Source of the DNA: Nocardia fluminea
GTDB taxonomy: Bacteria; Actinomycetota; Actinomycetes; Mycobacteriales; Mycobacteriaceae
Length of the DNA stretch: 64,000 nt
Assembly (NCBI RefSeq): GCF_002846365.1
Contig: NZ_PJMW01000002.1
Location: 1,488,001 to 1,552,000 of the forward strand
Reading direction: 5' to 3'
Of this stretch, positions 1 through 64,000 are shown piece by piece; positions within the stretch are counted from its first letter, which is position 1, and every line of letters starts with the position of its first letter. The notes under the pieces were generated by a model. It did not search any database. It was given only the letters and a program-made list of their open reading frames with translations, and had not been told where the DNA came from. The position numbers were made by a program, and so were the translations under genes.

Positions 1-942
1 GAGGTAGTCGGGGTTGAGCAGGAACAGCATCTGCGCGCCGACCAGGGTCGGTTCGACGGTGAGGTTGGCGAACGCCTGCAGGCGCAGCACGGTCTCGGGC
101 TCGCAGAGGATGTCGTCGTCCATCAGGATGACGTCGGCGTGCTCGTTGGCCGCCGACACCTCGTAGAGGCCGCGGGTGAACCCGCCCGCGCCGCCGAGGT
201 TGGGCTGGCGGATGTAGCGCAGCTTGTCGCCGAAATCGGGGCGGACCTGCTGGAACAACGGGCGATCCTCGACCAGGTCGGTGCCCTGGTCCACCACGTA
301 CACCGCGTCGATGGCGGCCAGCACGGTGGCGTCCGAGGCCAGCGCGGCAACGGTGTGCGCGCAGTCCTCGGCCCGGTTGAAGGTGCAGATCGCGATGGCG
401 ACCGGGCGCACCTTCTCGGGGGCCCGCGCGGTCCAGGCGAGTTCGGTGATGTCGAGTTCGCCCCCGACGGCGTCGAACTCGAGCCACAACGCGCCACCGT
501 CGACGTACTGGTCCAGTGGGGCCGTCAGCGAGACGACACCGCTGCTGGTCGCCACCAGCGAGGCGATGATCCGGCGGTGGCCCGCGATGTCGGAGGCGAC
601 CAGACGGACGTTCGCCTTGTGGCCGACCACCAGGTGCGCACCCACCGAGACCTCGGTGACGGTGGTCCAGCGCTGCCAGTAGCTGGCGGCGAATCGGCCG
701 AAGTAGGTGTTGGTGTGCGCGGTCGCGCCCTTCGGCAGGTGCAGCGAATGCCGTTCGCGAACGGCGGCACCCCCCTTGACGACGGCGTAGAGGTCGTCGT
801 TCACGCGTGCCGAGGGGCCGGTGAAGATGCCTCGAGCCAGCACGAGCCGCTCGGGCGCTGAGTGTTCACCGCGCAACGATGCGGGCGCGGCCTCGCGCCG
901 ATCGTTCGATTCGGTCACGGCTGTGGTAGCCGACTGCTCCAT
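1..942 (-). CDS. GlfT2-like galactofuranosyltransferase (3' end outside window)
   Basis: The visible 314 codons start at an ATG at 942 and run off the left edge. Residues 75-170 form a beta-rich N-terminal domain with the FAASYWQRW signature also present in the complete GlfT2 of this window (57103-59025). A GT-A fold follows from about residue 180, with AICTFNRAED, a PNLGGAGGF substrate loop and the metal-binding MDDD at 274-277. GlfT2 polymerises galactan with UDP-Galf. This second copy could be the initiating enzyme (GlfT1 role) or could act on another galactofuranose polymer. It lies 109 bp downstream of a GtrA gene on the same strand and is probably co-transcribed with it. Family is certain; exact substrate is inferred. 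Confidence 0.85.
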   Translation of the reverse strand, partial: MEQSATTAVTESNDRREAAPASLRGEHSAPERLVLARGIFTGPSARVNDDLYAVVKGGAAVRERHSLHLPKGATAHTNTYFGRFAASYWQRWTTVTEVSVGAHLVVGHKANVRLVASDIAGHRRIIASLVATSSGVVSLTAPLDQYVDGGALWLEFDAVGGELDITELAWTARAPEKVRPVAIAICTFNRAEDCAHTVAALASDATVLAAIDAVYVVDQGTDLVEDRPLFQQVRPDFGDKLRYIRQPNLGGAGGFTRGLYEVSAANEHADVILMDDDILCEPETVLRLQAFANLTVEPTLVGAQMLFLLNPDYL

Positions 943-1051
943 GAAGTCCTCGAAATTCTCGGTATCGACTGCGCCGGCGCAGGCAGTCACGTAAAGAAGG
1001 GCGTCGCGGCGGGCGGGGCGAGGATATCAATCACGCGCCGCCCTCGCGTCG

Positions 1052-1576
1052 TCAGTGAGGAGTTGCCGCACTCCGCGCGTGTTGCTCATCGCTTGCCGAT
1101 GAGCCGGTGAAAACGAATTTGCTGTAGGCCCAATAGCGGAATACGACCGCCATGGTCTGCCCGATCACAGTGGCGGAAATGTTGTCCGCCAGCGGTGACG
1201 ACAGATCGAGTACATAACGGGAAAAGCCGAGGCAGCCGAGTTGCAGGAGGATCGCTACGACATTGACGATCGCGTACAGCAGATATTCCCGAACCGGGCT
1301 GCCGGACTTACGGTGCGAGTAGGTCCACCACTTGTTCCCGAAGTAGGTGACGACTGTCGCCACCACGATCGCGATGATCTTGGCAACCAGCGGCGAGTGA
1401 TAGAGCACACCTTCCGAGAGGGAGAAACCCCCACCCCAGAACACCAACAGGTTGTAGGTCCCCGCATCGACGACAAACCCGATCGCCCCGACAACGAGAA
1501 ACGCCGCACCCTGCCGCAACCCCGCCACCACCTTCGACACAAAGGGCACACCAGGCGGTTCAACAGATTGCGACAC
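1052..1576 (-). CDS. GtrA family membrane protein
   Basis: This is a small four-helix membrane protein of the GtrA family. Hydrophobic segments follow the VVGAIGFVVDAGTYNLL opening, and the loop YFGNKWWTY corresponds to the conserved N-R/K-x-W-T/S motif. The family takes part in moving or anchoring polyprenyl-phosphate sugars for cell-surface glycan synthesis. I place the start at the GTG at 1576. The frame stays open to an ATG at 1702, but that extension is Gly/Pro-rich and leads toward a repeat element, so I doubt it is coding. The next gene on the strand is the GlfT2-like transferase, which suggests a lipid-linked sugar is supplied for that enzyme. Another GtrA in this window (16640-17095) is the Rv3789-like one. 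Confidence 0.85.
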   Translation of the reverse strand: MSQSVEPPGVPFVSKVVAGLRQGAAFLVVGAIGFVVDAGTYNLLVFWGGGFSLSEGVLYHSPLVAKIIAIVVATVVTYFGNKWWTYSHRKSGSPVREYLLYAIVNVVAILLQLGCLGFSRYVLDLSSPLADNISATVIGQTMAVVFRYWAYSKFVFTGSSASDEQHARSAATPH

Positions 1577-1716
1577 ACCCTGACGGTAGCCAACCACCAC
1601 CCCGATCCCCGGGGAGGGTCGACCCAACCACCAGCCGATCCCCGTAAACACCACCGACACCAACCCAACCCCGCACCCGCGACCCCGAGGAGCGGCGGCC
1701 ACGCAGTGGCCGGTTC

Positions 1717-1800
1717 GCGGCCGGGTCGCCGGTCAGGCGCCGTTGCGTAGGCGACGAAGGAGCAAGCAACGGTGCCTGACCGGCGGCCCCTCAGGGCCGC
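1717..1800. repeat. Structured intergenic repeat, copy 1
   Basis: This is a long interrupted inverted repeat. Inner arms at 1729-1746 and 1766-1783 pair over 18 bp with one mismatch. Outer arms GCGGCC (1717-1722) and GGCCGC (1795-1800) enclose them with a bulge on one side. Read on the minus strand it contains CGGCCCTGAGG (1799-1789) and, in the loop, CTCCTTCGTCGC (1762-1751). The same two words occur in the same order and nearly the same spacing in the element at 28474-28560. It lies between divergent genes, so it is not a simple terminator. Confidence 0.7.
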
Positions 1801-1880
1801 GGACACGCGGGCGCCAGCCCGCCGATAATCCTGTAGCCTCCCGGTGTCCCACTGCTGCCTAACTCCGAGGATTGACCCGG

Positions 1881-2849
1881 GTGGACTCCACCGAGCTTCG
1901 CATTGCCGCCGTGGTCCCCTGCCACAACGAAGAGGCCGCGGTCGCCAAGGTCGTCGCCGACCTCAAAGCCGCTGTGCCGGGGATCGTCGTCTATGTCTAC
2001 GACAACCTGAGCACCGACCGCACCGCCGAATGTGCCCGTGAGGCCGGGGCGATCGTGCGCTTCGAGAACACCAAGGGCAAGGGCAATGTCGTGCGCCGCG
2101 CCTTCGCCGATATCGATGCCGACGTGTATCTGATGATCGACGGTGACGACACCTATGAGGCGTCGGCGGCGCCGCTGATGATCAAGACCCTGCTCGAGGG
2201 CCCGTACGACCACATTCTCGGTGTGCGCAAGCAGGACGACGCCGATTCCAGCGCTTACCGCAGTGGTCACGAGACCGGCAACAAGGTGCTCAACGGCGTG
2301 GTGGGCAAGGTGTTCGGCGAGAACGTCGAGGACATGCTGAGCGGCTTCCGGGTGTTCTCGCGCCGGTTCGTGAAGAGCTTCCCCGCGGTGTCGCGGGAAT
2401 TCGAGATCGAGACCGAGCTGACCGTGCATTCGCTGCACCTGCGCGTGCCGCAGACCTCGGTGTCCGTCGGTTTCCGTGACCGTCCCGCCGGCAGCGAATC
2501 CAAGCTGCGCACCTACCGCGACGGCACCAAGATCCTCGCGCTGATCCTCGGCCTGGCCCGCCACGAACGCCCCGTCGCGTTCTACGGCCTGTTCGGCACC
2601 ATCGCCTGGCTGATCTCGGTCGTGCTGACCGTGCCGATCGTGATCGACTTCTACAACACCCACCAGGTGGCGCGGTTCCCGACGCTGTTCCTGGCCTTCA
2701 CGCTGCTGCTGCTCGGCAGCCTCGCCTGGACCGCGGGCCTGATCCTGGACGGCATCCGCCGTTCGCGCCACGAGACGGCGCGACTGGTCTACCTGCGCTA
2801 CGCGGCCGCCGGGGTGAGCGAGGACGTCGCGGCCGGAGACCGTCGGTGA
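1881..2849 (+). CDS. Family 2 glycosyltransferase, DPM-like, with two C-terminal membrane helices
   Basis: The protein begins with a GT-A domain: VVPCHNEE near the N-terminus, then IDGDDTYE as the DXD-type metal and nucleotide-sugar site, and GKGNVVRRAF. The final third has two hydrophobic helices and a basic tail. This layout fits enzymes that transfer a sugar from a nucleotide donor to polyprenyl phosphate on the inner membrane face. I prefer the GTG at 1881, which has AGG about 10 nt upstream. A TTG at 1872 is also in frame but sits too close to that AGG. The last bases overlap the start of the DUF2142 gene (GTGA), so the two are translationally coupled. The sugar is unknown. Confidence 0.85.
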   Translation: MDSTELRIAAVVPCHNEEAAVAKVVADLKAAVPGIVVYVYDNLSTDRTAECAREAGAIVRFENTKGKGNVVRRAFADIDADVYLMIDGDDTYEASAAPLMIKTLLEGPYDHILGVRKQDDADSSAYRSGHETGNKVLNGVVGKVFGENVEDMLSGFRVFSRRFVKSFPAVSREFEIETELTVHSLHLRVPQTSVSVGFRDRPAGSESKLRTYRDGTKILALILGLARHERPVAFYGLFGTIAWLISVVLTVPIVIDFYNTHQVARFPTLFLAFTLLLLGSLAWTAGLILDGIRRSRHETARLVYLRYAAAGVSEDVAAGDRR

Positions 2850-4369
2850 CCATTTCCACCGAACCCGAGAAGACCGCCGAACCCAGCGAGACCCCCGCCC
2901 GCAAGGATCGCGCGTTGGCGCCGATCCGGACGGTGACCCAGCGGTTCGGTGCCGCGACGGTCGCGTTCGCGATGATCGCGACCGTGTTCGGCGCGGTGTT
3001 CGCCGTGCTCACGCCCGCCTTCTGGGGCCACGACGAGATCACCCAGTTCGGGCGCGCCTACCAGGTCGCGCACGGCGGAGTGTTCCCCCAGCGCATCGTC
3101 GACGATCGCGGGGTGGCCTACGGCGGGCAGATTCCGGTGAGCGTCGACGCGCTGATGGGCTACGCGTTCCGCGATTACAACGACAACCCCGAAGAGCCCG
3201 ACGCGATGGTGGCCGACCCCGGCGCCTACGACCGGCTCGGCGCGGCCGAGGTCTCCTCGGCGACCCGGCAGATGTGGTTCACCAATACCGCCGCCTACTC
3301 CCCGGTGCCGTATGTGCCCGCGGCCGTGGGCATCCGGCTGGGCGAGGCGCTCGGTCTCGACGTGGGCGGACTGTCTCTGCTGACCCGGTTCGCCGGGCTG
3401 GTCGCCTATCTCGCGGTCGTCGGATTCGGGCTCTACGCGTTGCGTGGGCGGCGTAGCCAGTGGCTGGTGTTCACCGTCGCGGTGCTGCCGATCGCGCTTT
3501 TCCAGGCGGGCACCGTCACCGCGGACACGCTCACCAACGCGCTCGCCATCATGGTGTCGGCGCTGCTGCTCAAAGCGCTGTTCGTCGGCGATCGCCTGCA
3601 CCGCGCGGAAACCGCCGCGCTGCTGGCCGCGACGATCGCGCTGCCGCTGAGCAAACCGACCTATGTGCTGCTGGCGATGCTCGTGGTGGTGGTACCCGCC
3701 GACCGGCTCGGGTTCGCCGGAAAGCTGAAATTCGTCCCCTCGGCATTCGCGGTGACCGGCGGGGTCCTGTTCCTCGCCTGGACGAAGATCGCGGCGCCCA
3801 CCGGCGACGGTATGGGCTTGATGCGCCCGCCCCATCAGTGGGGGCAGGTGCGACCGGGCGATCAGCTGAAGGGAATCCTCAGCGACCCGGTGCAATTCGT
3901 GCACACCTTCGGCGAGAGCATCGCGTTGCGCGACCATCGCTGGTTCAACCAGTTCTTCGGTGAACTCGGTTTCGCGTATGTGGACGTGCCCGCGATTTCG
4001 ATGCTGGCGTGCCTGCTCGCCTTCGCGGTGAGTTTCGGCATCGTGGACCGGATGAATGCCTCCACAGCCACTTTCCGGCGCACGCTGATCGTGGCGCTCA
4101 CGGTGCTCGCGAGTGTCGCGATGATCTATGTGACGCTGTACATGTCGTTCACGCCGGTCGATTTCTATCTCATCGACGGTGTGCAGGGCCGGTATTTCGT
4201 GCCGCTGGCAATCATGGGACTGGCGGTGCTCGCTCGCGTGGTGCCACTGCGGCTCACGAATTCCGATGGCGTGATTCCGACCCGTGGGACGGCGATCACC
4301 ATCGCTTGCGCGTCGACTTTCGCGCTCGTCGCCACCGCCGCAACGTATTACACCGTCGTCTGGGGATAA
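2846..4369 (+). CDS. DUF2142 family polytopic membrane protein
   Basis: This 507-residue membrane protein has a short charged N-terminal tail, a first helix at about residues 35-58, an outer loop containing WGHDEITQF, and many further helices to the C-terminus. An acidic motif just after the first helix is typical of GT-C type transferases and DUF2142 proteins. These proteins are commonly encoded with surface polysaccharide genes and are suspected to use lipid-linked sugars. The GTG start overlaps the stop of the upstream glycosyltransferase by 4 nt. The upstream enzyme may therefore make the polyprenyl-phosphate sugar that this protein transfers outside the cell. That role is inferred. Confidence 0.8.
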   Translation: MTISTEPEKTAEPSETPARKDRALAPIRTVTQRFGAATVAFAMIATVFGAVFAVLTPAFWGHDEITQFGRAYQVAHGGVFPQRIVDDRGVAYGGQIPVSVDALMGYAFRDYNDNPEEPDAMVADPGAYDRLGAAEVSSATRQMWFTNTAAYSPVPYVPAAVGIRLGEALGLDVGGLSLLTRFAGLVAYLAVVGFGLYALRGRRSQWLVFTVAVLPIALFQAGTVTADTLTNALAIMVSALLLKALFVGDRLHRAETAALLAATIALPLSKPTYVLLAMLVVVVPADRLGFAGKLKFVPSAFAVTGGVLFLAWTKIAAPTGDGMGLMRPPHQWGQVRPGDQLKGILSDPVQFVHTFGESIALRDHRWFNQFFGELGFAYVDVPAISMLACLLAFAVSFGIVDRMNASTATFRRTLIVALTVLASVAMIYVTLYMSFTPVDFYLIDGVQGRYFVPLAIMGLAVLARVVPLRLTNSDGVIPTRGTAITIACASTFALVATAATYYTVVWG

Positions 4370-4384
4370 TTCCCCGGACGACGG
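4353..4384. terminator. Bidirectional hairpin between convergent genes
   Basis: A 14-bp stem (4353-4366 with 4371-4384, one G-U type mismatch) has a 4-nt loop that contains the stop codon of the DUF2142 gene. It separates that gene from the convergent rmlB and could stop transcription from both sides. Confidence 0.7.
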
Positions 4385-4391
4385 TGGGGAA

Positions 4392-5719
<1,328 letters not shown>

Positions 5720-6418
5720 ATGCTGATGAGGAAATTCGCCGCCACGTCGGCGCTGCTGATCGCTGCCATGGGCGTCACCGCCGGTACCGTCAACGCCGCG
5801 CCGGTCGAAGAGGCCGCCGCGATCAACTACACCGCCGAGGTTGTCGACGGTTCGAAGTCCGTCATCACCACCGATGCCGGTTCGCTGGTCGTCGAAGACG
5901 GCGCCTTCAAGATCAAGGCTGCCAACGGCACCACCGTCGCCGGTACCCCGCTGACCTTCCGTCTCGACGACTTCGAGCTGCCGATCGCCGCCGAGATCTC
6001 GGGCAACAAGGCCGTCCTGACCCCCGAGCTGGACCCGGCCAAGGCCGTCTACAAGCCGGTGGCCCTGCCTTACGAGGACAAGGCCCCCTGGAAGACCGAG
6101 TACGAGCGTGAGCAGGCTGCCTGGAGCCGTCTGACCTCCACCATCTCCATGGGCGCCACCATCGGCACCCTGGCCGGCGGCCTCGGCGGCGCGACCATCG
6201 GCTGCATCGCGGGTGCGGCGGCCGGCCTCGTCGCGACCGGCGTGCTGCTCGCCCTGTTCGGCGCGGGCCCCCTCGCGGGTTGCGTCGTCGGCGCGACCAC
6301 CATCGGCGCTTTGGGCGTCATCCTGGGCCAGATCTTCGTGACCGCTCCGGTCGCGATCGGTGCTGCGATCCAGTACTTCACCACGATCAACCAGCCCTTC
6401 ACCCCGCCGGCCAAGTAA
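5720..6418 (+). CDS. Secreted protein with glycine-rich hydrophobic C-terminal half
   Basis: I do not recognise a named family. The 232-residue product has a signal peptide (residues 1 to about 27, with a cleavage-like VNAAP). A soluble segment follows (about 30-140) that looks beta-rich. Residues about 145-215 are very hydrophobic and full of Gly-xxx-Gly spacing, as in glycine-zipper membrane segments. Such a body suggests an exported protein that inserts into or lines a membrane, possibly the outer mycomembrane, but this is inference. It has its own terminator just downstream and is probably monocistronic. Confidence 0.75.
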   Translation: MLMRKFAATSALLIAAMGVTAGTVNAAPVEEAAAINYTAEVVDGSKSVITTDAGSLVVEDGAFKIKAANGTTVAGTPLTFRLDDFELPIAAEISGNKAVLTPELDPAKAVYKPVALPYEDKAPWKTEYEREQAAWSRLTSTISMGATIGTLAGGLGGATIGCIAGAAAGLVATGVLLALFGAGPLAGCVVGATTIGALGVILGQIFVTAPVAIGAAIQYFTTINQPFTPPAK

Positions 6419-6438
6419 TTTCGCCGTAGGACAGAAGG

Positions 6439-6482
6439 AAAGCGGCCCCCGGCCCGGAGAAATCCGAGCGGGGGCCGCTTCT
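6439..6482 (+). terminator. Rho-independent-like terminator
   Basis: AAGCGGCCCCCG at 6439-6450 pairs with CGGGGGCCGCTT ending at 6480, with a short purine-rich loop region between. It lies 20 bp after the stop of the secreted protein gene. Confidence 0.75.
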
Positions 6483-6592
6483 GCGTTTCACCGCCGACCA
6501 GGGGCCAGGGACCCACGACACCGCAGGCCCCCCGACCCGAGTCGACTCGTCCGGCCGATCTCGATCAGGACCGTCCGAGCCGGTTCAGTGGT

Positions 6593-7636
6593 CTAGGCCG
6601 TGCGAGCCCGCTGGGCCGGCTCCACCGCGCCGCGAACGAACTTCGCCACGCGTCCCAGCGCCGAACGGCTTTCCGGCATGCTCGGCAGGATGCTCATGAA
6701 CGCGTGTACCTGCCCGCGCCACAGCTCCAACGTGTTGGGCACGCCCGCGGCGGTGAGCCGGTGGGCCATCAGTTCACAGTCGTAGCGCAGCAACTCGTCC
6801 TCGGCGGCGATGAGCAGCACCGGGGGCATCCCCGCCAGATCGGCGTTGACCGGTGACAGCGCGGGATCGAGCGGACCCGCGTGCTCGGCGCCGAGGTGGA
6901 CGACCGCCTCGAGACCCTTCAACGGGATGTAGGCGTCCCGATTGACATTGACGTATCCCTCTTTGGCCCGGTAGTCGAGGTCGAGCAGCGGGCTGAGGCC
7001 GACGAGGCCCGCGGGCAGTGGCAGGCCGATCTCGCGGGAGCGGATGGCGGTCGCGAAGGTCAGGAACCCTCCCGCCGAGTCACCGGCGAACACGATGCGC
7101 GCCGGATCCGCGCCGTGGCGCAGCAGCCAGCGGTAGGCGAGCACACAGTCGTCGACCGAGGCGTCGATCGAACCGGGCAGTTGCCGGTATTCGACATTGA
7201 GGACGGGCAGACCGGTGCGCCGGGCCAGTCCGGCCACGACCGCGCGGTGCGTCTGCAATCCACAGACCGCGAATCCGCCGCCGTGCATGTAGAGCACCGC
7301 ACCGTGGCGCAGCGCGCGTGACCCGCCCGCGGGCCGCACCATTTCCATCTTGAAGTCCGCGAGCTGAATCTGTTCGCGTTCGATGCCCTGCGGTTCGGGC
7401 CGCAGCCGCGAGAGCAGGTCGACCGCGACGGCACCGACCGGAATGGTGGCCCGGTTGATGGGCACGGTGCGCAGCAGCGGTCCGATGAGGCCGAGGCAGG
7501 CGCCCATCAGGACTCGTGACGAGGTGCTGGTCCGGCCGGAGTTGACGATGATGCCCGGGTCGGGCCTCTCGGCGGTGCTGATCGGGGCCACGGGCGCGAG
7601 CCCGCCCATCACGCCGGTGATCTTTGTGGCTACCAT
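6593..7636 (-). CDS. Alpha/beta hydrolase, hormone-sensitive-lipase type esterase
   Basis: This is a serine esterase of the HSL (Lip) family. It shows the oxyanion-hole motif YMHGGGF, the nucleophile motif GDSAGG, an acid-region AAEDELLRYD and the histidine in QVHAFM, so the catalytic triad is complete. I use the ATG at 7636, which has AGGTAGG a few bases upstream; a longer frame reaches 7714 without such a site. Mycobacterial relatives (LipH, LipW type) cleave short-chain esters, and the natural substrate here is unknown. It lies between rmlB and rmlA but has no evident link to rhamnose synthesis. Confidence 0.88.
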   Translation of the reverse strand: MVATKITGVMGGLAPVAPISTAERPDPGIIVNSGRTSTSSRVLMGACLGLIGPLLRTVPINRATIPVGAVAVDLLSRLRPEPQGIEREQIQLADFKMEMVRPAGGSRALRHGAVLYMHGGGFAVCGLQTHRAVVAGLARRTGLPVLNVEYRQLPGSIDASVDDCVLAYRWLLRHGADPARIVFAGDSAGGFLTFATAIRSREIGLPLPAGLVGLSPLLDLDYRAKEGYVNVNRDAYIPLKGLEAVVHLGAEHAGPLDPALSPVNADLAGMPPVLLIAAEDELLRYDCELMAHRLTAAGVPNTLELWRGQVHAFMSILPSMPESRSALGRVAKFVRGAVEPAQRARTA

Positions 7637-7880
7637 CGCGCACCTACCTCTACAGCTGGCGCGTCGACCCCTGACCAGGCGTAGGCCCCCCGGATCGGAT
7701 GTCGGCGCTGACATCTAACACAGTGATGTTTCACACATCGACGCTCACATAATCAGATGAACGTCTTGCTGTCTCAGTTATCGCCCGACACACCCGGTCA
7801 CGAAACGTTCGTGACCAATTCGTCGACGTGTCGGAACCTCCCCGACTCCGGGGAGGACGGAACTGGCAGACTTGCCACCT

Positions 7881-8753
7881 ATGCGCGGAATCATCTTGGC
7901 GGGCGGCACCGGTTCACGGTTGCACCCGATCACGCGCGGGGTGAGCAAGCAGCTCGTCCCGGTCTACGACAAACCCATGGTCTACTACCCGCTGTCCACC
8001 CTCATGCTGGCAGGGATCGACGACATTCTGGTGATCACCACGCCGGAGGACGCCGACGCGTTTTCCCGGCTGCTGGGCGATGGCAGCCAGTTCGGCGTCG
8101 CGATCAGCTATGTGGTGCAGCCCGAACCCGACGGCCTCGCGCGCGCCTTCGTCCTCGGGGCCGATCACATCGGCAACGAGCCGGCGGCGCTGGTCCTCGG
8201 CGACAACATCTTCCACGGACCCGGTCTCGGCGCCAGCCTGGAACGCTTCCACGACATCGACGGCGGCGCGGTGTTCGCCTACTGGGTGAAGGACCCGACC
8301 GCCTACGGCGTGGTCGAGTTCGATCAGGGCCGCGCGGTCTCCATCGAGGAGAAGCCGAAGGTTCCGCGCTCCAACTACGCCATCCCCGGCCTCTACTTCT
8401 ACGACAACGACGTGGTCGAGATCGCCCGTGAGCTGAAGCCCTCGGCGCGTGGGGAGTACGAGATCACCGACATCAACCGCGCCTATCTCGAGCAGAACCG
8501 GCTCAGCGTAGACGTGCTCGCCCGCGGTACCGCCTGGCTCGACACCGGCACCTTCGACTCCCTGCTCGACGCCGCCAACTACGTGCGCACGATCGAGGAA
8601 CGGCAGGGCCTCAAGATCGGCGTCCCGGAGGAAGTGGCGTGGCGACGCGGCCTCATCTCCGACGAGCAGCTGTGCAAGCTCGCCGAACCCATCGTGCGTT
8701 CGGGCTACGGCCGCTACCTGCTGGATCTGATCGACCGCGGAAAAGACTGGTAG
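7881..8753 (+). CDS. rmlA: Glucose-1-phosphate thymidylyltransferase RmlA
   Basis: RmlA starts dTDP-rhamnose synthesis by joining glucose-1-phosphate and dTTP. The protein begins [14 protein letters not shown], the nucleotide-binding loop of the family, followed by [12 protein letters not shown] and [10 protein letters not shown]. At 290 residues it has the usual length. I start it at the ATG at 7881 because the signature begins there; a TTG nine bases upstream is also in frame. rmlC begins 3 bp after its stop, so the two form an operon that ends in a strong terminator. Confidence 0.96.
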
Positions 8754-8756
8754 CGC

Positions 8757-9308
8757 ATGGAATTTCGTGAACTGGCGATCCCCGGCGCCTGGGTGGTGAC
8801 CCCGCGCCTGCTCGGCGACGACCGCGGGATGTTCTGTGAGTCGTTCAAGGCCTCGGAGTTCGAGAAGACCACCGGCCGGCCGTTCGAACTGCACCAGGTG
8901 AACACCTCGGTCTCGGCGGCCGGGGTGCTGCGCGGGATCCACTACACCGACGATCCGCCCGGTCAGGCCAAGTATGTGACCTGCGTGCGCGGCGCGTTCC
9001 TGGACGTGGTGGTTGACCTGCGCCCCGGCTCGCCGACCTACGGCCGGTGGGACAGCGTGCTGCTCGACGACGTGTCGCGGCGCTCGGTGTTCCTGTCCGA
9101 GGGTCTCGGCCACGCCATCCTCTCGCTCGAGAACCGCTCGACGGTGACCTATCTGTGTTCGCTCGAGTACTCCCCCGAATTCGACCGGGACCTGGATGCC
9201 TTCGATCCGCGCCTCGGTATCGAATGGCCGACCGAGGGTCGCGACGGTCGCCCGCTGACCTACATTCGCTCGGCGAAAGACGAAGCCGCGCCGAAGTTCT
9301 CCGCCTGA
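8757..9308 (+). CDS. rmlC: dTDP-4-dehydrorhamnose 3,5-epimerase RmlC
   Basis: RmlC epimerises the keto sugar made by RmlB. The 183-residue cupin-fold protein keeps the catalytic histidine in GVLRGIHY and the tyrosine in VTYLCS, plus the strand motif QAKYVTCVRGAFLDVVVD. It ends about 20 residues earlier than M. tuberculosis RmlC, losing only the C-terminal tail beyond the cupin core. It is the second gene of rmlA-rmlC. The epimerised product then needs RmlD, which is not in this window. Confidence 0.95.
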   Translation: MEFRELAIPGAWVVTPRLLGDDRGMFCESFKASEFEKTTGRPFELHQVNTSVSAAGVLRGIHYTDDPPGQAKYVTCVRGAFLDVVVDLRPGSPTYGRWDSVLLDDVSRRSVFLSEGLGHAILSLENRSTVTYLCSLEYSPEFDRDLDAFDPRLGIEWPTEGRDGRPLTYIRSAKDEAAPKFSA

Positions 9309-9319
9309 TTCACGTGAAA

Positions 9320-9360
9320 CGCTGAACGGCACCACCTGCGAGAGGTGGTGCCGTTCAGCG
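9320..9360. terminator. Bidirectional rho-independent terminator
   Basis: A perfect 18-bp stem (9320-9337 with 9343-9360) has a 5-nt loop and is followed by TTTT. It separates rmlC from the convergent MFS gene. On the minus strand the bases beyond the stem are also T-rich (the AAA before 9320), so it can serve both genes. Confidence 0.9.
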
Positions 9361-9368
9361 TTTTCCGA

Positions 9369-10844
9369 TCAGGCGACCGGTTCGAGCACCTTCGCCTCGA
9401 CCGGTGCCACCTCGACCGGCTTGCGGAACCGGGGCAGGAAGACCGTGAGCGCGAGCAGCGCGCCCACGATGGTGACTCCCGCCGCGAACTCCAGGCCCGG
9501 CCGGTAGGTATCGAGCATCTCCTGCGGGGTGGCGCTCGTTCCGTGCCCACCGGAGGTGACGATGGCGGTGGTCACCGCGAGCACGATGGCCGCGCCGACC
9601 TGCATCGAGGTCTGCAGCACGCCTGCCGCGAGACCCTGCTCGTCGTCGTCGATACCGCTGGTGGCCTGCACGTTGATGGCGGGGAAACCGACCCAGCCGA
9701 TGCCGATCAGCAGGATCGCGGGCAGCAGCACGGTGAAGTAGCCGGGTGCCGTGTCGATCCGCAGGAACAGCAGGTAGCCGATCGCCATCACGCTCATGGT
9801 GACCGCGATGACCGGTCCGGTGCCGAAACGGTCGATCAGCTTCTCGGAGAAGAAGGCCGATCCGACGACCAGGATGCCGACCGGCAGCAGGGCCATCGCC
9901 AGCTTCAGCGCCGACCATTCCAGGGTGTCCTGCATGTACAGGGTCACGATGAACTGCCAGGAGAAGTAGGAACCGGCGACCGCGATGATGGCCAGGCTGG
10001 CTCGCACGAGCGAGGCCTTGCGCAGGATGCCGAGACGGACCAGCGGGTGCTTCACGCGCTGTTCGGTGACGACGAACGCGGCGAACAGGGCGATCACGGC
10101 GAGGAACGAACCGATGGTGCGGCCCGAGGCCCAACCGACTTCCGGTGCGGTGACCACGGTGTAGACCAGCAGCAGCATGCCTGCCGTCGACAGGAGCGCA
10201 CCGAGTAGATCGTGTCCGCCTTCCTCGGCCTTACCGTCCTTGGGCACCAGCGCGAACGCGGCGATCAGGGCGGCGACGGCGATCGGGACGGGCAGCAGGA
10301 AGGTCCAGCGCCAGCCGACGCCGGTCATCAGGCCACCGAACAGCAGACCCATGGAGTAGCCGCCCGCGCCGAAGACGGTGTAGATCGACAGCGCCTTGTT
10401 GCGCGCTTTTCCTTCGGCGAAGGTGGTGGTGATGATCGACAGGCCGGTCGGCGCGGTGAACGCGGCGGCCAGACCCTTGATGAATCGGGTGGCGATCAGC
10501 AGCGCGGGGTCGCTCACCAGGCCACCGACGAGGGATGCGACAGCGAACACCGCGAGTGCGATGAGGAAGACCTTGCGGCGACCGAGCAGGTCGGCGGTGC
10601 GCCCGCCCAGCAGCAGCAGGCCGCCGTAACCGAGGATGTAGCCGCTGACGAGCCACTGGAGGGTGGAGGTGGACAGATCGAGTTCGGCGCCGATGGACGG
10701 CAGCGCGACGCCGATCATCGAGACGTCGAGCCCGTCGAGGAAAAGGACGATGCACAGAGTGATCAGCATTCCCCAGAGGCGCAGGGGCCACCTGGTGGGA
10801 TCGGTCGCCTGATCTGCGGCCGAGAGCGTTGCTGGCGAAGTCAT
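9369..10844 (-). CDS. MFS drug exporter, DHA2-type
   Basis: This major facilitator protein has about 14 predicted helices and a length near 490 residues, typical of the DHA2 (EmrB/QacA) proton antiporters. The segment DGLDVSMIGVALPSIGAEL in the first helix matches the family motif LDxTIVNVALP, and GRRKVFL is the loop 2-3 signature. I start it at the ATG at 10844; the frame extends 13 codons further upstream into the operator region. The divergent MarR gene and paired palindromes between the two genes suggest induction by a toxic compound or metabolite. Confidence 0.9.
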   Translation of the reverse strand: MTSPATLSAADQATDPTRWPLRLWGMLITLCIVLFLDGLDVSMIGVALPSIGAELDLSTSTLQWLVSGYILGYGGLLLLGGRTADLLGRRKVFLIALAVFAVASLVGGLVSDPALLIATRFIKGLAAAFTAPTGLSIITTTFAEGKARNKALSIYTVFGAGGYSMGLLFGGLMTGVGWRWTFLLPVPIAVAALIAAFALVPKDGKAEEGGHDLLGALLSTAGMLLLVYTVVTAPEVGWASGRTIGSFLAVIALFAAFVVTEQRVKHPLVRLGILRKASLVRASLAIIAVAGSYFSWQFIVTLYMQDTLEWSALKLAMALLPVGILVVGSAFFSEKLIDRFGTGPVIAVTMSVMAIGYLLFLRIDTAPGYFTVLLPAILLIGIGWVGFPAINVQATSGIDDDEQGLAAGVLQTSMQVGAAIVLAVTTAIVTSGGHGTSATPQEMLDTYRPGLEFAAGVTIVGALLALTVFLPRFRKPVEVAPVEAKVLEPVA

Positions 10845-10858
10845 GCGGAGGACATTAC

Positions 10859-10900
10859 ATGCGTGTGCATTAATTGCCAACACATAAAATGCCGTTGCAT
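10859..10900. promoter_or_regulatory. Paired palindromes, probable MarR operators
   Basis: ATGCGTGTGCAT (10859-10870) and ATGCCGTTGCAT (10889-10900) both fit ATGC-N4-GCAT, and their centres are 30 bp apart, close to three helical turns. They fill the 85-bp gap between the exporter and MarR genes, which is where an autoregulating MarR dimer would bind. Confidence 0.65.
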
Positions 10901-10929
10901 GAACGTGGGTCGACCACTAAGATGGGGCC

Positions 10930-11352
10930 ATGTCGAACCCGGCCGTCACATCAGCTCGGCGCACCGAAGCGCCCCCCGAGCTGGTCGGTCAGTGGCGCGA
11001 ACTGCTCGATCGGCATGCCGCCGTGAGCTGCGCGCTGGAGAAGGCGCTCCAAAGGGACCACGAGATCGGCCTCAGCGAATTCGAAACGCTGGACCGATTG
11101 GTCGACGCGGCGTGTCAGAAGTACCGCATGACAGAGCTGGCCCACGACATCTACCTGAGCCAGAGCGCGCTCTCGCGCGCGGTGGCCAGGCTGGAACGCG
11201 ACGGCCTGGTCGAACGGAGCATGTGCGATCTCGACCGTCGCGCCATCTTCGTCCAGCTCACCGACAAGGGCAGGGAGGTCTACGACCGAGCCCTGCCCAC
11301 CCACCGTTCGGTGCTCGCCGGATCGTGGGACAGCCCTACACAGTGCCCGTAG
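10930..11352 (+). CDS. MarR family transcriptional regulator
   Basis: This 140-residue protein has the winged-helix core of MarR repressors: a recognition region MTELAHDIYLSQSALSRAV, then the wing DGLVERSMCDLDRRAIFVQLT. It is divergent from the MFS exporter and probably represses it until a ligand binds. The C-terminal helix ends abruptly: after HRSVLAG the last residues (WDSPTQCP) are read antisense to the 3' end of the neighbouring DUF5753 gene, with a 17-bp overlap. The natural C-terminus, part of the dimer interface, may therefore have been replaced. Confidence 0.9.
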   Translation: MSNPAVTSARRTEAPPELVGQWRELLDRHAAVSCALEKALQRDHEIGLSEFETLDRLVDAACQKYRMTELAHDIYLSQSALSRAVARLERDGLVERSMCDLDRRAIFVQLTDKGREVYDRALPTHRSVLAGSWDSPTQCP

Positions 11353-12181
11353 CCGCCGCGGCGCTGTCGGCGAAAGCGCGCCGGTAGCGGTCGCATTCCG
11401 CGGGCTTGTCCAGATAGGTGCTGCCCGCCAGGGTCTCCACGTAGACCACCGGCGGCTCCGGCCGGTCCACGGAATCGTCGACGCCGAAATCCAGAATCAC
11501 GAAGCGGCCCGACTCGAGACCCGCGTGGTAGCCGCAATCACCCGGAACCACCCGGATACGCACGGTGTCGCGCTCGGCCAGCTCCCGCAAACGCGCGAGC
11601 TGGCCCGCGCGCACACGGTCGCCACCGATGACACGGGTGAGCACCGACTCGGCCAGCACCACGTCGAGGCGCAACGGATCGTCGGCCCTGGTCACCAGTG
11701 CCTGCCTGGCTGCCATCACCCGCAGCCTGCGCTCGAGCTCCGCCTCGGTCAGCCCGGGAATCGTCCGCTCGAACAGCGCTGTGGCGTAGTCCTCGGTCTG
11801 CAACAGGGCAGGCACGAGGCCGTCCTCGAAGAGCGCGAGCCCCGACGCGGCCTCCTCCAGACCGATGTAGACCTCGAAACCCTCCGCGATCACGTCGCCG
11901 TAGCTCGTCCACCAACCCCGTGCCTTGGTTTCGCGAGCCAAGGCGGCCAGCGGTTCGACCAGGTCGGCCGGCGCGCCGTACACCTTGCACATGGCCTCGA
12001 CGTCGAGGCTGCGCAACGACGTCTGCCCCGTCTCGATCCGCCAGATCTTCGCTTCCGACCACTCCAGTTGCGCCGCCGCGGTTCTCGTCGTCATCCGCGC
12101 ACGATTGCGCAGGTCACGTAAGTGCCTGCCCAACTGCCTGCGCGGCATCGTGGAACCGGTGACGCCCTGTGGTGAAGCCAT
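11336..12181 (-). CDS. Helix-turn-helix (XRE) protein with DUF5753 domain
   Basis: Residues about 14-70 form an XRE-type helix-turn-helix (TRTAAAQLEWSEAKIWRIETG). The rest is the DUF5753 domain (from about residue 90, including ALLQTEDYA and the LARLRELAERD segment). This two-part protein is common in nocardiae and streptomycetes, usually beside a small DUF397 gene, with which it forms a toxin-antitoxin-like or developmental pair. No DUF397 gene is visible next to this one. The ATG at 12181 has GGGGGG upstream. It is convergent with, and overlaps, the MarR gene. Confidence 0.88.
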   Translation of the reverse strand: MASPQGVTGSTMPRRQLGRHLRDLRNRARMTTRTAAAQLEWSEAKIWRIETGQTSLRSLDVEAMCKVYGAPADLVEPLAALARETKARGWWTSYGDVIAEGFEVYIGLEEAASGLALFEDGLVPALLQTEDYATALFERTIPGLTEAELERRLRVMAARQALVTRADDPLRLDVVLAESVLTRVIGGDRVRAGQLARLRELAERDTVRIRVVPGDCGYHAGLESGRFVILDFGVDDSVDRPEPPVVYVETLAGSTYLDKPAECDRYRRAFADSAAAATGTV

Positions 12182-12304
12182 AAATCCCCCCTGTATCCGA
12201 ACTCCGGTCTCCGGACAGAACTTTCGGAGACCGCCCTACGCAGCCGACATATCGCCGGATCTGCGTACGGATTGTTTCACAATGAATCGGACACCGCGCA
12301 AGAC

Positions 12305-12889
12305 CTATTTTTTCTTGCGGAACCGCCAGAACTGCACCGCACGAACATCTTCGGAGAGCTGACTCACCGGCTCGGCGACGTCGGACAGCGCCTGGAACAG
12401 GCCGTCGGCCAGGACACTGATGTGTTCGACGCGCCCCGCCAGCCGGGCGGCGTTGTCGGCGAATTCGAGCATCAGGCGGACCGAGGCCGCAATGGTGAGC
12501 CCCAACGGGATCGACACCAGCGCGGCCAGCACCCCGAGCACAGCGGAGGCCTTCCACATCAGCACGGTGAAGGCGATCGGCAGCCCGATGCCGAAGGACG
12601 CCACGCCGAGCACGTAGGCCAGCGGCAGCAATGTCCTGGTCGCGGGCCTGCGGAACTGCACGTCCAGCAGGGATCGGCCGGCTTCCGCGGCCCACTGTTT
12701 GGCCGAACCGGTGGTGCGGAACGGCTCGTCGAACCCCGCGTCCCGCGCCAGATCGGCTTCGTAGGAGACTTCAGCGGCACCATCGGGCCGCTTGCCACCC
12801 GCCTCTTTCCAAGAGAGCCAACGGGATTCGGCGTCGAATTCCTCGGCGTCCGCGTCGTTCGGCTCGGGGGTGTCCGGCGCTTCGGTCAT
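12305..12889 (-). CDS. DUF4282 family membrane protein
   Basis: The 194-residue protein begins with an acidic, disordered stretch, then a LLDVQFRR segment that precedes two membrane helices (about residues 88-110 and 118-140). It ends in a basic RFRKKK tail. The pair of helices after a short amphipathic region is the DUF4282 pattern, whose function is unknown. I use the ATG of MTEAPDTPEP at 12889; the frame stays open much further upstream but that region lies across the promoter of the next gene and looks like an antisense shadow. Confidence 0.75.
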   Translation of the reverse strand: MTEAPDTPEPNDADAEEFDAESRWLSWKEAGGKRPDGAAEVSYEADLARDAGFDEPFRTTGSAKQWAAEAGRSLLDVQFRRPATRTLLPLAYVLGVASFGIGLPIAFTVLMWKASAVLGVLAALVSIPLGLTIAASVRLMLEFADNAARLAGRVEHISVLADGLFQALSDVAEPVSQLSEDVRAVQFWRFRKKK

Positions 12890-13081
12890 ACCCCGAATCC
12901 TGCCCGCTCCAGACCGCGACGCCAACCCCGGCGGCGCTGCACCTGCGATAGCGAAGGTTACCGAACTGAGACGAAGCAGACACTCTCGAATATTTTTCGG
13001 TAACGGCGTAACGAGTCGGCCACCTCCAGCCGATACGCCCATGAACGCAGGAACAGAGCTCTTCGGGGAATGGAGAACACA

Positions 13082-13576
13082 GTGCGCACGACGTTTCCGA
13101 CCACCACTACGGCCACCGACAAGGGTGCCGCCGCGCAGGAGTACGCCGCGCGTGGATGGACGGTCGCCGAAACTGCCAACGGCCTCTGCTTGATCACCGA
13201 CGAGGAGGTCTCGGCCATCGAGATCACCGGTGAGATCGCGGGCGACGTTCGCCGCTTCCTGCGCGCCAACAACCTGTCCGGCCCCGTGATCGAGATCCCG
13301 GGCCACGAGCGTCGCGAGATCCACCTGGTCACCGGTGTCCGCAAGGCCGCCATGGCGATCGAGGCTCTGCGTGAGGCCGGCGTCATCGTGCACACCGACG
13401 GTGCCAGCATCCCGCTGCCGCCGACCCAGCTCGCCGCGGGCAGTGCCTCCTGGGGCGTCGCCCCCACCGAGGCCCGCTGGATCCCGCCGGTCGTCGCCCT
13501 CGGTGCGGCCGTGCGCTCGGCGATCGCACGCAGGCAGTCCGCGGGCAAGCGCTCGAAGCTGACCCTGGCCAGCTGA
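13082..13576 (+). CDS. Conserved hypothetical, primase-polymerase-like fragment
   Basis: I do not recognise this 164-residue protein with confidence. The stretch YAARGWTVAETANGLCLIT followed by acidic residues resembles the beginning of actinobacterial proteins annotated as bifunctional primase/polymerase N-terminal domain, but catalytic residues cannot be confirmed. The C-terminal 40 residues are basic and hydrophobic. I prefer the GTG at 13082, with GGAG 6-7 nt upstream; an in-frame ATG lies 12 bases before it. A hairpin follows the stop, so it is likely a single-gene unit. Confidence 0.65.
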   Translation: MRTTFPTTTTATDKGAAAQEYAARGWTVAETANGLCLITDEEVSAIEITGEIAGDVRRFLRANNLSGPVIEIPGHERREIHLVTGVRKAAMAIEALREAGVIVHTDGASIPLPPTQLAAGSASWGVAPTEARWIPPVVALGAAVRSAIARRQSAGKRSKLTLAS

Positions 13577-13585
13577 TTCGAACCA

Positions 13586-13640
13586 GCCGAAACCCGCGAA
13601 GCGCGACGCCTCCCCGACGTCGCCGCTCGCGGGTTTTCGG
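13586..13640 (+). terminator. Terminator hairpin
   Basis: CGAAACCCGCGAAGCG near 13588 pairs with CGCTCGCGGGTTTTCGG (13624-13640), enclosing a shorter GACG/CGTC pairing. It ends in a T-rich arm just after the hypothetical gene. Confidence 0.7.
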
Positions 13641-13683
13641 CGTTTCCAGCCATCGCCCCCATCGGTGGGCGTAAGCATGAGGG

Positions 13684-15843
13684 ATGGCTCCACGTTCGCT
13701 TCTGCGCACCTGTCCGCTGTGTGAGGCCGTCTGCGGTCTCACGGTCACCCTCGACGACGCCGACCAGGTGCTGTCGGTACGCGGCGACCGCGACGACCCG
13801 TTCAGCAAAGGCTTCCTGTGCCCGAAGGGCGCCAGCTTCGGCAAGCTCGACGGTGATCCCGACCTCGTCACCACCCCGCTGATCCGCGACGGTGCCGGCT
13901 TCCGCCCCGCGGGCTGGGACGAGGCGTTCGATCTGATCGCGGCCGCGTTCGCCGAGATCCCGCAGGGCGCGGCCGCGGTGTACCTGGGCAACCCCAACGC
14001 GCACACCGTCGCGGGCGCGCTCTATCTGCCCGTCCTGATCCGCGCGCTGAGCACCCGCCACGTCTACACCGCGAGCTCGGCCGATCAGATGCCCAAGCAG
14101 GTCGCGGCCGGGCTCATGTTCGGCGACCCGCTGACAGTTCCGGTCCCCGACCTCGACCGCACCGACTTCCTGCTGATGCTCGGTGCCAATCCCCTCGAAT
14201 CCAACGGGTCGCTGTGCACCGCACCCGACTTCCCCGGACGGTTGAAGGCGTTGCGGGCGCGCGGGGGCAAGCTCGTCGTGGTCGATCCGCGTGAGACCAG
14301 AACGGCGGCGCTCGCCGACCAGCACCTGTTCATCCGGCCGGGTTCGGACGCGTATCTGCTGTTCGGGGTCGTGCACACGCTGTTCGAGGAGGGTTTGACG
14401 GACGTGCGCGTCGATGTCGCCGGGCTCGGCGAACTGCGTGCGGCCGCCCTCGATTTCCCACCCGAAGCGGTGGCCGAGCGCACCGGCATCCCCGCGGCCA
14501 CCATCCGCGCACTGGCCCGCGAACTCGCGGCCGCGCCCACGTCGGCCGTCTACGCGCGGATCGGTACCTGCACCGCCGAATTCGGCACGCTCACCCAGTG
14601 GCTGGTCGACGCGCTGAACACCCTCACCGGCAACCTCGACTCCCCCGGCGGCGCCATGTTCGCCGCCGCCGCGGCGGGCGGGGTGCAGCGCAGCAGGCCG
14701 TTCCGGCTCGGACGCTGGACCAGCCGGGTCCGCGAACTGCCCGAGGCCATGGGTGAACTGCCCGTGGCCACCCTCGCCGACGAGATCGAAACACCGGGCG
14801 AGGGGCAGATCAGGGCGCTGGTGACGGTGGCGGGCAACCCCGTACTGTCCGCGCCGAGCGGTGCGCGACTCGATCGAGGTCTGGCCGGGCTGGAGTTCAT
14901 GGTCAGTGTGGATCGCTACGTCAACGAGACGACCAGACACGCGAATGTGATCCTGCCGCCGCCGCGTTCGGTGCAGTCACCGCACTTCGACTTCGCGCTG
15001 CTCCAGTTCGCGGTGCGCAACTACGCGCGCTACTCGCCGCCGCTGGTCCCGCTGGGCGATCGGCCCTCGGAGTCGGCCGTGGTGGCCCGGCTCGCGGCCG
15101 CGGTGAGCGGTCAGCCGCATGCCGGGACGGGCGCGGCGAGCCCGATCGCGATGGTCGACGAGCTCGTCATCGCGGGCACCCTACACAAGGCCGACATGAG
15201 CGAGCGCCGCGACGAGCTGACGGGCGCCGACACCACCGAACAGCGCCTCGACCTGATGCTCAAGCTCGGCCCGTACGGCGCGTGGAACGGCGGCGATCTG
15301 AGCCTGAAAACCCTCCTGGACAACCCGCACGGCATCGACCTGGGCCCCCTGCGACCTCGGCTGCCGGGAGTGCTGCGGACCGCGTCGAAGAGGGTCGAGC
15401 TGGCACCGCCGCAACTGCTCGCGGACGTGGCGCGCCTGCGGGCCGGACTGGCGAGCACCGCGCCCGCGATGGTGCTGATCGGACGACGTCAGCTGCGCTC
15501 CAACAACAGCTGGATGCACAACATCGCGGGACTGGTCGGCGGTTCCAACCGCTGCACGCTCCAGGTCCATCCCGACGACGCGACCCAGCTCGGCCTCGGC
15601 GAACAGGCTCAGATCACCTCGGCGGCCGGGTCGTTGACGGTGCAGGTCGAGCTGACGCCGACGATCATGCGCGGGGTGGTGAGCCTCCCGCATGGCTGGG
15701 GCCACGGCACGAGCACCACACAGTCGGTCGCGCTGGCGCACGCCGGGGTGAATGCCAATGTGCTGACCGATGATTCGGTGGTCGATGTGGTGTCCGGAAC
15801 CGCCGTGTTCAACGGGGTACCGGTTACGGTAAGTCCAGCCTGA
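13684..15843 (+). CDS. Molybdopterin-dependent oxidoreductase with one [4Fe-4S] site
   Basis: This is a member of the DMSO reductase superfamily. The N-terminus has the iron-sulfur motif CPLCEAVCG and then FLCPKG, giving Cys-x2-Cys-x3-Cys-xn-Cys. Next come the molybdopterin domains (LMLGANPLESNGS, VVDPRETRTA) and the C-terminal MopB-binding domain (LIGRRQLRSNNSWMHN, HPDDATQLGL). The length, 719 residues, is like FdhF and assimilatory nitrate reductase-type enzymes. No twin-arginine signal is present, so it should be cytoplasmic. No partner subunit is adjacent, and the substrate cannot be read from sequence alone. Confidence 0.9.
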   Translation: MAPRSLLRTCPLCEAVCGLTVTLDDADQVLSVRGDRDDPFSKGFLCPKGASFGKLDGDPDLVTTPLIRDGAGFRPAGWDEAFDLIAAAFAEIPQGAAAVYLGNPNAHTVAGALYLPVLIRALSTRHVYTASSADQMPKQVAAGLMFGDPLTVPVPDLDRTDFLLMLGANPLESNGSLCTAPDFPGRLKALRARGGKLVVVDPRETRTAALADQHLFIRPGSDAYLLFGVVHTLFEEGLTDVRVDVAGLGELRAAALDFPPEAVAERTGIPAATIRALARELAAAPTSAVYARIGTCTAEFGTLTQWLVDALNTLTGNLDSPGGAMFAAAAAGGVQRSRPFRLGRWTSRVRELPEAMGELPVATLADEIETPGEGQIRALVTVAGNPVLSAPSGARLDRGLAGLEFMVSVDRYVNETTRHANVILPPPRSVQSPHFDFALLQFAVRNYARYSPPLVPLGDRPSESAVVARLAAAVSGQPHAGTGAASPIAMVDELVIAGTLHKADMSERRDELTGADTTEQRLDLMLKLGPYGAWNGGDLSLKTLLDNPHGIDLGPLRPRLPGVLRTASKRVELAPPQLLADVARLRAGLASTAPAMVLIGRRQLRSNNSWMHNIAGLVGGSNRCTLQVHPDDATQLGLGEQAQITSAAGSLTVQVELTPTIMRGVVSLPHGWGHGTSTTQSVALAHAGVNANVLTDDSVVDVVSGTAVFNGVPVTVSPA

Positions 15844-16012
15844 TCAGTCCAGGTCTGGAAACCGTTGCGCAAACTCGGCTTTCATCCCATTCGCAACAAT
15901 GGAGACGCCCCACCGGCAGTGAGAGTCCCCTAGACTGGATGAGATTGCGGTCACAGCGGGGGTTTCGGCGCAGAAGCCCGCATCAACCGGTACGGCTAGC
16001 AGAGGGGGCCCG

Positions 16013-16639
16013 ATGCCCGAAAAATTCGTCGGCAGCGACGGAGAACACGAGCTACAGGACACGTTGGGTACCTCGGAGAGAGCCGAGCGTTTCTACGACG
16101 ACCAGGTGATCGACTATCTGAATCCCACGATGGTCGATTTCGTCGCCCGGATGGACATGGCCTTCATCGCCACCTCCGACTCACACGGCGAATGTGACTC
16201 CAGCTTCCGGGCGGGGACCCCCGGATTTCTGCACGTCATCGACGATCGCACGATTGCGTACCCCGAGTACCGGGGTAACGGGGTGATGGCCAGCCTGGGC
16301 AATCTCCTCGAGAACCCGCACGTGGGAATCCTCATGATCGACTTCGTTCGCGACCTCATCGGCCTGCACATCAACGGGAAAGCCCGCATGGTCGCCGACA
16401 GTGAGCTGCGCGACACCGTCACCGACCTGCCACCCGCCGAGCGGGGCAAGACCTCGCAGGTGTGGGTGGTGGTCGATGTCGAGGAGGCCTACATCCACTG
16501 CCGCAAGCACATTCCGCAGATGGTCCCGGTCGCGCGGGATCAGCGCGAATGGGGCACCGACAACGTGCGTGCCAAGGGCGGGGACTACTTCGGCGTCAAG
16601 GCGGGCAAAGGGGCGCCCGCCATCGCCGAGGCCAGCTGA
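16013..16639 (+). CDS. Pyridoxamine 5'-phosphate oxidase family protein
   Basis: This 208-residue protein has the split-barrel flavin-binding fold of the PPOX family: MDMAFIATSDSHGECDSS, then a PGFLHVIDDRTIAYPEY strand pair, then NPHVGILMIDF. Members bind FMN or F420 and reduce diverse substrates. The ATG at 16013 follows GAGGGGG. Its stop codon directly abuts, with no gap, the stop codon of the convergent GtrA gene. The physiological substrate is unknown. Confidence 0.88.
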   Translation: MPEKFVGSDGEHELQDTLGTSERAERFYDDQVIDYLNPTMVDFVARMDMAFIATSDSHGECDSSFRAGTPGFLHVIDDRTIAYPEYRGNGVMASLGNLLENPHVGILMIDFVRDLIGLHINGKARMVADSELRDTVTDLPPAERGKTSQVWVVVDVEEAYIHCRKHIPQMVPVARDQREWGTDNVRAKGGDYFGVKAGKGAPAIAEAS

Positions 16640-17095
16640 CTACTCGATCTTGAAGATCACCACGCGCTGCACGACGAAGTTGATGACGGTTGCGGTGCCC
16701 TGCGCGATCACGAACGCGAGGGGCTGGCGCCACCACTCGTCGGGCAGCGCGAAGTACAGCGCGGCGTTGATCCCCACCTGCACCGCGAAGGTCACCGCGT
16801 AGAGCGCGACCACCGCGAAGAACCTGGCCCTGCTCGGCTCGGCCTTGAACGTCCAGCGCCGGTTGATCAGGTACGCCGTCGTGGTGCCCGCGACGAAACT
16901 GATCGCCTTCGCCAGGCTCACCGGCAACCCGAGCAGATTCAGCAGCAGGCTGTAGATGCCGTAGTCGACGATCGCCGACAAACCACCCGTCAGCGTGAAC
17001 CGCACGATCTGCGTCTTGAGGTCGACATCGGTCCCGCCCGGCTCGTCGACCAGGGGAATTTCGGCGGGTAGCGGCAGATGCGGTTGGGCTTGCAC
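16640..17095 (-). CDS. GtrA family protein, Rv3789-like
   Basis: Four hydrophobic segments and the loop INRRWTFKAEPS match M. tuberculosis Rv3789, a GtrA protein next to dprE1. Rv3789 has been described first as a candidate decaprenyl-phosphoryl-arabinose flippase and later as an anchor that recruits the arabinosyltransferase AftA. Position and motif agree here too, divergent from dprE1. I choose the GTG at 17095, which leaves 69 bp for the two promoters; an ATG at 17149 would leave only 15 bp. The N-terminal 40 residues ahead of the first helix are longer than in Rv3789. Confidence 0.9.
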   Translation of the reverse strand: MQAQPHLPLPAEIPLVDEPGGTDVDLKTQIVRFTLTGGLSAIVDYGIYSLLLNLLGLPVSLAKAISFVAGTTTAYLINRRWTFKAEPSRARFFAVVALYAVTFAVQVGINAALYFALPDEWWRQPLAFVIAQGTATVINFVVQRVVIFKIE

Positions 17096-17164
17096 GTGAG
17101 CAGCGTACGAGACCGGTGCACTGTCCTGCCACGTATACCCGCCATGCATGTAGCCTCTTAGCCG

Positions 17165-18592
17165 ATGTCTGAGAACATTTCGACCACCAACGATGAGGCG
17201 TTCGCGCTCCCTACGCGCACCCGCAAGCTCACCGGTTGGGGTCGCACCGCACCCACCTCCGCCGAAGTGCTCTCGACCAGCGATCCGGAATTGATCGCCA
17301 AGGCCGTGAGCATGGTGGCGCAGGACAACGACTCGAAGCCGGCGCATCTGCGACGCGGCGTGATCGCGCGTGGCCTCGGCCGCTCGTACGGCGACAACTC
17401 GCAGAACGCGGGCGGCCTCGTCATCGACATGCCCGCGCTGAACAAGATCCACAGCATCGACGCGGCCACCCGCCTCGTCGACGTGGACGGCGGCGTCGAC
17501 CTCGACCAGCTGATGAAGGCGGCGCTACCGTTCGGCCTATGGGTGCCGGTGCTACCCGGTACCCGGCAGGTCACCGTCGGCGGCGCCATCGGCTCCGATA
17601 TCCACGGCAAGAACCACCACAGCGCCGGTAGCTTCGGCAACCACGTGCGCTCGATGGATCTGCTCACCGCCGACGGCGTCGTCCGCACGATCACCGCCGC
17701 GTCCGACCCGGAGCTGTTCTGGGCGACCATCGGCGGCTGCGGCCTGACCGGCATCATCCTGCGGGCCACCGTCGAGATGACCCCCACCGAGACGGCGTAC
17801 TTCATCGCCGACGGCGACGTGACCAGCACTCTCGACGAGACCATCGCCTTCCACAGCGACGGGTCGGAGGACAAGTACGAGTACAGCTCGGCCTGGTTCG
17901 ACGCCATCAGCCCGCTGCCCAACCTGGGCCGCGCGGCGATCTCCCGGGGCAACCTGGCCAAGGTGGACCAGCTGCCGAAGAAGCTGCAGAAGGACCCGCT
18001 GCGCTTCAACGGCAAGACCTTCTTCACGCTGCCCGATGTGTTCCCCAACGGGCTGGCCAACAAGTACACCTTCGGGCCGATCGGGGAGATCTGGTACCGC
18101 AAGTCGGGCACCTACCGGGGCAAGGCGCAGAGCCTGACCGCGTTCTATCACCCGCTCGACATGATGGGCGAATGGAACCGCGGCTACGGCTCCAACGGCT
18201 TCTTGCAGTACCAGTTCGTGGTGCCGCCGGAGTCGGTGGAAGAGTTCAAGCGCATCATCATCGACATCCAGCGCTCGGGGTTCTACTCGTTCCTCAACGT
18301 GTTCAAGCTTTTCGGCGAGGGCAACCAGGCGCCGCTGAGCTTCCCGATGGCGGGCTGGAACATCTGCGTCGACTTCCCGATCTCGCCCGGACTCAACGAG
18401 TTCGTCACCGATCTCGACCGGCGCGTGCTCGAGTTCGGCGGACGGCTCTACACCGCGAAGGATTCGCGCACCTCCGCGGAGACCTTCCACAAGATGTACC
18501 CGCGGATCGACGAGTGGATCAAGGTCCGCCGCAGCGTCGACCCGAACGGCGTGTTCATGTCCGATATGGCCAGGAGGCTGGAGCTCCAGTGA
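17165..18592 (+). CDS. dprE1: Decaprenylphosphoryl-beta-D-ribose 2'-oxidase DprE1
   Basis: DprE1 is the FAD enzyme that oxidises decaprenyl-phosphoryl ribose at C2', the first half of epimerisation to the arabinose donor. The FAD-binding site shows [16 protein letters not shown] and the segment [16 protein letters not shown]. The C-terminus ([16 protein letters not shown]) is nearly that of M. tuberculosis. Cys401 (codon TGC, 18365-18367) in GWNICVDFP lies 74 residues from the end, the same as Cys387 of M. tuberculosis, the residue modified by benzothiazinones. dprE2 overlaps its stop by 4 nt. No clear ribosome site precedes the ATG, so the message may be leaderless. Confidence 0.97.
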
Positions 18593-19368
18593 TCAACGCA
18601 GTTGGCAACCCGCAGACCATCCTGCTCTTCGGCGGCACCTCCGAGATCGGTCTCGCGATCGTCGCCGAGTACCTGGCCAAGAGCCCGGCCCGGGTCATCC
18701 TGGCGAACCTGCCCGGCGATCCGCTGCTCGACAACGCCGTCACCCAGGTGAAGGCCGCGGGCGCGACGCAGGTCGACGTCATCGACTTCGACGCGCTCGA
18801 CACCGAGTCGCACCCGAAGGTCGTCGACTCCGCGTTCGCCGCGGGTGACGTCGACGTCGCGATCGTGGCGTTCGGTGTGCTCGGTGACGCCGAGGAGCTG
18901 TGGCAGAACCAGCGCAAGGCGGTCATGACCGTCGGCATCAACTACACCGCCGGTGTGTCGGTGGGTGTGCTGGTGGGCGACAAGTTCAAGGCCCAGGGCC
19001 ACGGCCGGATCATCGTGATGTCCTCGGTGGCCGGTGAGCGCGTTCGCCGCTCCAACTTCGTCTACGGCTCCACCAAGGCCGGCCTCGACGGCTTCTACCT
19101 CGGCCTCGGTGAGGCGCTGCGTCCCTACGGTCCGCGCGTCACCGTCATCCGGCCGATGCAGGTGCGCACCTCGGCGACCAAGGCCCACTGGGAAGCCACC
19201 GGGTCCAAGGAAGCACCGCTCACCGTCGACCCGGAGGACGTCGCCAAGCTCGCCGTCACCGCGTCCGAGAAGGGCACCGAGATCGTCTGGGCGCCGGGCG
19301 AGGCCCGCTTCCTGATGTCGGCTCTGCGCCACGTGCCGCGCCCGATCTTCCGCAAGCTCCCGATCTGA
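18589..19368 (+). CDS. dprE2: Decaprenylphosphoryl-D-2-keto erythropentose reductase DprE2
   Basis: DprE2 is the SDR partner that reduces the keto intermediate from DprE1 to decaprenyl-phosphoryl-D-arabinose, the only arabinose donor for wall arabinan. The 259-residue protein has the cofactor loop FGGTSEIG, the catalytic serine in MSSVAGER and Tyr-xxx-Lys in VYGSTKAGL. The GTG start lies in a GTGA overlap with dprE1, with AGGAGG at 18572-18577 inside the dprE1 coding end, so the two are coupled. A hairpin follows the gene. Confidence 0.96.
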
Positions 19369-19381
19369 TCGTCTGCGTTTC

Positions 19382-19417
19382 GAACTGCCGCATCATCCCC
19401 GGATGGTGCGGCAGTTC
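19382..19417 (+). terminator. Hairpin between dprE2 and aftA
   Basis: A 15-bp stem (19382-19396 with 19403-19417, one G-T pair) has a 6-nt loop and is followed by TGCTTT. It should end or dampen dprE1-dprE2 transcription, so aftA would need its own promoter or read-through. Confidence 0.7.
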
Positions 19418-19483
19418 TGCTTTACGACTCCACTAGGCTGGCCCGGACCGTGGAGCACAGTGGAGCCGGAGGATTGCGCGCCG

Positions 19484-21472
19484 ATGACGACCAATGACGA
19501 GGCGCGGGCGGGGCGCAAGATCTGGATCGGGGTCGGCGAGGGCGCTGCCGCCGCGGGTGTGGCGCTCGTGGTGGCCGTGGTGGGACTGTTCGCGTTCTCC
19601 GCGGTGCAGTGGCCGGCGTTCAACTCCTCCAACGTGACTCGCGCGCTGACCACGGTGGGACAGGTCGTCGCGATCGCGCTGCTGGTGGTCTCGGTGCTGT
19701 TGATTCGGCTGCGCCGGTGGCCGGTGGTGGCGAAACTGCTTTCCTGGGTGGGAATCTCGAGCTTCGTCACGGTCACGCTGGGGATGCCGCTGGCCGCGAC
19801 GAAGCTGTATCTGTTCGGTGTCTCGGTGGACCAGGAATTCCGGACCGAGTACCTGACGCGACTCACCGACAGCGCCGCGCTGCGCGATATGACCTATGTG
19901 GATCTGCCGCCGTTCTACCCGGCCGGGTGGTTCTGGATCGGCGGGCGCGTGGGCAACGTGCTGGGGATGGACGGCTGGGAAGTGTTCAAGCCGTACGCGA
20001 TCGGGCTGCTGGCCGTCGCCGCGACGGTGGCGCTGGTGTTGTGGATGCAGCTGGTGCGGGCCGACACGGCGGTGGGGGCGGCCGCGGCGGTGACGGCGAT
20101 GACGTTGGCGTACGCGTCACCCGAGGCTTACAGCGCGGTCCTGGTGGTGTTCGTTCCGCCGGTGCTCGTGCTGGCCTGGGGTGCGCTGCATCGGCGCTCC
20201 GGTGGGTGGGGCGCGGTGCTCGGCACGGGGCTGTTCCTCGGGGTGGCGGCGTGTTTCTACACGTTGTACCTGGCGATCGCGGCGTTCACCGTGGTGATCA
20301 TGGCGGTGGTGGCGGCCGGGTTCGCTGTCCACGCACAGCGGGCAGCGGGGCGACGGGCGAACCGGGTGGGCGCGCGGGCAGGTACCGGTGAGGCAGGCAC
20401 TTCCCCGGGCGGGGCCGACCCCTCGACCGCTCGACCTGCCTGGCGTGCCGCGATCGCGCCGCTGACCAAGCTGGCCGCGATCGGCGCCATCGCCATCGTG
20501 CTGGCCCTTGCCGTGTGGACGCCGTATCTGCTGGAAATGCTCTCCGGTGCGAAACTGCCCTCCGGCAGTGCTTTCCACTATCTCCCGGAATCCGGCGCGC
20601 AGCTGGCGTTCCCGATGCTGGAGTTCTCCCTGCGGGGAGCCCTGTGCATGGTCGGCGTGCTGTGGCTCGTGGTTCGCGCCGGATCGTCCAGGCGCGCACA
20701 AGCACTGGGCATCGGCGTCGTGTCGATCTATCTGTGGACCCTGCTCTCGATGACGGCGACCGCGGCGGGCACGACCCTGCTGTCGTTCCGGCTGGAGCCG
20801 GTCCTGCTCGCGTTGCTCGCCGCTGCGGGCGTTTTCGGCTTCGTCGAAGGCGCGACCGCCATCTACCAGGCTTTGAACGAGCCGGCCCCGATGCGGCCCG
20901 CGGCTGCCGCGATCGCCGTCCTCGGCGCCGTGGCCTTCGCCCAGACGATCCCCACCGTGCTCACCCACGAGATCGACACCGCCTATACCGACACCGACGG
21001 CAACGGTGAACGCGCCGACCAGCGCAAACCCTCCGCCGTCTCGCACTACCGCGAGATCGACGCGGCCCTGGTCGCGCAAACCGGGCGCCCCCGAGACGAA
21101 TCCGTCGTCCTCACCGCGGACACCACGTTCCTCGCCTTCTACCCCTACTGGGGTTTCCAGGCGCTCACCTCGCACTACGCGAACCCACTGTCCGACTTCA
21201 AGGCGCGCGCCGCCACCATCGCCGAGTGGAGCAAGCTCCCCGACTCCCCCGCCTTGGTGCAGGCCCTCGCGAAGTCGCCCTGGCGCGCCCCCGACGCCTT
21301 CCTGTTCCGCAACGACGGCGACAACTACACCCTGCGCCTGGCCGAGGACGTCTACCCCAACGACCCGAACGTCAAGCGCTACACCGTCGCCTTCCCCAAG
21401 TCCCTGTTCACCGATCCCGCCTTCACCCGCACCGAGATCGGCCCCTTCACCCTGGTCACCGTGCGCCGCTGA
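19484..21472 (+). CDS. aftA: Galactan 5-O-arabinofuranosyltransferase AftA
   Basis: AftA adds the first arabinofuranose residues to the galactan, using decaprenyl-phosphoryl-arabinose outside the membrane. The 662-residue protein has about 11 hydrophobic segments and then a soluble C-terminal domain (from about residue 500, with ETNPS-type loops such as TADTTFLAFYPYWGFQALT). The extracellular motif VDLPPFYPAGWFW after the third helix is typical of AftA. The ATG at 19484 has GGAGG about 11 nt upstream. In M. tuberculosis embC follows directly; here four other genes come between. Confidence 0.93.
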   Translation: MTTNDEARAGRKIWIGVGEGAAAAGVALVVAVVGLFAFSAVQWPAFNSSNVTRALTTVGQVVAIALLVVSVLLIRLRRWPVVAKLLSWVGISSFVTVTLGMPLAATKLYLFGVSVDQEFRTEYLTRLTDSAALRDMTYVDLPPFYPAGWFWIGGRVGNVLGMDGWEVFKPYAIGLLAVAATVALVLWMQLVRADTAVGAAAAVTAMTLAYASPEAYSAVLVVFVPPVLVLAWGALHRRSGGWGAVLGTGLFLGVAACFYTLYLAIAAFTVVIMAVVAAGFAVHAQRAAGRRANRVGARAGTGEAGTSPGGADPSTARPAWRAAIAPLTKLAAIGAIAIVLALAVWTPYLLEMLSGAKLPSGSAFHYLPESGAQLAFPMLEFSLRGALCMVGVLWLVVRAGSSRRAQALGIGVVSIYLWTLLSMTATAAGTTLLSFRLEPVLLALLAAAGVFGFVEGATAIYQALNEPAPMRPAAAAIAVLGAVAFAQTIPTVLTHEIDTAYTDTDGNGERADQRKPSAVSHYREIDAALVAQTGRPRDESVVLTADTTFLAFYPYWGFQALTSHYANPLSDFKARAATIAEWSKLPDSPALVQALAKSPWRAPDAFLFRNDGDNYTLRLAEDVYPNDPNVKRYTVAFPKSLFTDPAFTRTEIGPFTLVTVRR

Positions 21473-21477
21473 CACCC

Positions 21478-21509
21478 CGAGCGGGCGACGCCGTGGCATC
21501 GCCCGCTCG
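21478..21509. terminator. Hairpin between convergent aftA and TIGR03086 gene
   Basis: An 11-bp perfect stem (21478-21488 with 21499-21509) closes a 10-nt loop five bases after the aftA stop. No T-run is present, so it is a hairpin-only terminator as is common in high-GC actinobacteria. Confidence 0.6.
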
Positions 21510-21523
21510 AGACCGGTCCGTGC

Positions 21524-22153
21524 TCACGCCGAGGTCCGGCCGAGGTAGTGCAGGAGTTCGGTGGTGGCGCCGTCGGTCGTCCCTTCGACGACGGGGGCGT
21601 AGGCGCCCCATTGGCGCAGCGGTTCGATGATCTCGGCGTCGGTGCCGGACCCGGGGGCGGGGTGGCTGGTGCGGGCGGCGGCCAGGAGGTGGGCGGACAG
21701 GTCGTCGGTGAGGGGCGACGGCTGGCCGGTGGCGATGGCGATGTCCCAGGCGTGGACTGCCGCGTCGAGGGCGGCGAGGGTCGCGGCGACGGGGGTGGGG
21801 AGATCGCCGTGCGGGAGCGGTGTGGGAACAGTGGCGGTGTCGTCGGAGACCGTGGCCCAGGCCGCGGCGGTCTGGTCGATGGCTTCGCGGACCAGGGCCG
21901 CGGCGGAGCCGTCGATCTCGCCGGAGGGGTCGAAGGGGTTGTAGGACGGGCCCGGGCCGACGCCCAGTGCCGCGGCGTAGGCGAGCTGGTCGCCCGCGGC
22001 GTGCTGGATGACCTGGGTGACGGTCCACTCCGAGCACGGTGTCGGCAGGTGCCACTGGTCGTCGGCGATACCGGCCACGACCTCGCTGAGCGCGCGGTAG
22101 GAAGTGGCGACCACGTCGCGCCAGACGGTTTCGAGGGCTGCGGTGCTGTTCAT
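21524..22153 (-). CDS. TIGR03086 family protein (DinB/mycothiol-dependent fold)
   Basis: The 209-residue protein shows WHLPTPCSEWTVTQVIQHA near the N-terminus and AALDAAVHAWDIAIATGQ further on. These carry the histidines of the TIGR03086 / maleylpyruvate-isomerase-like metal site on a four-helix DinB fold. Members are thought to use mycothiol, the thiol of this group of bacteria, in detoxification or isomerisation. It is divergent from a WYL regulator over an 83-bp gap with repeated CCTAA/TTAGG half-sites, so the regulator probably controls it. Confidence 0.85.
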   Translation of the reverse strand: MNSTAALETVWRDVVATSYRALSEVVAGIADDQWHLPTPCSEWTVTQVIQHAAGDQLAYAAALGVGPGPSYNPFDPSGEIDGSAAALVREAIDQTAAAWATVSDDTATVPTPLPHGDLPTPVAATLAALDAAVHAWDIAIATGQPSPLTDDLSAHLLAAARTSHPAPGSGTDAEIIEPLRQWGAYAPVVEGTTDGATTELLHYLGRTSA

Positions 22154-22185
22154 TTCGGTGCCTTTCGTTTCGGTGATGACTCCAG

Positions 22186-22218
22186 CCTAGAAACCCATTA
22201 GGCTCATTTCTTTCCTAA
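22186..22218. promoter_or_regulatory. Candidate operator, CCTAG / TTAGG / CCTAA half-sites
   Basis: The gap between the TIGR03086 gene and the WYL regulator contains CCTAG at 22186-22190, TTAGG at 22198-22202 and CCTAA at 22214-22218, alternating in orientation in an AT-rich context. This is a plausible binding site for the divergent regulator. Confidence 0.45.
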
Positions 22219-22236
22219 TTTTCCTCGAGGTGAGAA

Positions 22237-23199
22237 ATGGCTGCGACAACCCCGCGAGTACTGCGTCTGCTCGCCCTGCTGCAAGACCGCGCCTACACGG
22301 GTCGCGAGCTCGCCGACCGCCTCGAGATCACCGAACGCACCGTGCGCAACGACATCTCACGGCTGCGCGAACTCGGCTATCCCGTGCACGCCGAACGCGG
22401 CGCGATCGGCGGCTACCGCCTCGGCCGGGGCGCCACCATGCCGCCGCTGCTGCTCGACGACGAGGAAGCGGTGGCGGTCGCGCTGTCCATCGCCGTGGCG
22501 CACGACGGCTCGCTCGCCGTCTCCGACATCGGCGACCAGCTCACCAGAGCACTGCGCAAGATCGAACAGATCCTCCCGAAACGTTTGCAGCGCAAGGTCT
22601 CCGCGCTGCGCGACGCCACCGAGATCGGCCCCGCCACCACCGGCTCCCGCGAACCGGACGCACCGGTCGCCGCGGGCATCCTCACCACTCTCGCCGACGC
22701 GGTCCGGCGCACCACCGCGGTCACTGTCGAAACCGCCGACGGCACAGCGGAACTCGAGCCCTACCGGCTGATCAACTGGCAACGACGCTGGTACCTGGTC
22801 GCCTACAGCATGCGAACACATGACTGGACGGCGCTGCCCGCCGCCGGCATCGCCCGGGCCGAGGCCGGTGCGCGCGTGTTCGCCCCGCGCACCCTCCCGC
22901 ACGACGATCTGGTCGCCTTCGTCATGCGTCACATCGCGTCCACAGGTTGGCGCGTCCACGCCCGCGTCACCGTCCTCGAATCCGCCGAGACCGTGATCGC
23001 CAGGATCAACCCGGCGGTCGGCGTGGTCGAGCCCGTCGACGAGCACAGCTGTGTCCTGCTCACCGGCGCCGACGCGATGGAGACGATCGCGATCTACCTC
23101 AGCATGCTGATGATGGACTTCCGCGTCGACGGGCCGCCCGAACTGGTCGCGCACCTGCGCACCCTGGCCCGCCGCTACACCGAATCGGTCGCCGGATAA
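22237..23199 (+). CDS. YafY/PafC-type regulator with HTH and WYL domains
   Basis: Residues 5-60 form a DeoR-like helix-turn-helix (YTGRELADRLEITERTVRND). Residues about 140-215 form the WYL domain, with NWQRRWYLVAYSM matching the W-Y-L core. A WCX-like C-terminal domain follows. Such proteins sense a ligand or single-stranded nucleic acid and activate or repress a neighbouring gene. GAGGTGAG precedes the ATG. The adjacent divergent TIGR03086 gene is the obvious target. Confidence 0.9.
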   Translation: MAATTPRVLRLLALLQDRAYTGRELADRLEITERTVRNDISRLRELGYPVHAERGAIGGYRLGRGATMPPLLLDDEEAVAVALSIAVAHDGSLAVSDIGDQLTRALRKIEQILPKRLQRKVSALRDATEIGPATTGSREPDAPVAAGILTTLADAVRRTTAVTVETADGTAELEPYRLINWQRRWYLVAYSMRTHDWTALPAAGIARAEAGARVFAPRTLPHDDLVAFVMRHIASTGWRVHARVTVLESAETVIARINPAVGVVEPVDEHSCVLLTGADAMETIAIYLSMLMMDFRVDGPPELVAHLRTLARRYTESVAG

Positions 23200-23377
23200 C
23201 CCGTGCGGATCGTGGCCGATCCGTGCCGGAACCCGGTGTCCATCCCGCGCGGCGGCACTACACTGACTGGTGCGGCACGGTCGACGCCGGCGGATCTCGA
23301 CACTCCCCCGGCGGCTGGCGTTGAAACCAGATCCTGCACGTCACGGGTCCCGGCGACCCGCTACCGGAGGAGGACGT

Positions 23378-23920
23378 ATGTCCGATCCGTTGCACACGAG
23401 GGTGTGCCTCACCGGCCTGAATTGTTCCTGCCCGAGCATCAGTGTCTTCCTGGTGCCGGAACCGCTGGTCCTCGGCGGTCAGATGATGCACCTGCTCGAG
23501 CAGGCGCCGGTCGCCGGGCGAATACCCGCGCCGACTCCGGACGCCGAGCTGATCGACCTGATCCAGGCCGTGCGCACGCCGTTGGACACGCGGGGGCTCG
23601 CTCGCGCGCAGCAGGTCGCGTTCACCGGTCCGCGCCACGATCCGCCGGTCGCGCGGGAGGTGCTGCACGACCATCTCATCGAGGAACCGGCGCCGTGGGG
23701 GCTGGATGTGGACGATCCCGCGGAGCTGACCCGGCTGGCGATGCTGCCCGAGCGGCGGATCGGCGTGCGTCGCATCGATGATTTCCAGGCGCATTCGATC
23801 CGTCAGGCGATGGAGGCCGTGTATCGGCATTTCGCGATCGACCAGCGCATTCCGTTGGTCTATCACGGCTTCGCCGACCCACGCGAGGGCTGGTTCGCCC
23901 TGCGCGCCTCGGCGGCGTGA
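23378..23920 (+). CDS. Conserved hypothetical protein
   Basis: I do not recognise this 180-residue protein. The ATG at 23378 has a strong GGAGGAGG site, which supports real translation. The N-terminus carries CLTGLNCSCP, a small cysteine cluster, and the middle is rich in acidic residues and proline. The C-terminal part (HSIRQAMEAVYRHF) is predicted helical. No signal peptide or membrane segment is seen. It sits between the WYL regulator and another unknown gene on the same strand. Confidence 0.6.
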   Translation: MSDPLHTRVCLTGLNCSCPSISVFLVPEPLVLGGQMMHLLEQAPVAGRIPAPTPDAELIDLIQAVRTPLDTRGLARAQQVAFTGPRHDPPVAREVLHDHLIEEPAPWGLDVDDPAELTRLAMLPERRIGVRRIDDFQAHSIRQAMEAVYRHFAIDQRIPLVYHGFADPREGWFALRASAA

Positions 23921-24112
23921 ACGCCCACCTGTGTCGATGGACACCCGTTAGCCACTGGTGTGCGGAAGAGCGATAGACCACAATATGTCCGGTCAGAGTC
24001 AACAAACCGCACGGTCCGTGTCGCGGGGCGGGTACGCTGCGAAATGTTGGAAGTTCGGCCGACCGAAATCAGTTTTGGTAGCGCTGATCGGTACGGATGC
24101 AGAGGTATAGCT

Positions 24113-24625
24113 ATGACGCTCAGCAGACCGGAGCGGATCGATCTTTTGTTGACACGCCCGCAACGGCAGGACCGTGAACCGGAGCCGCGCGCACAGCTCG
24201 ACTCGCTGGCCGCGATCGAGCGGGTGGTCATCGACGCCACCATCGCCATGCTCGCGCCGGGGCAGAAATTCGCCCTGCTGTGGTCTTTGCAGGTCGGCGA
24301 CCAGGCTGTCGCCGGGGTGCAGATCAAAGAGCGCGACGGCACGGTCACCAACCTGATGCCGCCCACCGAGGTGCTCGAATACCTCACCGATCACAAGCGC
24401 ATGTCCTATCTCCCGGACAACGGCGCCTGGCTGAGCGCCGAGATCTTCATCGCCGGTCCCACCCGGTACAAGTCCAGCTACTCCACCGGCTCGGTCGCCG
24501 ACTGGATGCCCGAGGTCACCGCCGACGACCTACGCGCCGAATTCACCGCCTTCCCGCGCCCCGACACCGAGATCCCCGACTGGGCCCGCTCCCAACTCGA
24601 CTGGGCCGACCGCCGCACGGGCTGA
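24113..24625 (+). CDS. Conserved hypothetical protein
   Basis: I do not recognise a specific function. The ATG at 24113 has AGAGG about 8 nt upstream. The 170-residue product has an alpha/beta look: an amphipathic helix in SLAAIERVVIDATIAML, alternating strands (KFALLWSLQVGD, GVQIKER), then an acidic Trp-rich tail. The general pattern resembles small soluble YezG/immunity-like folds, but I cannot confirm that. The 190 bp upstream appear free of genes and are AT-richer, consistent with its own promoter. Confidence 0.6.
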   Translation: MTLSRPERIDLLLTRPQRQDREPEPRAQLDSLAAIERVVIDATIAMLAPGQKFALLWSLQVGDQAVAGVQIKERDGTVTNLMPPTEVLEYLTDHKRMSYLPDNGAWLSAEIFIAGPTRYKSSYSTGSVADWMPEVTADDLRAEFTAFPRPDTEIPDWARSQLDWADRRTG

Positions 24626-24706
24626 GCGTCTCCGCACCGTCGCTCCGGCGGCCCGTCAGGAGCGGCGTGGACCCGCGCACAGGTTCGATGGCTAGCATCA
24701 GACCCC

Positions 24707-27700
24707 GTGCGACCGGACCGATCTGAACGAGCGTTCACCCGATACCGCCTGATCGCCCTCGTCTGTGGGCTGCTCGGGTTCGTGCTTGCCCTGCTCACAC
24801 CGCTGTTACCGGTGCGCCAGGACCGGGCGAGCCTGGACTGGCCGCAAGCGGGCGCGACCAGCGTCGAGGCACCGCTGGTGTCGTATGTGCCGCAGCGGCT
24901 CGACGCGCAGCTGCCGTGCACGATGCTGAGCGGGCTGCCGGGTCCCGGGGCGGAGAACCCGGCCACGACCACCCTGCTGACGACGATTCCGGTCGCTTCC
25001 GGCAAGGCCGACCGCGGGCTCAGCGTCACCGTCCGCGACGGGGTGCTGGGGGTGCAGGCGCGCGATGTGCCGATGCTGTCGGCGCCGATCGCCGAGATCG
25101 GCGGGTGTGAGCGGATCAGCATCGTCTCGACGATCGAGGCCACGACCGTCGAGTTCGTTGGGGCGACGCGCCAGGACGGGACGCCGTTCCGCAACACCGT
25201 CACCGTGGACAAGCGCCCGCAGATCGTGGGCGTCTACACCGACCTCGACGCGGCCGCCCTCACCGGCGCCCGGCTGCACGCCGATATCGACTCCCGCTTC
25301 ACGTCGACGCCGACGACACTGAAACTGGCGGCGATGATCGGCGCCGGCGTCTTCACCGTGCTCGCGCTGATCGCGCTGCACCTGCTCGACACCGCCGACG
25401 GCCGCCGTGCCCGCCGCTTCCTGCCCCGGCACTGGTGGCGGATCACACCGGCCGACGTGGTGGTGGTCGTGACCTTGCTGGGCTGGCATGTGATCGGCGC
25501 CAACACCTCCGACGACGGCTACATCCTCAATATGGCGCGCGCGTCGGGCCCGTCGGGCTACATGGCGAATTACTACCGCTGGTTCGGCGTGCCGGAAGCG
25601 CCCTTCGGCTGGTCCTACGAACTGCTCGCCTGGATGACGAAGGTCTCCGACGCCAGCCCGTGGATGCGCCTGCCCGCGCTCGCCGCCGGTCTGGTCTGCT
25701 GGGCGGTGATCAGCCGAGAAGTGCTGCCCCGCCTCGGCGCTCGTGTGCGCCGCGACAAGGTGGCGCTGTGGACGGCTGGCCTGGTGTTCCTCGCCTTCTG
25801 GCTCCCCTACGACAACGGTCTCCGCCCCGAACCGCTGATCGCGGCGGGTGCGCTGCTCACCTGGTGCCTCATCGAACGTGCCATCGCCACCGCACGTCTG
25901 CTGCCCGCCGCCTTGGCGATCCTCATCGCCGCGTTCTCGCTGGCGGCGGGACCGACGGGCCTGATCTGCATCGCCGCCCTGATCGCCGGTACCCGGCCGG
26001 TCATGCAGGTCATCATCAAACGCGCGCAGGGCCTGCGCCCGCGCCGGATCGCCGCCGACAGCGCCGATGACCGCTCGCCGGCCGATCCGGCCGATTCGAG
26101 CAGCTCGGTTCGAACGAACAGCTCGTCGAGCCGGCTCTCGGTGGGCGCGAAGATCTTCCGCTACGCGGCACTGCTGGCGCCCGGCGTCGCGGCGGGCACG
26201 CTGGTGCTCATCGTCGTCTTCGCCGACCAGACGCTGGCCACCGTCATGGAGGCCACCCGGGTCCGCACGCTCGTCGGCCCGAACGTCGCCTGGTTCGACG
26301 AACGCACCCGCTGGGACTCGCTGTTCATGCTGTCCCCCGACGGCTCGCTGGCCCGCCGCTTCGGCGTGCTGGTGCTGCTGCTGTGCCTGCTCGTGTGCAT
26401 CCTGCAGGTGCTGCGCAAGGGCCGCATCCCCGGCACCTCACGCGGCCCCTCGGTGCGCATCCTCGGCATCGTCTTCGCCGCGCTGCTGCTGATGATGTGG
26501 ACGCCGACCAAGTGGACCCACCACTTCGGTGTCTACGCGGGCCTGGCGGGTTCGCTGGCGGCGCTGGCCGCGGTCGCCGTGGGTACGAACGGGATCAGAG
26601 CCCCCCGCAATCGCGCGCTGTTCACTGCGGCGGTGTTGTTCCTGCTCGCGATGACCTTCACCGGGTCCAACGGCTGGTGGTACGTCTCCAGCTACGGCGT
26701 GCCGTTCTGGGACAAGGCGCCGATGGTGGCGGGCAAGGGCGTTTCGACGCTGTTCCTGGGCCTCAGCATCCTCGCACTGCTGGTCGCCTTGTATTTCCAT
26801 CTGCGCGACCCGTACCGAACCTCGCGCGACACCGGGCGTTTCGATCGCTTCGCGACCATGCCGCTCACCATCGCGGCGGCGTTGCTCGTGCTGTTCGAGG
26901 TGGCTTCGATGGCCAAGGGCGCCATCACCCAGTACCCCGCCTACTCCATCGCGAAGTCGAATTTCAACGCGCTGCAAGGCGATACGTGTGGTCTGGCCAA
27001 CGATGTGCTGGTGGAATCGAATACGGCCGACTCCCTTCTCACCCCCTACACCGGTGACCCCGCCGACGGTCTGAACGCCGAGTCCACCGGCTTCACCCCG
27101 GACGGGGTGGCCGACGACCTCACCGCCGACGCCGACGAGACCGTGGTCGGCGGCGCCAACTCGGTCGACACCGATTCCGCCAACAAGACCACCAAGACCA
27201 CCGGTGCGGGCACCGGCGGCGGCACCAGCGCAGAACCCGGTATCAACGGCAGCACCGTGGCTCTGCCGTTCGGCCTCGATCCGGCCCGCACCCCGGTCCT
27301 CGGTTCCTTCCAGGACGGCGTGCAGCAGCAGGCGAAGCTGACCTCACAGTGGTATCGCGTGGACCTCGGCGACAGCGTGCGCGACGATCCCGCCTACCAG
27401 GCGCTCGTGGTCACCGCGGCCGGGCGGATCCGCTACGTCGACACCGACGGCGTCGTGCACTACGGGCAGGACCTGCGGCTGGAATACGGCATTCGCGCCG
27501 CCGACGGTTCCGTCGAGGTGACGGGCTCGGTCGCGCCGATGGATATCGGGCCCGCTCCGTCGTGGCGCAACCTGCGCGTACCGATCGACGCGCTGCCAGC
27601 CGGCGTGAACGCGGTGCGCCTGGTCGCCGCCGACAACGACATCACCGGCAAGCAGTGGCTCGCGGTGACGCCGCCACGGTTGCCGAAACTGTCCACCCTC

Positions 27701-28069
27701 GACTCGGTGGTCGGCCGGACCGCTCCGGTGCTGCTCGACTGGCACGTCGGCCTGGCGTTTCCCTGCCAGCGCCCGTTCGAGCACCACGACGGCGTCGCGG
27801 AGGCTCCGCAGTGGCGGATTCTGCCCGACCGGGTCGGTTCGGACGCGTCCAACGCCTGGCAGGACGACATCGGTGGCGGCCCGCTCGGGTGGACAAATCT
27901 GCTCCTGAGGGCCGAGACTGTGCCCACCTATCTCGACCGTGATCTCGGTCGCGACTGGGGCTCGCTGGAGCGGTTCACGCCGTACCAGCCCGCACCGCCC
28001 GCGAAGATCGGGGTGACTGTGGTCGATCAGTCGGGTCGGGCGAAAGAACCGGCAATTCGGGCACAGTAG
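24707..28069 (+). CDS. Emb family arabinofuranosyltransferase (EmbB-like)
   Basis: Emb proteins polymerise arabinan from decaprenyl-phosphoryl-arabinose outside the membrane. This 1120-residue copy has the N-terminal carbohydrate-binding domain (about 40-200), then the GT-C core with the catalytic pair Asp269-Asp270 in NTSDDGYI, about 13 hydrophobic segments to residue 770, and a C-terminal binding domain (about 830-1110). The segment VSDASPWMRLPALAAG recalls EmbB. Met276 (codon 25532-25534) stands seven residues after the first catalytic Asp, like Met306 of M. tuberculosis EmbB. The start is a GTG. Which of EmbA, EmbB or EmbC it replaces needs a tree. Confidence 0.93.
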   Translation: MRPDRSERAFTRYRLIALVCGLLGFVLALLTPLLPVRQDRASLDWPQAGATSVEAPLVSYVPQRLDAQLPCTMLSGLPGPGAENPATTTLLTTIPVASGKADRGLSVTVRDGVLGVQARDVPMLSAPIAEIGGCERISIVSTIEATTVEFVGATRQDGTPFRNTVTVDKRPQIVGVYTDLDAAALTGARLHADIDSRFTSTPTTLKLAAMIGAGVFTVLALIALHLLDTADGRRARRFLPRHWWRITPADVVVVVTLLGWHVIGANTSDDGYILNMARASGPSGYMANYYRWFGVPEAPFGWSYELLAWMTKVSDASPWMRLPALAAGLVCWAVISREVLPRLGARVRRDKVALWTAGLVFLAFWLPYDNGLRPEPLIAAGALLTWCLIERAIATARLLPAALAILIAAFSLAAGPTGLICIAALIAGTRPVMQVIIKRAQGLRPRRIAADSADDRSPADPADSSSSVRTNSSSSRLSVGAKIFRYAALLAPGVAAGTLVLIVVFADQTLATVMEATRVRTLVGPNVAWFDERTRWDSLFMLSPDGSLARRFGVLVLLLCLLVCILQVLRKGRIPGTSRGPSVRILGIVFAALLLMMWTPTKWTHHFGVYAGLAGSLAALAAVAVGTNGIRAPRNRALFTAAVLFLLAMTFTGSNGWWYVSSYGVPFWDKAPMVAGKGVSTLFLGLSILALLVALYFHLRDPYRTSRDTGRFDRFATMPLTIAAALLVLFEVASMAKGAITQYPAYSIAKSNFNALQGDTCGLANDVLVESNTADSLLTPYTGDPADGLNAESTGFTPDGVADDLTADADETVVGGANSVDTDSANKTTKTTGAGTGGGTSAEPGINGSTVALPFGLDPARTPVLGSFQDGVQQQAKLTSQWYRVDLGDSVRDDPAYQALVVTAAGRIRYVDTDGVVHYGQDLRLEYGIRAADGSVEVTGSVAPMDIGPAPSWRNLRVPIDALPAGVNAVRLVAADNDITGKQWLAVTPPRLPKLSTLDSVVGRTAPVLLDWHVGLAFPCQRPFEHHDGVAEAPQWRILPDRVGSDASNAWQDDIGGGPLGWTNLLLRAETVPTYLDRDLGRDWGSLERFTPYQPAPPAKIGVTVVDQSGRAKEPAIRAQ

Positions 28070-28231
28070 GACGGCGTAGAGACTGTGGCAGCGTAAGGGC
28101 AGTGACCGGGCACTTGTCCATGTCGCTCACGAAACCCTCAGTGTCCGTTAGGGTTTCGATTGGATGAAACACCTGTAAATGACAGCGTGAAGGTCCTGTG
28201 CCTGCACGTTTGAGCACGTACCCTGGTGGGT

Positions 28232-28393
28232 ATGACAGGAGCCTTCGATGACATGGATCTGCGAGATCTCGTCGAGTTGCTCAGCAACGACGAGAAGCAA
28301 GAACTACGACCGGCCGTAATGCGGGTACTGGAAAGACTGCCTTCACAAGAGGTATTACGCCGCGACCTGAACCGTCGCATGCTCAACGTCTGA
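28232..28393 (+). CDS. Small acidic/basic helical protein, 53 aa
   Basis: This short frame has an ATG at 28232 preceded by GGTGGG and a stop at 28393, and is followed at once by a strong terminator. The product is charged and helical (MDLRDLVELLSNDEK in the first half, SQEVLRRDLNRRML in the second), with no cysteine, signal or membrane segment. Its codon choice includes CTA, TTA and GTA, unlike the GC-rich genes around it. I know no function. The separate terminator suggests it is an independent transcription unit between the two convergent emb genes. Confidence 0.55.
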   Translation: MTGAFDDMDLRDLVELLSNDEKQELRPAVMRVLERLPSQEVLRRDLNRRMLNV

Positions 28394-28416
28394 CTCCTGT
28401 CCCCCATCCAACCGAA

Positions 28417-28449
28417 AAGGCGCGGACCACATCATGTGATCCGCGCCTT
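28417..28449. terminator. Rho-independent terminator
   Basis: A 15-bp stem (28417-28431 with 28435-28449) has a 3-nt loop. AAAA precedes and TTATTCTT follows, so it can act in both directions, ending the 53-codon gene on one side and the second emb gene on the other. Confidence 0.85.
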
Positions 28450-28473
28450 ATTCTTGGCGGCTGGCGCCGCGAA

Positions 28474-28560
28474 TTCTCGGCCCTGAGGCCTCGATCTTCC
28501 CTCCCTGCGGGTACTCCTTCGTCGCACCCTTCGGTCAGTCCAGATCGAGGCGGCCGAGAA
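28474..28560. repeat. Structured intergenic repeat, copy 2
   Basis: The left arm 28474-28497 (TTCTCGGCC, a CTGAG bulge, then GCCTCGATCT) pairs with the right arm 28542-28560 over 19 bp, perfect except for the bulge. The loop holds CTCCTTCGTCGC at 28514-28525. CGGCCCTGAGG lies at 28478-28488. Both words, and the distance between them (36 bp here, 37 in the other copy), are shared with the element at 1717-1800, while the arm sequences differ but still pair. Confidence 0.75.
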
Positions 28561-28577
28561 CTACACGACTTCCGGTG

Positions 28578-31500
28578 TTAGAACACCCGGAGCGGTCCCG
28601 GGCTCCACATGCCGTTTCGTGACGCGGTGCCGGTCGCGAGCTGGGCCGGGGTGGCTTGCGCGTACTGGTCGTAGCGTTCCAGCGAGCCCCAGTCGCGGGC
28701 CCAGTCGTCCTTCAGGTAGGTCGGGATGGTGACCCGGGCCGCCAGCATCTGCGACATGCCGAGCGGACCACCGAACTCCTGCGCCTGCCAGGTATCGGTC
28801 GAGGAGATCGCCAGCGGGCGGTCCGGCAGGATCCGGTAGTTCGGCACCTCGGCCACGCCGTTCTTGTGCGCGAACGGGCGCTGGCAGGGGAACTGCAGGC
28901 CGACGGCCCAGTCCAGCAGGACCGGCTGGTCCCGGCCGATGAAGGTGTCGAGGGTCTGCAGCTCGGGCACCCGCGGCGGGGTGAACGCCAGCCACTGATC
29001 GCCGATCAGGATCGGGTCGTTCACCACCACGCGCACCGCGTTCACCTCGGCCGGGAGGTCGGCCAGCGGCACGCGCAGGTTGCGCCACGACGGGGCGGGG
29101 CCGATATCGCGCGGCTGGTAGGCGCCGAGCGTGGTGACGCTGCCGTCGGGGTTGCGGGTGCCGTATTCGACGAACAGCGCCTGGCCGTACTTGTCGGAGC
29201 CGGAGTCGTCCTTGGAGGCGATGCGACCGGCGGCGCTGATGACCACCAGCGGCGAGTCGTCCGAGCGGGCGGGCAGCCCGTACCAGGCCGACTCCAGGTG
29301 GGCGGGCTGCTGCATGCCCTCCTGGTAGGAGCCGAGAATCGGGGTCTGCGCGGGATCGAGACCGAAGGGCAGCGCCACCGTGGACCCGTTGACGCCGAGT
29401 GCGCCCTCACCGCCGCCGGTGCCCGCGCTCTCGCCTTCGGCGAAGGCCGCGCCGACCGACTGGTTGCTGGTGTTGCCGGTGCCCGGCTTCACCTCGACCG
29501 CGTCGGCCGAGAGGTCACCCGGCACGCCGTTGGGCGTGAAGCCGACCGAACCGGTACCCGCCAGCGGGTCGTCCGGGTTGGTGAACGGGCGCGCCGGGTC
29601 GACGATGGGGTCGAGCCTGCCGCCGTTCGGGTCGGGTTCGACCAGCACGTCGTTGGCCAGGCCACACGAGTTGTTGCTCAGCGCGTCGACGTTGGAGCGG
29701 CCGAGCGAGTAGCCGGGATACTGCTGTGTCGCGCCCTTGACCAGCGAGAGCACTTCGAACAGCACCATCAGACCGACCACGATAGTCAGCGGGATGGCGG
29801 CGAACTTGCGAATTCTGTTGCCGCGCTTGGTCTTCGCGGACGGCACCGGCTTCACATAGTCTTCGCGCAGCGCATACCAGCCGACCAGGGCCAGTGCCAC
29901 GCCGAACAGGATGAGCATCACCGTGTTCGAGTGGACGCCGCGCAGCGAGATGGTCTTGTCGAACCACGGCACGCCGTAGCTGGACACGTACCAGTAGCCG
30001 TTGATGCCGGAGAACGACAGCGCCAGCACGAACAGCAAGCCGGCCAGGAAGATCGCCCGGTTCTTGCGTGAGCGCAGCGCGCTCTGCGACACCGCCACCG
30101 CCGTCACCGCCGCGAGCCCACCCGCGATGCCCGCGTAGGCGCCGAAGTGGTGGGTCCACTTGGTGGGGTTGAACATCATGAAGAAGATCGTGCCGAAGAC
30201 GATCCCCATCAGCCGCCAGGTCGGACCCGACGCGATCCCCGGCACCTGACGGCGGCGCAGCAGCACCAGCAGCGTCGTGAACAGGCACAGCAGCATCACC
30301 AGGAAGGCGAAACGGCGGGCCAGCGAGCCGTCGACGGTCTCGACGAACATGTAGTAGTAGCGCAGGTAGTCCTCGTACCAGGCCAGGTTCGGGCCGGTGG
30401 CCTGCCGGACCCGGTTGGCTTCCTGGATGCCGGCGAAGGTCTGGTCGCCGTAGACCACCGTGAGCACGAGCACGCCGGCCGAGGCGATCGGAGCCAGCAG
30501 CGGGAGCGTGCCGAATTGACGATGACGGCGCACGATGATCCGCACCAGCGGCCGGATACCGGCCAGCAGCGCGGCCACACACATCAGGCCGGTCGGCGCC
30601 GCGGCGAGGGTGAACGCCGCGATCAGCACCGCGATCCCCGCGGGCAGCAGACGGCCGGTGGCGATGGCGCGTTCGATGGAAACCCAGGTGAGCAGGGCGC
30701 CGAGGGCGACGATGGGCTCCGAGCGCAGGCCGTTGTCGAACGGCAGCCAGAACGCCAGGAACACCAGTCCGCCGGTCCACAGCGCGACCTGCGAGCGCTT
30801 CACGGCATTGCCGAGGCGCGGCACCACCTCGCGGCTGATCACCATCCAGCACAGAATCGCGCAGATCAGAGCGGGGACGCGCACCCACGGGCTGGCCGTG
30901 GAGATCTCCGCGAACACCTGGATGACGTAGTAGTACCAGCCGAACGGGGCCTCGGGCACGCCATACCAGCGGAAGTAGTTGGCCGTATAGCCCGCGTCGG
31001 GGGCTACGCGCACCATCGACAGGATGTAGCCGTCGTCGGAGGTGTTGGCGCCGACGAAATGCCAGACCAGCAGCGTGCCGATGACAGCGCCGTCAGCCCA
31101 CGTGGGCTTCAGCCAGTTACGCGGCAGGAACCGGCGGTGCCCGCGCCCGTCACTACCGTCGAGGCGGCCCAGCGCGGCGAGCGCCAGCAAGGTGCACAGC
31201 ACGGCCGCGATGATCGCGACCAGCTTGATCAGCGACGGGCTCGACGAGAAGCGGGTGTCGATCGTCGAGGTCAGCGAAAGGCCCGGCGGCACCTCTCCCT
31301 TCAGATCGGTGAACACGCCCACGATCTGCGGCCGCAGGTCACCGGCGAGCTGGCCCTGCACGGGCACCTGCACGGTCTCCACCGCGCCCGGCTGACCGGC
31401 GATCGGCCGCTCGACCTGCTTGGTCAGCCCCACGAACTCCGCCGACGTGCGGTCCTGATCGGACTTGATCAGGATCGCCGAGCATCCGTCCATCGCCGAC

Positions 31501-31910
31501 CGGTCCGCCGAGGCGACCACCGCGTTGCGATCCACCACGTCGACCGCGGTATCGGAGACGCGCACGAACAGCGCCTCCAGGGCCGCGCGATCGCCCTGCG
31601 GTGGCGCGGTCGCCAGCAGCATCCCGCCCTGCTCGGGCAGCGTCGACACCGCGCTACACGGAATCGACACGTTCAGATCGATCGGCACCTGCGACATCAG
31701 CGGCGCCTGCACGTTTCCGAGCGAGCCGTTCTGTGGCCAGTTCAGCTGCGCGGTCGTCTGGGTGACCGGCAGGAACGGCGTGGCCACCGCGAACAGGGCA
31801 CCGAGAATCCCGGCGACCATCGCGATCCATCGCGCGGTCCGGAAGTCCTTCGCGGTGGCCACCGGTTCGGCAGGCGGCTTGGAGAGAACAGCTGTTGCGG
31901 CGTCTGGCAC
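28578..31910 (-). CDS. Emb family arabinofuranosyltransferase, second copy
   Basis: This is a second complete Emb protein of about 1110 residues, facing the first. It keeps the N-terminal binding domain, the catalytic Asp pair in NTSDDGYI (292-293 from the chosen start), Met299 at the ethambutol-linked position, multiple membrane helices, a Gly-rich linker and the C-terminal carbohydrate-binding domain. The segment ISTASPWVRVPALICA separates it from the first copy and looks more like EmbA/EmbC. I start at the GTG at 31910, where homology to the family begins; an ATG at 32030 is in frame. Two copies, not three, imply a different division of labour from M. tuberculosis. Confidence 0.92.
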   Translation of the reverse strand: MPDAATAVLSKPPAEPVATAKDFRTARWIAMVAGILGALFAVATPFLPVTQTTAQLNWPQNGSLGNVQAPLMSQVPIDLNVSIPCSAVSTLPEQGGMLLATAPPQGDRAALEALFVRVSDTAVDVVDRNAVVASADRSAMDGCSAILIKSDQDRTSAEFVGLTKQVERPIAGQPGAVETVQVPVQGQLAGDLRPQIVGVFTDLKGEVPPGLSLTSTIDTRFSSSPSLIKLVAIIAAVLCTLLALAALGRLDGSDGRGHRRFLPRNWLKPTWADGAVIGTLLVWHFVGANTSDDGYILSMVRVAPDAGYTANYFRWYGVPEAPFGWYYYVIQVFAEISTASPWVRVPALICAILCWMVISREVVPRLGNAVKRSQVALWTGGLVFLAFWLPFDNGLRSEPIVALGALLTWVSIERAIATGRLLPAGIAVLIAAFTLAAAPTGLMCVAALLAGIRPLVRIIVRRHRQFGTLPLLAPIASAGVLVLTVVYGDQTFAGIQEANRVRQATGPNLAWYEDYLRYYYMFVETVDGSLARRFAFLVMLLCLFTTLLVLLRRRQVPGIASGPTWRLMGIVFGTIFFMMFNPTKWTHHFGAYAGIAGGLAAVTAVAVSQSALRSRKNRAIFLAGLLFVLALSFSGINGYWYVSSYGVPWFDKTISLRGVHSNTVMLILFGVALALVGWYALREDYVKPVPSAKTKRGNRIRKFAAIPLTIVVGLMVLFEVLSLVKGATQQYPGYSLGRSNVDALSNNSCGLANDVLVEPDPNGGRLDPIVDPARPFTNPDDPLAGTGSVGFTPNGVPGDLSADAVEVKPGTGNTSNQSVGAAFAEGESAGTGGGEGALGVNGSTVALPFGLDPAQTPILGSYQEGMQQPAHLESAWYGLPARSDDSPLVVISAAGRIASKDDSGSDKYGQALFVEYGTRNPDGSVTTLGAYQPRDIGPAPSWRNLRVPLADLPAEVNAVRVVVNDPILIGDQWLAFTPPRVPELQTLDTFIGRDQPVLLDWAVGLQFPCQRPFAHKNGVAEVPNYRILPDRPLAISSTDTWQAQEFGGPLGMSQMLAARVTIPTYLKDDWARDWGSLERYDQYAQATPAQLATGTASRNGMWSPGPLRVF

Positions 31911-32330
31911 GGTTCGACATCGTATCTGTCCGGCCCTGGTTGTGAGTCGTCGCTCGCCTCGGGGTCTGGAGTCAGGCCATCTTGACGGCGAGCGAACAGG
32001 CAGGGCCGTACCTACCTGTTGTCGCGTCATACTGAACGGCTATCAGTCCGCACATGGCGCCGACACTCACCGCATCCGAGATCAACGCAGGAGTTTTTCG
32101 AGGATAGCAGTATGCAAAATACATATCGGCAGAAAGTGCGGCAATAACCTCGGACGGCCCCGCGGGTCGGCATTTTATGAGCGAGACCGTCGGCCGGGTC
32201 GATAATCGCTGAAGTCCCGCGCGGATTACATGGGACCGAACGATCCACATACAACGATCAATTGCGCTCGTATTCTTAAATGCGACAGCTTCACTTCGAA
32301 TGTCTGTCAGTTCCACCCTAGGAGAACGCA
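31911..32330. other. Divergent intergenic region, no gene seen
   Basis: Between the second emb gene and the next secreted protein lie about 420 bp with a noticeably lower GC content between 32030 and 32330. Short open frames here lack ribosome sites and family resemblance. It should hold both divergent promoters. No strong palindrome was found. Confidence 0.4.
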
Positions 32331-32978
32331 ATGTTCGATAAAAAGGTTCTTGCACGCGCGGCGATGGCTTCCGTGAGTTGTGCGGCAGCTGCGGTCACCT
32401 TCGGAATCGGGCCGGCGCAAGCAGCCGGATCCACCACCATCGCACCCGCGGGCGCGAATGTGACGGCGACCAATTCGGGCACGGTGAAATTCGTGGCGGG
32501 CAGCGTGACCGTCACCTGCACCAGCTCCAGCACCACCGGCGCGGTACCCGCCGCACCCGGCAACACCAACCCCAGCGGACCCGTTTCGGTGTCGATCGGG
32601 GCGCCGGCCTTCTCGGGCTGCACCACCAGCATGTGGGGTGTCAGCGCCACCATCACCACCAGTGGCAGTTGGGCGATCACCGGCCAGAACGGCACGCCCA
32701 TCACCGGTAGCCTGGCGATTCCCACCGGCGGGATGGTGATCAAGACCAGCGGCCTTGCCTCGTGCACGGCCGTTGTCGCACCCACCGCGCCCGCCTCGAT
32801 CGCGGGCACGTGGACCAACGGGGCGCCCTCCACGGTCTCGCTGGCCAACGCGTCGGCGCCGATCAAGGTGACCGGCGGGTTCGGGTGCCCGACCAGTTCC
32901 ACCACGGGCTCGGTGACGGCCACCTACAAGGTCGCCAACACCACCACCCCCGCGGTGCCGATCACGGTCGGCCCCTGA
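32331..32978 (+). CDS. Secreted Ser/Thr/Gly-rich protein
   Basis: The 215-residue product has a clear signal peptide (KK after the start, a hydrophobic stretch, cleavage after AQA near residue 33). The mature part is strand-rich, with Ser, Thr, Gly and Pro making up most of it and four cysteines that could form disulfides. GGAG lies 6 nt before the ATG. I do not recognise a family; similar secreted beta-proteins of unknown role occur in nocardioform actinobacteria. It is likely a surface or exported protein. Confidence 0.75.
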   Translation: MFDKKVLARAAMASVSCAAAAVTFGIGPAQAAGSTTIAPAGANVTATNSGTVKFVAGSVTVTCTSSSTTGAVPAAPGNTNPSGPVSVSIGAPAFSGCTTSMWGVSATITTSGSWAITGQNGTPITGSLAIPTGGMVIKTSGLASCTAVVAPTAPASIAGTWTNGAPSTVSLANASAPIKVTGGFGCPTSSTTGSVTATYKVANTTTPAVPITVGP

Positions 32979-33346
32979 TTCCATCGGGCACATTCGGGTG
33001 ACGGGTAACGCGACGAAGTCACTTCGAATTCGGTGAAACTCATGCGATAAGGGCCCGCGTGCGTAGGGATGCGCACGCGGGTCCGGATATCGCGACAATA
33101 CTCCGCGTCCATACCGCGCACTTACTCGAAGTGCGCGGGTTTCGGCATGTCAAGGATGCGCACCGAATACTCTTCGACAGCTCGATGAATTGAGAGCAGC
33201 CGCATCGATCAATCGACACGGTTATCCGTACTGAGCGCGCTCGGCCCGAATATCCAGGGCGGCCGCTCGCAAGGAGAAGATCTCGCGACACACCCGCCCG
33301 GACCCCCGGTCCCTTCCGGGCCCCCGCCCTCCTTAGACTCGACTCC
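32979..33346. other. Intergenic region with one hairpin
   Basis: About 370 bp without a supported gene. A 12-bp stem, GGCCCGCGTGCG (33052-33063) with its partner at 33072-33083, lies downstream of the secreted protein and may terminate it. The promoter of the cyclophilin gene should lie in the last 100 bp. Confidence 0.45.
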
Positions 33347-33844
33347 ATGACCAAGGTGAATCTCGAAACCAACTACGGACCTATCGTGCTCGAGTTGGAC
33401 GACCAGGCCGCGCCGAACACGGTCGCCAACTTCGTGAACTACGTGAACTCGGGGCATTACGCCGGCACCGTGTTCCACCGCGTCATCCCCGGCTTCATGG
33501 TCCAGGGCGGCGGCTTCGAGCCCGGCCTGAAGCAGAAGTCGACGCAGGCGCCGATCCAGAACGAGGCCACCAACGGCCTGAAGAACGACAAGTACACCGT
33601 CGCGATGGCCCGCACCAACGACCCCCACTCGGCCACCGCCCAGTTCTTCATCAACATCTCCGACAACGCCTTCCTCAACCACACCGCCCCCCAGGGCCAG
33701 GGCTGGGGCTACGCCGTCTTCGGCAAGGTCACCGACGGCTTCGAGGTAGTCGACAAGATCGCCGCCGTCACCACCGGCAGCGCGGGCCCCCACCAGGACG
33801 TCCCCGTCGACGACGTCATCATCGAATCCGCCTCTGTCGCTTAA
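33347..33844 (+). CDS. ppiB: Peptidyl-prolyl cis-trans isomerase, PpiB-type cyclophilin
   Basis: This 165-residue single-domain cyclophilin carries FHRVIPGFMVQGG, the catalytic-site motif with Arg, and ATAQFFINI with the Gln and Phe of the proline pocket. Length, lack of a signal peptide and loops (GWGYAVFGKVTDG) match E. coli PpiB, a cytosolic folding catalyst, more than the actinobacterial PpiA type. It has its own terminator and is probably a single-gene unit. Confidence 0.93.
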   Translation: MTKVNLETNYGPIVLELDDQAAPNTVANFVNYVNSGHYAGTVFHRVIPGFMVQGGGFEPGLKQKSTQAPIQNEATNGLKNDKYTVAMARTNDPHSATAQFFINISDNAFLNHTAPQGQGWGYAVFGKVTDGFEVVDKIAAVTTGSAGPHQDVPVDDVIIESASVA

Positions 33845-33855
33845 TATCTCGATCA

Positions 33856-33892
33856 CTCGGGCCGTCACCGTCTTCAAGGGTGACGGCCCGAG
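33856..33892 (+). terminator. Terminator after ppiB
   Basis: A 14-bp perfect stem (33856-33869 with 33879-33892) has a 9-nt loop and lies 12 bp after the ppiB stop. Confidence 0.85.
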
Positions 33893-34685
33893 CTCGATTC
33901 TTCGAGGTTCACCGCCGAGCCAGTTTCCCTTGCCGCCAGGTGATGATCAGGTGACACGGTCGAGATCGATCTCCCGATGGATACGTGGGATATGCCGAGC
34001 GCAGGAGATACCGGCGGGTCAGCGAAGAAGTCGCGGCGATCATCGATCTCGTGGAATCCGCTGGCCGGAGCGGAAACTCGTTAGTTGCTCACCGGCCCGG
34101 CAGTGTGTAGCGTCACACGAACAAGAACGGCCGCCCGGCGAGCGCCAACTCACCGAACGGCCTGGGTACGAAACAGTCTAGAGCCTGTTCGCACCGTGGG
34201 ATGAAATCCTACATGCAACGGCTCGGCGTCTCTTGATGCCGGGCTTTCGTCGTTCCAGGGGTCTGTCCGTGCCCCGACGGCGGGCTACCTGTGTCGTGTC
34301 CTGGGCTGCGGCCGCTCCTGTCGGTCGTTATCGGAGAGCCCGACCGAGGGACAGACAACCCTGACACCCAGCCTCCTGCGAGCACCTTCGTCGTACGCCT
34401 CGCACGTACGCACCTGGTCGGTTCGGGAGTGCACACCTTCGACCGGGTCCGACACTGCCGCACGCCGAAACAGGCGTGGGGCCAATTGTGTTGGCCGAGG
34501 ACGCAAATCGGGGTTCGGTGCGGGGAAGCGGGCAGGGACGGTTACGACACCGGCACCCCTGGGTGCTCCGATCGGGCGGTGAACCCCGCACCGTCCCAAG
34601 ATGTTTCGCTCGGGGGCACCGTCCAACACCCCTACGGAACACGCGGTACGGTGTCTCGACTGATCGAGGTTTCTTGGGGGAATAC
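33893..34685. other. Gene-poor stretch of about 790 bp
   Basis: No frame here shows codon bias or a recognisable family. One plus-strand frame around 33960-34110 reads YRRVSEEVAAIIDLVE, which looks like a remnant of a short helical protein but lacks a start. Base composition is a little lower in GC than in neighbouring genes. The stretch could be a decayed gene or an old insertion. The end of it must carry the promoter of the membrane protein at 34686. Confidence 0.4.
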
Positions 34686-35219
34686 GTGAAAGACCTTCTC
34701 TACTCGGTGCTGGGCGTAGTGTTCGGTGCTGGAATCGTGTTCGGCGGAATCGCCACACTCAACAGTGGTGCCGAGTGCGGCGGCAAGAGCATGACGGCGG
34801 GCGAGACCTGCGTGACGACCAACAAGGGCTCATCGGTGGAGCGCGACGCCGCCGAGCAAGAAGCCCAGAACAAGCGCACCGGGTGGATGCTGATCGGCGG
34901 CGGCGCGGTGATGAGCATCGGCTCCGCGTTCTGGCTGCGCAGCAATCTCCGGTCCCGCCGGGCTCGCCGCACCGCTGCCGCGCCACAGGGTTTCCCACCC
35001 GTCGGTGGGCCGCCGCCCACCCCTAACGGGCTACTCCAGGCACAGGGCCAGTGGCAGCAGGCCGCACCCGCTCCGTACGGGTCGCCCCAGGCCCAAGGCC
35101 AGTGGCCGCAGGGAGCTCCCGGATACGGCGCACCCGCTTATGCGCCACACGCCCAGCATCAACCGCACGCACCGCACCCGGGCGCCGGGTACAACGCACA
35201 CCCGAACTACCGGCGGTAA
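34686..35219 (+). CDS. Small membrane protein with Pro/Gln/Tyr-rich tail
   Basis: The 177-residue product begins at a GTG with GGGGGA upstream. It has a first hydrophobic helix at about 4-24, a short loop with two cysteines (ECGGKSMTAGETC), a second helix at about 63-82, a basic stretch, and then a long disordered tail of Pro, Gln, Ala, Tyr and His with a repeated QAQGQW unit. Such tails are common in actinobacterial membrane proteins. I know no function. Confidence 0.7.
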   Translation: MKDLLYSVLGVVFGAGIVFGGIATLNSGAECGGKSMTAGETCVTTNKGSSVERDAAEQEAQNKRTGWMLIGGGAVMSIGSAFWLRSNLRSRRARRTAAAPQGFPPVGGPPPTPNGLLQAQGQWQQAAPAPYGSPQAQGQWPQGAPGYGAPAYAPHAQHQPHAPHPGAGYNAHPNYRR

Positions 35220-35331
35220 CGGGTCAACTGGCCACCCGCTGGACTCGCGTACTCCTTCGAGCTTTCAGGTCGCAGGATTGGACTTGTCCAGCCTGTTCGC
35301 CGACCGCTCGAAGATGTCCGGAAGGAGCGAC

Positions 35332-35892
35332 GTGACTGCCATCGTCCCCGCGTGGATGCACGAACAGATCACGGCTACGGAGTACGACGCCTGGTCCGAG
35401 GAGCAGTGTTGGGGCATCGAAATCGTGGACGGGATGGTCGTTGTGCGTCCCAGTGCGTCCAAGCGACACAACCGGTTGGCTCGGATCCTGGCCAACGCGC
35501 TGGATGCCGCAGCCGGACCGGACTGGAATGCCGACACCGACTTCGACGTCCGACTCCAGGATGTTCCACTCACCAATCGGCGCCCCGACGTCGTCGTGTA
35601 TCGCGCCGATACGATCGACCTCACACCCACGCGCCCCGAACACGTACTGATGGTCGTCGAGGTCGTCTCGCCCGGTTCGGAGACCACCGACCGGATCGTC
35701 AAGGTGGACCAGTACGCGAAGGCAGGCATCGCCTTCTACTGGCGGATCGAGCAGGCGACGAACGGCGTCCCGCTGATCTATACCTACATCCTCGACCCGG
35801 CGACCAGGGCGTACCGAACCGGCGACATGTTCACCGGGACTGTCGAGGTGTCGGCTCCCTTTCCCGTGGAAATCGACCTCGGCAAAATTTGA
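35332..35892 (+). CDS. Uma2 family (DUF820) putative endonuclease
   Basis: The 186-residue protein matches the Uma2 family, which has a PD-(D/E)xK nuclease fold. The key residues are Asp in NRRPDVVVY and the Glu in MVVEVVSPGS, with Lys in the helix VKVDQYAKAGI and the WRIEQ strand after it. I start at the GTG at 35332 because AAGGAG lies 4-5 nt upstream; an ATG 18 bases before has no such site. These genes are numerous in actinobacteria and cyanobacteria, often in mobile regions. The target is unknown. Confidence 0.85.
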   Translation: MTAIVPAWMHEQITATEYDAWSEEQCWGIEIVDGMVVVRPSASKRHNRLARILANALDAAAGPDWNADTDFDVRLQDVPLTNRRPDVVVYRADTIDLTPTRPEHVLMVVEVVSPGSETTDRIVKVDQYAKAGIAFYWRIEQATNGVPLIYTYILDPATRAYRTGDMFTGTVEVSAPFPVEIDLGKI

Positions 35893-35909
35893 TCGCTGCA
35901 TACCCGAAC

Positions 35910-35941
35910 GGCCCGCCTCGGACAGTTTCCGGGGCGGGCCG
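35910..35941. terminator. Hairpin between Uma2 gene and accD4
   Basis: A 14-bp stem with one G-U pair (35910-35923 with 35928-35941) and a 4-nt loop separates the convergent genes and probably ends the fadD32-pks13-accD4 transcript. Confidence 0.75.
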
Positions 35942-35954
35942 GTCGGGGTTCTGG

Positions 35955-37499
35955 TTACAACGGCAGGACGTGGTGCTTGCGCGGGTTGCGCTGGATCTTC
36001 TTGTCCTGGAGCAGTTTCAGGGCTCGGCGCAGTTCGAGGCGGGTGGTGGCCGGTTCGATGATGGCGTCGATGAAGCCGCGTTCGGCGGCGATCCAGGGGG
36101 TGGCCACGTTCTCGTTGTAGAAGTTGATCAGGTTCTGGCGGATGGCGGCGCGCTGCTCTTCGGGGGCGGCGGCGATCTGGGCGGCGCCGAGGAGGCTGAC
36201 CGCGCCTTCCGCGCCCATGACCGCGATGCGGGCGGTGGGCCAGGCGAGGTTGATGTCGGCACCGAGCTGCTTGGAGCCCATCACCGCGTAGCCGCCGCCG
36301 TAGGACTTGCGGACCACCAGGGTGATCTTGGGGACCGAGGCCTCGACGTAGGAGAACAGGAAGCGGCCGCCGCGCTTGATGACGCCGACCTTCTCCTGCT
36401 CCACACCGGGCAGGAAGCCGGGAGTGTCGACGACGAAGACCAGCGGGATCTCGAAGGCGTCGCACAGGCGGACGAAGTGCGAGGCCTTGTCGGAGGCGCG
36501 GGCGTCGAGCGCGCCCGCCGCCGACATCGGCTGGTTGGCGACGACACCGACGGTGCGGCCGTCGATGCGGGCGTAACCGGTGATGATGTTCTGGCCGGTG
36601 TCGGCGCTGATCTCCTTGAACTCGCCGTCGTCGAAGATGCGCAGCAGGATGTCGTACATGTCGTAGCCGGCGTTGTCGGAATCCGGCATGAACGTGTTCA
36701 GCTCGCGGTCGGAGTCGGTGATCTCCGGTTCCAGACCGGGGTTCACCACCGGCGGCAGTTCCTGGCAGCTGCTCGGCATGTAGCCCAGGTACTCGCGCAC
36801 CCAGGTGAAGGCCGCTTCCTCGTCCTTGGCGACGTGGTGGATGTTGCCGTATTGGGCCTGTGTGCGCGCCCCGCCGAGTTCCTCGAGGCTCACGTCCTCG
36901 CCGGTGACCTCTTTGATGATCTTCGGGCCGGTGACGAACATGTGCGCGGACTCGGTCGCGACCACCACATCGGTGCAGATCGGCTCGTACACCGCGCCAC
37001 CGGCGCAGTTACCGAGAATCACCGACACCAGCGGAACCATGCCCGACAGCGGTTCGAGGTTGGTCGCCATCCACGCGTACCAGGCCAGCGAGCTGATCGC
37101 CTCCTGCACGCGCGCGCCACCGGAATCGTTGATGCCGACCAGCGGGATGCCGACCTTCGACGCGTACTGCATCAGACCGCACAGCTTGCGACCGAACGCC
37201 TCGCCGACCGAACCGCCGTACACGGTCTGATCATGGGAGAACACCGCCACCGGGCGGCCCTCGACCTTGCCGTGGCCGACGACGACACCGTCGCCGTAGA
37301 GGGCGGTCGGGTCGCCGGGCTTGCGCACCAGCGCGCCGATCTCGACGAAGGTGCCGGGATCGAGCAGCTGGTTGATCCGGTCGCGGGCACTGGGAATGCC
37401 CTTGTGTGCCCGCTTCGCGATGCCCTTCTCACCAGCGGGCTCTTTGGCGAGCTCGAGCCGCTCGTGTAGATCGGCAAGCTTTTCGGCGGTCGTGCTCAC
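35955..37499 (-). CDS. accD4: Acyl-CoA carboxylase beta subunit AccD4
   Basis: AccD4 is the carboxyltransferase subunit that, with AccA3 and AccD5, carboxylates the long acyl chain to be condensed by Pks13. The 514-residue protein has the two crotonase-like halves, with the oxyanion glycines in GGARVQEA and the [17 protein letters not shown] start of the C-half. It begins with a GTG 4 bp after the pks13 stop, so it is the last gene of fadD32-pks13-accD4. Order and orientation are as in mycobacteria (Rv3799c). Confidence 0.95.
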
Positions 37500-37503
37500 T
37501 TAC

Positions 37504-40500
37504 TTATTCTCCCTCAGCGGAAATCGCGGCCAGTTTGGCGGCGAGGTCGGCACCGATCTGGCCGATCCGCGGTTCGTCGACAATCTGCAGGTGGTCGCCC
37601 GGAATGTGGACGATCTCCAGGTTCGGAACGTACTCACCCCAGCCGCCGTTAGGGCGACGATTTGCGTAACGCGGCTCGAGTTCGATCGCACCGTCGTGGT
37701 AGCGATCAGCCAGGTAGAGCACGACGTCGCCGTCGTACTGACTTGGGCGGACCTGCTGCAATGCGCGCTGTTCGATCCACGAAGTCCGCTGATGTTCGAG
37801 CACGCCCCCGGGGATCTTCGCCCCCGAAAGCTTGATCAGATCGCTGATCATCGAGAACTGCTCAGCGTCGGAGGCCGCGGCGAGCTCCTCGATCTGATCC
37901 CGGTCGAGCTCGGCCGGGACGTTGTAGGTCTTCTTCGCAAAGGCCTGGTAGCGCTCGAGTCGACGCACACGCTCCTCGGGGCTGTTGTCCTCGTCCTCGA
38001 CAGTCATCGCGAGGTCGATCAGGCCTACGTGACGCACGTCGGCACCTTCCTCACGCAGCAGCTGTCCCACCTGCAGCGCCAGAACTGCACCGAGCGACCA
38101 ACCGTAGAGCACGTAGGGACCTTCGCCCTGAATCTTGCGCAGCTCGGGCAGGTATTGCCGGGCGCGCTCCTCGATGGAGCCATCGACGCGCTCGAATCCG
38201 TACATCGGAGTGTCGGCGGGCAGACGCTTGAGTAGGGGCTCATAAACGAGCGTGTTGCCGCCGGCGGGATGGAACACGAAGACCGGCGCGGCGGTAGAGC
38301 CGTCGACACGGGCACGCAGCGGGCGGATGAACCCGTCCACATCGGCGCCGCTGTCCTGCAAACCGCGGACGATATCGGAGAGCTGCTCAATGGTCTCGCA
38401 ATCGAGCACGTCGTCGACGGTGACCTCGGCACCGACCCGCTCGGTCAGGCGGGCCGCCATCTTCTCGGCGACCTCCTCTTCGAGGATCGGGAGAGTGTTG
38501 AAAATGCCACCGGGCGAAGTGCCGGTCACGACGGCCCAGGTGGCGTAGGTCAGGCGCTCGGCGGCGTCACGTGGCGGAACGTTGTCCTCGTCGCCCGCGG
38601 CATCGGCGAAATAGTCGATGTCGACAGCAGCCGATTCCGAAACCGAATCGACGACAGGGGCAGCCACCTCGGCGGCACCCGCAGCTGCCTCGGCAGCGAC
38701 CGAAGCACCAGCGTCGGTCCGAACGGCATCCGAAACCGGTTCGGCGACAGCGACTTCCGGCGACAACTCGGCTTCGGCCCTCTTCGCCACCGCCAACGGG
38801 TCCTCACCCGCGGCGATCGCGGCCCGAGCCGCCTCGACGAAGTTGGCGTCGACACCCAGCTCGACATCTTCACCGGCGGCCTTGGCGGCAGCCTGCTTCT
38901 CCGCCATCGCCGCGACCTCGTCGCGGTGCTCGATCGCGTAGCGCAGCACCTTCGACACCTCGTGGAGGCTGGCGTCGCGCACCGCGGAGATCTGCAGCTG
39001 CGGGATGTCGAATTCGTATTCGACGCGGTTCTTGATGCGCATGGCCATCAGCGAGTCGAGGCCCAGCTCCATCAGCGGGATCTCCATCGGGAGGTCCTCG
39101 ACGGCGTAGCCCATGGACTCGGCGACGATGACGCACAGCCGCTGCTCGATGGTCTCGCCGCTGTCGGGGCTCCACCGGTCGCCGGTGGCGATGGCGATCT
39201 CGGCAGCGGTGGGCTCGGCCGCCACGGCCGGAACCGCTTCGGCGGCAACCGGTTCGGGCAGCGCCGCACCGGAGGTGACGACCGCGTCGAACAGCAGGGT
39301 GAATCCGGCTGCCGACCTGGCGTGCACCTGGACCGACGCACCACCGAGGTGCGGAGTCAGCGTGGTGGTCAGCGTGCCCGCGGTGGGCAGTGCGGCGTGC
39401 GCATGCGAAACAGCGACCGAGACATCGGAAAAGACCTGTGCAGCAGCAGATTTCACCAACGCAGTCAGGTCGGCGACCGAGGAGGCCTGAATCTCCCAGG
39501 CGTGACGGCCGTCCGGCATGGCGACGTGCGCGCCGGGCGCACGGGTGTTCCCGCCACCCGAGGACATCGACACCTTCGGCCAGTACTCCTTGCGCACGAA
39601 CGCGGTGCGCGGCACATCGGCGAAATCACCTTCGGGCAGCAGCGAACTCAGGTCCACGGCATGACCGTGCACGTAGAGCTGGGCGAGCGCGCCGATCACA
39701 CCGGCGGACTCGTCTTCCTTGCGCTTGAGCGTGGGGATGAGCTGCGCGTCGTGCACGCCCGCCGCGAAGGTGGTGCCCAGAACCTGCATCAGCGCAACGG
39801 AATTGGGCGCCAGTTCGAGGAACGTGGTGTGCCCGGAGTCGACGGCGGCCTTCACCGCGTTGGTGAACCACACGCTGTGGCGCAGGTTCTTCACCCAGTA
39901 GGGCTCGTCGTGGATCGGCTCGGAACCGGGCTTGAAGTACAGGCCCTCGTGCACGGTGGAGTACAGGCCGGTCTTCAGCGAGGTCGGCTCGATGCCCGCC
40001 AGTTCGGCGGCGAGCTCGCCCAGCAGCGGGTCCATCTGGGAGGTGTGGCCCGCGCCGCGGGTCGGGAGGATGCGGGCGAACTTGCCCATCGCCTCGACCT
40101 CGGCGACGATCTGCTCCACCTGCTCGCGGGGACCGCCGATGACGGTGTTGGTCGGCGCGGCGTACACCGCGCACTCCACGTCGGGATACTTCGGCAGCAG
40201 CAGCGCCACATCGTGGGCGCTGAGTTCGACCAGTGCCATATTGCGCACTTCGTCGTCGGTGAGCATCTGCTCGCCCTCGCCCATCAGGCGCGAGCGGGCG
40301 CAGATCACGCGCACCGCGTCTTCGATCGACAGGCCACCGGCGATGTAGGAGCCGGCCACCTCACCCATCGAATGGCCTACCACCGCAGCCGGTTCCGCGC
40401 CGTGGGCGCGCAACAACGCGGCGAGGCCGAGCTGGATGGTGAAGATGCCGACCTGGCAGGTGCCGACGTCGTAGTCCTGCTCGTCGTCGAGGAACATCTC

Positions 40501-42765
40501 GCGGATCGAGTAACCCGCCTCGTCCTGCACCAGCTCGTCGACCTCGTCGACGGTCTTGCGGAAGATCGCGTTCTCGCCGTAGAGCTGCTTGGCCATCTTG
40601 CGGTGCTGGGAACCGAACCCGGAGAACACCCAGATCGGACCGTTGGATGCGGGCGAGTCGGCGGTGAACACACCGGCGCCCGGCTTGCCCTCGGCGATGG
40701 CGCGCAGGCCGGCGACGGCCTCTTCGCGGGTCTTGGCCACCACCACACCGCGCGAACGCTGGTGGCTGCGCTTGGCCAGCGAACGGGCGACATCGGCGAG
40801 CGGCACATCGGCGCCCGCGCCCTCCAGCCAGTCGGCCAGCTCGGCGGCGGCGCGCTTGCGACGCGAGGGCAGGTAGGCGGAAACGGCGAGGACCACGGGC
40901 AGCGGCTCGTCGCGCTCGCCGTCCCATTCGACGACCGGCTGCACCGGCTCGACGGCCGCCTCGGTGATCGCGACGGCCTCGGCGACCACATCGGTGGTCT
41001 CCTCGCCCTCGATCTCCTCGGCGGCGACCTGCTCAGGGGTGACGTCCTCGACGACCGGGGCCGTCGGCACGTACTCCTGGAGCACCACGTGCGCGTTGGT
41101 GCCACCGAAGCCGAAGCCGGAGATACCGACGGTCGCGACGCCGCTGTAGCGCGGGTACTCGGTCGCCTCGTCGACGACCTTCAGGTTGGCCTGCTCGAAC
41201 GGGATGTACGGGCTCGGACCGGCGTAGTTGATGTTCGGTGGAATCACGTTGTGCTGGAACGACATCAGCACCTTGGCGAGAGCGGGCACACCCGCACCGG
41301 ACTCGAGGTGACCGAAGTTGGTCTTGGCCGAACCGAGCAGGGCGGGCTTGTCGGCATCCCGGCCACGGCCGATCACCCGGGCCAGCGCCTCGGCTTCGAT
41401 CGGGTCACCGATCGGCGTGCCGGTACCGTGCGCCTCGATGTAGTCGACCGTGCTGGGAACGATGCCCGCGTCACGGTAGGCGGCTCGCAGCACGTCGGCC
41501 TGCGCGTCGGGGTTGGGCGCGAACAGGCCGTTGGAACGGCCGTCGGAATTCACCGCGGAACCCTTGATGACGCCGAGGATGTTGTCGCCGTCGCGCTCGG
41601 CATCGGCCAGGCGCTTGAGCACAACCATGCCCGCGCCCTCGGAGCGAACCATGCCGTCGGCGTCGGAGGAGAACGCCTTGATGTGCCCGTCCTTGGCGAC
41701 GGCACCGTTCTGGTCGAAACCGAGGGTGATGACCGGGGCCAGGATCATGTTCACGCCGCCGGCGAGGGCCACCTCGGCCTCGCCGTTGCGCAGCGCGCGC
41801 ACAGCCTGGTGCACGGCCACGATGGTCGACGAGCAGGCGGTGTCGACGGTGACCGACGGGCCGCGGAAGTCGTAGAAGTAGGAGACGCGGTTGGCGATGA
41901 TGCCGGTCGAGCCGCCGAGCAGCGCGTATCCACGAGAGGAAGCGGGCGCATCGGGATCGGTGTCGCCGAGACCGAGCGAGGCGATCATCTGGAAATCGTT
42001 GGTGGACGAGCCGACGAACACGCCGACCTGCCCGCCCTTGAGATCGCTGGCCGGGATGCGCGCGTGTTCGAGCGCCTCCCAGGTGAGCTCCATCATCAAC
42101 CGCTGCTGCGGGTCGACCTGCTCGACCTCGATCGGCGACATCGCGAAGAACTCGGCGTCGAAGCCCTTGATGACGTCCTGGTCCAGGTAGCCACCGAGAG
42201 TGTTGGCCTGCTCGATGGACTTGGCCACGGACGGGTCGGTGAGGAACTCCGACCAGCGACCTTCGGGCAGCTCACGGATGGCGTCACCGCCGCCGATGAG
42301 GAACTCCCAGGTCGACTCGGGTGTGGTACCCGCACCCGGCAGCCGCGTGGACAGGCCGACCACCGCGACGTCGTGCGCCTCGGAAGGCGCGAACGCGGCG
42401 GTGTACTCCGAGGAATCCTCGGCGGGCGGCTCCGGCTCACCGTGCACGATGACCTCGGCCAGCGAGGCAATCGTCGGGTGCTGGTAGACCACCGTCGGGG
42501 TCAGCACCACACCGGTGAGATCCTCGATGTCACCACCGAGGGCGAGAGCATCGCGCGAGGCGAGGCCGAACTCCTCCATCGGCCGGTCGACGGTGATCGC
42601 GTCGACCGACTGGCCGGTCGCGTCGGCGACCCAGCGGCGCAGCCATTCGCGCAGCTCGGCTACCGAAAGCTCACCGCCGGTCGGGGAGGTCTCGGGCGTG
42701 CCGTCGCTGTCACCGGAGGAGGTCATCGCACGGTCATCATTCTGGGCGCCATCGTTGTCAGCCAT
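37504..42765 (-). CDS. pks13: Mycolic acid condensing polyketide synthase Pks13
   Basis: Pks13 joins the meromycolyl chain (loaded as an adenylate by FadD32) to the carboxylated alpha-chain and releases the beta-keto ester. The 1753 residues show ACP1 (Ser70 in LASRDAL), ketosynthase (Cys311 in DTACSST, His446, His486), acyltransferase (Ser799 in GHSMGE), ACP2 (Ser1238 in LGLDSLM), a carrier-like helical segment without serine (about 1400-1470), and a thioesterase with Ser1557, Asp1584 and His1725. All catalytic residues are present. Ala/Glu/Val-rich linkers at 570-615 and 1290-1395 are long. fadD32 lies upstream and accD4 downstream. Confidence 0.97.
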   Translation of the reverse strand: MADNDGAQNDDRAMTSSGDSDGTPETSPTGGELSVAELREWLRRWVADATGQSVDAITVDRPMEEFGLASRDALALGGDIEDLTGVVLTPTVVYQHPTIASLAEVIVHGEPEPPAEDSSEYTAAFAPSEAHDVAVVGLSTRLPGAGTTPESTWEFLIGGGDAIRELPEGRWSEFLTDPSVAKSIEQANTLGGYLDQDVIKGFDAEFFAMSPIEVEQVDPQQRLMMELTWEALEHARIPASDLKGGQVGVFVGSSTNDFQMIASLGLGDTDPDAPASSRGYALLGGSTGIIANRVSYFYDFRGPSVTVDTACSSTIVAVHQAVRALRNGEAEVALAGGVNMILAPVITLGFDQNGAVAKDGHIKAFSSDADGMVRSEGAGMVVLKRLADAERDGDNILGVIKGSAVNSDGRSNGLFAPNPDAQADVLRAAYRDAGIVPSTVDYIEAHGTGTPIGDPIEAEALARVIGRGRDADKPALLGSAKTNFGHLESGAGVPALAKVLMSFQHNVIPPNINYAGPSPYIPFEQANLKVVDEATEYPRYSGVATVGISGFGFGGTNAHVVLQEYVPTAPVVEDVTPEQVAAEEIEGEETTDVVAEAVAITEAAVEPVQPVVEWDGERDEPLPVVLAVSAYLPSRRKRAAAELADWLEGAGADVPLADVARSLAKRSHQRSRGVVVAKTREEAVAGLRAIAEGKPGAGVFTADSPASNGPIWVFSGFGSQHRKMAKQLYGENAIFRKTVDEVDELVQDEAGYSIREMFLDDEQDYDVGTCQVGIFTIQLGLAALLRAHGAEPAAVVGHSMGEVAGSYIAGGLSIEDAVRVICARSRLMGEGEQMLTDDEVRNMALVELSAHDVALLLPKYPDVECAVYAAPTNTVIGGPREQVEQIVAEVEAMGKFARILPTRGAGHTSQMDPLLGELAAELAGIEPTSLKTGLYSTVHEGLYFKPGSEPIHDEPYWVKNLRHSVWFTNAVKAAVDSGHTTFLELAPNSVALMQVLGTTFAAGVHDAQLIPTLKRKEDESAGVIGALAQLYVHGHAVDLSSLLPEGDFADVPRTAFVRKEYWPKVSMSSGGGNTRAPGAHVAMPDGRHAWEIQASSVADLTALVKSAAAQVFSDVSVAVSHAHAALPTAGTLTTTLTPHLGGASVQVHARSAAGFTLLFDAVVTSGAALPEPVAAEAVPAVAAEPTAAEIAIATGDRWSPDSGETIEQRLCVIVAESMGYAVEDLPMEIPLMELGLDSLMAMRIKNRVEYEFDIPQLQISAVRDASLHEVSKVLRYAIEHRDEVAAMAEKQAAAKAAGEDVELGVDANFVEAARAAIAAGEDPLAVAKRAEAELSPEVAVAEPVSDAVRTDAGASVAAEAAAGAAEVAAPVVDSVSESAAVDIDYFADAAGDEDNVPPRDAAERLTYATWAVVTGTSPGGIFNTLPILEEEVAEKMAARLTERVGAEVTVDDVLDCETIEQLSDIVRGLQDSGADVDGFIRPLRARVDGSTAAPVFVFHPAGGNTLVYEPLLKRLPADTPMYGFERVDGSIEERARQYLPELRKIQGEGPYVLYGWSLGAVLALQVGQLLREEGADVRHVGLIDLAMTVEDEDNSPEERVRRLERYQAFAKKTYNVPAELDRDQIEELAAASDAEQFSMISDLIKLSGAKIPGGVLEHQRTSWIEQRALQQVRPSQYDGDVVLYLADRYHDGAIELEPRYANRRPNGGWGEYVPNLEIVHIPGDHLQIVDEPRIGQIGADLAAKLAAISAEGE

Positions 42766-42812
42766 CAGTCCTCAAGCTACCTGTCTGTGTGCAGGGCGCG
42801 CCGTGGAACTCC

Positions 42813-42843
42813 ACGCCCGGCATGCTCAGAGCATGCCGGGCGT
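42813..42843 (-). promoter_or_regulatory. Strong hairpin between fadD32 and pks13
   Basis: A perfect 14-bp stem (42813-42826 with 42830-42843) has a 3-nt loop and sits 20 bp after the fadD32 stop and 48 bp before the pks13 start. There is no T-run. It may attenuate read-through or stabilise the processed fadD32 message, setting the ratio of loader to synthase. Confidence 0.55.
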
Positions 42844-42862
42844 CGTCTCCGTGTCGAGCCAA

Positions 42863-44773
42863 TTACTCTTCCGGTGCATCGGGGAAAGCCTGCTGGGTGT
42901 AACCACCGCGCAGCGTTCCCTCGAGGTAGGCGGCCTTGCAGGCACGCCGGGCGATCTTGCCGCTGGACGTACGCGGGATGGACCCCGCGGGCACCAGCAG
43001 GATGTCACGAGCGGTCACGCCGTGCCGCACCGAGACCGCGGCACGCACCGCGTCGGCGATCGGGCCGGGGTCGGCCTTGCCCGCACCGGGACCACGTTCG
43101 GCCACGATCACCAGCTGCTCGGAGGCGTCGTCGACGTCGAACTTCAGGCCGGAATGGCTGTCGGCGGCGAAGACCTCGGCGGGCAGCTGGTTGGCCGGTA
43201 CCGCGAAGGCCGCGACGAAACCGGGGCGCAGTGCCTTGGAGGCCTCCTGTGCGGAGTACTCCAGGTCCTGCGGGTAGTGGTTGCGTCCGTCGACGATCAC
43301 CAGGTCCTTGACGCGACCGGTGATGTAGAGCTCGCCCTCGAAGTACACGCCGAAGTCACCGGTGCGCATCCAGTCCGCATCGGGATCGGTGCCCTCGGTG
43401 TGCCCGCCTTCGACCGGCTCGGTGACCTTGTTGCGGAACGTGTTGCTCGACTCAGCGGGGCGACCCCAGTAACCGATGCCCATGTTGTTGCCGTGCAGCC
43501 AGATCTCGCCGACGTGGCCGTCGGGCAGCTCGCGCCCCGCGGCGGTGTCGGCGGTCTCGGGATCGATGATCGCGGCCCACTGCGAGAGGCCGACGTAACC
43601 ACACGACACCTGCGCGATAGCGGTCTCGTCGGACTGCTCCACGCGCACCATGCGGCCCGCGTTGAGCTCGTTGCGGTCCACGTAGACGTACTTGGCCTCG
43701 TCCTCGGCGCGGGTGGCCGAGACGAACAGCGTGGCCTCGGCCATGCCGTAGCAGGGCTTGATCGCGGTCTTGGGCAGGCCGTACGGCGCGAACGCCTCGT
43801 TGAACTTCTTCATCGAGGAGACCGTCACCGGCTCGGACCCGTTGATCAGGCCGATCACGTTCGACAGGTCGAGCGACTCGCCCGGCTTGGGCACACCGCG
43901 CGCGGCGGCGTGCTCGAACGCGAAGTTCGGCGCGGCCGCGAACGTGCCCGCACCGTCGGAGACGGCGGCCAGCTCGTTGATCCAGCGCGACGGACGGCGC
44001 ACGAACGCGCTCGGCGACATGATGGTGATGAACTTGCCGCCGACCGCGGGCAGGATCACCGTGAGCAGGCCCATGTCGTGGAACAGCGGGAGCCAGGTGA
44101 CACCACGCGAGTTCTCGTTCATGTTCAGCGAGTTGATCATCTGCAGCAGGTTGGTGCCGACGGCGCGGTGGGTGATCTCCACGCCGGCGGGAACCCGGGT
44201 GGAACCCGAGGTGTACTGCAGGTAGGCGATGTCGTCGATCGCGGTGTCGGGGCGCACCCAGGAGTCACCGAGGGTGTCCGGGATGGCGTCGACGGCGATG
44301 ATGCGCGGGCGCTGCGCGGCGGGCAGCGAGCGGAAGAACTGGCGCACCCCGGCGGCCGAGGAGGTCGCGGTGAGGATCGCCGAGGGCTCACAGTCGCCGA
44401 GGACGGCGTGCAGGCGGTCGGTGTGACCCGGCTCGTCGGGATCGAACAGCGGCACCGAGATGGTGCCCGCGTAGATCGCGGCGAAGAAGGAGATCACGTA
44501 ATCCAGGCCCTGCGGCGCGAGGATCGCGACCCGGTCGCCCGGGTTGGTCACCTGTTGCAGGCGAGCGGCCACCGCGCGCAGCCGTACTCCGAACTCCTGC
44601 CAGGTCAGCTCGTGCACCTCGCCGTCGCGTTCCCGCGAATAGTCGATGTAGCGGTACGCGAGCGTATTCGCATCGTTACGGGTGTGCTTCTCGACGTGAT
44701 CGACCAGGGTCCGACCCTCGGGAATGATGATATTCCCGGTTTCGTCCAGGTAGTCGTCGAAAGTCTCTTCCAT
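42863..44773 (-). CDS. fadD32: Long-chain fatty-acid-AMP ligase FadD32
   Basis: FadD32 activates the meromycolic acid as an acyl-adenylate and transfers it to the first ACP of Pks13. The 636-residue protein has the adenylation core motif [19 protein letters not shown], the CYGMAEATL loop, and the hinge motif [17 protein letters not shown]. Lys in the C-terminal TSSGKIARR is the catalytic lysine. Length and position (before pks13) match Rv3801c. The AT-richer 180 bp upstream should hold the operon promoter. Confidence 0.96.
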
Positions 44774-44953
44774 TCCTTCTTCTCCTTGCGAGGACGCGAT
44801 GACAAGCTCTGCGGCCTCGACTCGCTATATCGCCACCGGCCGTCGAACTCATACGAACATGCGTCGACGCCTGCGGATTTTCGAGCGGTCTGCGCGGTGA
44901 CCGCTATCGGCTAGATGTTCTCAAACCAGAGTCATGTTACAGAGAGCCCCCGC

Positions 44954-45973
44954 TCAGTCCTCCCGCAGCAGCGGAATGACGGGCGCGAAAGCGTCCATCT
45001 GGGTGGGGAAGATGCCCACATACGACATCGAAGTGAGTTGCCGCACACGCTTGACCTGTTCGGCGATCTCCTCGAACGTGCCGATCGCGATGTAGGGCGA
45101 GCTCAGAATCTCCTCGACGCTCAGTTCGACGTCGACTTCGAGGTCGGGATGCAGGCCGCGTTCGATGGCGCGCAGCGCCATCTCGGCCGTCTTCTCCCGG
45201 TCGTCGGTGATGACGATGGCGGTGATGGCCCAGTTCAGTTCGATGTCGGCGAACCGGTCACCGGCAGCGGCCTTGACGATGTTGACCTTCTCGATCGTCT
45301 TCTCGAGCGTGATGCCGGAGAGCAGACCCTTGCCGTTCTTGGTGGTCTGCGGGACGACCGAGACGATATCGGCGTGCTTGGCGGCCAGCGCCAGCATCTT
45401 CGGACCGCCGCCACCGGTACACAGGGGCGGGCGCGGGCCCTGCCGCGGGCGCGGCGTGCCCTTGATGCCGCGCACCTGGTAGTGCTTGCCCTCGAAATTG
45501 CACTCCTGGCCGCGCAGCAGCGTGTCCAGGATGGTCAGCGACTCGTCGAGCTTCTCCAGCCGGATGCCGGGACGCTCGAACGGGATGCCCGCGTTGTCGA
45601 ACTCTTCCTTGATCCAGCCCGCGCCGACGCCGACCTCGAGGCGCCCCTTGGACAGGACGTCGAGGGTGGCCAGCTCCTTGGCGACCACGACCGGATGACG
45701 TAAACCGTTCGCCAGCACCGAAGTGCCGAGGCGGATCTTGGAGGTGGCCTGCGTGAGCGCGCCCAGCGCGGCGATCGGGCCGACCTGATCGCCCAGGTGA
45801 TCAGGAACGAAGAAGGTGTCGTAACCCATCTCCTCGGCTTCCTGCGCCGTCTGAACGAACTTGCGCGCGCCACCCTCCTGCTTGTTGCCCTCTCCGGCCG
45901 CTCCGAAGCGGAACGGACGCGGCGGCGTACCCAGCGCGGTCAATTCACCGACGGGTGCGGCAGCTTCGGTCAT
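44954..45973 (-). CDS. LLM-class (F420-dependent) oxidoreductase, TIGR03621-like
   Basis: The 339-residue TIM-barrel protein resembles luciferase-like F420 oxidoreductases: FFVPDHLGDQVGP, IRLGTSVLANGLRHP and GVGAGWIKEEFDNAGI are the typical strands and cofactor-phosphate loops. It probably uses F420, but FMN cannot be excluded. It sits between fadD32 and the cutinase-like gene, where mycobacteria have no such gene. Both flanking gaps exceed 130 bp, so it is probably its own transcript. A role in mycolate chemistry is possible but only suggested by position. Confidence 0.88.
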   Translation of the reverse strand: MTEAAAPVGELTALGTPPRPFRFGAAGEGNKQEGGARKFVQTAQEAEEMGYDTFFVPDHLGDQVGPIAALGALTQATSKIRLGTSVLANGLRHPVVVAKELATLDVLSKGRLEVGVGAGWIKEEFDNAGIPFERPGIRLEKLDESLTILDTLLRGQECNFEGKHYQVRGIKGTPRPRQGPRPPLCTGGGGPKMLALAAKHADIVSVVPQTTKNGKGLLSGITLEKTIEKVNIVKAAAGDRFADIELNWAITAIVITDDREKTAEMALRAIERGLHPDLEVDVELSVEEILSSPYIAIGTFEEIAEQVKRVRQLTSMSYVGIFPTQMDAFAPVIPLLRED

Positions 45974-46113
45974 GAACTCTTCGCTCCTGGCTGGTGTGTA
46001 CTCGGGCGCAATTCCCAGCGCACTTTACAGCGTGTGAGCGATCCGGCGTGCGGATGTCACAGCGAGGCATGATCCATGGCAATCACACCCCCACTGTGAC
46101 TGTGACAACTCCG

Positions 46114-47100
46114 TCAGGAATGGGGCGGATACGGCGCGTTCTCGATGAGCCCGGCCGCCCAGTTCACCGTCCATTGCGTGGCCGTTGTCCCGTTGCCGTC
46201 CACCGTGTTCGAGGCGTACAGCGCGTGCACCGGATTGCCCGCTGAGCGGATCAGCGCGGCGAGACTGCCCAGCGCGTTGACCGGATTGAGCGCTTCGCGC
46301 GGCGCGTCGCAGATCATGTCACCGGGCGCGCAGATGGAGTTCACCTTCGGTGCCAGCGAGCCGAAACCGCCGGGCCGCGGCCCGGTCATGCTGATGCCGG
46401 GCACGTTGACGCCCCTGAGCGCTACCTCGGCGCCCTCGCCGGTGGGCGGCGGGTCACCGATCTCGGTGGGCAGGCCGGGGCCGGTCGCGGTGCGACGGCC
46501 GTCGGCGATCACCGTCACGCCGAGCACGTTGGCCTCCGGGATCGGGCCGTTGCCCGCGCCGATCTGCGCGGCCACGTCACCGGCGATCACCGCACCCTGG
46601 GAGAAGCCCGCGATGACGAAGTTCGTCAACGGGCATTCCTTGTGGCGCTGGGCCAGGATGTCGGTGGCGCGCGCGGTGCCTTCGGTGCGGCTGTTGTTGT
46701 AGGAAGCCTGGCCGTCGGGCGGGAACGCGATCGGGTTCGAGAACTGGGCCACGTACGGAACCGTGTACACCTCGAGCCGGTTGTCCGGGAACTGCGCGCG
46801 CAGCGGCCCGGACACGCTGAGCATCAACGAGATCGGGTTCGCCGTCGGGTTGTACGGATCATCGGCGCTCGACGACTCCCAGGTGCCGGGAATCGAGAGC
46901 AGCATCACATCCGGGCAATCGGCCGACTGCGACGTCGGCGGCGGCGGGCCGGGCGGGGTCGGCCCCGGCTCCTTCAACCGGCCGGCGAGCAGGTACCAGA
47001 GCAGCACGATGACGATGATCGCCAGCACGAGCAGCGCCAGCACGGTGAAGCACCCCGCAGGCCAGAACCCGCGGGAGCGTCGCGTCGGTCGGGGCGTCAC
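46114..47100 (-). CDS. Cutinase-like lipase, Rv3802c-type
   Basis: Rv3802c is an essential phospholipase/thioesterase of the mycobacterial envelope, encoded beside the mycolate genes. This 328-residue homologue has an N-terminal membrane anchor (about residues 13-40), a Pro-rich linker, and the cutinase fold with the nucleophile motif AGFSQGAVIAGD. The acid and histidine lie in the ICAPGDMICD region and the PVHALY region. Four cysteines allow the usual disulfides. The GTG start shares a base with the stop of the DUF732 lipoprotein gene, so the two are coupled. Confidence 0.92.
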   Translation of the reverse strand: MTPRPTRRSRGFWPAGCFTVLALLVLAIIVIVLLWYLLAGRLKEPGPTPPGPPPPTSQSADCPDVMLLSIPGTWESSSADDPYNPTANPISLMLSVSGPLRAQFPDNRLEVYTVPYVAQFSNPIAFPPDGQASYNNSRTEGTARATDILAQRHKECPLTNFVIAGFSQGAVIAGDVAAQIGAGNGPIPEANVLGVTVIADGRRTATGPGLPTEIGDPPPTGEGAEVALRGVNVPGISMTGPRPGGFGSLAPKVNSICAPGDMICDAPREALNPVNALGSLAALIRSAGNPVHALYASNTVDGNGTTATQWTVNWAAGLIENAPYPPHS

Positions 47101-47606
47101 TAGCAGTAGGTGGAGTTCGCGGCGGCGATGTAGATCTGCGCTGCCTTGTTGACGTCCATCTTCGACGCGTCGAACGCCGGGTCGGTGCCCGCCATCGCGG
47201 CGACGAAGGTGGCCACATCGGCGTCACTGGCACCGGAGCCCTTGGTGGAGCAGATGTAGGTCGCGGTGGTCAGCGCGGTCGTCTGGTCGCCCGGGGTGAT
47301 CCCGTTCTTCGCCAGTTCGTCGAGGAACGCCTTGTCCTTGCCGGTCGCGGGCGCGGCGGCGCTGGTCTGAGGAAGAGGCGTGGGCCCCTCCTCGGCGGAC
47401 GAACTGGTCTCCGGCGCGGTGCTCGAGGGGGCCTCGGCCGGCGGCTCGATGACCACGGGGGGCGTCGTGGTCGACTTCGCGGCCGCGCTGGACGACAGGG
47501 TGGGCGTCTGCGACGCGGTCGAGTCGTTGCCGCCACAGGCGGACAACAGGGCGACGGCAGCCAGGGCCGCGACCGATCCGGCTACCTTGCCAGGGATCCG
47601 ATGCAT
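47100..47606 (-). CDS. DUF732 lipoprotein
   Basis: The 168-residue protein begins at the ATG at 47606 with a basic N-terminus, a hydrophobic stretch and the lipobox LLSACGG, so it should be a lipid-anchored exported protein. A Ser/Thr/Pro-rich linker (about 30-85) follows. The C-terminal DUF732 domain has the FLDELAKNGI opening and two cysteines that likely form a disulfide. DUF732 proteins are common and unexplained in mycobacteria. Coupling to the cutinase-like lipase suggests a shared envelope role. Confidence 0.85.
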   Translation of the reverse strand: MHRIPGKVAGSVAALAAVALLSACGGNDSTASQTPTLSSSAAAKSTTTPPVVIEPPAEAPSSTAPETSSSAEEGPTPLPQTSAAAPATGKDKAFLDELAKNGITPGDQTTALTTATYICSTKGSGASDADVATFVAAMAGTDPAFDASKMDVNKAAQIYIAAANSTYC

Positions 47607-47719
47607 GAAGATGTCTTTCCTCGATCGTTCGTCAGGGAAGCGGTCGCAGACCAGGCTAGCCGGACAATCGGCAGGGCCGGGCACCGCGCGGCGAAGCTCA
47701 GAGAGTTCTCAGCCCGGAG

Positions 47720-49555
47720 TCACACCCCGTGGACTTCGGATTTGCCGTCCCGCACCACGATGAACCCGGTCTGAAAGTTCTGCTGGATTCCGCCGGGAAC
47801 AGCGAACTCGTCACTCACCGGGTACCCGAGTCTGCCGTTCTCGAACCCCTGCGCACCCCAGGCTTCGGCGAGCGCGCCGTTGCGCACCGACCAGGCCCCC
47901 GAGAGCGGGCTCCAATAGATGTTGCCGCCCTCGAACCGGCTGTAGCGGCCGAAATCCTTCAGCGGCGCCTCCTCGGCGACCGGGAAACCGAGCGGGCTGT
48001 TCTCGAAGCCGAGCTGGCTGTACTTGTCGAGCACGAAGCCCTGCACCCGGTGTGCGCCGGTGGCCGGGCTGTAGAACATCGGACCGTTCTCGAAGGCCTG
48101 CACCGAGCCCGCACGGCTGGGCGTGGGCGCCTCGGCGGCCACCGGATAACCGGCGGGACCACCCTCGTAACCCTGCCTGCCCCACTCCTCGAGGAAGGCG
48201 CCGCGCATCACCTGCGCGCCGGTCTGCGGGGTCCAGTAGATCGAGCCCCCTTCGAAGGTCTGCATGCGCCCGCGCCCGTCGGGCAGGCCGTGTTCGTCGC
48301 CGTTGGGCAGGCCGAGCGGCGAGGACGCGCCGCCGATACCGGCGTAGGTGCCGCCGATACGCCCGGCCACCGCGTGCGTGCCCGCCGCGGCGGAATGGAA
48401 CACCCGGCCGTTCGGGAAGTCCTGCACCATTCCGGTGCCCGCCGGGTACTCGGCGGTGAGGCAGTTGCCCAGCCAGTTCGCCGCCTGCGCGACCCCGGCG
48501 ATCGCGCCGCCGAGTGCGCAGGTGGCGCCGCCGGGATCGGTTCCCAGCGCCGCGGCGGCCTGCGACCACGACTGCCGCATCTCGAAGTCCCAGTACGGCC
48601 ACGTATGCGTGCCCGCGGGACGGTAGTTCGCCTGGACCGGGATCGCCAGCTTCTCCAGCTTGGCGACGAAATTCTGGGTCGACAGGCGCGAGAGGATCTC
48701 CAGGCCGGTGCCCGCCCAGTTCTCGCTCATCAACGGCACTTCACCGAGCTGATCGTGCGAGCCCGCGAGGCCGCTGCCGCTGGAGACGTACATGCTCACG
48801 CCTTTGAGCTTGTCGGCGAGCAGGTAGGGGTCGTGCGCCTCCCATTCGGGGCTGCCGGGCGGGCCCCACATCGCGCCCGCGTCGAAACCGCCCGCGTCCT
48901 TGTTGGCGAAGGTGATCGCCTGCGGCATCCCGAGTGTCGTCGTGGTGAGCAGGCCCGAGTACGAGGCCACGTATCGCATCAGCCCCGGATTGCGGCCCGC
49001 GAGGTTCATCGCCGCCGTGCCGCCCATCGAAAGCCCTTGTACACCACGCACGTCCGTGGTTCGCCAGTCGCGTTCCAGGATCGGCGGAAGTTCCTTGGTC
49101 AGGAAGGTCTCCCACTTGTAGGTGAACCCGTTGTCGGGCGCGAGCCAGTCCGAGTACCAGCTCGACTGGCCACCCACCGGCAGCACCACGTTGACATTCT
49201 TGTCGGCGTAGAAGCCCTCGGCGTCGGCGTCCTTGGTCCAGCCGTTCTCGTCGTCCTGTGCGCGCAGACCGTCGAGCATGAGCATCATCGGGAACTTCGC
49301 GTCGGGGCGGGCGTGCCAGTCGCGGGCCAACAGCATCTGCACCTGGATCGGGGTCTTCATGGCGGCCGAGTACACCCACAGCGCCACCCGCCGATCCGAG
49401 AGCCAGTCCACCCGCTGCACCGCCGATATGCCGGGCTGCGCCTGCGCCGGAACGGTGACCGCCGGTGCGAACAGCGCCGCCGCCATGACCGCGATACCGA
49501 GGATTCGCCGCATCGGCGCTGAAACACACTGAACCGAGACACGATGTTTCATCAC
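47720..49555 (-). CDS. Antigen-85-type mycolyltransferase with C-terminal LGFP repeats
   Basis: The first 340 residues are an antigen 85 (Fbp) alpha/beta-hydrolase: signal peptide ending near AQAQ, the conserved LPVGGQSSWYSDW, nucleophile Ser176 in GLSMGG, and the histidine in GTHTWPYWDFEM. Residues about 370-611 carry at least four LGFP repeats (SPLGLPNGDE, GPAGYPVAAE, SPLGFPVAEE, GRLGYPVSDE), each followed by an aromatic-rich FEGG- or FENG-type strand. The same build is known from corynebacterial PS1/Cmt1, where LGFP repeats are thought to bind the wall. It probably transfers mycolates while held on arabinogalactan or peptidoglycan. GAGGAGGG precedes the ATG. Confidence 0.93.
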   Translation of the reverse strand: MMKHRVSVQCVSAPMRRILGIAVMAAALFAPAVTVPAQAQPGISAVQRVDWLSDRRVALWVYSAAMKTPIQVQMLLARDWHARPDAKFPMMLMLDGLRAQDDENGWTKDADAEGFYADKNVNVVLPVGGQSSWYSDWLAPDNGFTYKWETFLTKELPPILERDWRTTDVRGVQGLSMGGTAAMNLAGRNPGLMRYVASYSGLLTTTTLGMPQAITFANKDAGGFDAGAMWGPPGSPEWEAHDPYLLADKLKGVSMYVSSGSGLAGSHDQLGEVPLMSENWAGTGLEILSRLSTQNFVAKLEKLAIPVQANYRPAGTHTWPYWDFEMRQSWSQAAAALGTDPGGATCALGGAIAGVAQAANWLGNCLTAEYPAGTGMVQDFPNGRVFHSAAAGTHAVAGRIGGTYAGIGGASSPLGLPNGDEHGLPDGRGRMQTFEGGSIYWTPQTGAQVMRGAFLEEWGRQGYEGGPAGYPVAAEAPTPSRAGSVQAFENGPMFYSPATGAHRVQGFVLDKYSQLGFENSPLGFPVAEEAPLKDFGRYSRFEGGNIYWSPLSGAWSVRNGALAEAWGAQGFENGRLGYPVSDEFAVPGGIQQNFQTGFIVVRDGKSEVHGV

Positions 49556-49661
49556 ACGCGACCCTCCTCATCCCGGAATTGGGACACAGCATCACCGTCG
49601 GTTGTACCGCAGTGATGAGCGATAACTGGGGAGGACACGCGAGCCACATGGACAACAAAAA

Positions 49662-49690
49662 GACCGGCTCACCCTGGGGGTGAGCCGGTC
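49662..49690 (-). terminator. Rho-independent terminator
   Basis: A perfect 13-bp stem (49662-49674 with 49678-49690) has a 3-nt loop and is followed on the minus strand by TTTTT. It ends the mycolyltransferase gene at 49717. Confidence 0.92.
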
Positions 49691-49716
49691 CTCGAGTTGT
49701 TGCTGAGCGGAAACTG

Positions 49717-50721
49717 CTAGGCGCCCAGCGCATTCAGGATGTGCGGACGCGCCTTCCACAGCTCGTCTTCCCAGTACTTCCACGAGTGGGTACCGGAGGC
49801 GCCGACGTCGTAGACGGCGTTGATGCCGAGGGTGTTGAGGCGACGCTGGAAAGCGAGGGTGCTCACGAACGAGATGGCCTCGATGCCCATCGCGGTGGCC
49901 GTGTTGAAGGCGGCACCGGCACCGTTCGGCTTGTCGTGCTGGGCGGGCAGGCCGTTGGCCGAGGAGATGAACAGCGGCAGGCCGCGCAGCTCGGGGGCGA
50001 ACACCATCGGGTCCATCCGCAGCCACGCCGAGCTCCACGGCGCGGCCATGGCGTCGACGTTGAAACGGCCCGCGTCGAGCATCATCACGCGGATGGCCTC
50101 ACGCATGCCGGGGGCGCTCCAGTTCAGCGGGCCCGAGAGCGAGGACGCGTGCTTGAACTGATCGCGGTTCAGCGCGGCGAGGCGCAGCGCGGCCGGACCC
50201 GACATCGACAGGCCGAGCACCGCGTTGTTCGTGCGGGACACGCCGTAGCCCTCGAGGAAGGCGGGGAGCTCTTCGGTCAGGAAGGTCTCCCACTTGTAGG
50301 TGGTCTTCTGGCCGTTGGTGTTGCTGGCGGCGGTCCAGTCGGCGTACCAGCTGGACTGGCCACCGACCGGCATCACCAGGGTGACGTTGTCGTTGCTGAA
50401 CTGCTGCATCGCGTTGGTCTCGAACGACCACGCGTTGCGGTCATCACGGGCGCGGAGCCCGTCGAGCAGGTAGAGCGCGGCGTTGCCGCCGTTGCGCGCC
50501 CACTGCACCTGGACCTTCACCGGGCCCATCTTCGAGGGCACCATCAGTTCTTCGTAGCCACCGGCCGGTGCGCGCAACACGGGTGCCGAGACCGACGGTG
50601 CGGCAAGCGCGGTCGGGGCCGCTCCCGCGGCGATCGGCAGCACGAGTGCTGCAGCGCCGACAGCTAGAATTCGATTACGCCAACCACGAGATGCCGGCGC
50701 GACGGCCTTGCCGAAACGCAT
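49717..50721 (-). CDS. Antigen-85-type mycolyltransferase
   Basis: This 334-residue secreted protein has a signal peptide (cleavage near ALAAPS), the loop VMPVGGQSSWYADW, Ser172 in GLSMSGPAAL, a Glu in AMGIEAIS that aligns with the family acid, and His in GTHSWKYWEDEL. The triad is complete, so it should move mycolates between trehalose and arabinan or trehalose monomycolate. It lacks the low-complexity insertion of its two neighbours and has a shorter body. It has its own terminator. Confidence 0.92.
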   Translation of the reverse strand: MRFGKAVAPASRGWRNRILAVGAAALVLPIAAGAAPTALAAPSVSAPVLRAPAGGYEELMVPSKMGPVKVQVQWARNGGNAALYLLDGLRARDDRNAWSFETNAMQQFSNDNVTLVMPVGGQSSWYADWTAASNTNGQKTTYKWETFLTEELPAFLEGYGVSRTNNAVLGLSMSGPAALRLAALNRDQFKHASSLSGPLNWSAPGMREAIRVMMLDAGRFNVDAMAAPWSSAWLRMDPMVFAPELRGLPLFISSANGLPAQHDKPNGAGAAFNTATAMGIEAISFVSTLAFQRRLNTLGINAVYDVGASGTHSWKYWEDELWKARPHILNALGA

Positions 50722-50950
50722 GTGAATTCCGCTCTCTTTCTGCTGTTATGGCATGCCAGACGCGCTGACCGTCGCCGACACAGCCCCGACAGCCCGGTCG
50801 ATCAGACGGATGAAACAACGATCTGGTCACACTTACGCTCGCTGGAGGATATTCGACCCGCGAATTAACCGCAAGGGCAGCGACATTGGCGGCCGGCGCC
50901 GCTGGATTTTCGGCGAATTCTCCAGTGGCTTCGGTGGTCCGGACAGACAG

Positions 50951-50981
50951 AACCGGCACCGCGAATCTCGCGGTGCCGGTT
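50951..50981 (-). terminator. Terminator hairpin
   Basis: A 14-bp perfect stem (50951-50964 with 50968-50981) with a 3-nt loop lies just beyond the stop of the mycolyltransferase at 50992. Confidence 0.82.
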
Positions 50982-50991
50982 TAGTGGATGT

Positions 50992-52053
50992 TCACCCGAT
51001 GTTGGCGGACAAATCCGGGATCATCCGCAAAGCCTCGTCATTCCAGTTGTTCCAGGCGTGGATGCCGAACGCCGGGAAAGAGTAGGTGACGTTACGGGCG
51101 CCCAGCGTCGCCATCCTGACTTCGAAGGACTTGGTGTTGGCCAGCGCCAGGGCTTCCAGTGCCATCCCGTTGACGGTGTTCATATTCGGGCCGTCGGTAC
51201 TGGTCGGCAAGCCCGAGCCCGCCGCTATCCACAGCCGGGTGTTGTTGCCGACCAGGTTGGGGGCGAACACGAACGGATCCATCCGCAGCCACTGTGGTCC
51301 CCACGGCGGTGCCATGGAGTCCACGTTGTAACCGCCCGCGTCGAGCATCGCGAGCCGGATGGCCTCCCGCATGCCGGGGGCCGAGATGTTCAGGTATCCC
51401 GAATACGCACCGGCGAAGGAGAACTGGTCCGGGTGGTAGGCGGCCAGCGTCAACGCGGCCGAGCCGCCCATCGACAGGCCGAACACGCCGTTGCGGTAGC
51501 GATTGAAGCCGAGACGGTCGGCGAGGGCGTTGCGCAGGTCGCCGGTGAGGAACGACTCCCACTGGTAGCGGTAGCTCTTGCCCGGCCCGCCGGACAGCGC
51601 GTTGCCCGCGCCGGAACCCGAGGACGGCGCGCCGTTGCCCGCAATGCCGAAGAAATCACTCGGCGCGTTCCAGTCGGCGTAGAAGCTCGACATACCGCCG
51701 ACCGGCATCACCACATTGATATTCGCCGCGGCGAGCGCGTTGGGGACATCGGTTTCGATCTCCCAGCCGTTGAGAGTCTCCGGTGCGCGCATGCCGTCGA
51801 GGACGTAGACGACACGATTCGTATTGCCGTCGGCGGCGCGCAGCACGCGCGACTTGATCGGCCCCATTCCGGAATCGACCCAGAAGTCGAAGGCATTGCC
51901 GTTGAAACCGGCGGAGGCGGGAGCGATCCCGCCGGTGACGGCAGTCGCGATCGGAACGAGCAGAGCCATGGATACGCCCGCGGCCCAGCGCCGAGCCCAC
52001 GAACCAGGGGCGGCGGTCTTCACGGGCCCACGCTCGCGGCGCAGTGTTCGCAT
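50992..52053 (-). CDS. Antigen-85-type mycolyltransferase with Ser/Gly insertion
   Basis: The 353-residue secreted mycolyltransferase has a signal peptide (cleavage near ASAGF), Ser194 in GLSMGGSAAL, Glu in MALEALAL and His in FGIHAWNNW. It is close to the next gene upstream (52354-53424) over almost its whole length. Two features are odd. The usually invariant VGGQSSFY is VGGMSSFY here. A Gly/Ser-rich stretch (about 136-159) is inserted before the YQWESFLT strand. It has its own terminator. It could be a paralogue with altered acceptor use. Confidence 0.92.
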   Translation of the reverse strand: MRTLRRERGPVKTAAPGSWARRWAAGVSMALLVPIATAVTGGIAPASAGFNGNAFDFWVDSGMGPIKSRVLRAADGNTNRVVYVLDGMRAPETLNGWEIETDVPNALAAANINVVMPVGGMSSFYADWNAPSDFFGIAGNGAPSSGSGAGNALSGGPGKSYRYQWESFLTGDLRNALADRLGFNRYRNGVFGLSMGGSAALTLAAYHPDQFSFAGAYSGYLNISAPGMREAIRLAMLDAGGYNVDSMAPPWGPQWLRMDPFVFAPNLVGNNTRLWIAAGSGLPTSTDGPNMNTVNGMALEALALANTKSFEVRMATLGARNVTYSFPAFGIHAWNNWNDEALRMIPDLSANIG

Positions 52054-52301
52054 TCGACTAGACCTTTCTCGCAGACCGAACGCGCAAATCCCGAGCTACG
52101 CAGTCGGATCCCTCATCGGACGCCGAGAGAAACCAATCCAGGGCAAAACGGACGATTCAACCTCGACGCATGCTCACTGTGTATAAATCGGTGACGAATG
52201 GTCTACATGTTGCTGGAAAGTGACCCGGAGCACAACTCCCGGTGATCTGTCGCACATGATTCGTCACCGCCTGGGGCTCGGATCGTGACGAAAACGAAGA
52301 A

Positions 52302-52334
52302 AACCGCCCTGTGCCGACGAGGCACAGGGCGGTT
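52302..52334 (-). terminator. Rho-independent terminator
   Basis: A 14-bp perfect stem (52302-52315 with 52321-52334) has a 5-nt loop and, on the minus strand, is followed by TTCTTCGTTTT. It ends the mycolyltransferase gene at 52354. Confidence 0.9.
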
Positions 52335-52353
52335 CTCGGGTCGAGCTGAGTGA

Positions 52354-53424
52354 CTAGCCGATGTTCGCGGACAGATCCGGGATCATGCGGTTGACTTCGG
52401 TCTCCCAGTTGCGCCAGTTGTGCACGCCGGTGATCGGGAAGTCGAAGTAGGCGTTGCCGCCGCCGAGCGTGGCCATCCGGACCTGGAACGCGCGGCTGTT
52501 CACCATCGCGAGCAGCTCCAGCGGGACGCCCTGGACGATCTCCATCGGGTTGGACACATCGCCTGCGCCGGGGATACCACTGGCCGCGGAGACCCAGATC
52601 CGGGTGCCGTTGGCGACCAAACGCGGGGCGAACACGAAGGGGTCCATGTGGAACCACTGCTGGCCCCACGGCGGCGCCATCGCGTCGATGTTGAAGGCGC
52701 CGGCCGAGATCATCGCGACACGCATGGCTTCACGCATACCGGGCGCCGAGATGTTCAGGTAGCCGGAGAACGAGCCCGCGAAGCTGAACTGGTCGGGGTG
52801 GTAGGCGGCCAGCGTCAGGGCGGCGGAGCCACCCATCGACAGACCGAACACGCCGTTGTTGTTGGGGTTGAAGCCCAGGCGTGCCGACAGCGCGTTGCGC
52901 AGGTGACTGGTGAGGAAGGTTTCCCACTTGTAGGTGTTCTTCTTGCCTGCCACCTGGGTGGGCGCGACCGACGAACCGGTCATCGACGACCCGGTCGCGG
53001 CCGAACCGGTGGAGCTACCGCCCGAACCGGCGTCGAGGCCGAAGTAGCTGCTCGGCGCGTTCCAGTCGGCGTAGAAGCTGGACTGGCCGCCGACCGGCAT
53101 CACGACGTTGATGTTGGCGTCCATCAGGGCGCGGGCGACATTGGTGTCCTTCTCCCAGCCGCTGAGGTCGTCGCCGGCGCGCATACCGTCGAGCGCGTAC
53201 ACGACCCGATTGGTGTTGCCGTCGGCCGCACGGAAGATGCGCGACTTGATCGGGCCCATCTCCGAGTCGACCCAGAAGTCGAAACCGGTGGGATCGAAGG
53301 CCGCCGACGCGGTACCGGTCGGGCCGGCCACCGCCGCACCGATCGGCAACACGACAGCCAGGGAGAGAAGCACCGATCGTTTGAGCCAGCCGGCTCCCCG
53401 GGCTCTGAGACGTCCGCCACGCAT
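52354..53424 (-). CDS. Antigen-85-type mycolyltransferase with Ser/Thr/Gly insertion
   Basis: This 356-residue secreted mycolyltransferase has a signal peptide (cleavage near ASAAF), VGGQSSFYADW, Ser196 in GLSMGGSAAL, Glu in VPLELLAM and His in GVHNWRNWETEV. It forms a recent-looking duplicate pair with the gene at 50992-52053; both share FDFWVDS-MGPIKSR and YLNISAPGMREA. Residues about 128-160 are a Ser/Thr/Gly-rich insertion absent from classical antigen 85. It is read from its own promoter in the 230-bp gap after aftB. Confidence 0.93.
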   Translation of the reverse strand: MRGGRLRARGAGWLKRSVLLSLAVVLPIGAAVAGPTGTASAAFDPTGFDFWVDSEMGPIKSRIFRAADGNTNRVVYALDGMRAGDDLSGWEKDTNVARALMDANINVVMPVGGQSSFYADWNAPSSYFGLDAGSGGSSTGSAATGSSMTGSSVAPTQVAGKKNTYKWETFLTSHLRNALSARLGFNPNNNGVFGLSMGGSAALTLAAYHPDQFSFAGSFSGYLNISAPGMREAMRVAMISAGAFNIDAMAPPWGQQWFHMDPFVFAPRLVANGTRIWVSAASGIPGAGDVSNPMEIVQGVPLELLAMVNSRAFQVRMATLGGGNAYFDFPITGVHNWRNWETEVNRMIPDLSANIG

Positions 53425-53656
53425 TCTGTTATGGGCCTTTCCTCATGCGGTTCGCGCGGAACCGCGGTTGCAATGACCGCCGACTAGTTACCGGCACACC
53501 AGTGCGCCGACGGGCCGTTCTTCAGAGACCATATCGCTACATCGATAGCCTGGCGTTACCGAAAAGTGATTTAGCGGCGAATACCACTAAATAAGGCCTG
53601 GCCAGCCGGTGTGCGTCATAGGTCGACGGGAGTCGATACCGACCGGCCGGGCCGCT

Positions 53657-55579
53657 TCAGCGTGGGGGCTCGGGGAAAGGATCCACCAGCCCACAACGCT
53701 GGATCTCGTACTTGGGGACCCGGTCGATCCGGTATTTCGAGAAGGCGAGGGCGTTGCGGAAGTTGTGTTTGAAACGGTCCAGGGTGAGCGGTTCGCGAAC
53801 AGAGATCATCAGCGCCTGGGTCTGCGGGCACGACATCGCCGTGCGCGCCTGGGTGACCCATTTCTCATCCATGTACCAGGGCATCCACGGGTGGATGTCG
53901 ACCATCCCCGAGTCCGCCACCACCCAGTCCGGCAGCAGGCTCTTGTCGTGGCCGATACGGCCGTCGGCGAGCCGGTCCGAGTGTGCGGCCAACGGGTACG
54001 CCAGGCCCATCGGGTCGATCACGCGGACGTCCAGCGGCACATTCATGCTCGTCATGCCCAGGTTCAGGAAGTAGACCGTGTGCCCGGAACCCTCCGCGGG
54101 GATCGGCTCCGGCGGCGGGTCGAGGTACCAGAACGTGAACGCGGGCGAGTTCAGCAACAGGCCGCCCTTGGGGTTGGCGGCGATGTCGTTGACCATGGCG
54201 CGCATGCGCGGATAGTCGAGGTAGTCCTCGGCCAGGATCGGGTGGTCGTGGCCGGTGTTGAGGACGTAGTAGATCCGCTCGTCGACGATGCCCGACGAGC
54301 GGATCTTGGTGCCGGTCGTGATCGCCGTCGTGTTCGATGCGTACAGCGACCAGCCCGCGGTGCCGAGCAGAGCCGCCAGCAGCACGACAACGGACCAGTC
54401 GCTCTTGCGCAAACTCAGCGGGATCGGGACCACGGCCACCGGCAACAGCAGCAGGAACAGCTGGGTGAGCAGCATCCGCCCGTGCATGAAGTCGCCGCCG
54501 ACGCGCACCGCGTACACGGTGAGCAGCAGACCGCTGCCGAGCACCATCACCACGACCGCGCTCGGCGAACGCAGCCAGGCGCGCAGACCGGCCACCGAGA
54601 ACCGCGGCAGCGCGACGCCGCGCGTGATCCCCGCGACCACACCGGCGATCAGCAGCACGAGCAGTGGGATCCACAGGTAGTACGGGCCGACCAGGTCCCA
54701 CAGATAGATGGCGCCCTGACCCCATTTGGCCCCGCCCGCGTCCTTGGCGACCGCGGTGTTCGGGTAGGGCAGGCCGTAGTAGCCCATCCGCCAGATCTGG
54801 TACCCCACCGGCACGATCCCGGCGACGAACACGATCAGCGCCCGCAGCGCGATCGGCCCGAATCGGAAGGCCGGCATCGGCGCCAGGAAGATCATCCCGA
54901 GCGCGAGCACGCCGATCAGCGTGGCCTCGGGACGAACCAGCGGCGCGAGCCCGGCCAGGAACACCAGGGCGAGCAGGCCCGGCACCCGGACGACGGCGGC
55001 CTGACTCCAGCGGATCATCAGCCACCACAGCAGCCCGACCCAGCAGATCACCAGACCGCTCTCCAGCCCGGAGGTCGCGTAGTCACGCGCGGGCGGCAAC
55101 GCGATGTAGACCAGCACACCGGCCGGGATCAGCAGCTGACCGCTGGTTCCGCCCCACAGCCGCGCGGTGCCGAGCATCGCGAACACCACGGCGAGCACCG
55201 AGACCACCAGCGCCACCCCGAGCACCACGTACTCGAGGCGGGCCTGGGTGAGCCAGGAGAAGAACCAGACCACGTAGGTCCACGCGGTACTGGTGTTGGC
55301 CTCGACCCGCTCGTCGACATTGAAGACCGGGCCGTTGCCCGCGAGCAGGTTGCGGACCGTGCGCAGCACGATCAGGCCGTCATCGGCGATCCAGCGGCGC
55401 TGCCACGCACCGACCGTGAACAGCACGGCGGTGACGACCACCCCACCGACGAAGATGGCGCGGGACAGAACCGAGGAACGCGCGTCAGGACGCGGCGACT
55501 CGTCGTCGCGTAGCTGCTCGTCTTCGGTTGAATCCTGCTCCGCTACCAACATCTCGTCAGGTGAGATAGACAGCGACAC
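53657..55579 (-). CDS. aftB: Terminal beta-(1,2)-arabinofuranosyltransferase AftB
   Basis: AftB caps arabinan chains with beta-1,2-linked arabinofuranose, the sites to which mycolates are attached. The 640-residue GT-C protein begins with an acidic cytoplasmic tail, then a first helix, the catalytic-loop segment WIADDGLIVLRT with its Asp pair, about ten helices and a soluble C-terminal domain. I use the GTG at 55579, which overlaps the ubiA stop by 23 bp and has GGAG 7 nt upstream; an ATG at 55552 is the alternative. It is the last gene of the glf-glfT2-PAP2-ubiA-aftB set. Confidence 0.95.
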   Translation of the reverse strand: MSLSISPDEMLVAEQDSTEDEQLRDDESPRPDARSSVLSRAIFVGGVVVTAVLFTVGAWQRRWIADDGLIVLRTVRNLLAGNGPVFNVDERVEANTSTAWTYVVWFFSWLTQARLEYVVLGVALVVSVLAVVFAMLGTARLWGGTSGQLLIPAGVLVYIALPPARDYATSGLESGLVICWVGLLWWLMIRWSQAAVVRVPGLLALVFLAGLAPLVRPEATLIGVLALGMIFLAPMPAFRFGPIALRALIVFVAGIVPVGYQIWRMGYYGLPYPNTAVAKDAGGAKWGQGAIYLWDLVGPYYLWIPLLVLLIAGVVAGITRGVALPRFSVAGLRAWLRSPSAVVVMVLGSGLLLTVYAVRVGGDFMHGRMLLTQLFLLLLPVAVVPIPLSLRKSDWSVVVLLAALLGTAGWSLYASNTTAITTGTKIRSSGIVDERIYYVLNTGHDHPILAEDYLDYPRMRAMVNDIAANPKGGLLLNSPAFTFWYLDPPPEPIPAEGSGHTVYFLNLGMTSMNVPLDVRVIDPMGLAYPLAAHSDRLADGRIGHDKSLLPDWVVADSGMVDIHPWMPWYMDEKWVTQARTAMSCPQTQALMISVREPLTLDRFKHNFRNALAFSKYRIDRVPKYEIQRCGLVDPFPEPPR

Positions 55580-56519
55580 CTACCGCTCCGATCCAGGCAA
55601 TAGCGAGGAACTGCAGGATGCGGTCCCCCAACGCGATCTCTTCGGGTTCACCGGCCTCGCCACCATCGACGTCGACCGCGTAACGCAGGATTGCGATGGT
55701 AAACGGGATCATCGAGATCGAGTACCACTGGGTGTCGCGAGCCGAATCCTGCTGGAAAGCCCAGAGGCCGTAGAAGACCACGACCGCGGTGGCCGCGAGC
55801 GTCCAGATGAAGCGCAGGTAGGTCGGGGTGTAGTACTCGAGCGACTTGCGGATCTTGGCGCCGGTGTCGAGCGCGATCGCCAGTTCGGCGTAGCGCTTGC
55901 CCGCGGCCATGAACAGCGAGCCGAACGCCATGATCAGCAGGAACCACTGCGACAGCGCGATTCCGGCCGCCGCGCCACCGGCGACGGCGCGCAGCAGGAA
56001 GCCCGAGGACACGATGCAGATATCGAGCACGGCCTGGTGCTTGAGCCCGAGGCAGTAGGCCAGCTGGATGCCGATGTAGATCGCCATCACCACGGCCAGG
56101 TGCCACGAAGCCAGGAACGAACCGGCGATCGAACCGATCAGCAGCACCGCCGCCAGCGCGTAAGCCAGGTTGACGGGAACGACGCCCGCCGCGATCGGCC
56201 GGAACCGCTTGGTCGGGTGCGCCCGGTCGGCGTCGACGTCGAGCGAGTCGTTGACCAGGTAGATGCCCGAGGCTGCCATGCAGAACACGATGAACGCGAT
56301 CGCGACGTGCACGAGCACGCCCGCGTCGCCGACCGCTTCCGGCCCGACGGCGAGCGGCGCGGCGAGCACCAGGACGTTCTTGACCCACTGACGTGGGCGC
56401 ATGGCCTTGATGACACCACCGAGCAGCGTCTTCGGCGGGCCCTTCACAGCACCCTCGTCAAGGACGGCGGCGGACGGTTCTTCGCTCATCTGGGCCAAAG
56501 TTCTTTCAGTTGCGGTCAC
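55557..56519 (-). CDS. ubiA: Decaprenyl-phosphate phosphoribosyltransferase (DPPR synthase, UbiA family)
   Basis: This enzyme transfers phosphoribose from PRPP to decaprenyl phosphate, the committed step to the arabinose donor used by DprE1/DprE2. The 320-residue protein has the UbiA prenyltransferase fold with about nine helices. The first Asp-rich motif is NDSLDVDADR, and the second is the YAELAIALD region with KRYAE ahead of it. Order and identity match Rv3806c. Its GTG start overlaps the stop of the PAP2 gene as GTGA. Confidence 0.94.
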   Translation of the reverse strand: MTATERTLAQMSEEPSAAVLDEGAVKGPPKTLLGGVIKAMRPRQWVKNVLVLAAPLAVGPEAVGDAGVLVHVAIAFIVFCMAASGIYLVNDSLDVDADRAHPTKRFRPIAAGVVPVNLAYALAAVLLIGSIAGSFLASWHLAVVMAIYIGIQLAYCLGLKHQAVLDICIVSSGFLLRAVAGGAAAGIALSQWFLLIMAFGSLFMAAGKRYAELAIALDTGAKIRKSLEYYTPTYLRFIWTLAATAVVVFYGLWAFQQDSARDTQWYSISMIPFTIAILRYAVDVDGGEAGEPEEIALGDRILQFLAIAWIGAVGVAVYLT

Positions 56520-57102
56520 TGTCGGAGTCTCTTCTCAGCGGCTAGCACGGCAGCAGCCGACGCGGCCCCCAAAGCGGAACCGGCGATCACGTCGGAAGGG
56601 TAATGCACCCCGAGCACAACCCGGGACAGCAGCATCGGTGGGACGATCACCGCTGGCAAGGGTAGCCCGGTCAGGCGCCCGAGCAACACCGCCGCGGCCG
56701 TGGTGGACGTGGCGTGCGAGGACGGGAAGCTCAGCTTGCTCGGCGTCGACACGTTGACCTGCACCGACGGATCGTTGGGGCGCGGACGCCGGACGATCCG
56801 CTTGATCACGATGGACGCGGCGTGCGCGCCGACCGCGCCCACCGCGACCCCGGCCCACTGGCGGCGGCGCGGCTTGTCCACCAGCCAGCCGGCGGCGGCG
56901 ATGCCGACCCAGCCGAGCGCGTGCTCGCCGAAGTGCGACATGCCGCGCGCGGCGGAGACGACGGCCGGGTTGCTGCCGATGGTGCCCTGCACCGCGTTGA
57001 GGATCGCGACCTCGACCGGGACCTCTTCGTAGTCGCCGTCGCAATCGCAGCCGCCGCAGCAGCCTTCCTCGGCCATCTCGAGCTCGGGCAGTTCGGTATC
57101 GG

Positions 57103-57106
<4 letters not shown>
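56516..57106 (-). CDS. PAP2-type phosphatase (Rv3807c-like)
   Basis: This is the candidate phosphatase that removes the 5-phosphate from decaprenyl-phosphoryl-5-phosphoribose made by UbiA, so that DprE1 can act. The 196-residue membrane protein has the acid-phosphatase motifs KRIVRRPRP, FPSSHAT and SRVVLGVHYPSDV. I start it at the GTG at 57106, in a GTGA overlap with glfT2. The N-terminal 20 residues contain CCGGCDCDGDYEE, an acidic cysteine cluster not expected in this family. The enzymatic role is inferred from family and operon position. Confidence 0.9.
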
Positions 57107-60338
<3,232 letters not shown>

Positions 60339-60431
60339 TCAGCGAAGTGGCCGACCCCGAGACCGACGTCGGCACCCCTGTAATAGGTGTCAGCCCGGCC
60401 TCGCAGGATTGAGCGAGGTGACGCTGTCCCA

Positions 60432-61097
60432 TCAGTACTGCGGGTACTGCTGGTAACCGATTGAACGCCCGGCACGGATCCAGCGACCCGTGGATGGGGC
60501 GACGGCGAGCAGGAAGATCAGCAGCGGTACCGCCCCGCTCACGGCACCGCCGATCAGCACGAACGTCGCCTCCTCGCCGGCGGCGCCGTTGCCGGTCACG
60601 AGAGGGAGCACGGTCGAGAGCAGGCTGAACACCAGGCTGAGTCCGGACAGGACGATGAGGAGCACCCGACCTGCGGTCTTACGCCGGAACAGCAATATCG
60701 AACCGAGCAGCAACAGCAGGCATGGCACTGCACCGACCAACATCGCGGCCGTCACCGCCCCGCGGAACTCGGTTTCGGACGCGCTGGCAGCATCGCTGCC
60801 GAGTATGACGGCCAGGGCGATCCCCATGAGTGTCAGTCCGAGCAGCGACAGCAACAGCGCGAGCACCGCGGCGGTGATCGCCGTACCGCCGCCGGCCCGC
60901 GGCTCACCGTAGCCTGGCACGTACGGATAGGGCGCCGCTCCGTAAGCCGGTGCGGCGTAACCATTCTGGACGGGCGCACCGTAGGGCTGCGCGTAACCCG
61001 GCTGACCGCCGTACGGGTCTGGCGCGTAGCCGGGCTGCGCGTACCCCTGTCCCGCGTACGGGTCTTGGCCCTGTTGTGGGCCGTACGGATACCCCAT
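60432..61097 (-). CDS. Membrane protein with Tyr/Gly/Pro-rich N-terminus
   Basis: The 221-residue product starts at an ATG after GGAGGGGG. Its first 65 residues are a disordered Gly/Tyr/Pro/Gln-rich stretch with repeated GYAQP-like units. Four hydrophobic helices follow (about 75-98, 112-135, 143-167 and 178-200), then a tail with YQQYPQY. This head-plus-helices layout is common in actinobacterial membrane proteins of unknown role. It lies just upstream of glf on the same strand, but 171 bp separate them. Confidence 0.72.
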   Translation of the reverse strand: MGYPYGPQQGQDPYAGQGYAQPGYAPDPYGGQPGYAQPYGAPVQNGYAAPAYGAAPYPYVPGYGEPRAGGGTAITAAVLALLLSLLGLTLMGIALAVILGSDAASASETEFRGAVTAAMLVGAVPCLLLLLGSILLFRRKTAGRVLLIVLSGLSLVFSLLSTVLPLVTGNGAAGEEATFVLIGGAVSGAVPLLIFLLAVAPSTGRWIRAGRSIGYQQYPQY

Positions 61098-61188
61098 GAT
61101 GTTCCCCCTCCTGACGAGCTGTCCCTGTAGCCGCTATCTCGTTCCCCGGCCGCGCGGCACCCGTCGCGGCAATGCTGACCTGCCGAAA

Positions 61189-61734
61189 CTATACGTTCGG
61201 TCCGACAACCTCGACCGGGCGAGCGAGCGTGTAGGCGGCCGTCCACGGCAGTGCGGCACACAGCAGCACCAGACCACCGAACACCGTGGCCGAAAGTGCC
61301 GCCGCCCAACTGTGATTCACGATCGCCGTCACCGTGCCGGGTACCCCACCGAGGCCGATCAGAATCGAGCGGACGACGGGTTCGCTGTCGAACCAGTGGA
61401 TTCCGTACCCGGAGTCGTAGTTCACGAGCGTGGCGAGCAGGCCGAGCACCCCGAGGGCGAGTTGCGCGCCCGCGGCGACCACGATCACCCAGCGCCCGAT
61501 GTCGTCCCTGCGCGCCAGCAGCAGGCTGCCGTAGGCGAACGCGAACATCGACACCAGCGCGCCGAGCGCGGCGAACAGGGTGAGCGAGTCGTCGAGTTCG
61601 CCCGGATCGTTCAGGAACGACCGCACGAGAATCACCGCGCCCACCAGATTCGCCGCGGCGGCGACCCCCGCGAGGCACACGGTGACGATCGCCGCCACCT
61701 CACCGCTCTTCGACTTCGTCTCCAGCACGACCAT
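61189..61734 (-). CDS. Small polytopic membrane protein
   Basis: This 181-residue protein has four or five hydrophobic helices and few polar loops, starting at an ATG with MVVLETKSKSGEV as a short cytoplasmic head. It resembles no family I can name. It is one of three neighbouring minus-strand genes for small membrane proteins (60432, 61189, 61813) with gaps of about 80-90 bp. They may form a loose operon and a common membrane function. Confidence 0.65.
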   Translation of the reverse strand: MVVLETKSKSGEVAAIVTVCLAGVAAAANLVGAVILVRSFLNDPGELDDSLTLFAALGALVSMFAFAYGSLLLARRDDIGRWVIVVAAGAQLALGVLGLLATLVNYDSGYGIHWFDSEPVVRSILIGLGGVPGTVTAIVNHSWAAALSATVFGGLVLLCAALPWTAAYTLARPVEVVGPNV

Positions 61735-61812
61735 CCCCCGACCGTAGCGCCACCGGCCGCGACGTACCGAGTTCGAGCAGCACGCGCGTCGAGCCGGCCG
61801 TCACCGCTCGAC

Positions 61813-62217
61813 CTATCGCGTCGTGGTCCAGCGCCGCGTCGGCTCGCTGAGACTGAGCGCGAGGATCACGACGTTGACCACCAGCCAGAAGTCCAGCGGC
61901 CCGAATCGCCAGCCGTGGCTGGCCCCGTTCAGCACGATGACCAGCAACGTCGCCGCTGCCATCACCGCGGCCATGGTGAGCAGCAATCGCCTGCCGAGCA
62001 TCCGCCTGCGCAGCAGCAGCACCGCGCCGACCAGGTACACCACCCCGAGCGCGCCGACGATCCCCGCGCCCACGTAGTCGAGGTCGATCTCGCGCCCGAG
62101 CGCCCGCAGTACCGAGGTGGCCGTGCCGACGAAGATTCCGGCCGCGCCGACGAGCACCCCGAGCCAGCCCGCGATCAGCGCGCGCGAAGGCCGCTCCGGC
62201 CGCACCTGTTCCACCAC
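61813..62217 (-). CDS. Small polytopic membrane protein
   Basis: The 134-residue protein begins at a GTG with a basic head (RPERPSR) and has four hydrophobic helices, the last leading to a short RRW tail. The loop between helices one and two is short and acidic (REIDLDYVGAG). It is in the same direction as the 61189 gene and similar in build, but the two do not share a clear motif. Function unknown. Confidence 0.62.
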   Translation of the reverse strand: MVEQVRPERPSRALIAGWLGVLVGAAGIFVGTATSVLRALGREIDLDYVGAGIVGALGVVYLVGAVLLLRRRMLGRRLLLTMAAVMAAATLLVIVLNGASHGWRFGPLDFWLVVNVVILALSLSEPTRRWTTTR

Positions 62218-62325
62218 TGCCCCCGCTGTTCGTCGACGTCGCCGTCAGTTATACGGCGCGACGCCCGATCGAGCACTGTGTGAGCGACCCTCACCTCACT
62301 ACCCGATCGCGCGCCCGCAGGCCGC

Positions 62326-63084
62326 TCAGGCGGGATGAGCTGCGACGTAAGCCCGGAAGGCTTCGAGGATGTACTCGGCCACGCCTTCGCCGTGCACGTC
62401 GTAGTTGCTCCGGAAGCGGGGATCGGCGACGTACATCTCGCCGAGTCCGAGCAGGTAGTCGTTCGACACCGGCTTGCCCTGCGTGCCGATGCCGAGCCAG
62501 GCGCGGTGCCGGTCGACGATCGCCTGCACGACGTCGCCGTCCACGGGAAGCCCTGCGGCGCAGGCTTTCCCGAAGTCACCGGCGATGTCCAGCTGGGTCT
62601 GCTGGAAGTTCTGCTGCTCCGCGGCGGTCAGCGAACGCCACCACCGATCACCGCTCTCGTACGCTTCCTTACCCCAGCGCTCGGTGACTTCGTCCTTGAA
62701 CTGCGTGTGGTCGAAACCATCGAAAACCTCTGCGGCCATGAGTGGTTCACCTCTTTCCGTCTTGTGCAAAGTGGTCGACACCGATTCGATCTGCCGCGCC
62801 ACCCGGGCCTGTTGCTGTCGCAGCAGTTCCAGATGTGTGCGCAGCGCGGCGGCGGTGTCCTGTTCCCCGGCGAGGACCTCGGCGATCACGGGAAGGCCGA
62901 GGCCGAGTTCGCGCAGCAGCAGGATTCGCTGCAGCCGAACAAGAGAGGTCTCGTCGTAATAGCGGTAGCCGTTGGCCCCGATCCGGCTCGGCTCCAGCAG
63001 CCCGAGCTGCCCGTAGTGGCGCAACGTACGACTGGTGGTTCCCGCGGCCTTCGCGAGGTCCTGAATGGACCATTCACCCACCAT
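62326..63084 (-). CDS. MerR regulator with TipAS drug-binding domain
   Basis: The 252-residue protein joins a MerR DNA-binding head (SIQDLAKAAGTTSRTLRHYGQLGLL, first 70 residues), a coiled-coil dimer helix (about 80-115) and a TipAS domain (about 130-250, including FKDEVTERWG and the C-terminal YDVHGEG). TipA proteins of streptomycetes bind thiopeptide antibiotics covalently and then activate their own promoter. The palindrome at 63123-63137 lies 39 bp upstream of the ATG at 63084, where an autoregulatory site is expected. Confidence 0.9.
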   Translation of the reverse strand: MVGEWSIQDLAKAAGTTSRTLRHYGQLGLLEPSRIGANGYRYYDETSLVRLQRILLLRELGLGLPVIAEVLAGEQDTAAALRTHLELLRQQQARVARQIESVSTTLHKTERGEPLMAAEVFDGFDHTQFKDEVTERWGKEAYESGDRWWRSLTAAEQQNFQQTQLDIAGDFGKACAAGLPVDGDVVQAIVDRHRAWLGIGTQGKPVSNDYLLGLGEMYVADPRFRSNYDVHGEGVAEYILEAFRAYVAAHPA

Positions 63085-63122
63085 GACCTGCCCCTTTCTC
63101 GTCGGTACCTCCACTCTGCAAG

Positions 63123-63137
63123 TTGACGCTACGTCAA
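63123..63137. promoter_or_regulatory. MerR-type operator of the TipA-like gene
   Basis: TTGACGCTACGTCAA is a perfect 6-bp inverted repeat around a 3-bp spacer. On the minus strand a TTGACC lies next to it and TTGCAG follows, so the palindrome sits between possible -35 and -10 boxes, as in MerR-activated promoters. It is only 2 bp past the end of the SDR gene. Confidence 0.6.
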
Positions 63138-63139
63138 GG

Positions 63140-63853
63140 TCAAGCGGCGAAGCCGACTTCGACCTCCACCGTGTCTCGCTCGGTGTACATCTGCCACAAC
63201 CGCGCGCCGAGCTCGGCGTTGTCCATCCGCGGCAGCACCAGCCCGGCGGGCACGAGGTCGGGGTCGGCGTCGATGACCGCCTGGACCGCGCTGTTCTCGA
63301 TGAGCGAGCCGATGGCGAACAGCCCGACGTAGACGCCGGTGCCTTCCACTTCGCGTGCCAGCTGCCGCACATAGGCGCGCTGCGCCCCCAACGCGACCCC
63401 GACGTTCGCCAGGTAGGGCTGCAAGAACTCCTCGGAGGCGCCGGAGGTGAACAGCAGCGTGCCGTGGCCGCGGGCGATCATCGCGGGCAGCAGAGCGCGG
63501 GTGAGCAGGATCGGCGAGTGCACCTTGAGCGCGATCGGCAGCGCGAGGGACGCCACGTCGACGTCGATGGTCGTGGCGCTGCGTACGGACATGTCGGCGG
63601 CCGCCGAGTGCAGCGCGACATCGATCGGGCCGAGCTTCTCCTCGACCCGGCCGATCACGTCGAGCACCTGCGTGGGGTCGGTGACGTCGGCGACGAACGG
63701 CTCGGCGTCGATGCCCTCCGCGCGCAGGGCGGCGGCGCGCTCCGCCGGGTTGCGGCCGATCACCGCGATCCGGAATCCGTGGCGGCCGAAGTGCTGCGCC
63801 GTGCCGGCCCCGAGTCCTGGTCCATAGCCGAAGATCGCGAGGGTACCCGTGAC
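63140..63853 (-). CDS. Short-chain dehydrogenase/reductase with lost start
   Basis: The coding similarity begins at TGTLAIFGYGPGLGAGTA, a typical SDR N-terminus with the cofactor glycines, and runs through HSAAADM and the LLFTSGASEEF catalytic-serine region to a normal C-terminus. The codon before this stretch is GTC (63851-63853), where a start would be expected. No ATG, GTG or TTG lies in frame further upstream to the window edge. The first in-frame start is a GTG at 63763, which would remove the cofactor loop. The usual Tyr-xxx-Lys pair is not clear either. I read it as a gene beheaded by a deletion. Confidence 0.7.
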   Translation of the reverse strand, partial: VTGTLAIFGYGPGLGAGTAQHFGRHGFRIAVIGRNPAERAAALRAEGIDAEPFVADVTDPTQVLDVIGRVEEKLGPIDVALHSAAADMSVRSATTIDVDVASLALPIALKVHSPILLTRALLPAMIARGHGTLLFTSGASEEFLQPYLANVGVALGAQRAYVRQLAREVEGTGVYVGLFAIGSLIENSAVQAVIDADPDLVPAGLVLPRMDNAELGARLWQMYTERDTVEVEVGFAA

Positions 63854-64000
63854 GCGCTGATCGCGGCGGCCGTCGCCGACCGGCTGGAAGCGGGCGGACG
63901 GGTCGCCGAGGAGGCGCTCGCGCTTCCCGACCCGTGGGAGTCGTTCGTCTATCTGGTCGAGAAGATCTGCGAACTCCAGGCGTCCGACCGCATTCTCGGC
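63845..64000 (+). pseudogene. TetR regulator fragment, DNA-binding domain missing
   Basis: From 63845 the plus strand reads TRDALIAAAVADRLEAGGRV and continues through WESFVYLVEKICELQASDR to the window edge. This is the start of a TetR ligand-binding half as it follows a helix-turn-helix (normally after LYRRFP). The first 50 or so residues are absent; instead the SDR gene lies there in opposite direction. A GTG at 63791 could give a chimeric start, but no helix-turn-helix would be made. The rest of the gene is outside the window. Confidence 0.7.

Follow-up and report, generated by a model that had tools for sequence, protein, structure and literature searches.

The two structured features that we followed up in the window, i.e., in the whole 64,000-nucleotide (64-kb) stretch of Nocardia fluminea DNA analyzed here, are copies of one non-coding repeat family of about 100–170 bp. 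Covariance models, matches in many Nocardia genomes, and counts of stem pairs strongly support a structured, dispersed family with covarying stems, as had been proposed from the DNA letters. We consider it fairly probable (roughly 0.68) that the family is a new, Nocardia-restricted, non-autonomous interspersed repeat, which would act as a folded single strand and would be copied or moved by a factor acting in trans; both the role of folding and the mover are what we infer from the comparisons below.

Two Window Copies and the Architecture of Types I and II

The sequence-only reading had pointed to two words shared by the features. CTCCTTCGTCGC is found at 28514–28525 (+) and 1751–1762 (−), and CGGCCCTGAGG at 28478–28488 (+) and 1789–1799 (−). 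The sharing was confirmed: within the 64 kb of the window, each word is present a single time per element and absent elsewhere, and the start-to-start spacing is 36 and 37 nt in the two elements, as had been read. Copy 1 is oriented along the minus strand and belongs to type I, and copy 2 belongs to type II (Table 1). Further parts of the earlier description were recovered as well: a long hairpin surrounds each copy, with five unpaired nucleotides (CTGAG) in the 5′ arm; the arm sequences differ between the copies, with pairing kept within each; and divergent genes flank copy 1, convergent genes copy 2. The bulge had been called conserved, which holds for its position; its sequence varies in the alignments, where CTGAG is one of several variants. 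Copy 2 is flanked by two large convergent arabinosyltransferase genes of the EmbC C-terminal domain family (24707–32030), between which a 55-codon reading frame (28226–28393) is also located. Directly 5′ of copy 2, a terminator-like hairpin followed by TTATT was seen by eye (28417–28452).

Table 1. Coordinates of the repeat copies and their parts within the window.
Feature	Position	Strand	Basis
Copy 1 (type I), left end, ACAGGATTATCG (family consensus near CTGTGTTTTTG)	1823–1834	−	coordinates; consensus
Copy 1, hairpin P1, 6-bp stem, TGGC loop	1807–1822	−	fold
Copy 1, main hairpin P2	1713–1804	−	fold; family covariation
Copy 1, P2 lower arms	1795–1804 and 1713–1722	−	fold
Copy 1, P2 bulge	1790–1794	−	fold
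Copy 1, P2 upper arms	1766–1789 and 1723–1746	−	fold
Copy 1, conserved apical word CTCCTTCGTCGC (opposite strand GCGACGAAGGAG)	1751–1762	−	genome word count
Copy 1, third hairpin P3, type I only	1696–1712	−	alignment
Copy 1, conserved type I right tail (CCGCTCCTCGGGGTCGCGGGTGCGGGG...)	1664–1695	−	alignment; unit end from tandem copies in another genome
Copy 2 (type II), hairpin P1, TGGC loop	28456–28470	+	fold, alignment
Copy 2, main hairpin P2, with upper stem and large conserved core	28474–28560	+	fold
Copy 2, P2 lower arms	28474–28482 and 28552–28560	+	fold
Copy 2, P2 bulge	about 28483–28487	+	fold
Copy 2, conserved type II core TTCCCTCCCTGCGGGTA-CTCCTTCGTCGC-ACCCTTCGGTCAGTCCA	28497–28542	+	conserved columns
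Empty counterpart of a type II copy in Nocardia caishijiensis (L150), none in window	about 52280–52299		ortholog comparison

Common to both types are a left end with a consensus near CTGTGTTTTTG (in the orientation of the sequence-only reading), a small hairpin P1 with a TGGC loop and a covarying stem, and a long hairpin P2, which comprises a lower stem, an asymmetric bulge of about 5–6 nt, and an upper stem. The tips differ. In type I, the lower stem measures 10 bp, the upper arms of copy 1 span 24 nt, P2 has about 33 pairs, and the tip reads TTGCTCCTTCGTCGCCTACG in most copies; P3 and a conserved tail are found in this type in addition. In type II, the upper stem is shorter and a large core is conserved (TCTTCCCTCCCT..CGGGYACTCCTTCGTCGCACCCT...TCAGTCCAGA), and its relatives in other Nocardia share the outer core and have other tips. 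The extent of the type I unit is revealed by genome G054, where five same-direction copy pairs lie 167–171 bp apart: it spans GTTTGTTGG-P1 through a tail that ends near GGGATGTGCGGGG. In every tandem pair, the second copy is decayed. These dimers (L312–L316) are similar at the five loci, and their second copies are similarly decayed, as if the dimer had been copied whole. In genome G130, near-identical type I copies (L266–L272, L322, and L323) lie within larger repeated units with shared flanks on both sides. The left end often contains or abuts the stop codon of the upstream gene (e.g., GCTG-TGA-CATTG), and insertion may reset the stop codons of upstream genes.

Copy Number in the N. fluminea Genome

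CTCCTTCGTCGC occurs 54 times in the 8.06-Mb genome, compared to one occurrence of a reversed-word control. The lack of a third copy had been set beforehand as a refuting outcome, and this genome-wide count does not bear it out. Two covariance models, R1 for type I and R2 for type II, yielded 55 and 27 match rows at a cut-off of E ≤ 0.001, with 22 of the 55 being opposite-strand echoes of hairpins already counted. Merged by place, both models together mark 59 places, a few weak ones of which are known from the models alone. Of the 54 words, 49 fall within these places: the 29 strongest R1 places contribute 23 and the R2 places 26. Because of this concentration and the contrast to the reversed word, the recurrence of the loop word is beyond chance. 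The five words outside comprise one type I copy split by an insertion sequence (IS), one fragment (L017), and three others. Among the first 30 copies viewed, 16 were type I, 13 were type II, and one was the fragment L017.

P1, sought in this genome only and only in its GAGCGC/GCGCGC form, was found at 21 sites. Two of them lie outside the model-marked places, one in a type I copy that is interrupted by an IS3-like element and the other in a truncated copy, and orphan P1 sites as traces of an autonomous parent were set aside on this basis. No cognate transposase was observed to be flanked by any of the 21 sites, the one gene-bearing case being the IS3-like insertion. This 1349-bp element (L334:1567–2915; contig C2, about 2867.7–2869.1 kb) lies inside the tip of the type I copy, encodes HTH_Tnp_1 and rve frames, and shows inverted ends (TGAACCGCCCCGGG) and a 3-bp direct repeat (GCT).

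Distribution across Genomes

R1 matched 90 of 118 Nocardia genomes, N. fluminea included, some of them with one weak match; as at most 31 candidates were scored per genome, copy numbers from this search are lower bounds. In a 200-genome sample of the order, two genomes were matched, both among its three Nocardia, and none of the 197 genomes outside the genus (18 candidates scored per genome, strict filters). R2 matched 8 of 40 relatives, all of them Nocardia and again including N. fluminea, and a generic type II pattern was present in 4 of 10 Nocardia versus 0 of 338 others. An exact scan of named genomes for the type II core returned at least 120 stretches; all 80 matches listed stem from Nocardia, namely from N. 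salmonicida, N. ignorata, N. caishijiensis, N. rosealba, N. coubleae, N. alba, Nocardia sp. AG03, and a MAG. As far as the samples searched show, the family is apparently restricted to this genus.

Carriage by plasmids or phages was considered and dropped. The type I query gave one weak plasmid match, on a 2.66-Mb Nocardia farcinica replicon, and no match in phages; the type II query gave none in the plasmid collection, and the exact cores of both types gave none in viral contigs. Copies are unevenly placed along some chromosomes: in genome G089, 43 of 46 type II-like copies lie at 1.07–4.13 Mb of the 8.35-Mb chromosome and none at 4.13–7.83 Mb, and the listed type I copies of G054 likewise avoid 2.2–4.8 Mb.

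Covariation of the Arms and the Probable Folding Strand

Covariation was assessed in a type I alignment of 53 matches (E ≤ 1e-14; 50 distinct rows) from 51 chosen loci, which comprise the stronger type I copies of N. fluminea (without weaker ones, e.g., L057, L058, and L060) and copies from other Nocardia. In the 50 distinct rows, 98.1% of 2043 stem cells are paired, and both partners have changed in 29 of 41 pairs. These figures are raised by the choice of strong matches and by the fit to the model, and related rows do not count as independent events. None of 500 shuffles reached the pairing value or the value for two-sided changes, and pairing fell to 32–40% when the partner was slid by 1 to 3 columns. 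In these type I rows, 197 cells are changed on both sides, six one-sided cells keep a standard pair, and 38 cells are unpaired, some of these being one-sided changes; G-T cells make up 10 of 2166 (53 rows). Thus, the two arms mostly change jointly, and G-U steps are few. L090 and L160, with flanks 98.4% identical, differ by three stem pairs changed on both sides. Few G-U pairs suit the upkeep of a palindrome at the DNA level at least as well as at the RNA level, and a folded RNA would be possible.

Regarding the strand that would fold, GCGACGAAGGAG can be read as GC-GA-C(GAA)G-GA-GC, with tandem G·A pairs and a GAA triloop, both of which are stable motifs. RNA energies prefer the GCGA strand for all 43 type I copies and for 133 of the 134 copies of type II, compared to 16 of 43 and 72 of 134 for flank controls, and DNA energies do so for 43 of 43 and 128 of 134 copies, respectively. 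Stem mismatches, counted on the strand of the sequence-only reading, comprise 17 G·T versus 34 A·C distinct contexts (p = 0.024; not significant for type II alone), and 8 versus 11 on a second alignment (not significant); this mismatch evidence for strand polarity is weak. The strand that matters is probably the GCGACGAAGGAG strand.

Orthologous Sites, Neighbors, and Orientation

Comparison of orthologous sites bears on mobility. In 8 of 17 pairs displayed, which were chosen from a longer candidate list, the element was read as missing in the relative (L202/L105, L238/L145, L150/window, L185/L200, L142/L121, L068/L184, L063/L118, and L131/L183); the remaining nine were filled in both, contained remnants, or were ambiguous. 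Two further absences were found (L084/L121 and L070/L205). The junctions viewed show no clean target-site duplication, the flanks of the compared pairs being only about 83–98% identical (about 97.7% in the nearest pair), and absence in a relative could partly reflect deletion. Two loci differ by in-place inversion (L071 vs. L141; L072 vs. L110 and L136). Other arms at the same site were found in the L079 group and in L116 vs. L094, as well as, judged on short flanks only, in L312 vs. L321 and L238. Kept in place are 26 groups with 90 same-orientation pairs across species, a number to which one pair from the same locus contributes, as do some pairs whose flanks are 100% identical and which resemble one genome represented twice. 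In L064/L157, the flanks are 88.0% and the element 97.0% identical, with 19 of 19 pairs unchanged, and some copies look as if they were under constraint.

The neighborhood of the copies is diverse. From 111 flanking proteins called, eight were left out, and the remaining 103 hit 152 Pfam families with at most two proteins per family; a cis-linked gene partner was discarded, as no family recurs in more than two of the 103. Two of the 103 contain an integrase core domain, which leaves some room for an association with a transposase. Because sites are empty in relatives, inversions occur in place, arms are swapped, and neighbors are unrelated, the copies look mobile, as judged from species comparisons. 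Because many copies are conserved in place, present-day movement, if any, would be slow.

For orientation, dnaA (1.697 Mb of contig C2) was used as a proxy for the origin, since GC skew, sampled in 20 stretches of 15 kb, did not locate the origin owing to noise. Among the stronger type I copies on C2 (25 in all), orientation is 10 plus/0 minus to the right of dnaA and 4 plus/11 minus to the left (p = 0.0005, post hoc). With three weak copies added, the counts are 10/1 and 4/13 (p = 0.0013). Type II orientation showed no association with the side of dnaA (4/9 and 5/7, p = 0.69). The same trend was weakly present in G054 (24 copies, p = 0.08), where the origin was assumed at the contig start and tandem pairs were merged. 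IS200/IS605 elements insert through single-stranded DNA at forks, and the type I polarity would fit insertion of this kind.

Proposed Mechanism and Alternative Explanations

We propose that a single strand would fold into P1 and a long, bulged P2 whose tip is conserved, with P3 added in type I. A trans-acting factor would recognize the folded strand by reading the P2 tip together with P1 and the left end, and the element would be copied or moved between genes. The arms would mainly need complementarity, with their sequence being free. Complementarity would be upheld by a concerted process, either conversion between copies or arm-templated copying, and also by selection against unpaired arms. 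Conversion between copies would lead to arm swaps and, through inverted arms, to in-place inversion, and one arm templating the other would make both arms change together. No mobilizing enzyme was identified by the RAYT profile search, among the flanking-protein families, or at the P1 sites. A specific route, which we regard as improbable, would be multiplication via folded single-stranded DNA with one P2 arm templating the other (hairpin-primed copying). It would jointly explain why the tip is conserved, why the arms vary but remain complementary, why G-U intermediates are few, how entire arms are exchanged at fixed sites, how copies are inverted in place, and why type I orientation is linked to the replichore; against it stand the six one-sided paired and 38 unpaired cells, which make intermediates few but not missing.

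Some of these observations could also be read in terms of RNA. The family might be a cis-acting RNA on the GCGACGAAGGAG strand of mRNAs, which controls stability, termination, or translation and whose dispersal is secondary. Such a role would agree with the better fold of the GCGA strand and with complete retention of stem pairs in some copies despite flank divergence, e.g., in L064/L157. It would also agree with type II copies between co-directional genes, where the mRNA carries the GCGA strand in 14 versus 4 cases in N. fluminea and in 37 versus 26 in other genomes, where 110 copies were classified with orthologs kept in. We nevertheless consider it unlikely, as every gene arrangement is occupied, including divergent and convergent ones, neighboring genes have no family in common, G-U pairs are rare, and inversions in place occurred between species. 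Gene arrangement also led us to reject transcription terminators amplified by chance: copies also sit between divergent genes, so simple termination is insufficient, as had been argued from the two window copies. The hairpins are strong and intergenic, and many left ends abut a stop codon, but a T-run after P2 is not conserved. Termination does not require a conserved tip sequence, and we rate chance-amplified terminators as very improbable.

Among mobile palindromes, the earlier comparison to REP- or MITE-like families holds as an analogy only, given that the genome contains no RAYT, the left end no conserved GTAG/CGTC tag, and the element no conserved terminal inverted repeats. Derivation as a MITE from a DNA transposon with terminal inverted repeats would agree with a small, non-coding, palindromic, and intergenic element that is missing at some orthologous sites. 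However, the pattern is reversed, with a conserved center, variable arms, and no conserved terminal inverted repeats, target-site duplication is not evident in the pairs viewed, and no parent element was found at the 21 P1 sites sought in one form of P1 in N. fluminea, which makes this origin quite improbable. REP sequences moved by a RAYT, i.e., a Y1 tyrosine transposase, are the explanation to which we give the least credence. They are likewise high-copy intergenic palindromes, and one copy carries an IS3-like element in its tip, but the left-end consensus lacks a conserved GTAG or CGTC tag and the size is 100–170 bp instead of 20–40 bp. Moreover, the RAYT-type transposase that the sequence-only reading had suggested looking for was not found: the profile Y1_Tnp (PF01797) has no match in the N. 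fluminea genome, which refutes a RAYT encoded there as the mover. Any match was present in 4 of 24 genomes searched, three of these four being Nocardia, and 20 of the 24 genomes and 12 of 15 Nocardia had none.

Comparison to Known Repeat Families

REPs of the GTAG super-family, which are associated with RAYTs, are described as high-copy intergenic palindromes of 20–40 bp with compensatory stem changes and dimers in PMC2817692 and PMC3733652. The Nocardia repeat resembles REP/BIME sequences in its dispersed intergenic palindromes, compensatory stems, IS insertion into a palindrome, and occurrence of dimers. In contrast to GTAG REPs, it has no RAYT in its own genome and no conserved GTAG, measures 100–170 bp with two or three hairpins, contains a conserved tip, and is restricted to Nocardia in the samples searched. 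The end tag was judged from the left-end consensus, with the right end viewed in alignments only; GGTAGTCCC is present about 30 nt further upstream in several type I copies of N. fluminea, neither beside the hairpin nor conserved in the family. The IS3-like element in a type I tip parallels IS1397, for which insertion into E. coli REPs is reported in PMC1525189. CGTC REPs are characterized in PMC3733652 by an unpaired terminal CGTC, a stem of 8–9 bp, and a loop of 4–5 nt; five phyla are named for them there, Actinobacteria not among these, and no dedicated transposase is known for them. They share with the Nocardia repeat a palindromic, dispersed nature and the lack of a known dedicated transposase, whereas the Nocardia repeat has CGTC inside the hairpin tip and, in type I, about 33 pairs in P2 compared to 8–9. 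Untagged REP-like families without a conserved terminal motif, e.g., in M. tuberculosis and D. radiodurans, are mentioned in PMC3733652; as palindromes without a terminal motif they resemble the Nocardia repeat, a likeness drawn from that mention alone. Bacterial MITEs are small, non-coding, and seemingly non-autonomous according to the review PMC10969869. All three attributes apply to the Nocardia repeat, whose termini, unlike those of MITEs, are not conserved inverted repeats, whose center is conserved, and for which no target-site duplication was seen in the pairs viewed and no parent at the P1 sites.

At the gathering score, Rfam gave no match in the window. In a relaxed search, copy 2 had no match, and copy 1 had eight (seven microRNA models and one sRNA model; best E 0.00013), each of which scored well under the gathering threshold. 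BOX, ERIC, and RUP are modular, structured, small intergenic repeats of other hosts, and the Nocardia repeat is like them in being modular, structured, and small, by general description and not by sequence or architecture. No published description or name of the Nocardia family was found in the literature searched (open-licence PubMed Central).

Implications

Small palindromic repeats are common in bacteria, and several families are without a known mover. Most of the Nocardia searched carry the present family, with up to dozens of copies per genome and several subfamilies. Its presence and absence between related species, together with the lack of a RAYT in N. fluminea, make the question of what moves or copies orphan palindromes testable. 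Hairpin-primed copying, if true, would point to a class of mobile elements driven by a host or other enzyme instead of a RAYT or a terminal-repeat transposase. That the two arms mostly change in concert is a curious evolutionary mode in its own right. The elements add to the intergenic DNA of Nocardia genomes a component for which we encountered no description, and which may serve as a typing marker.
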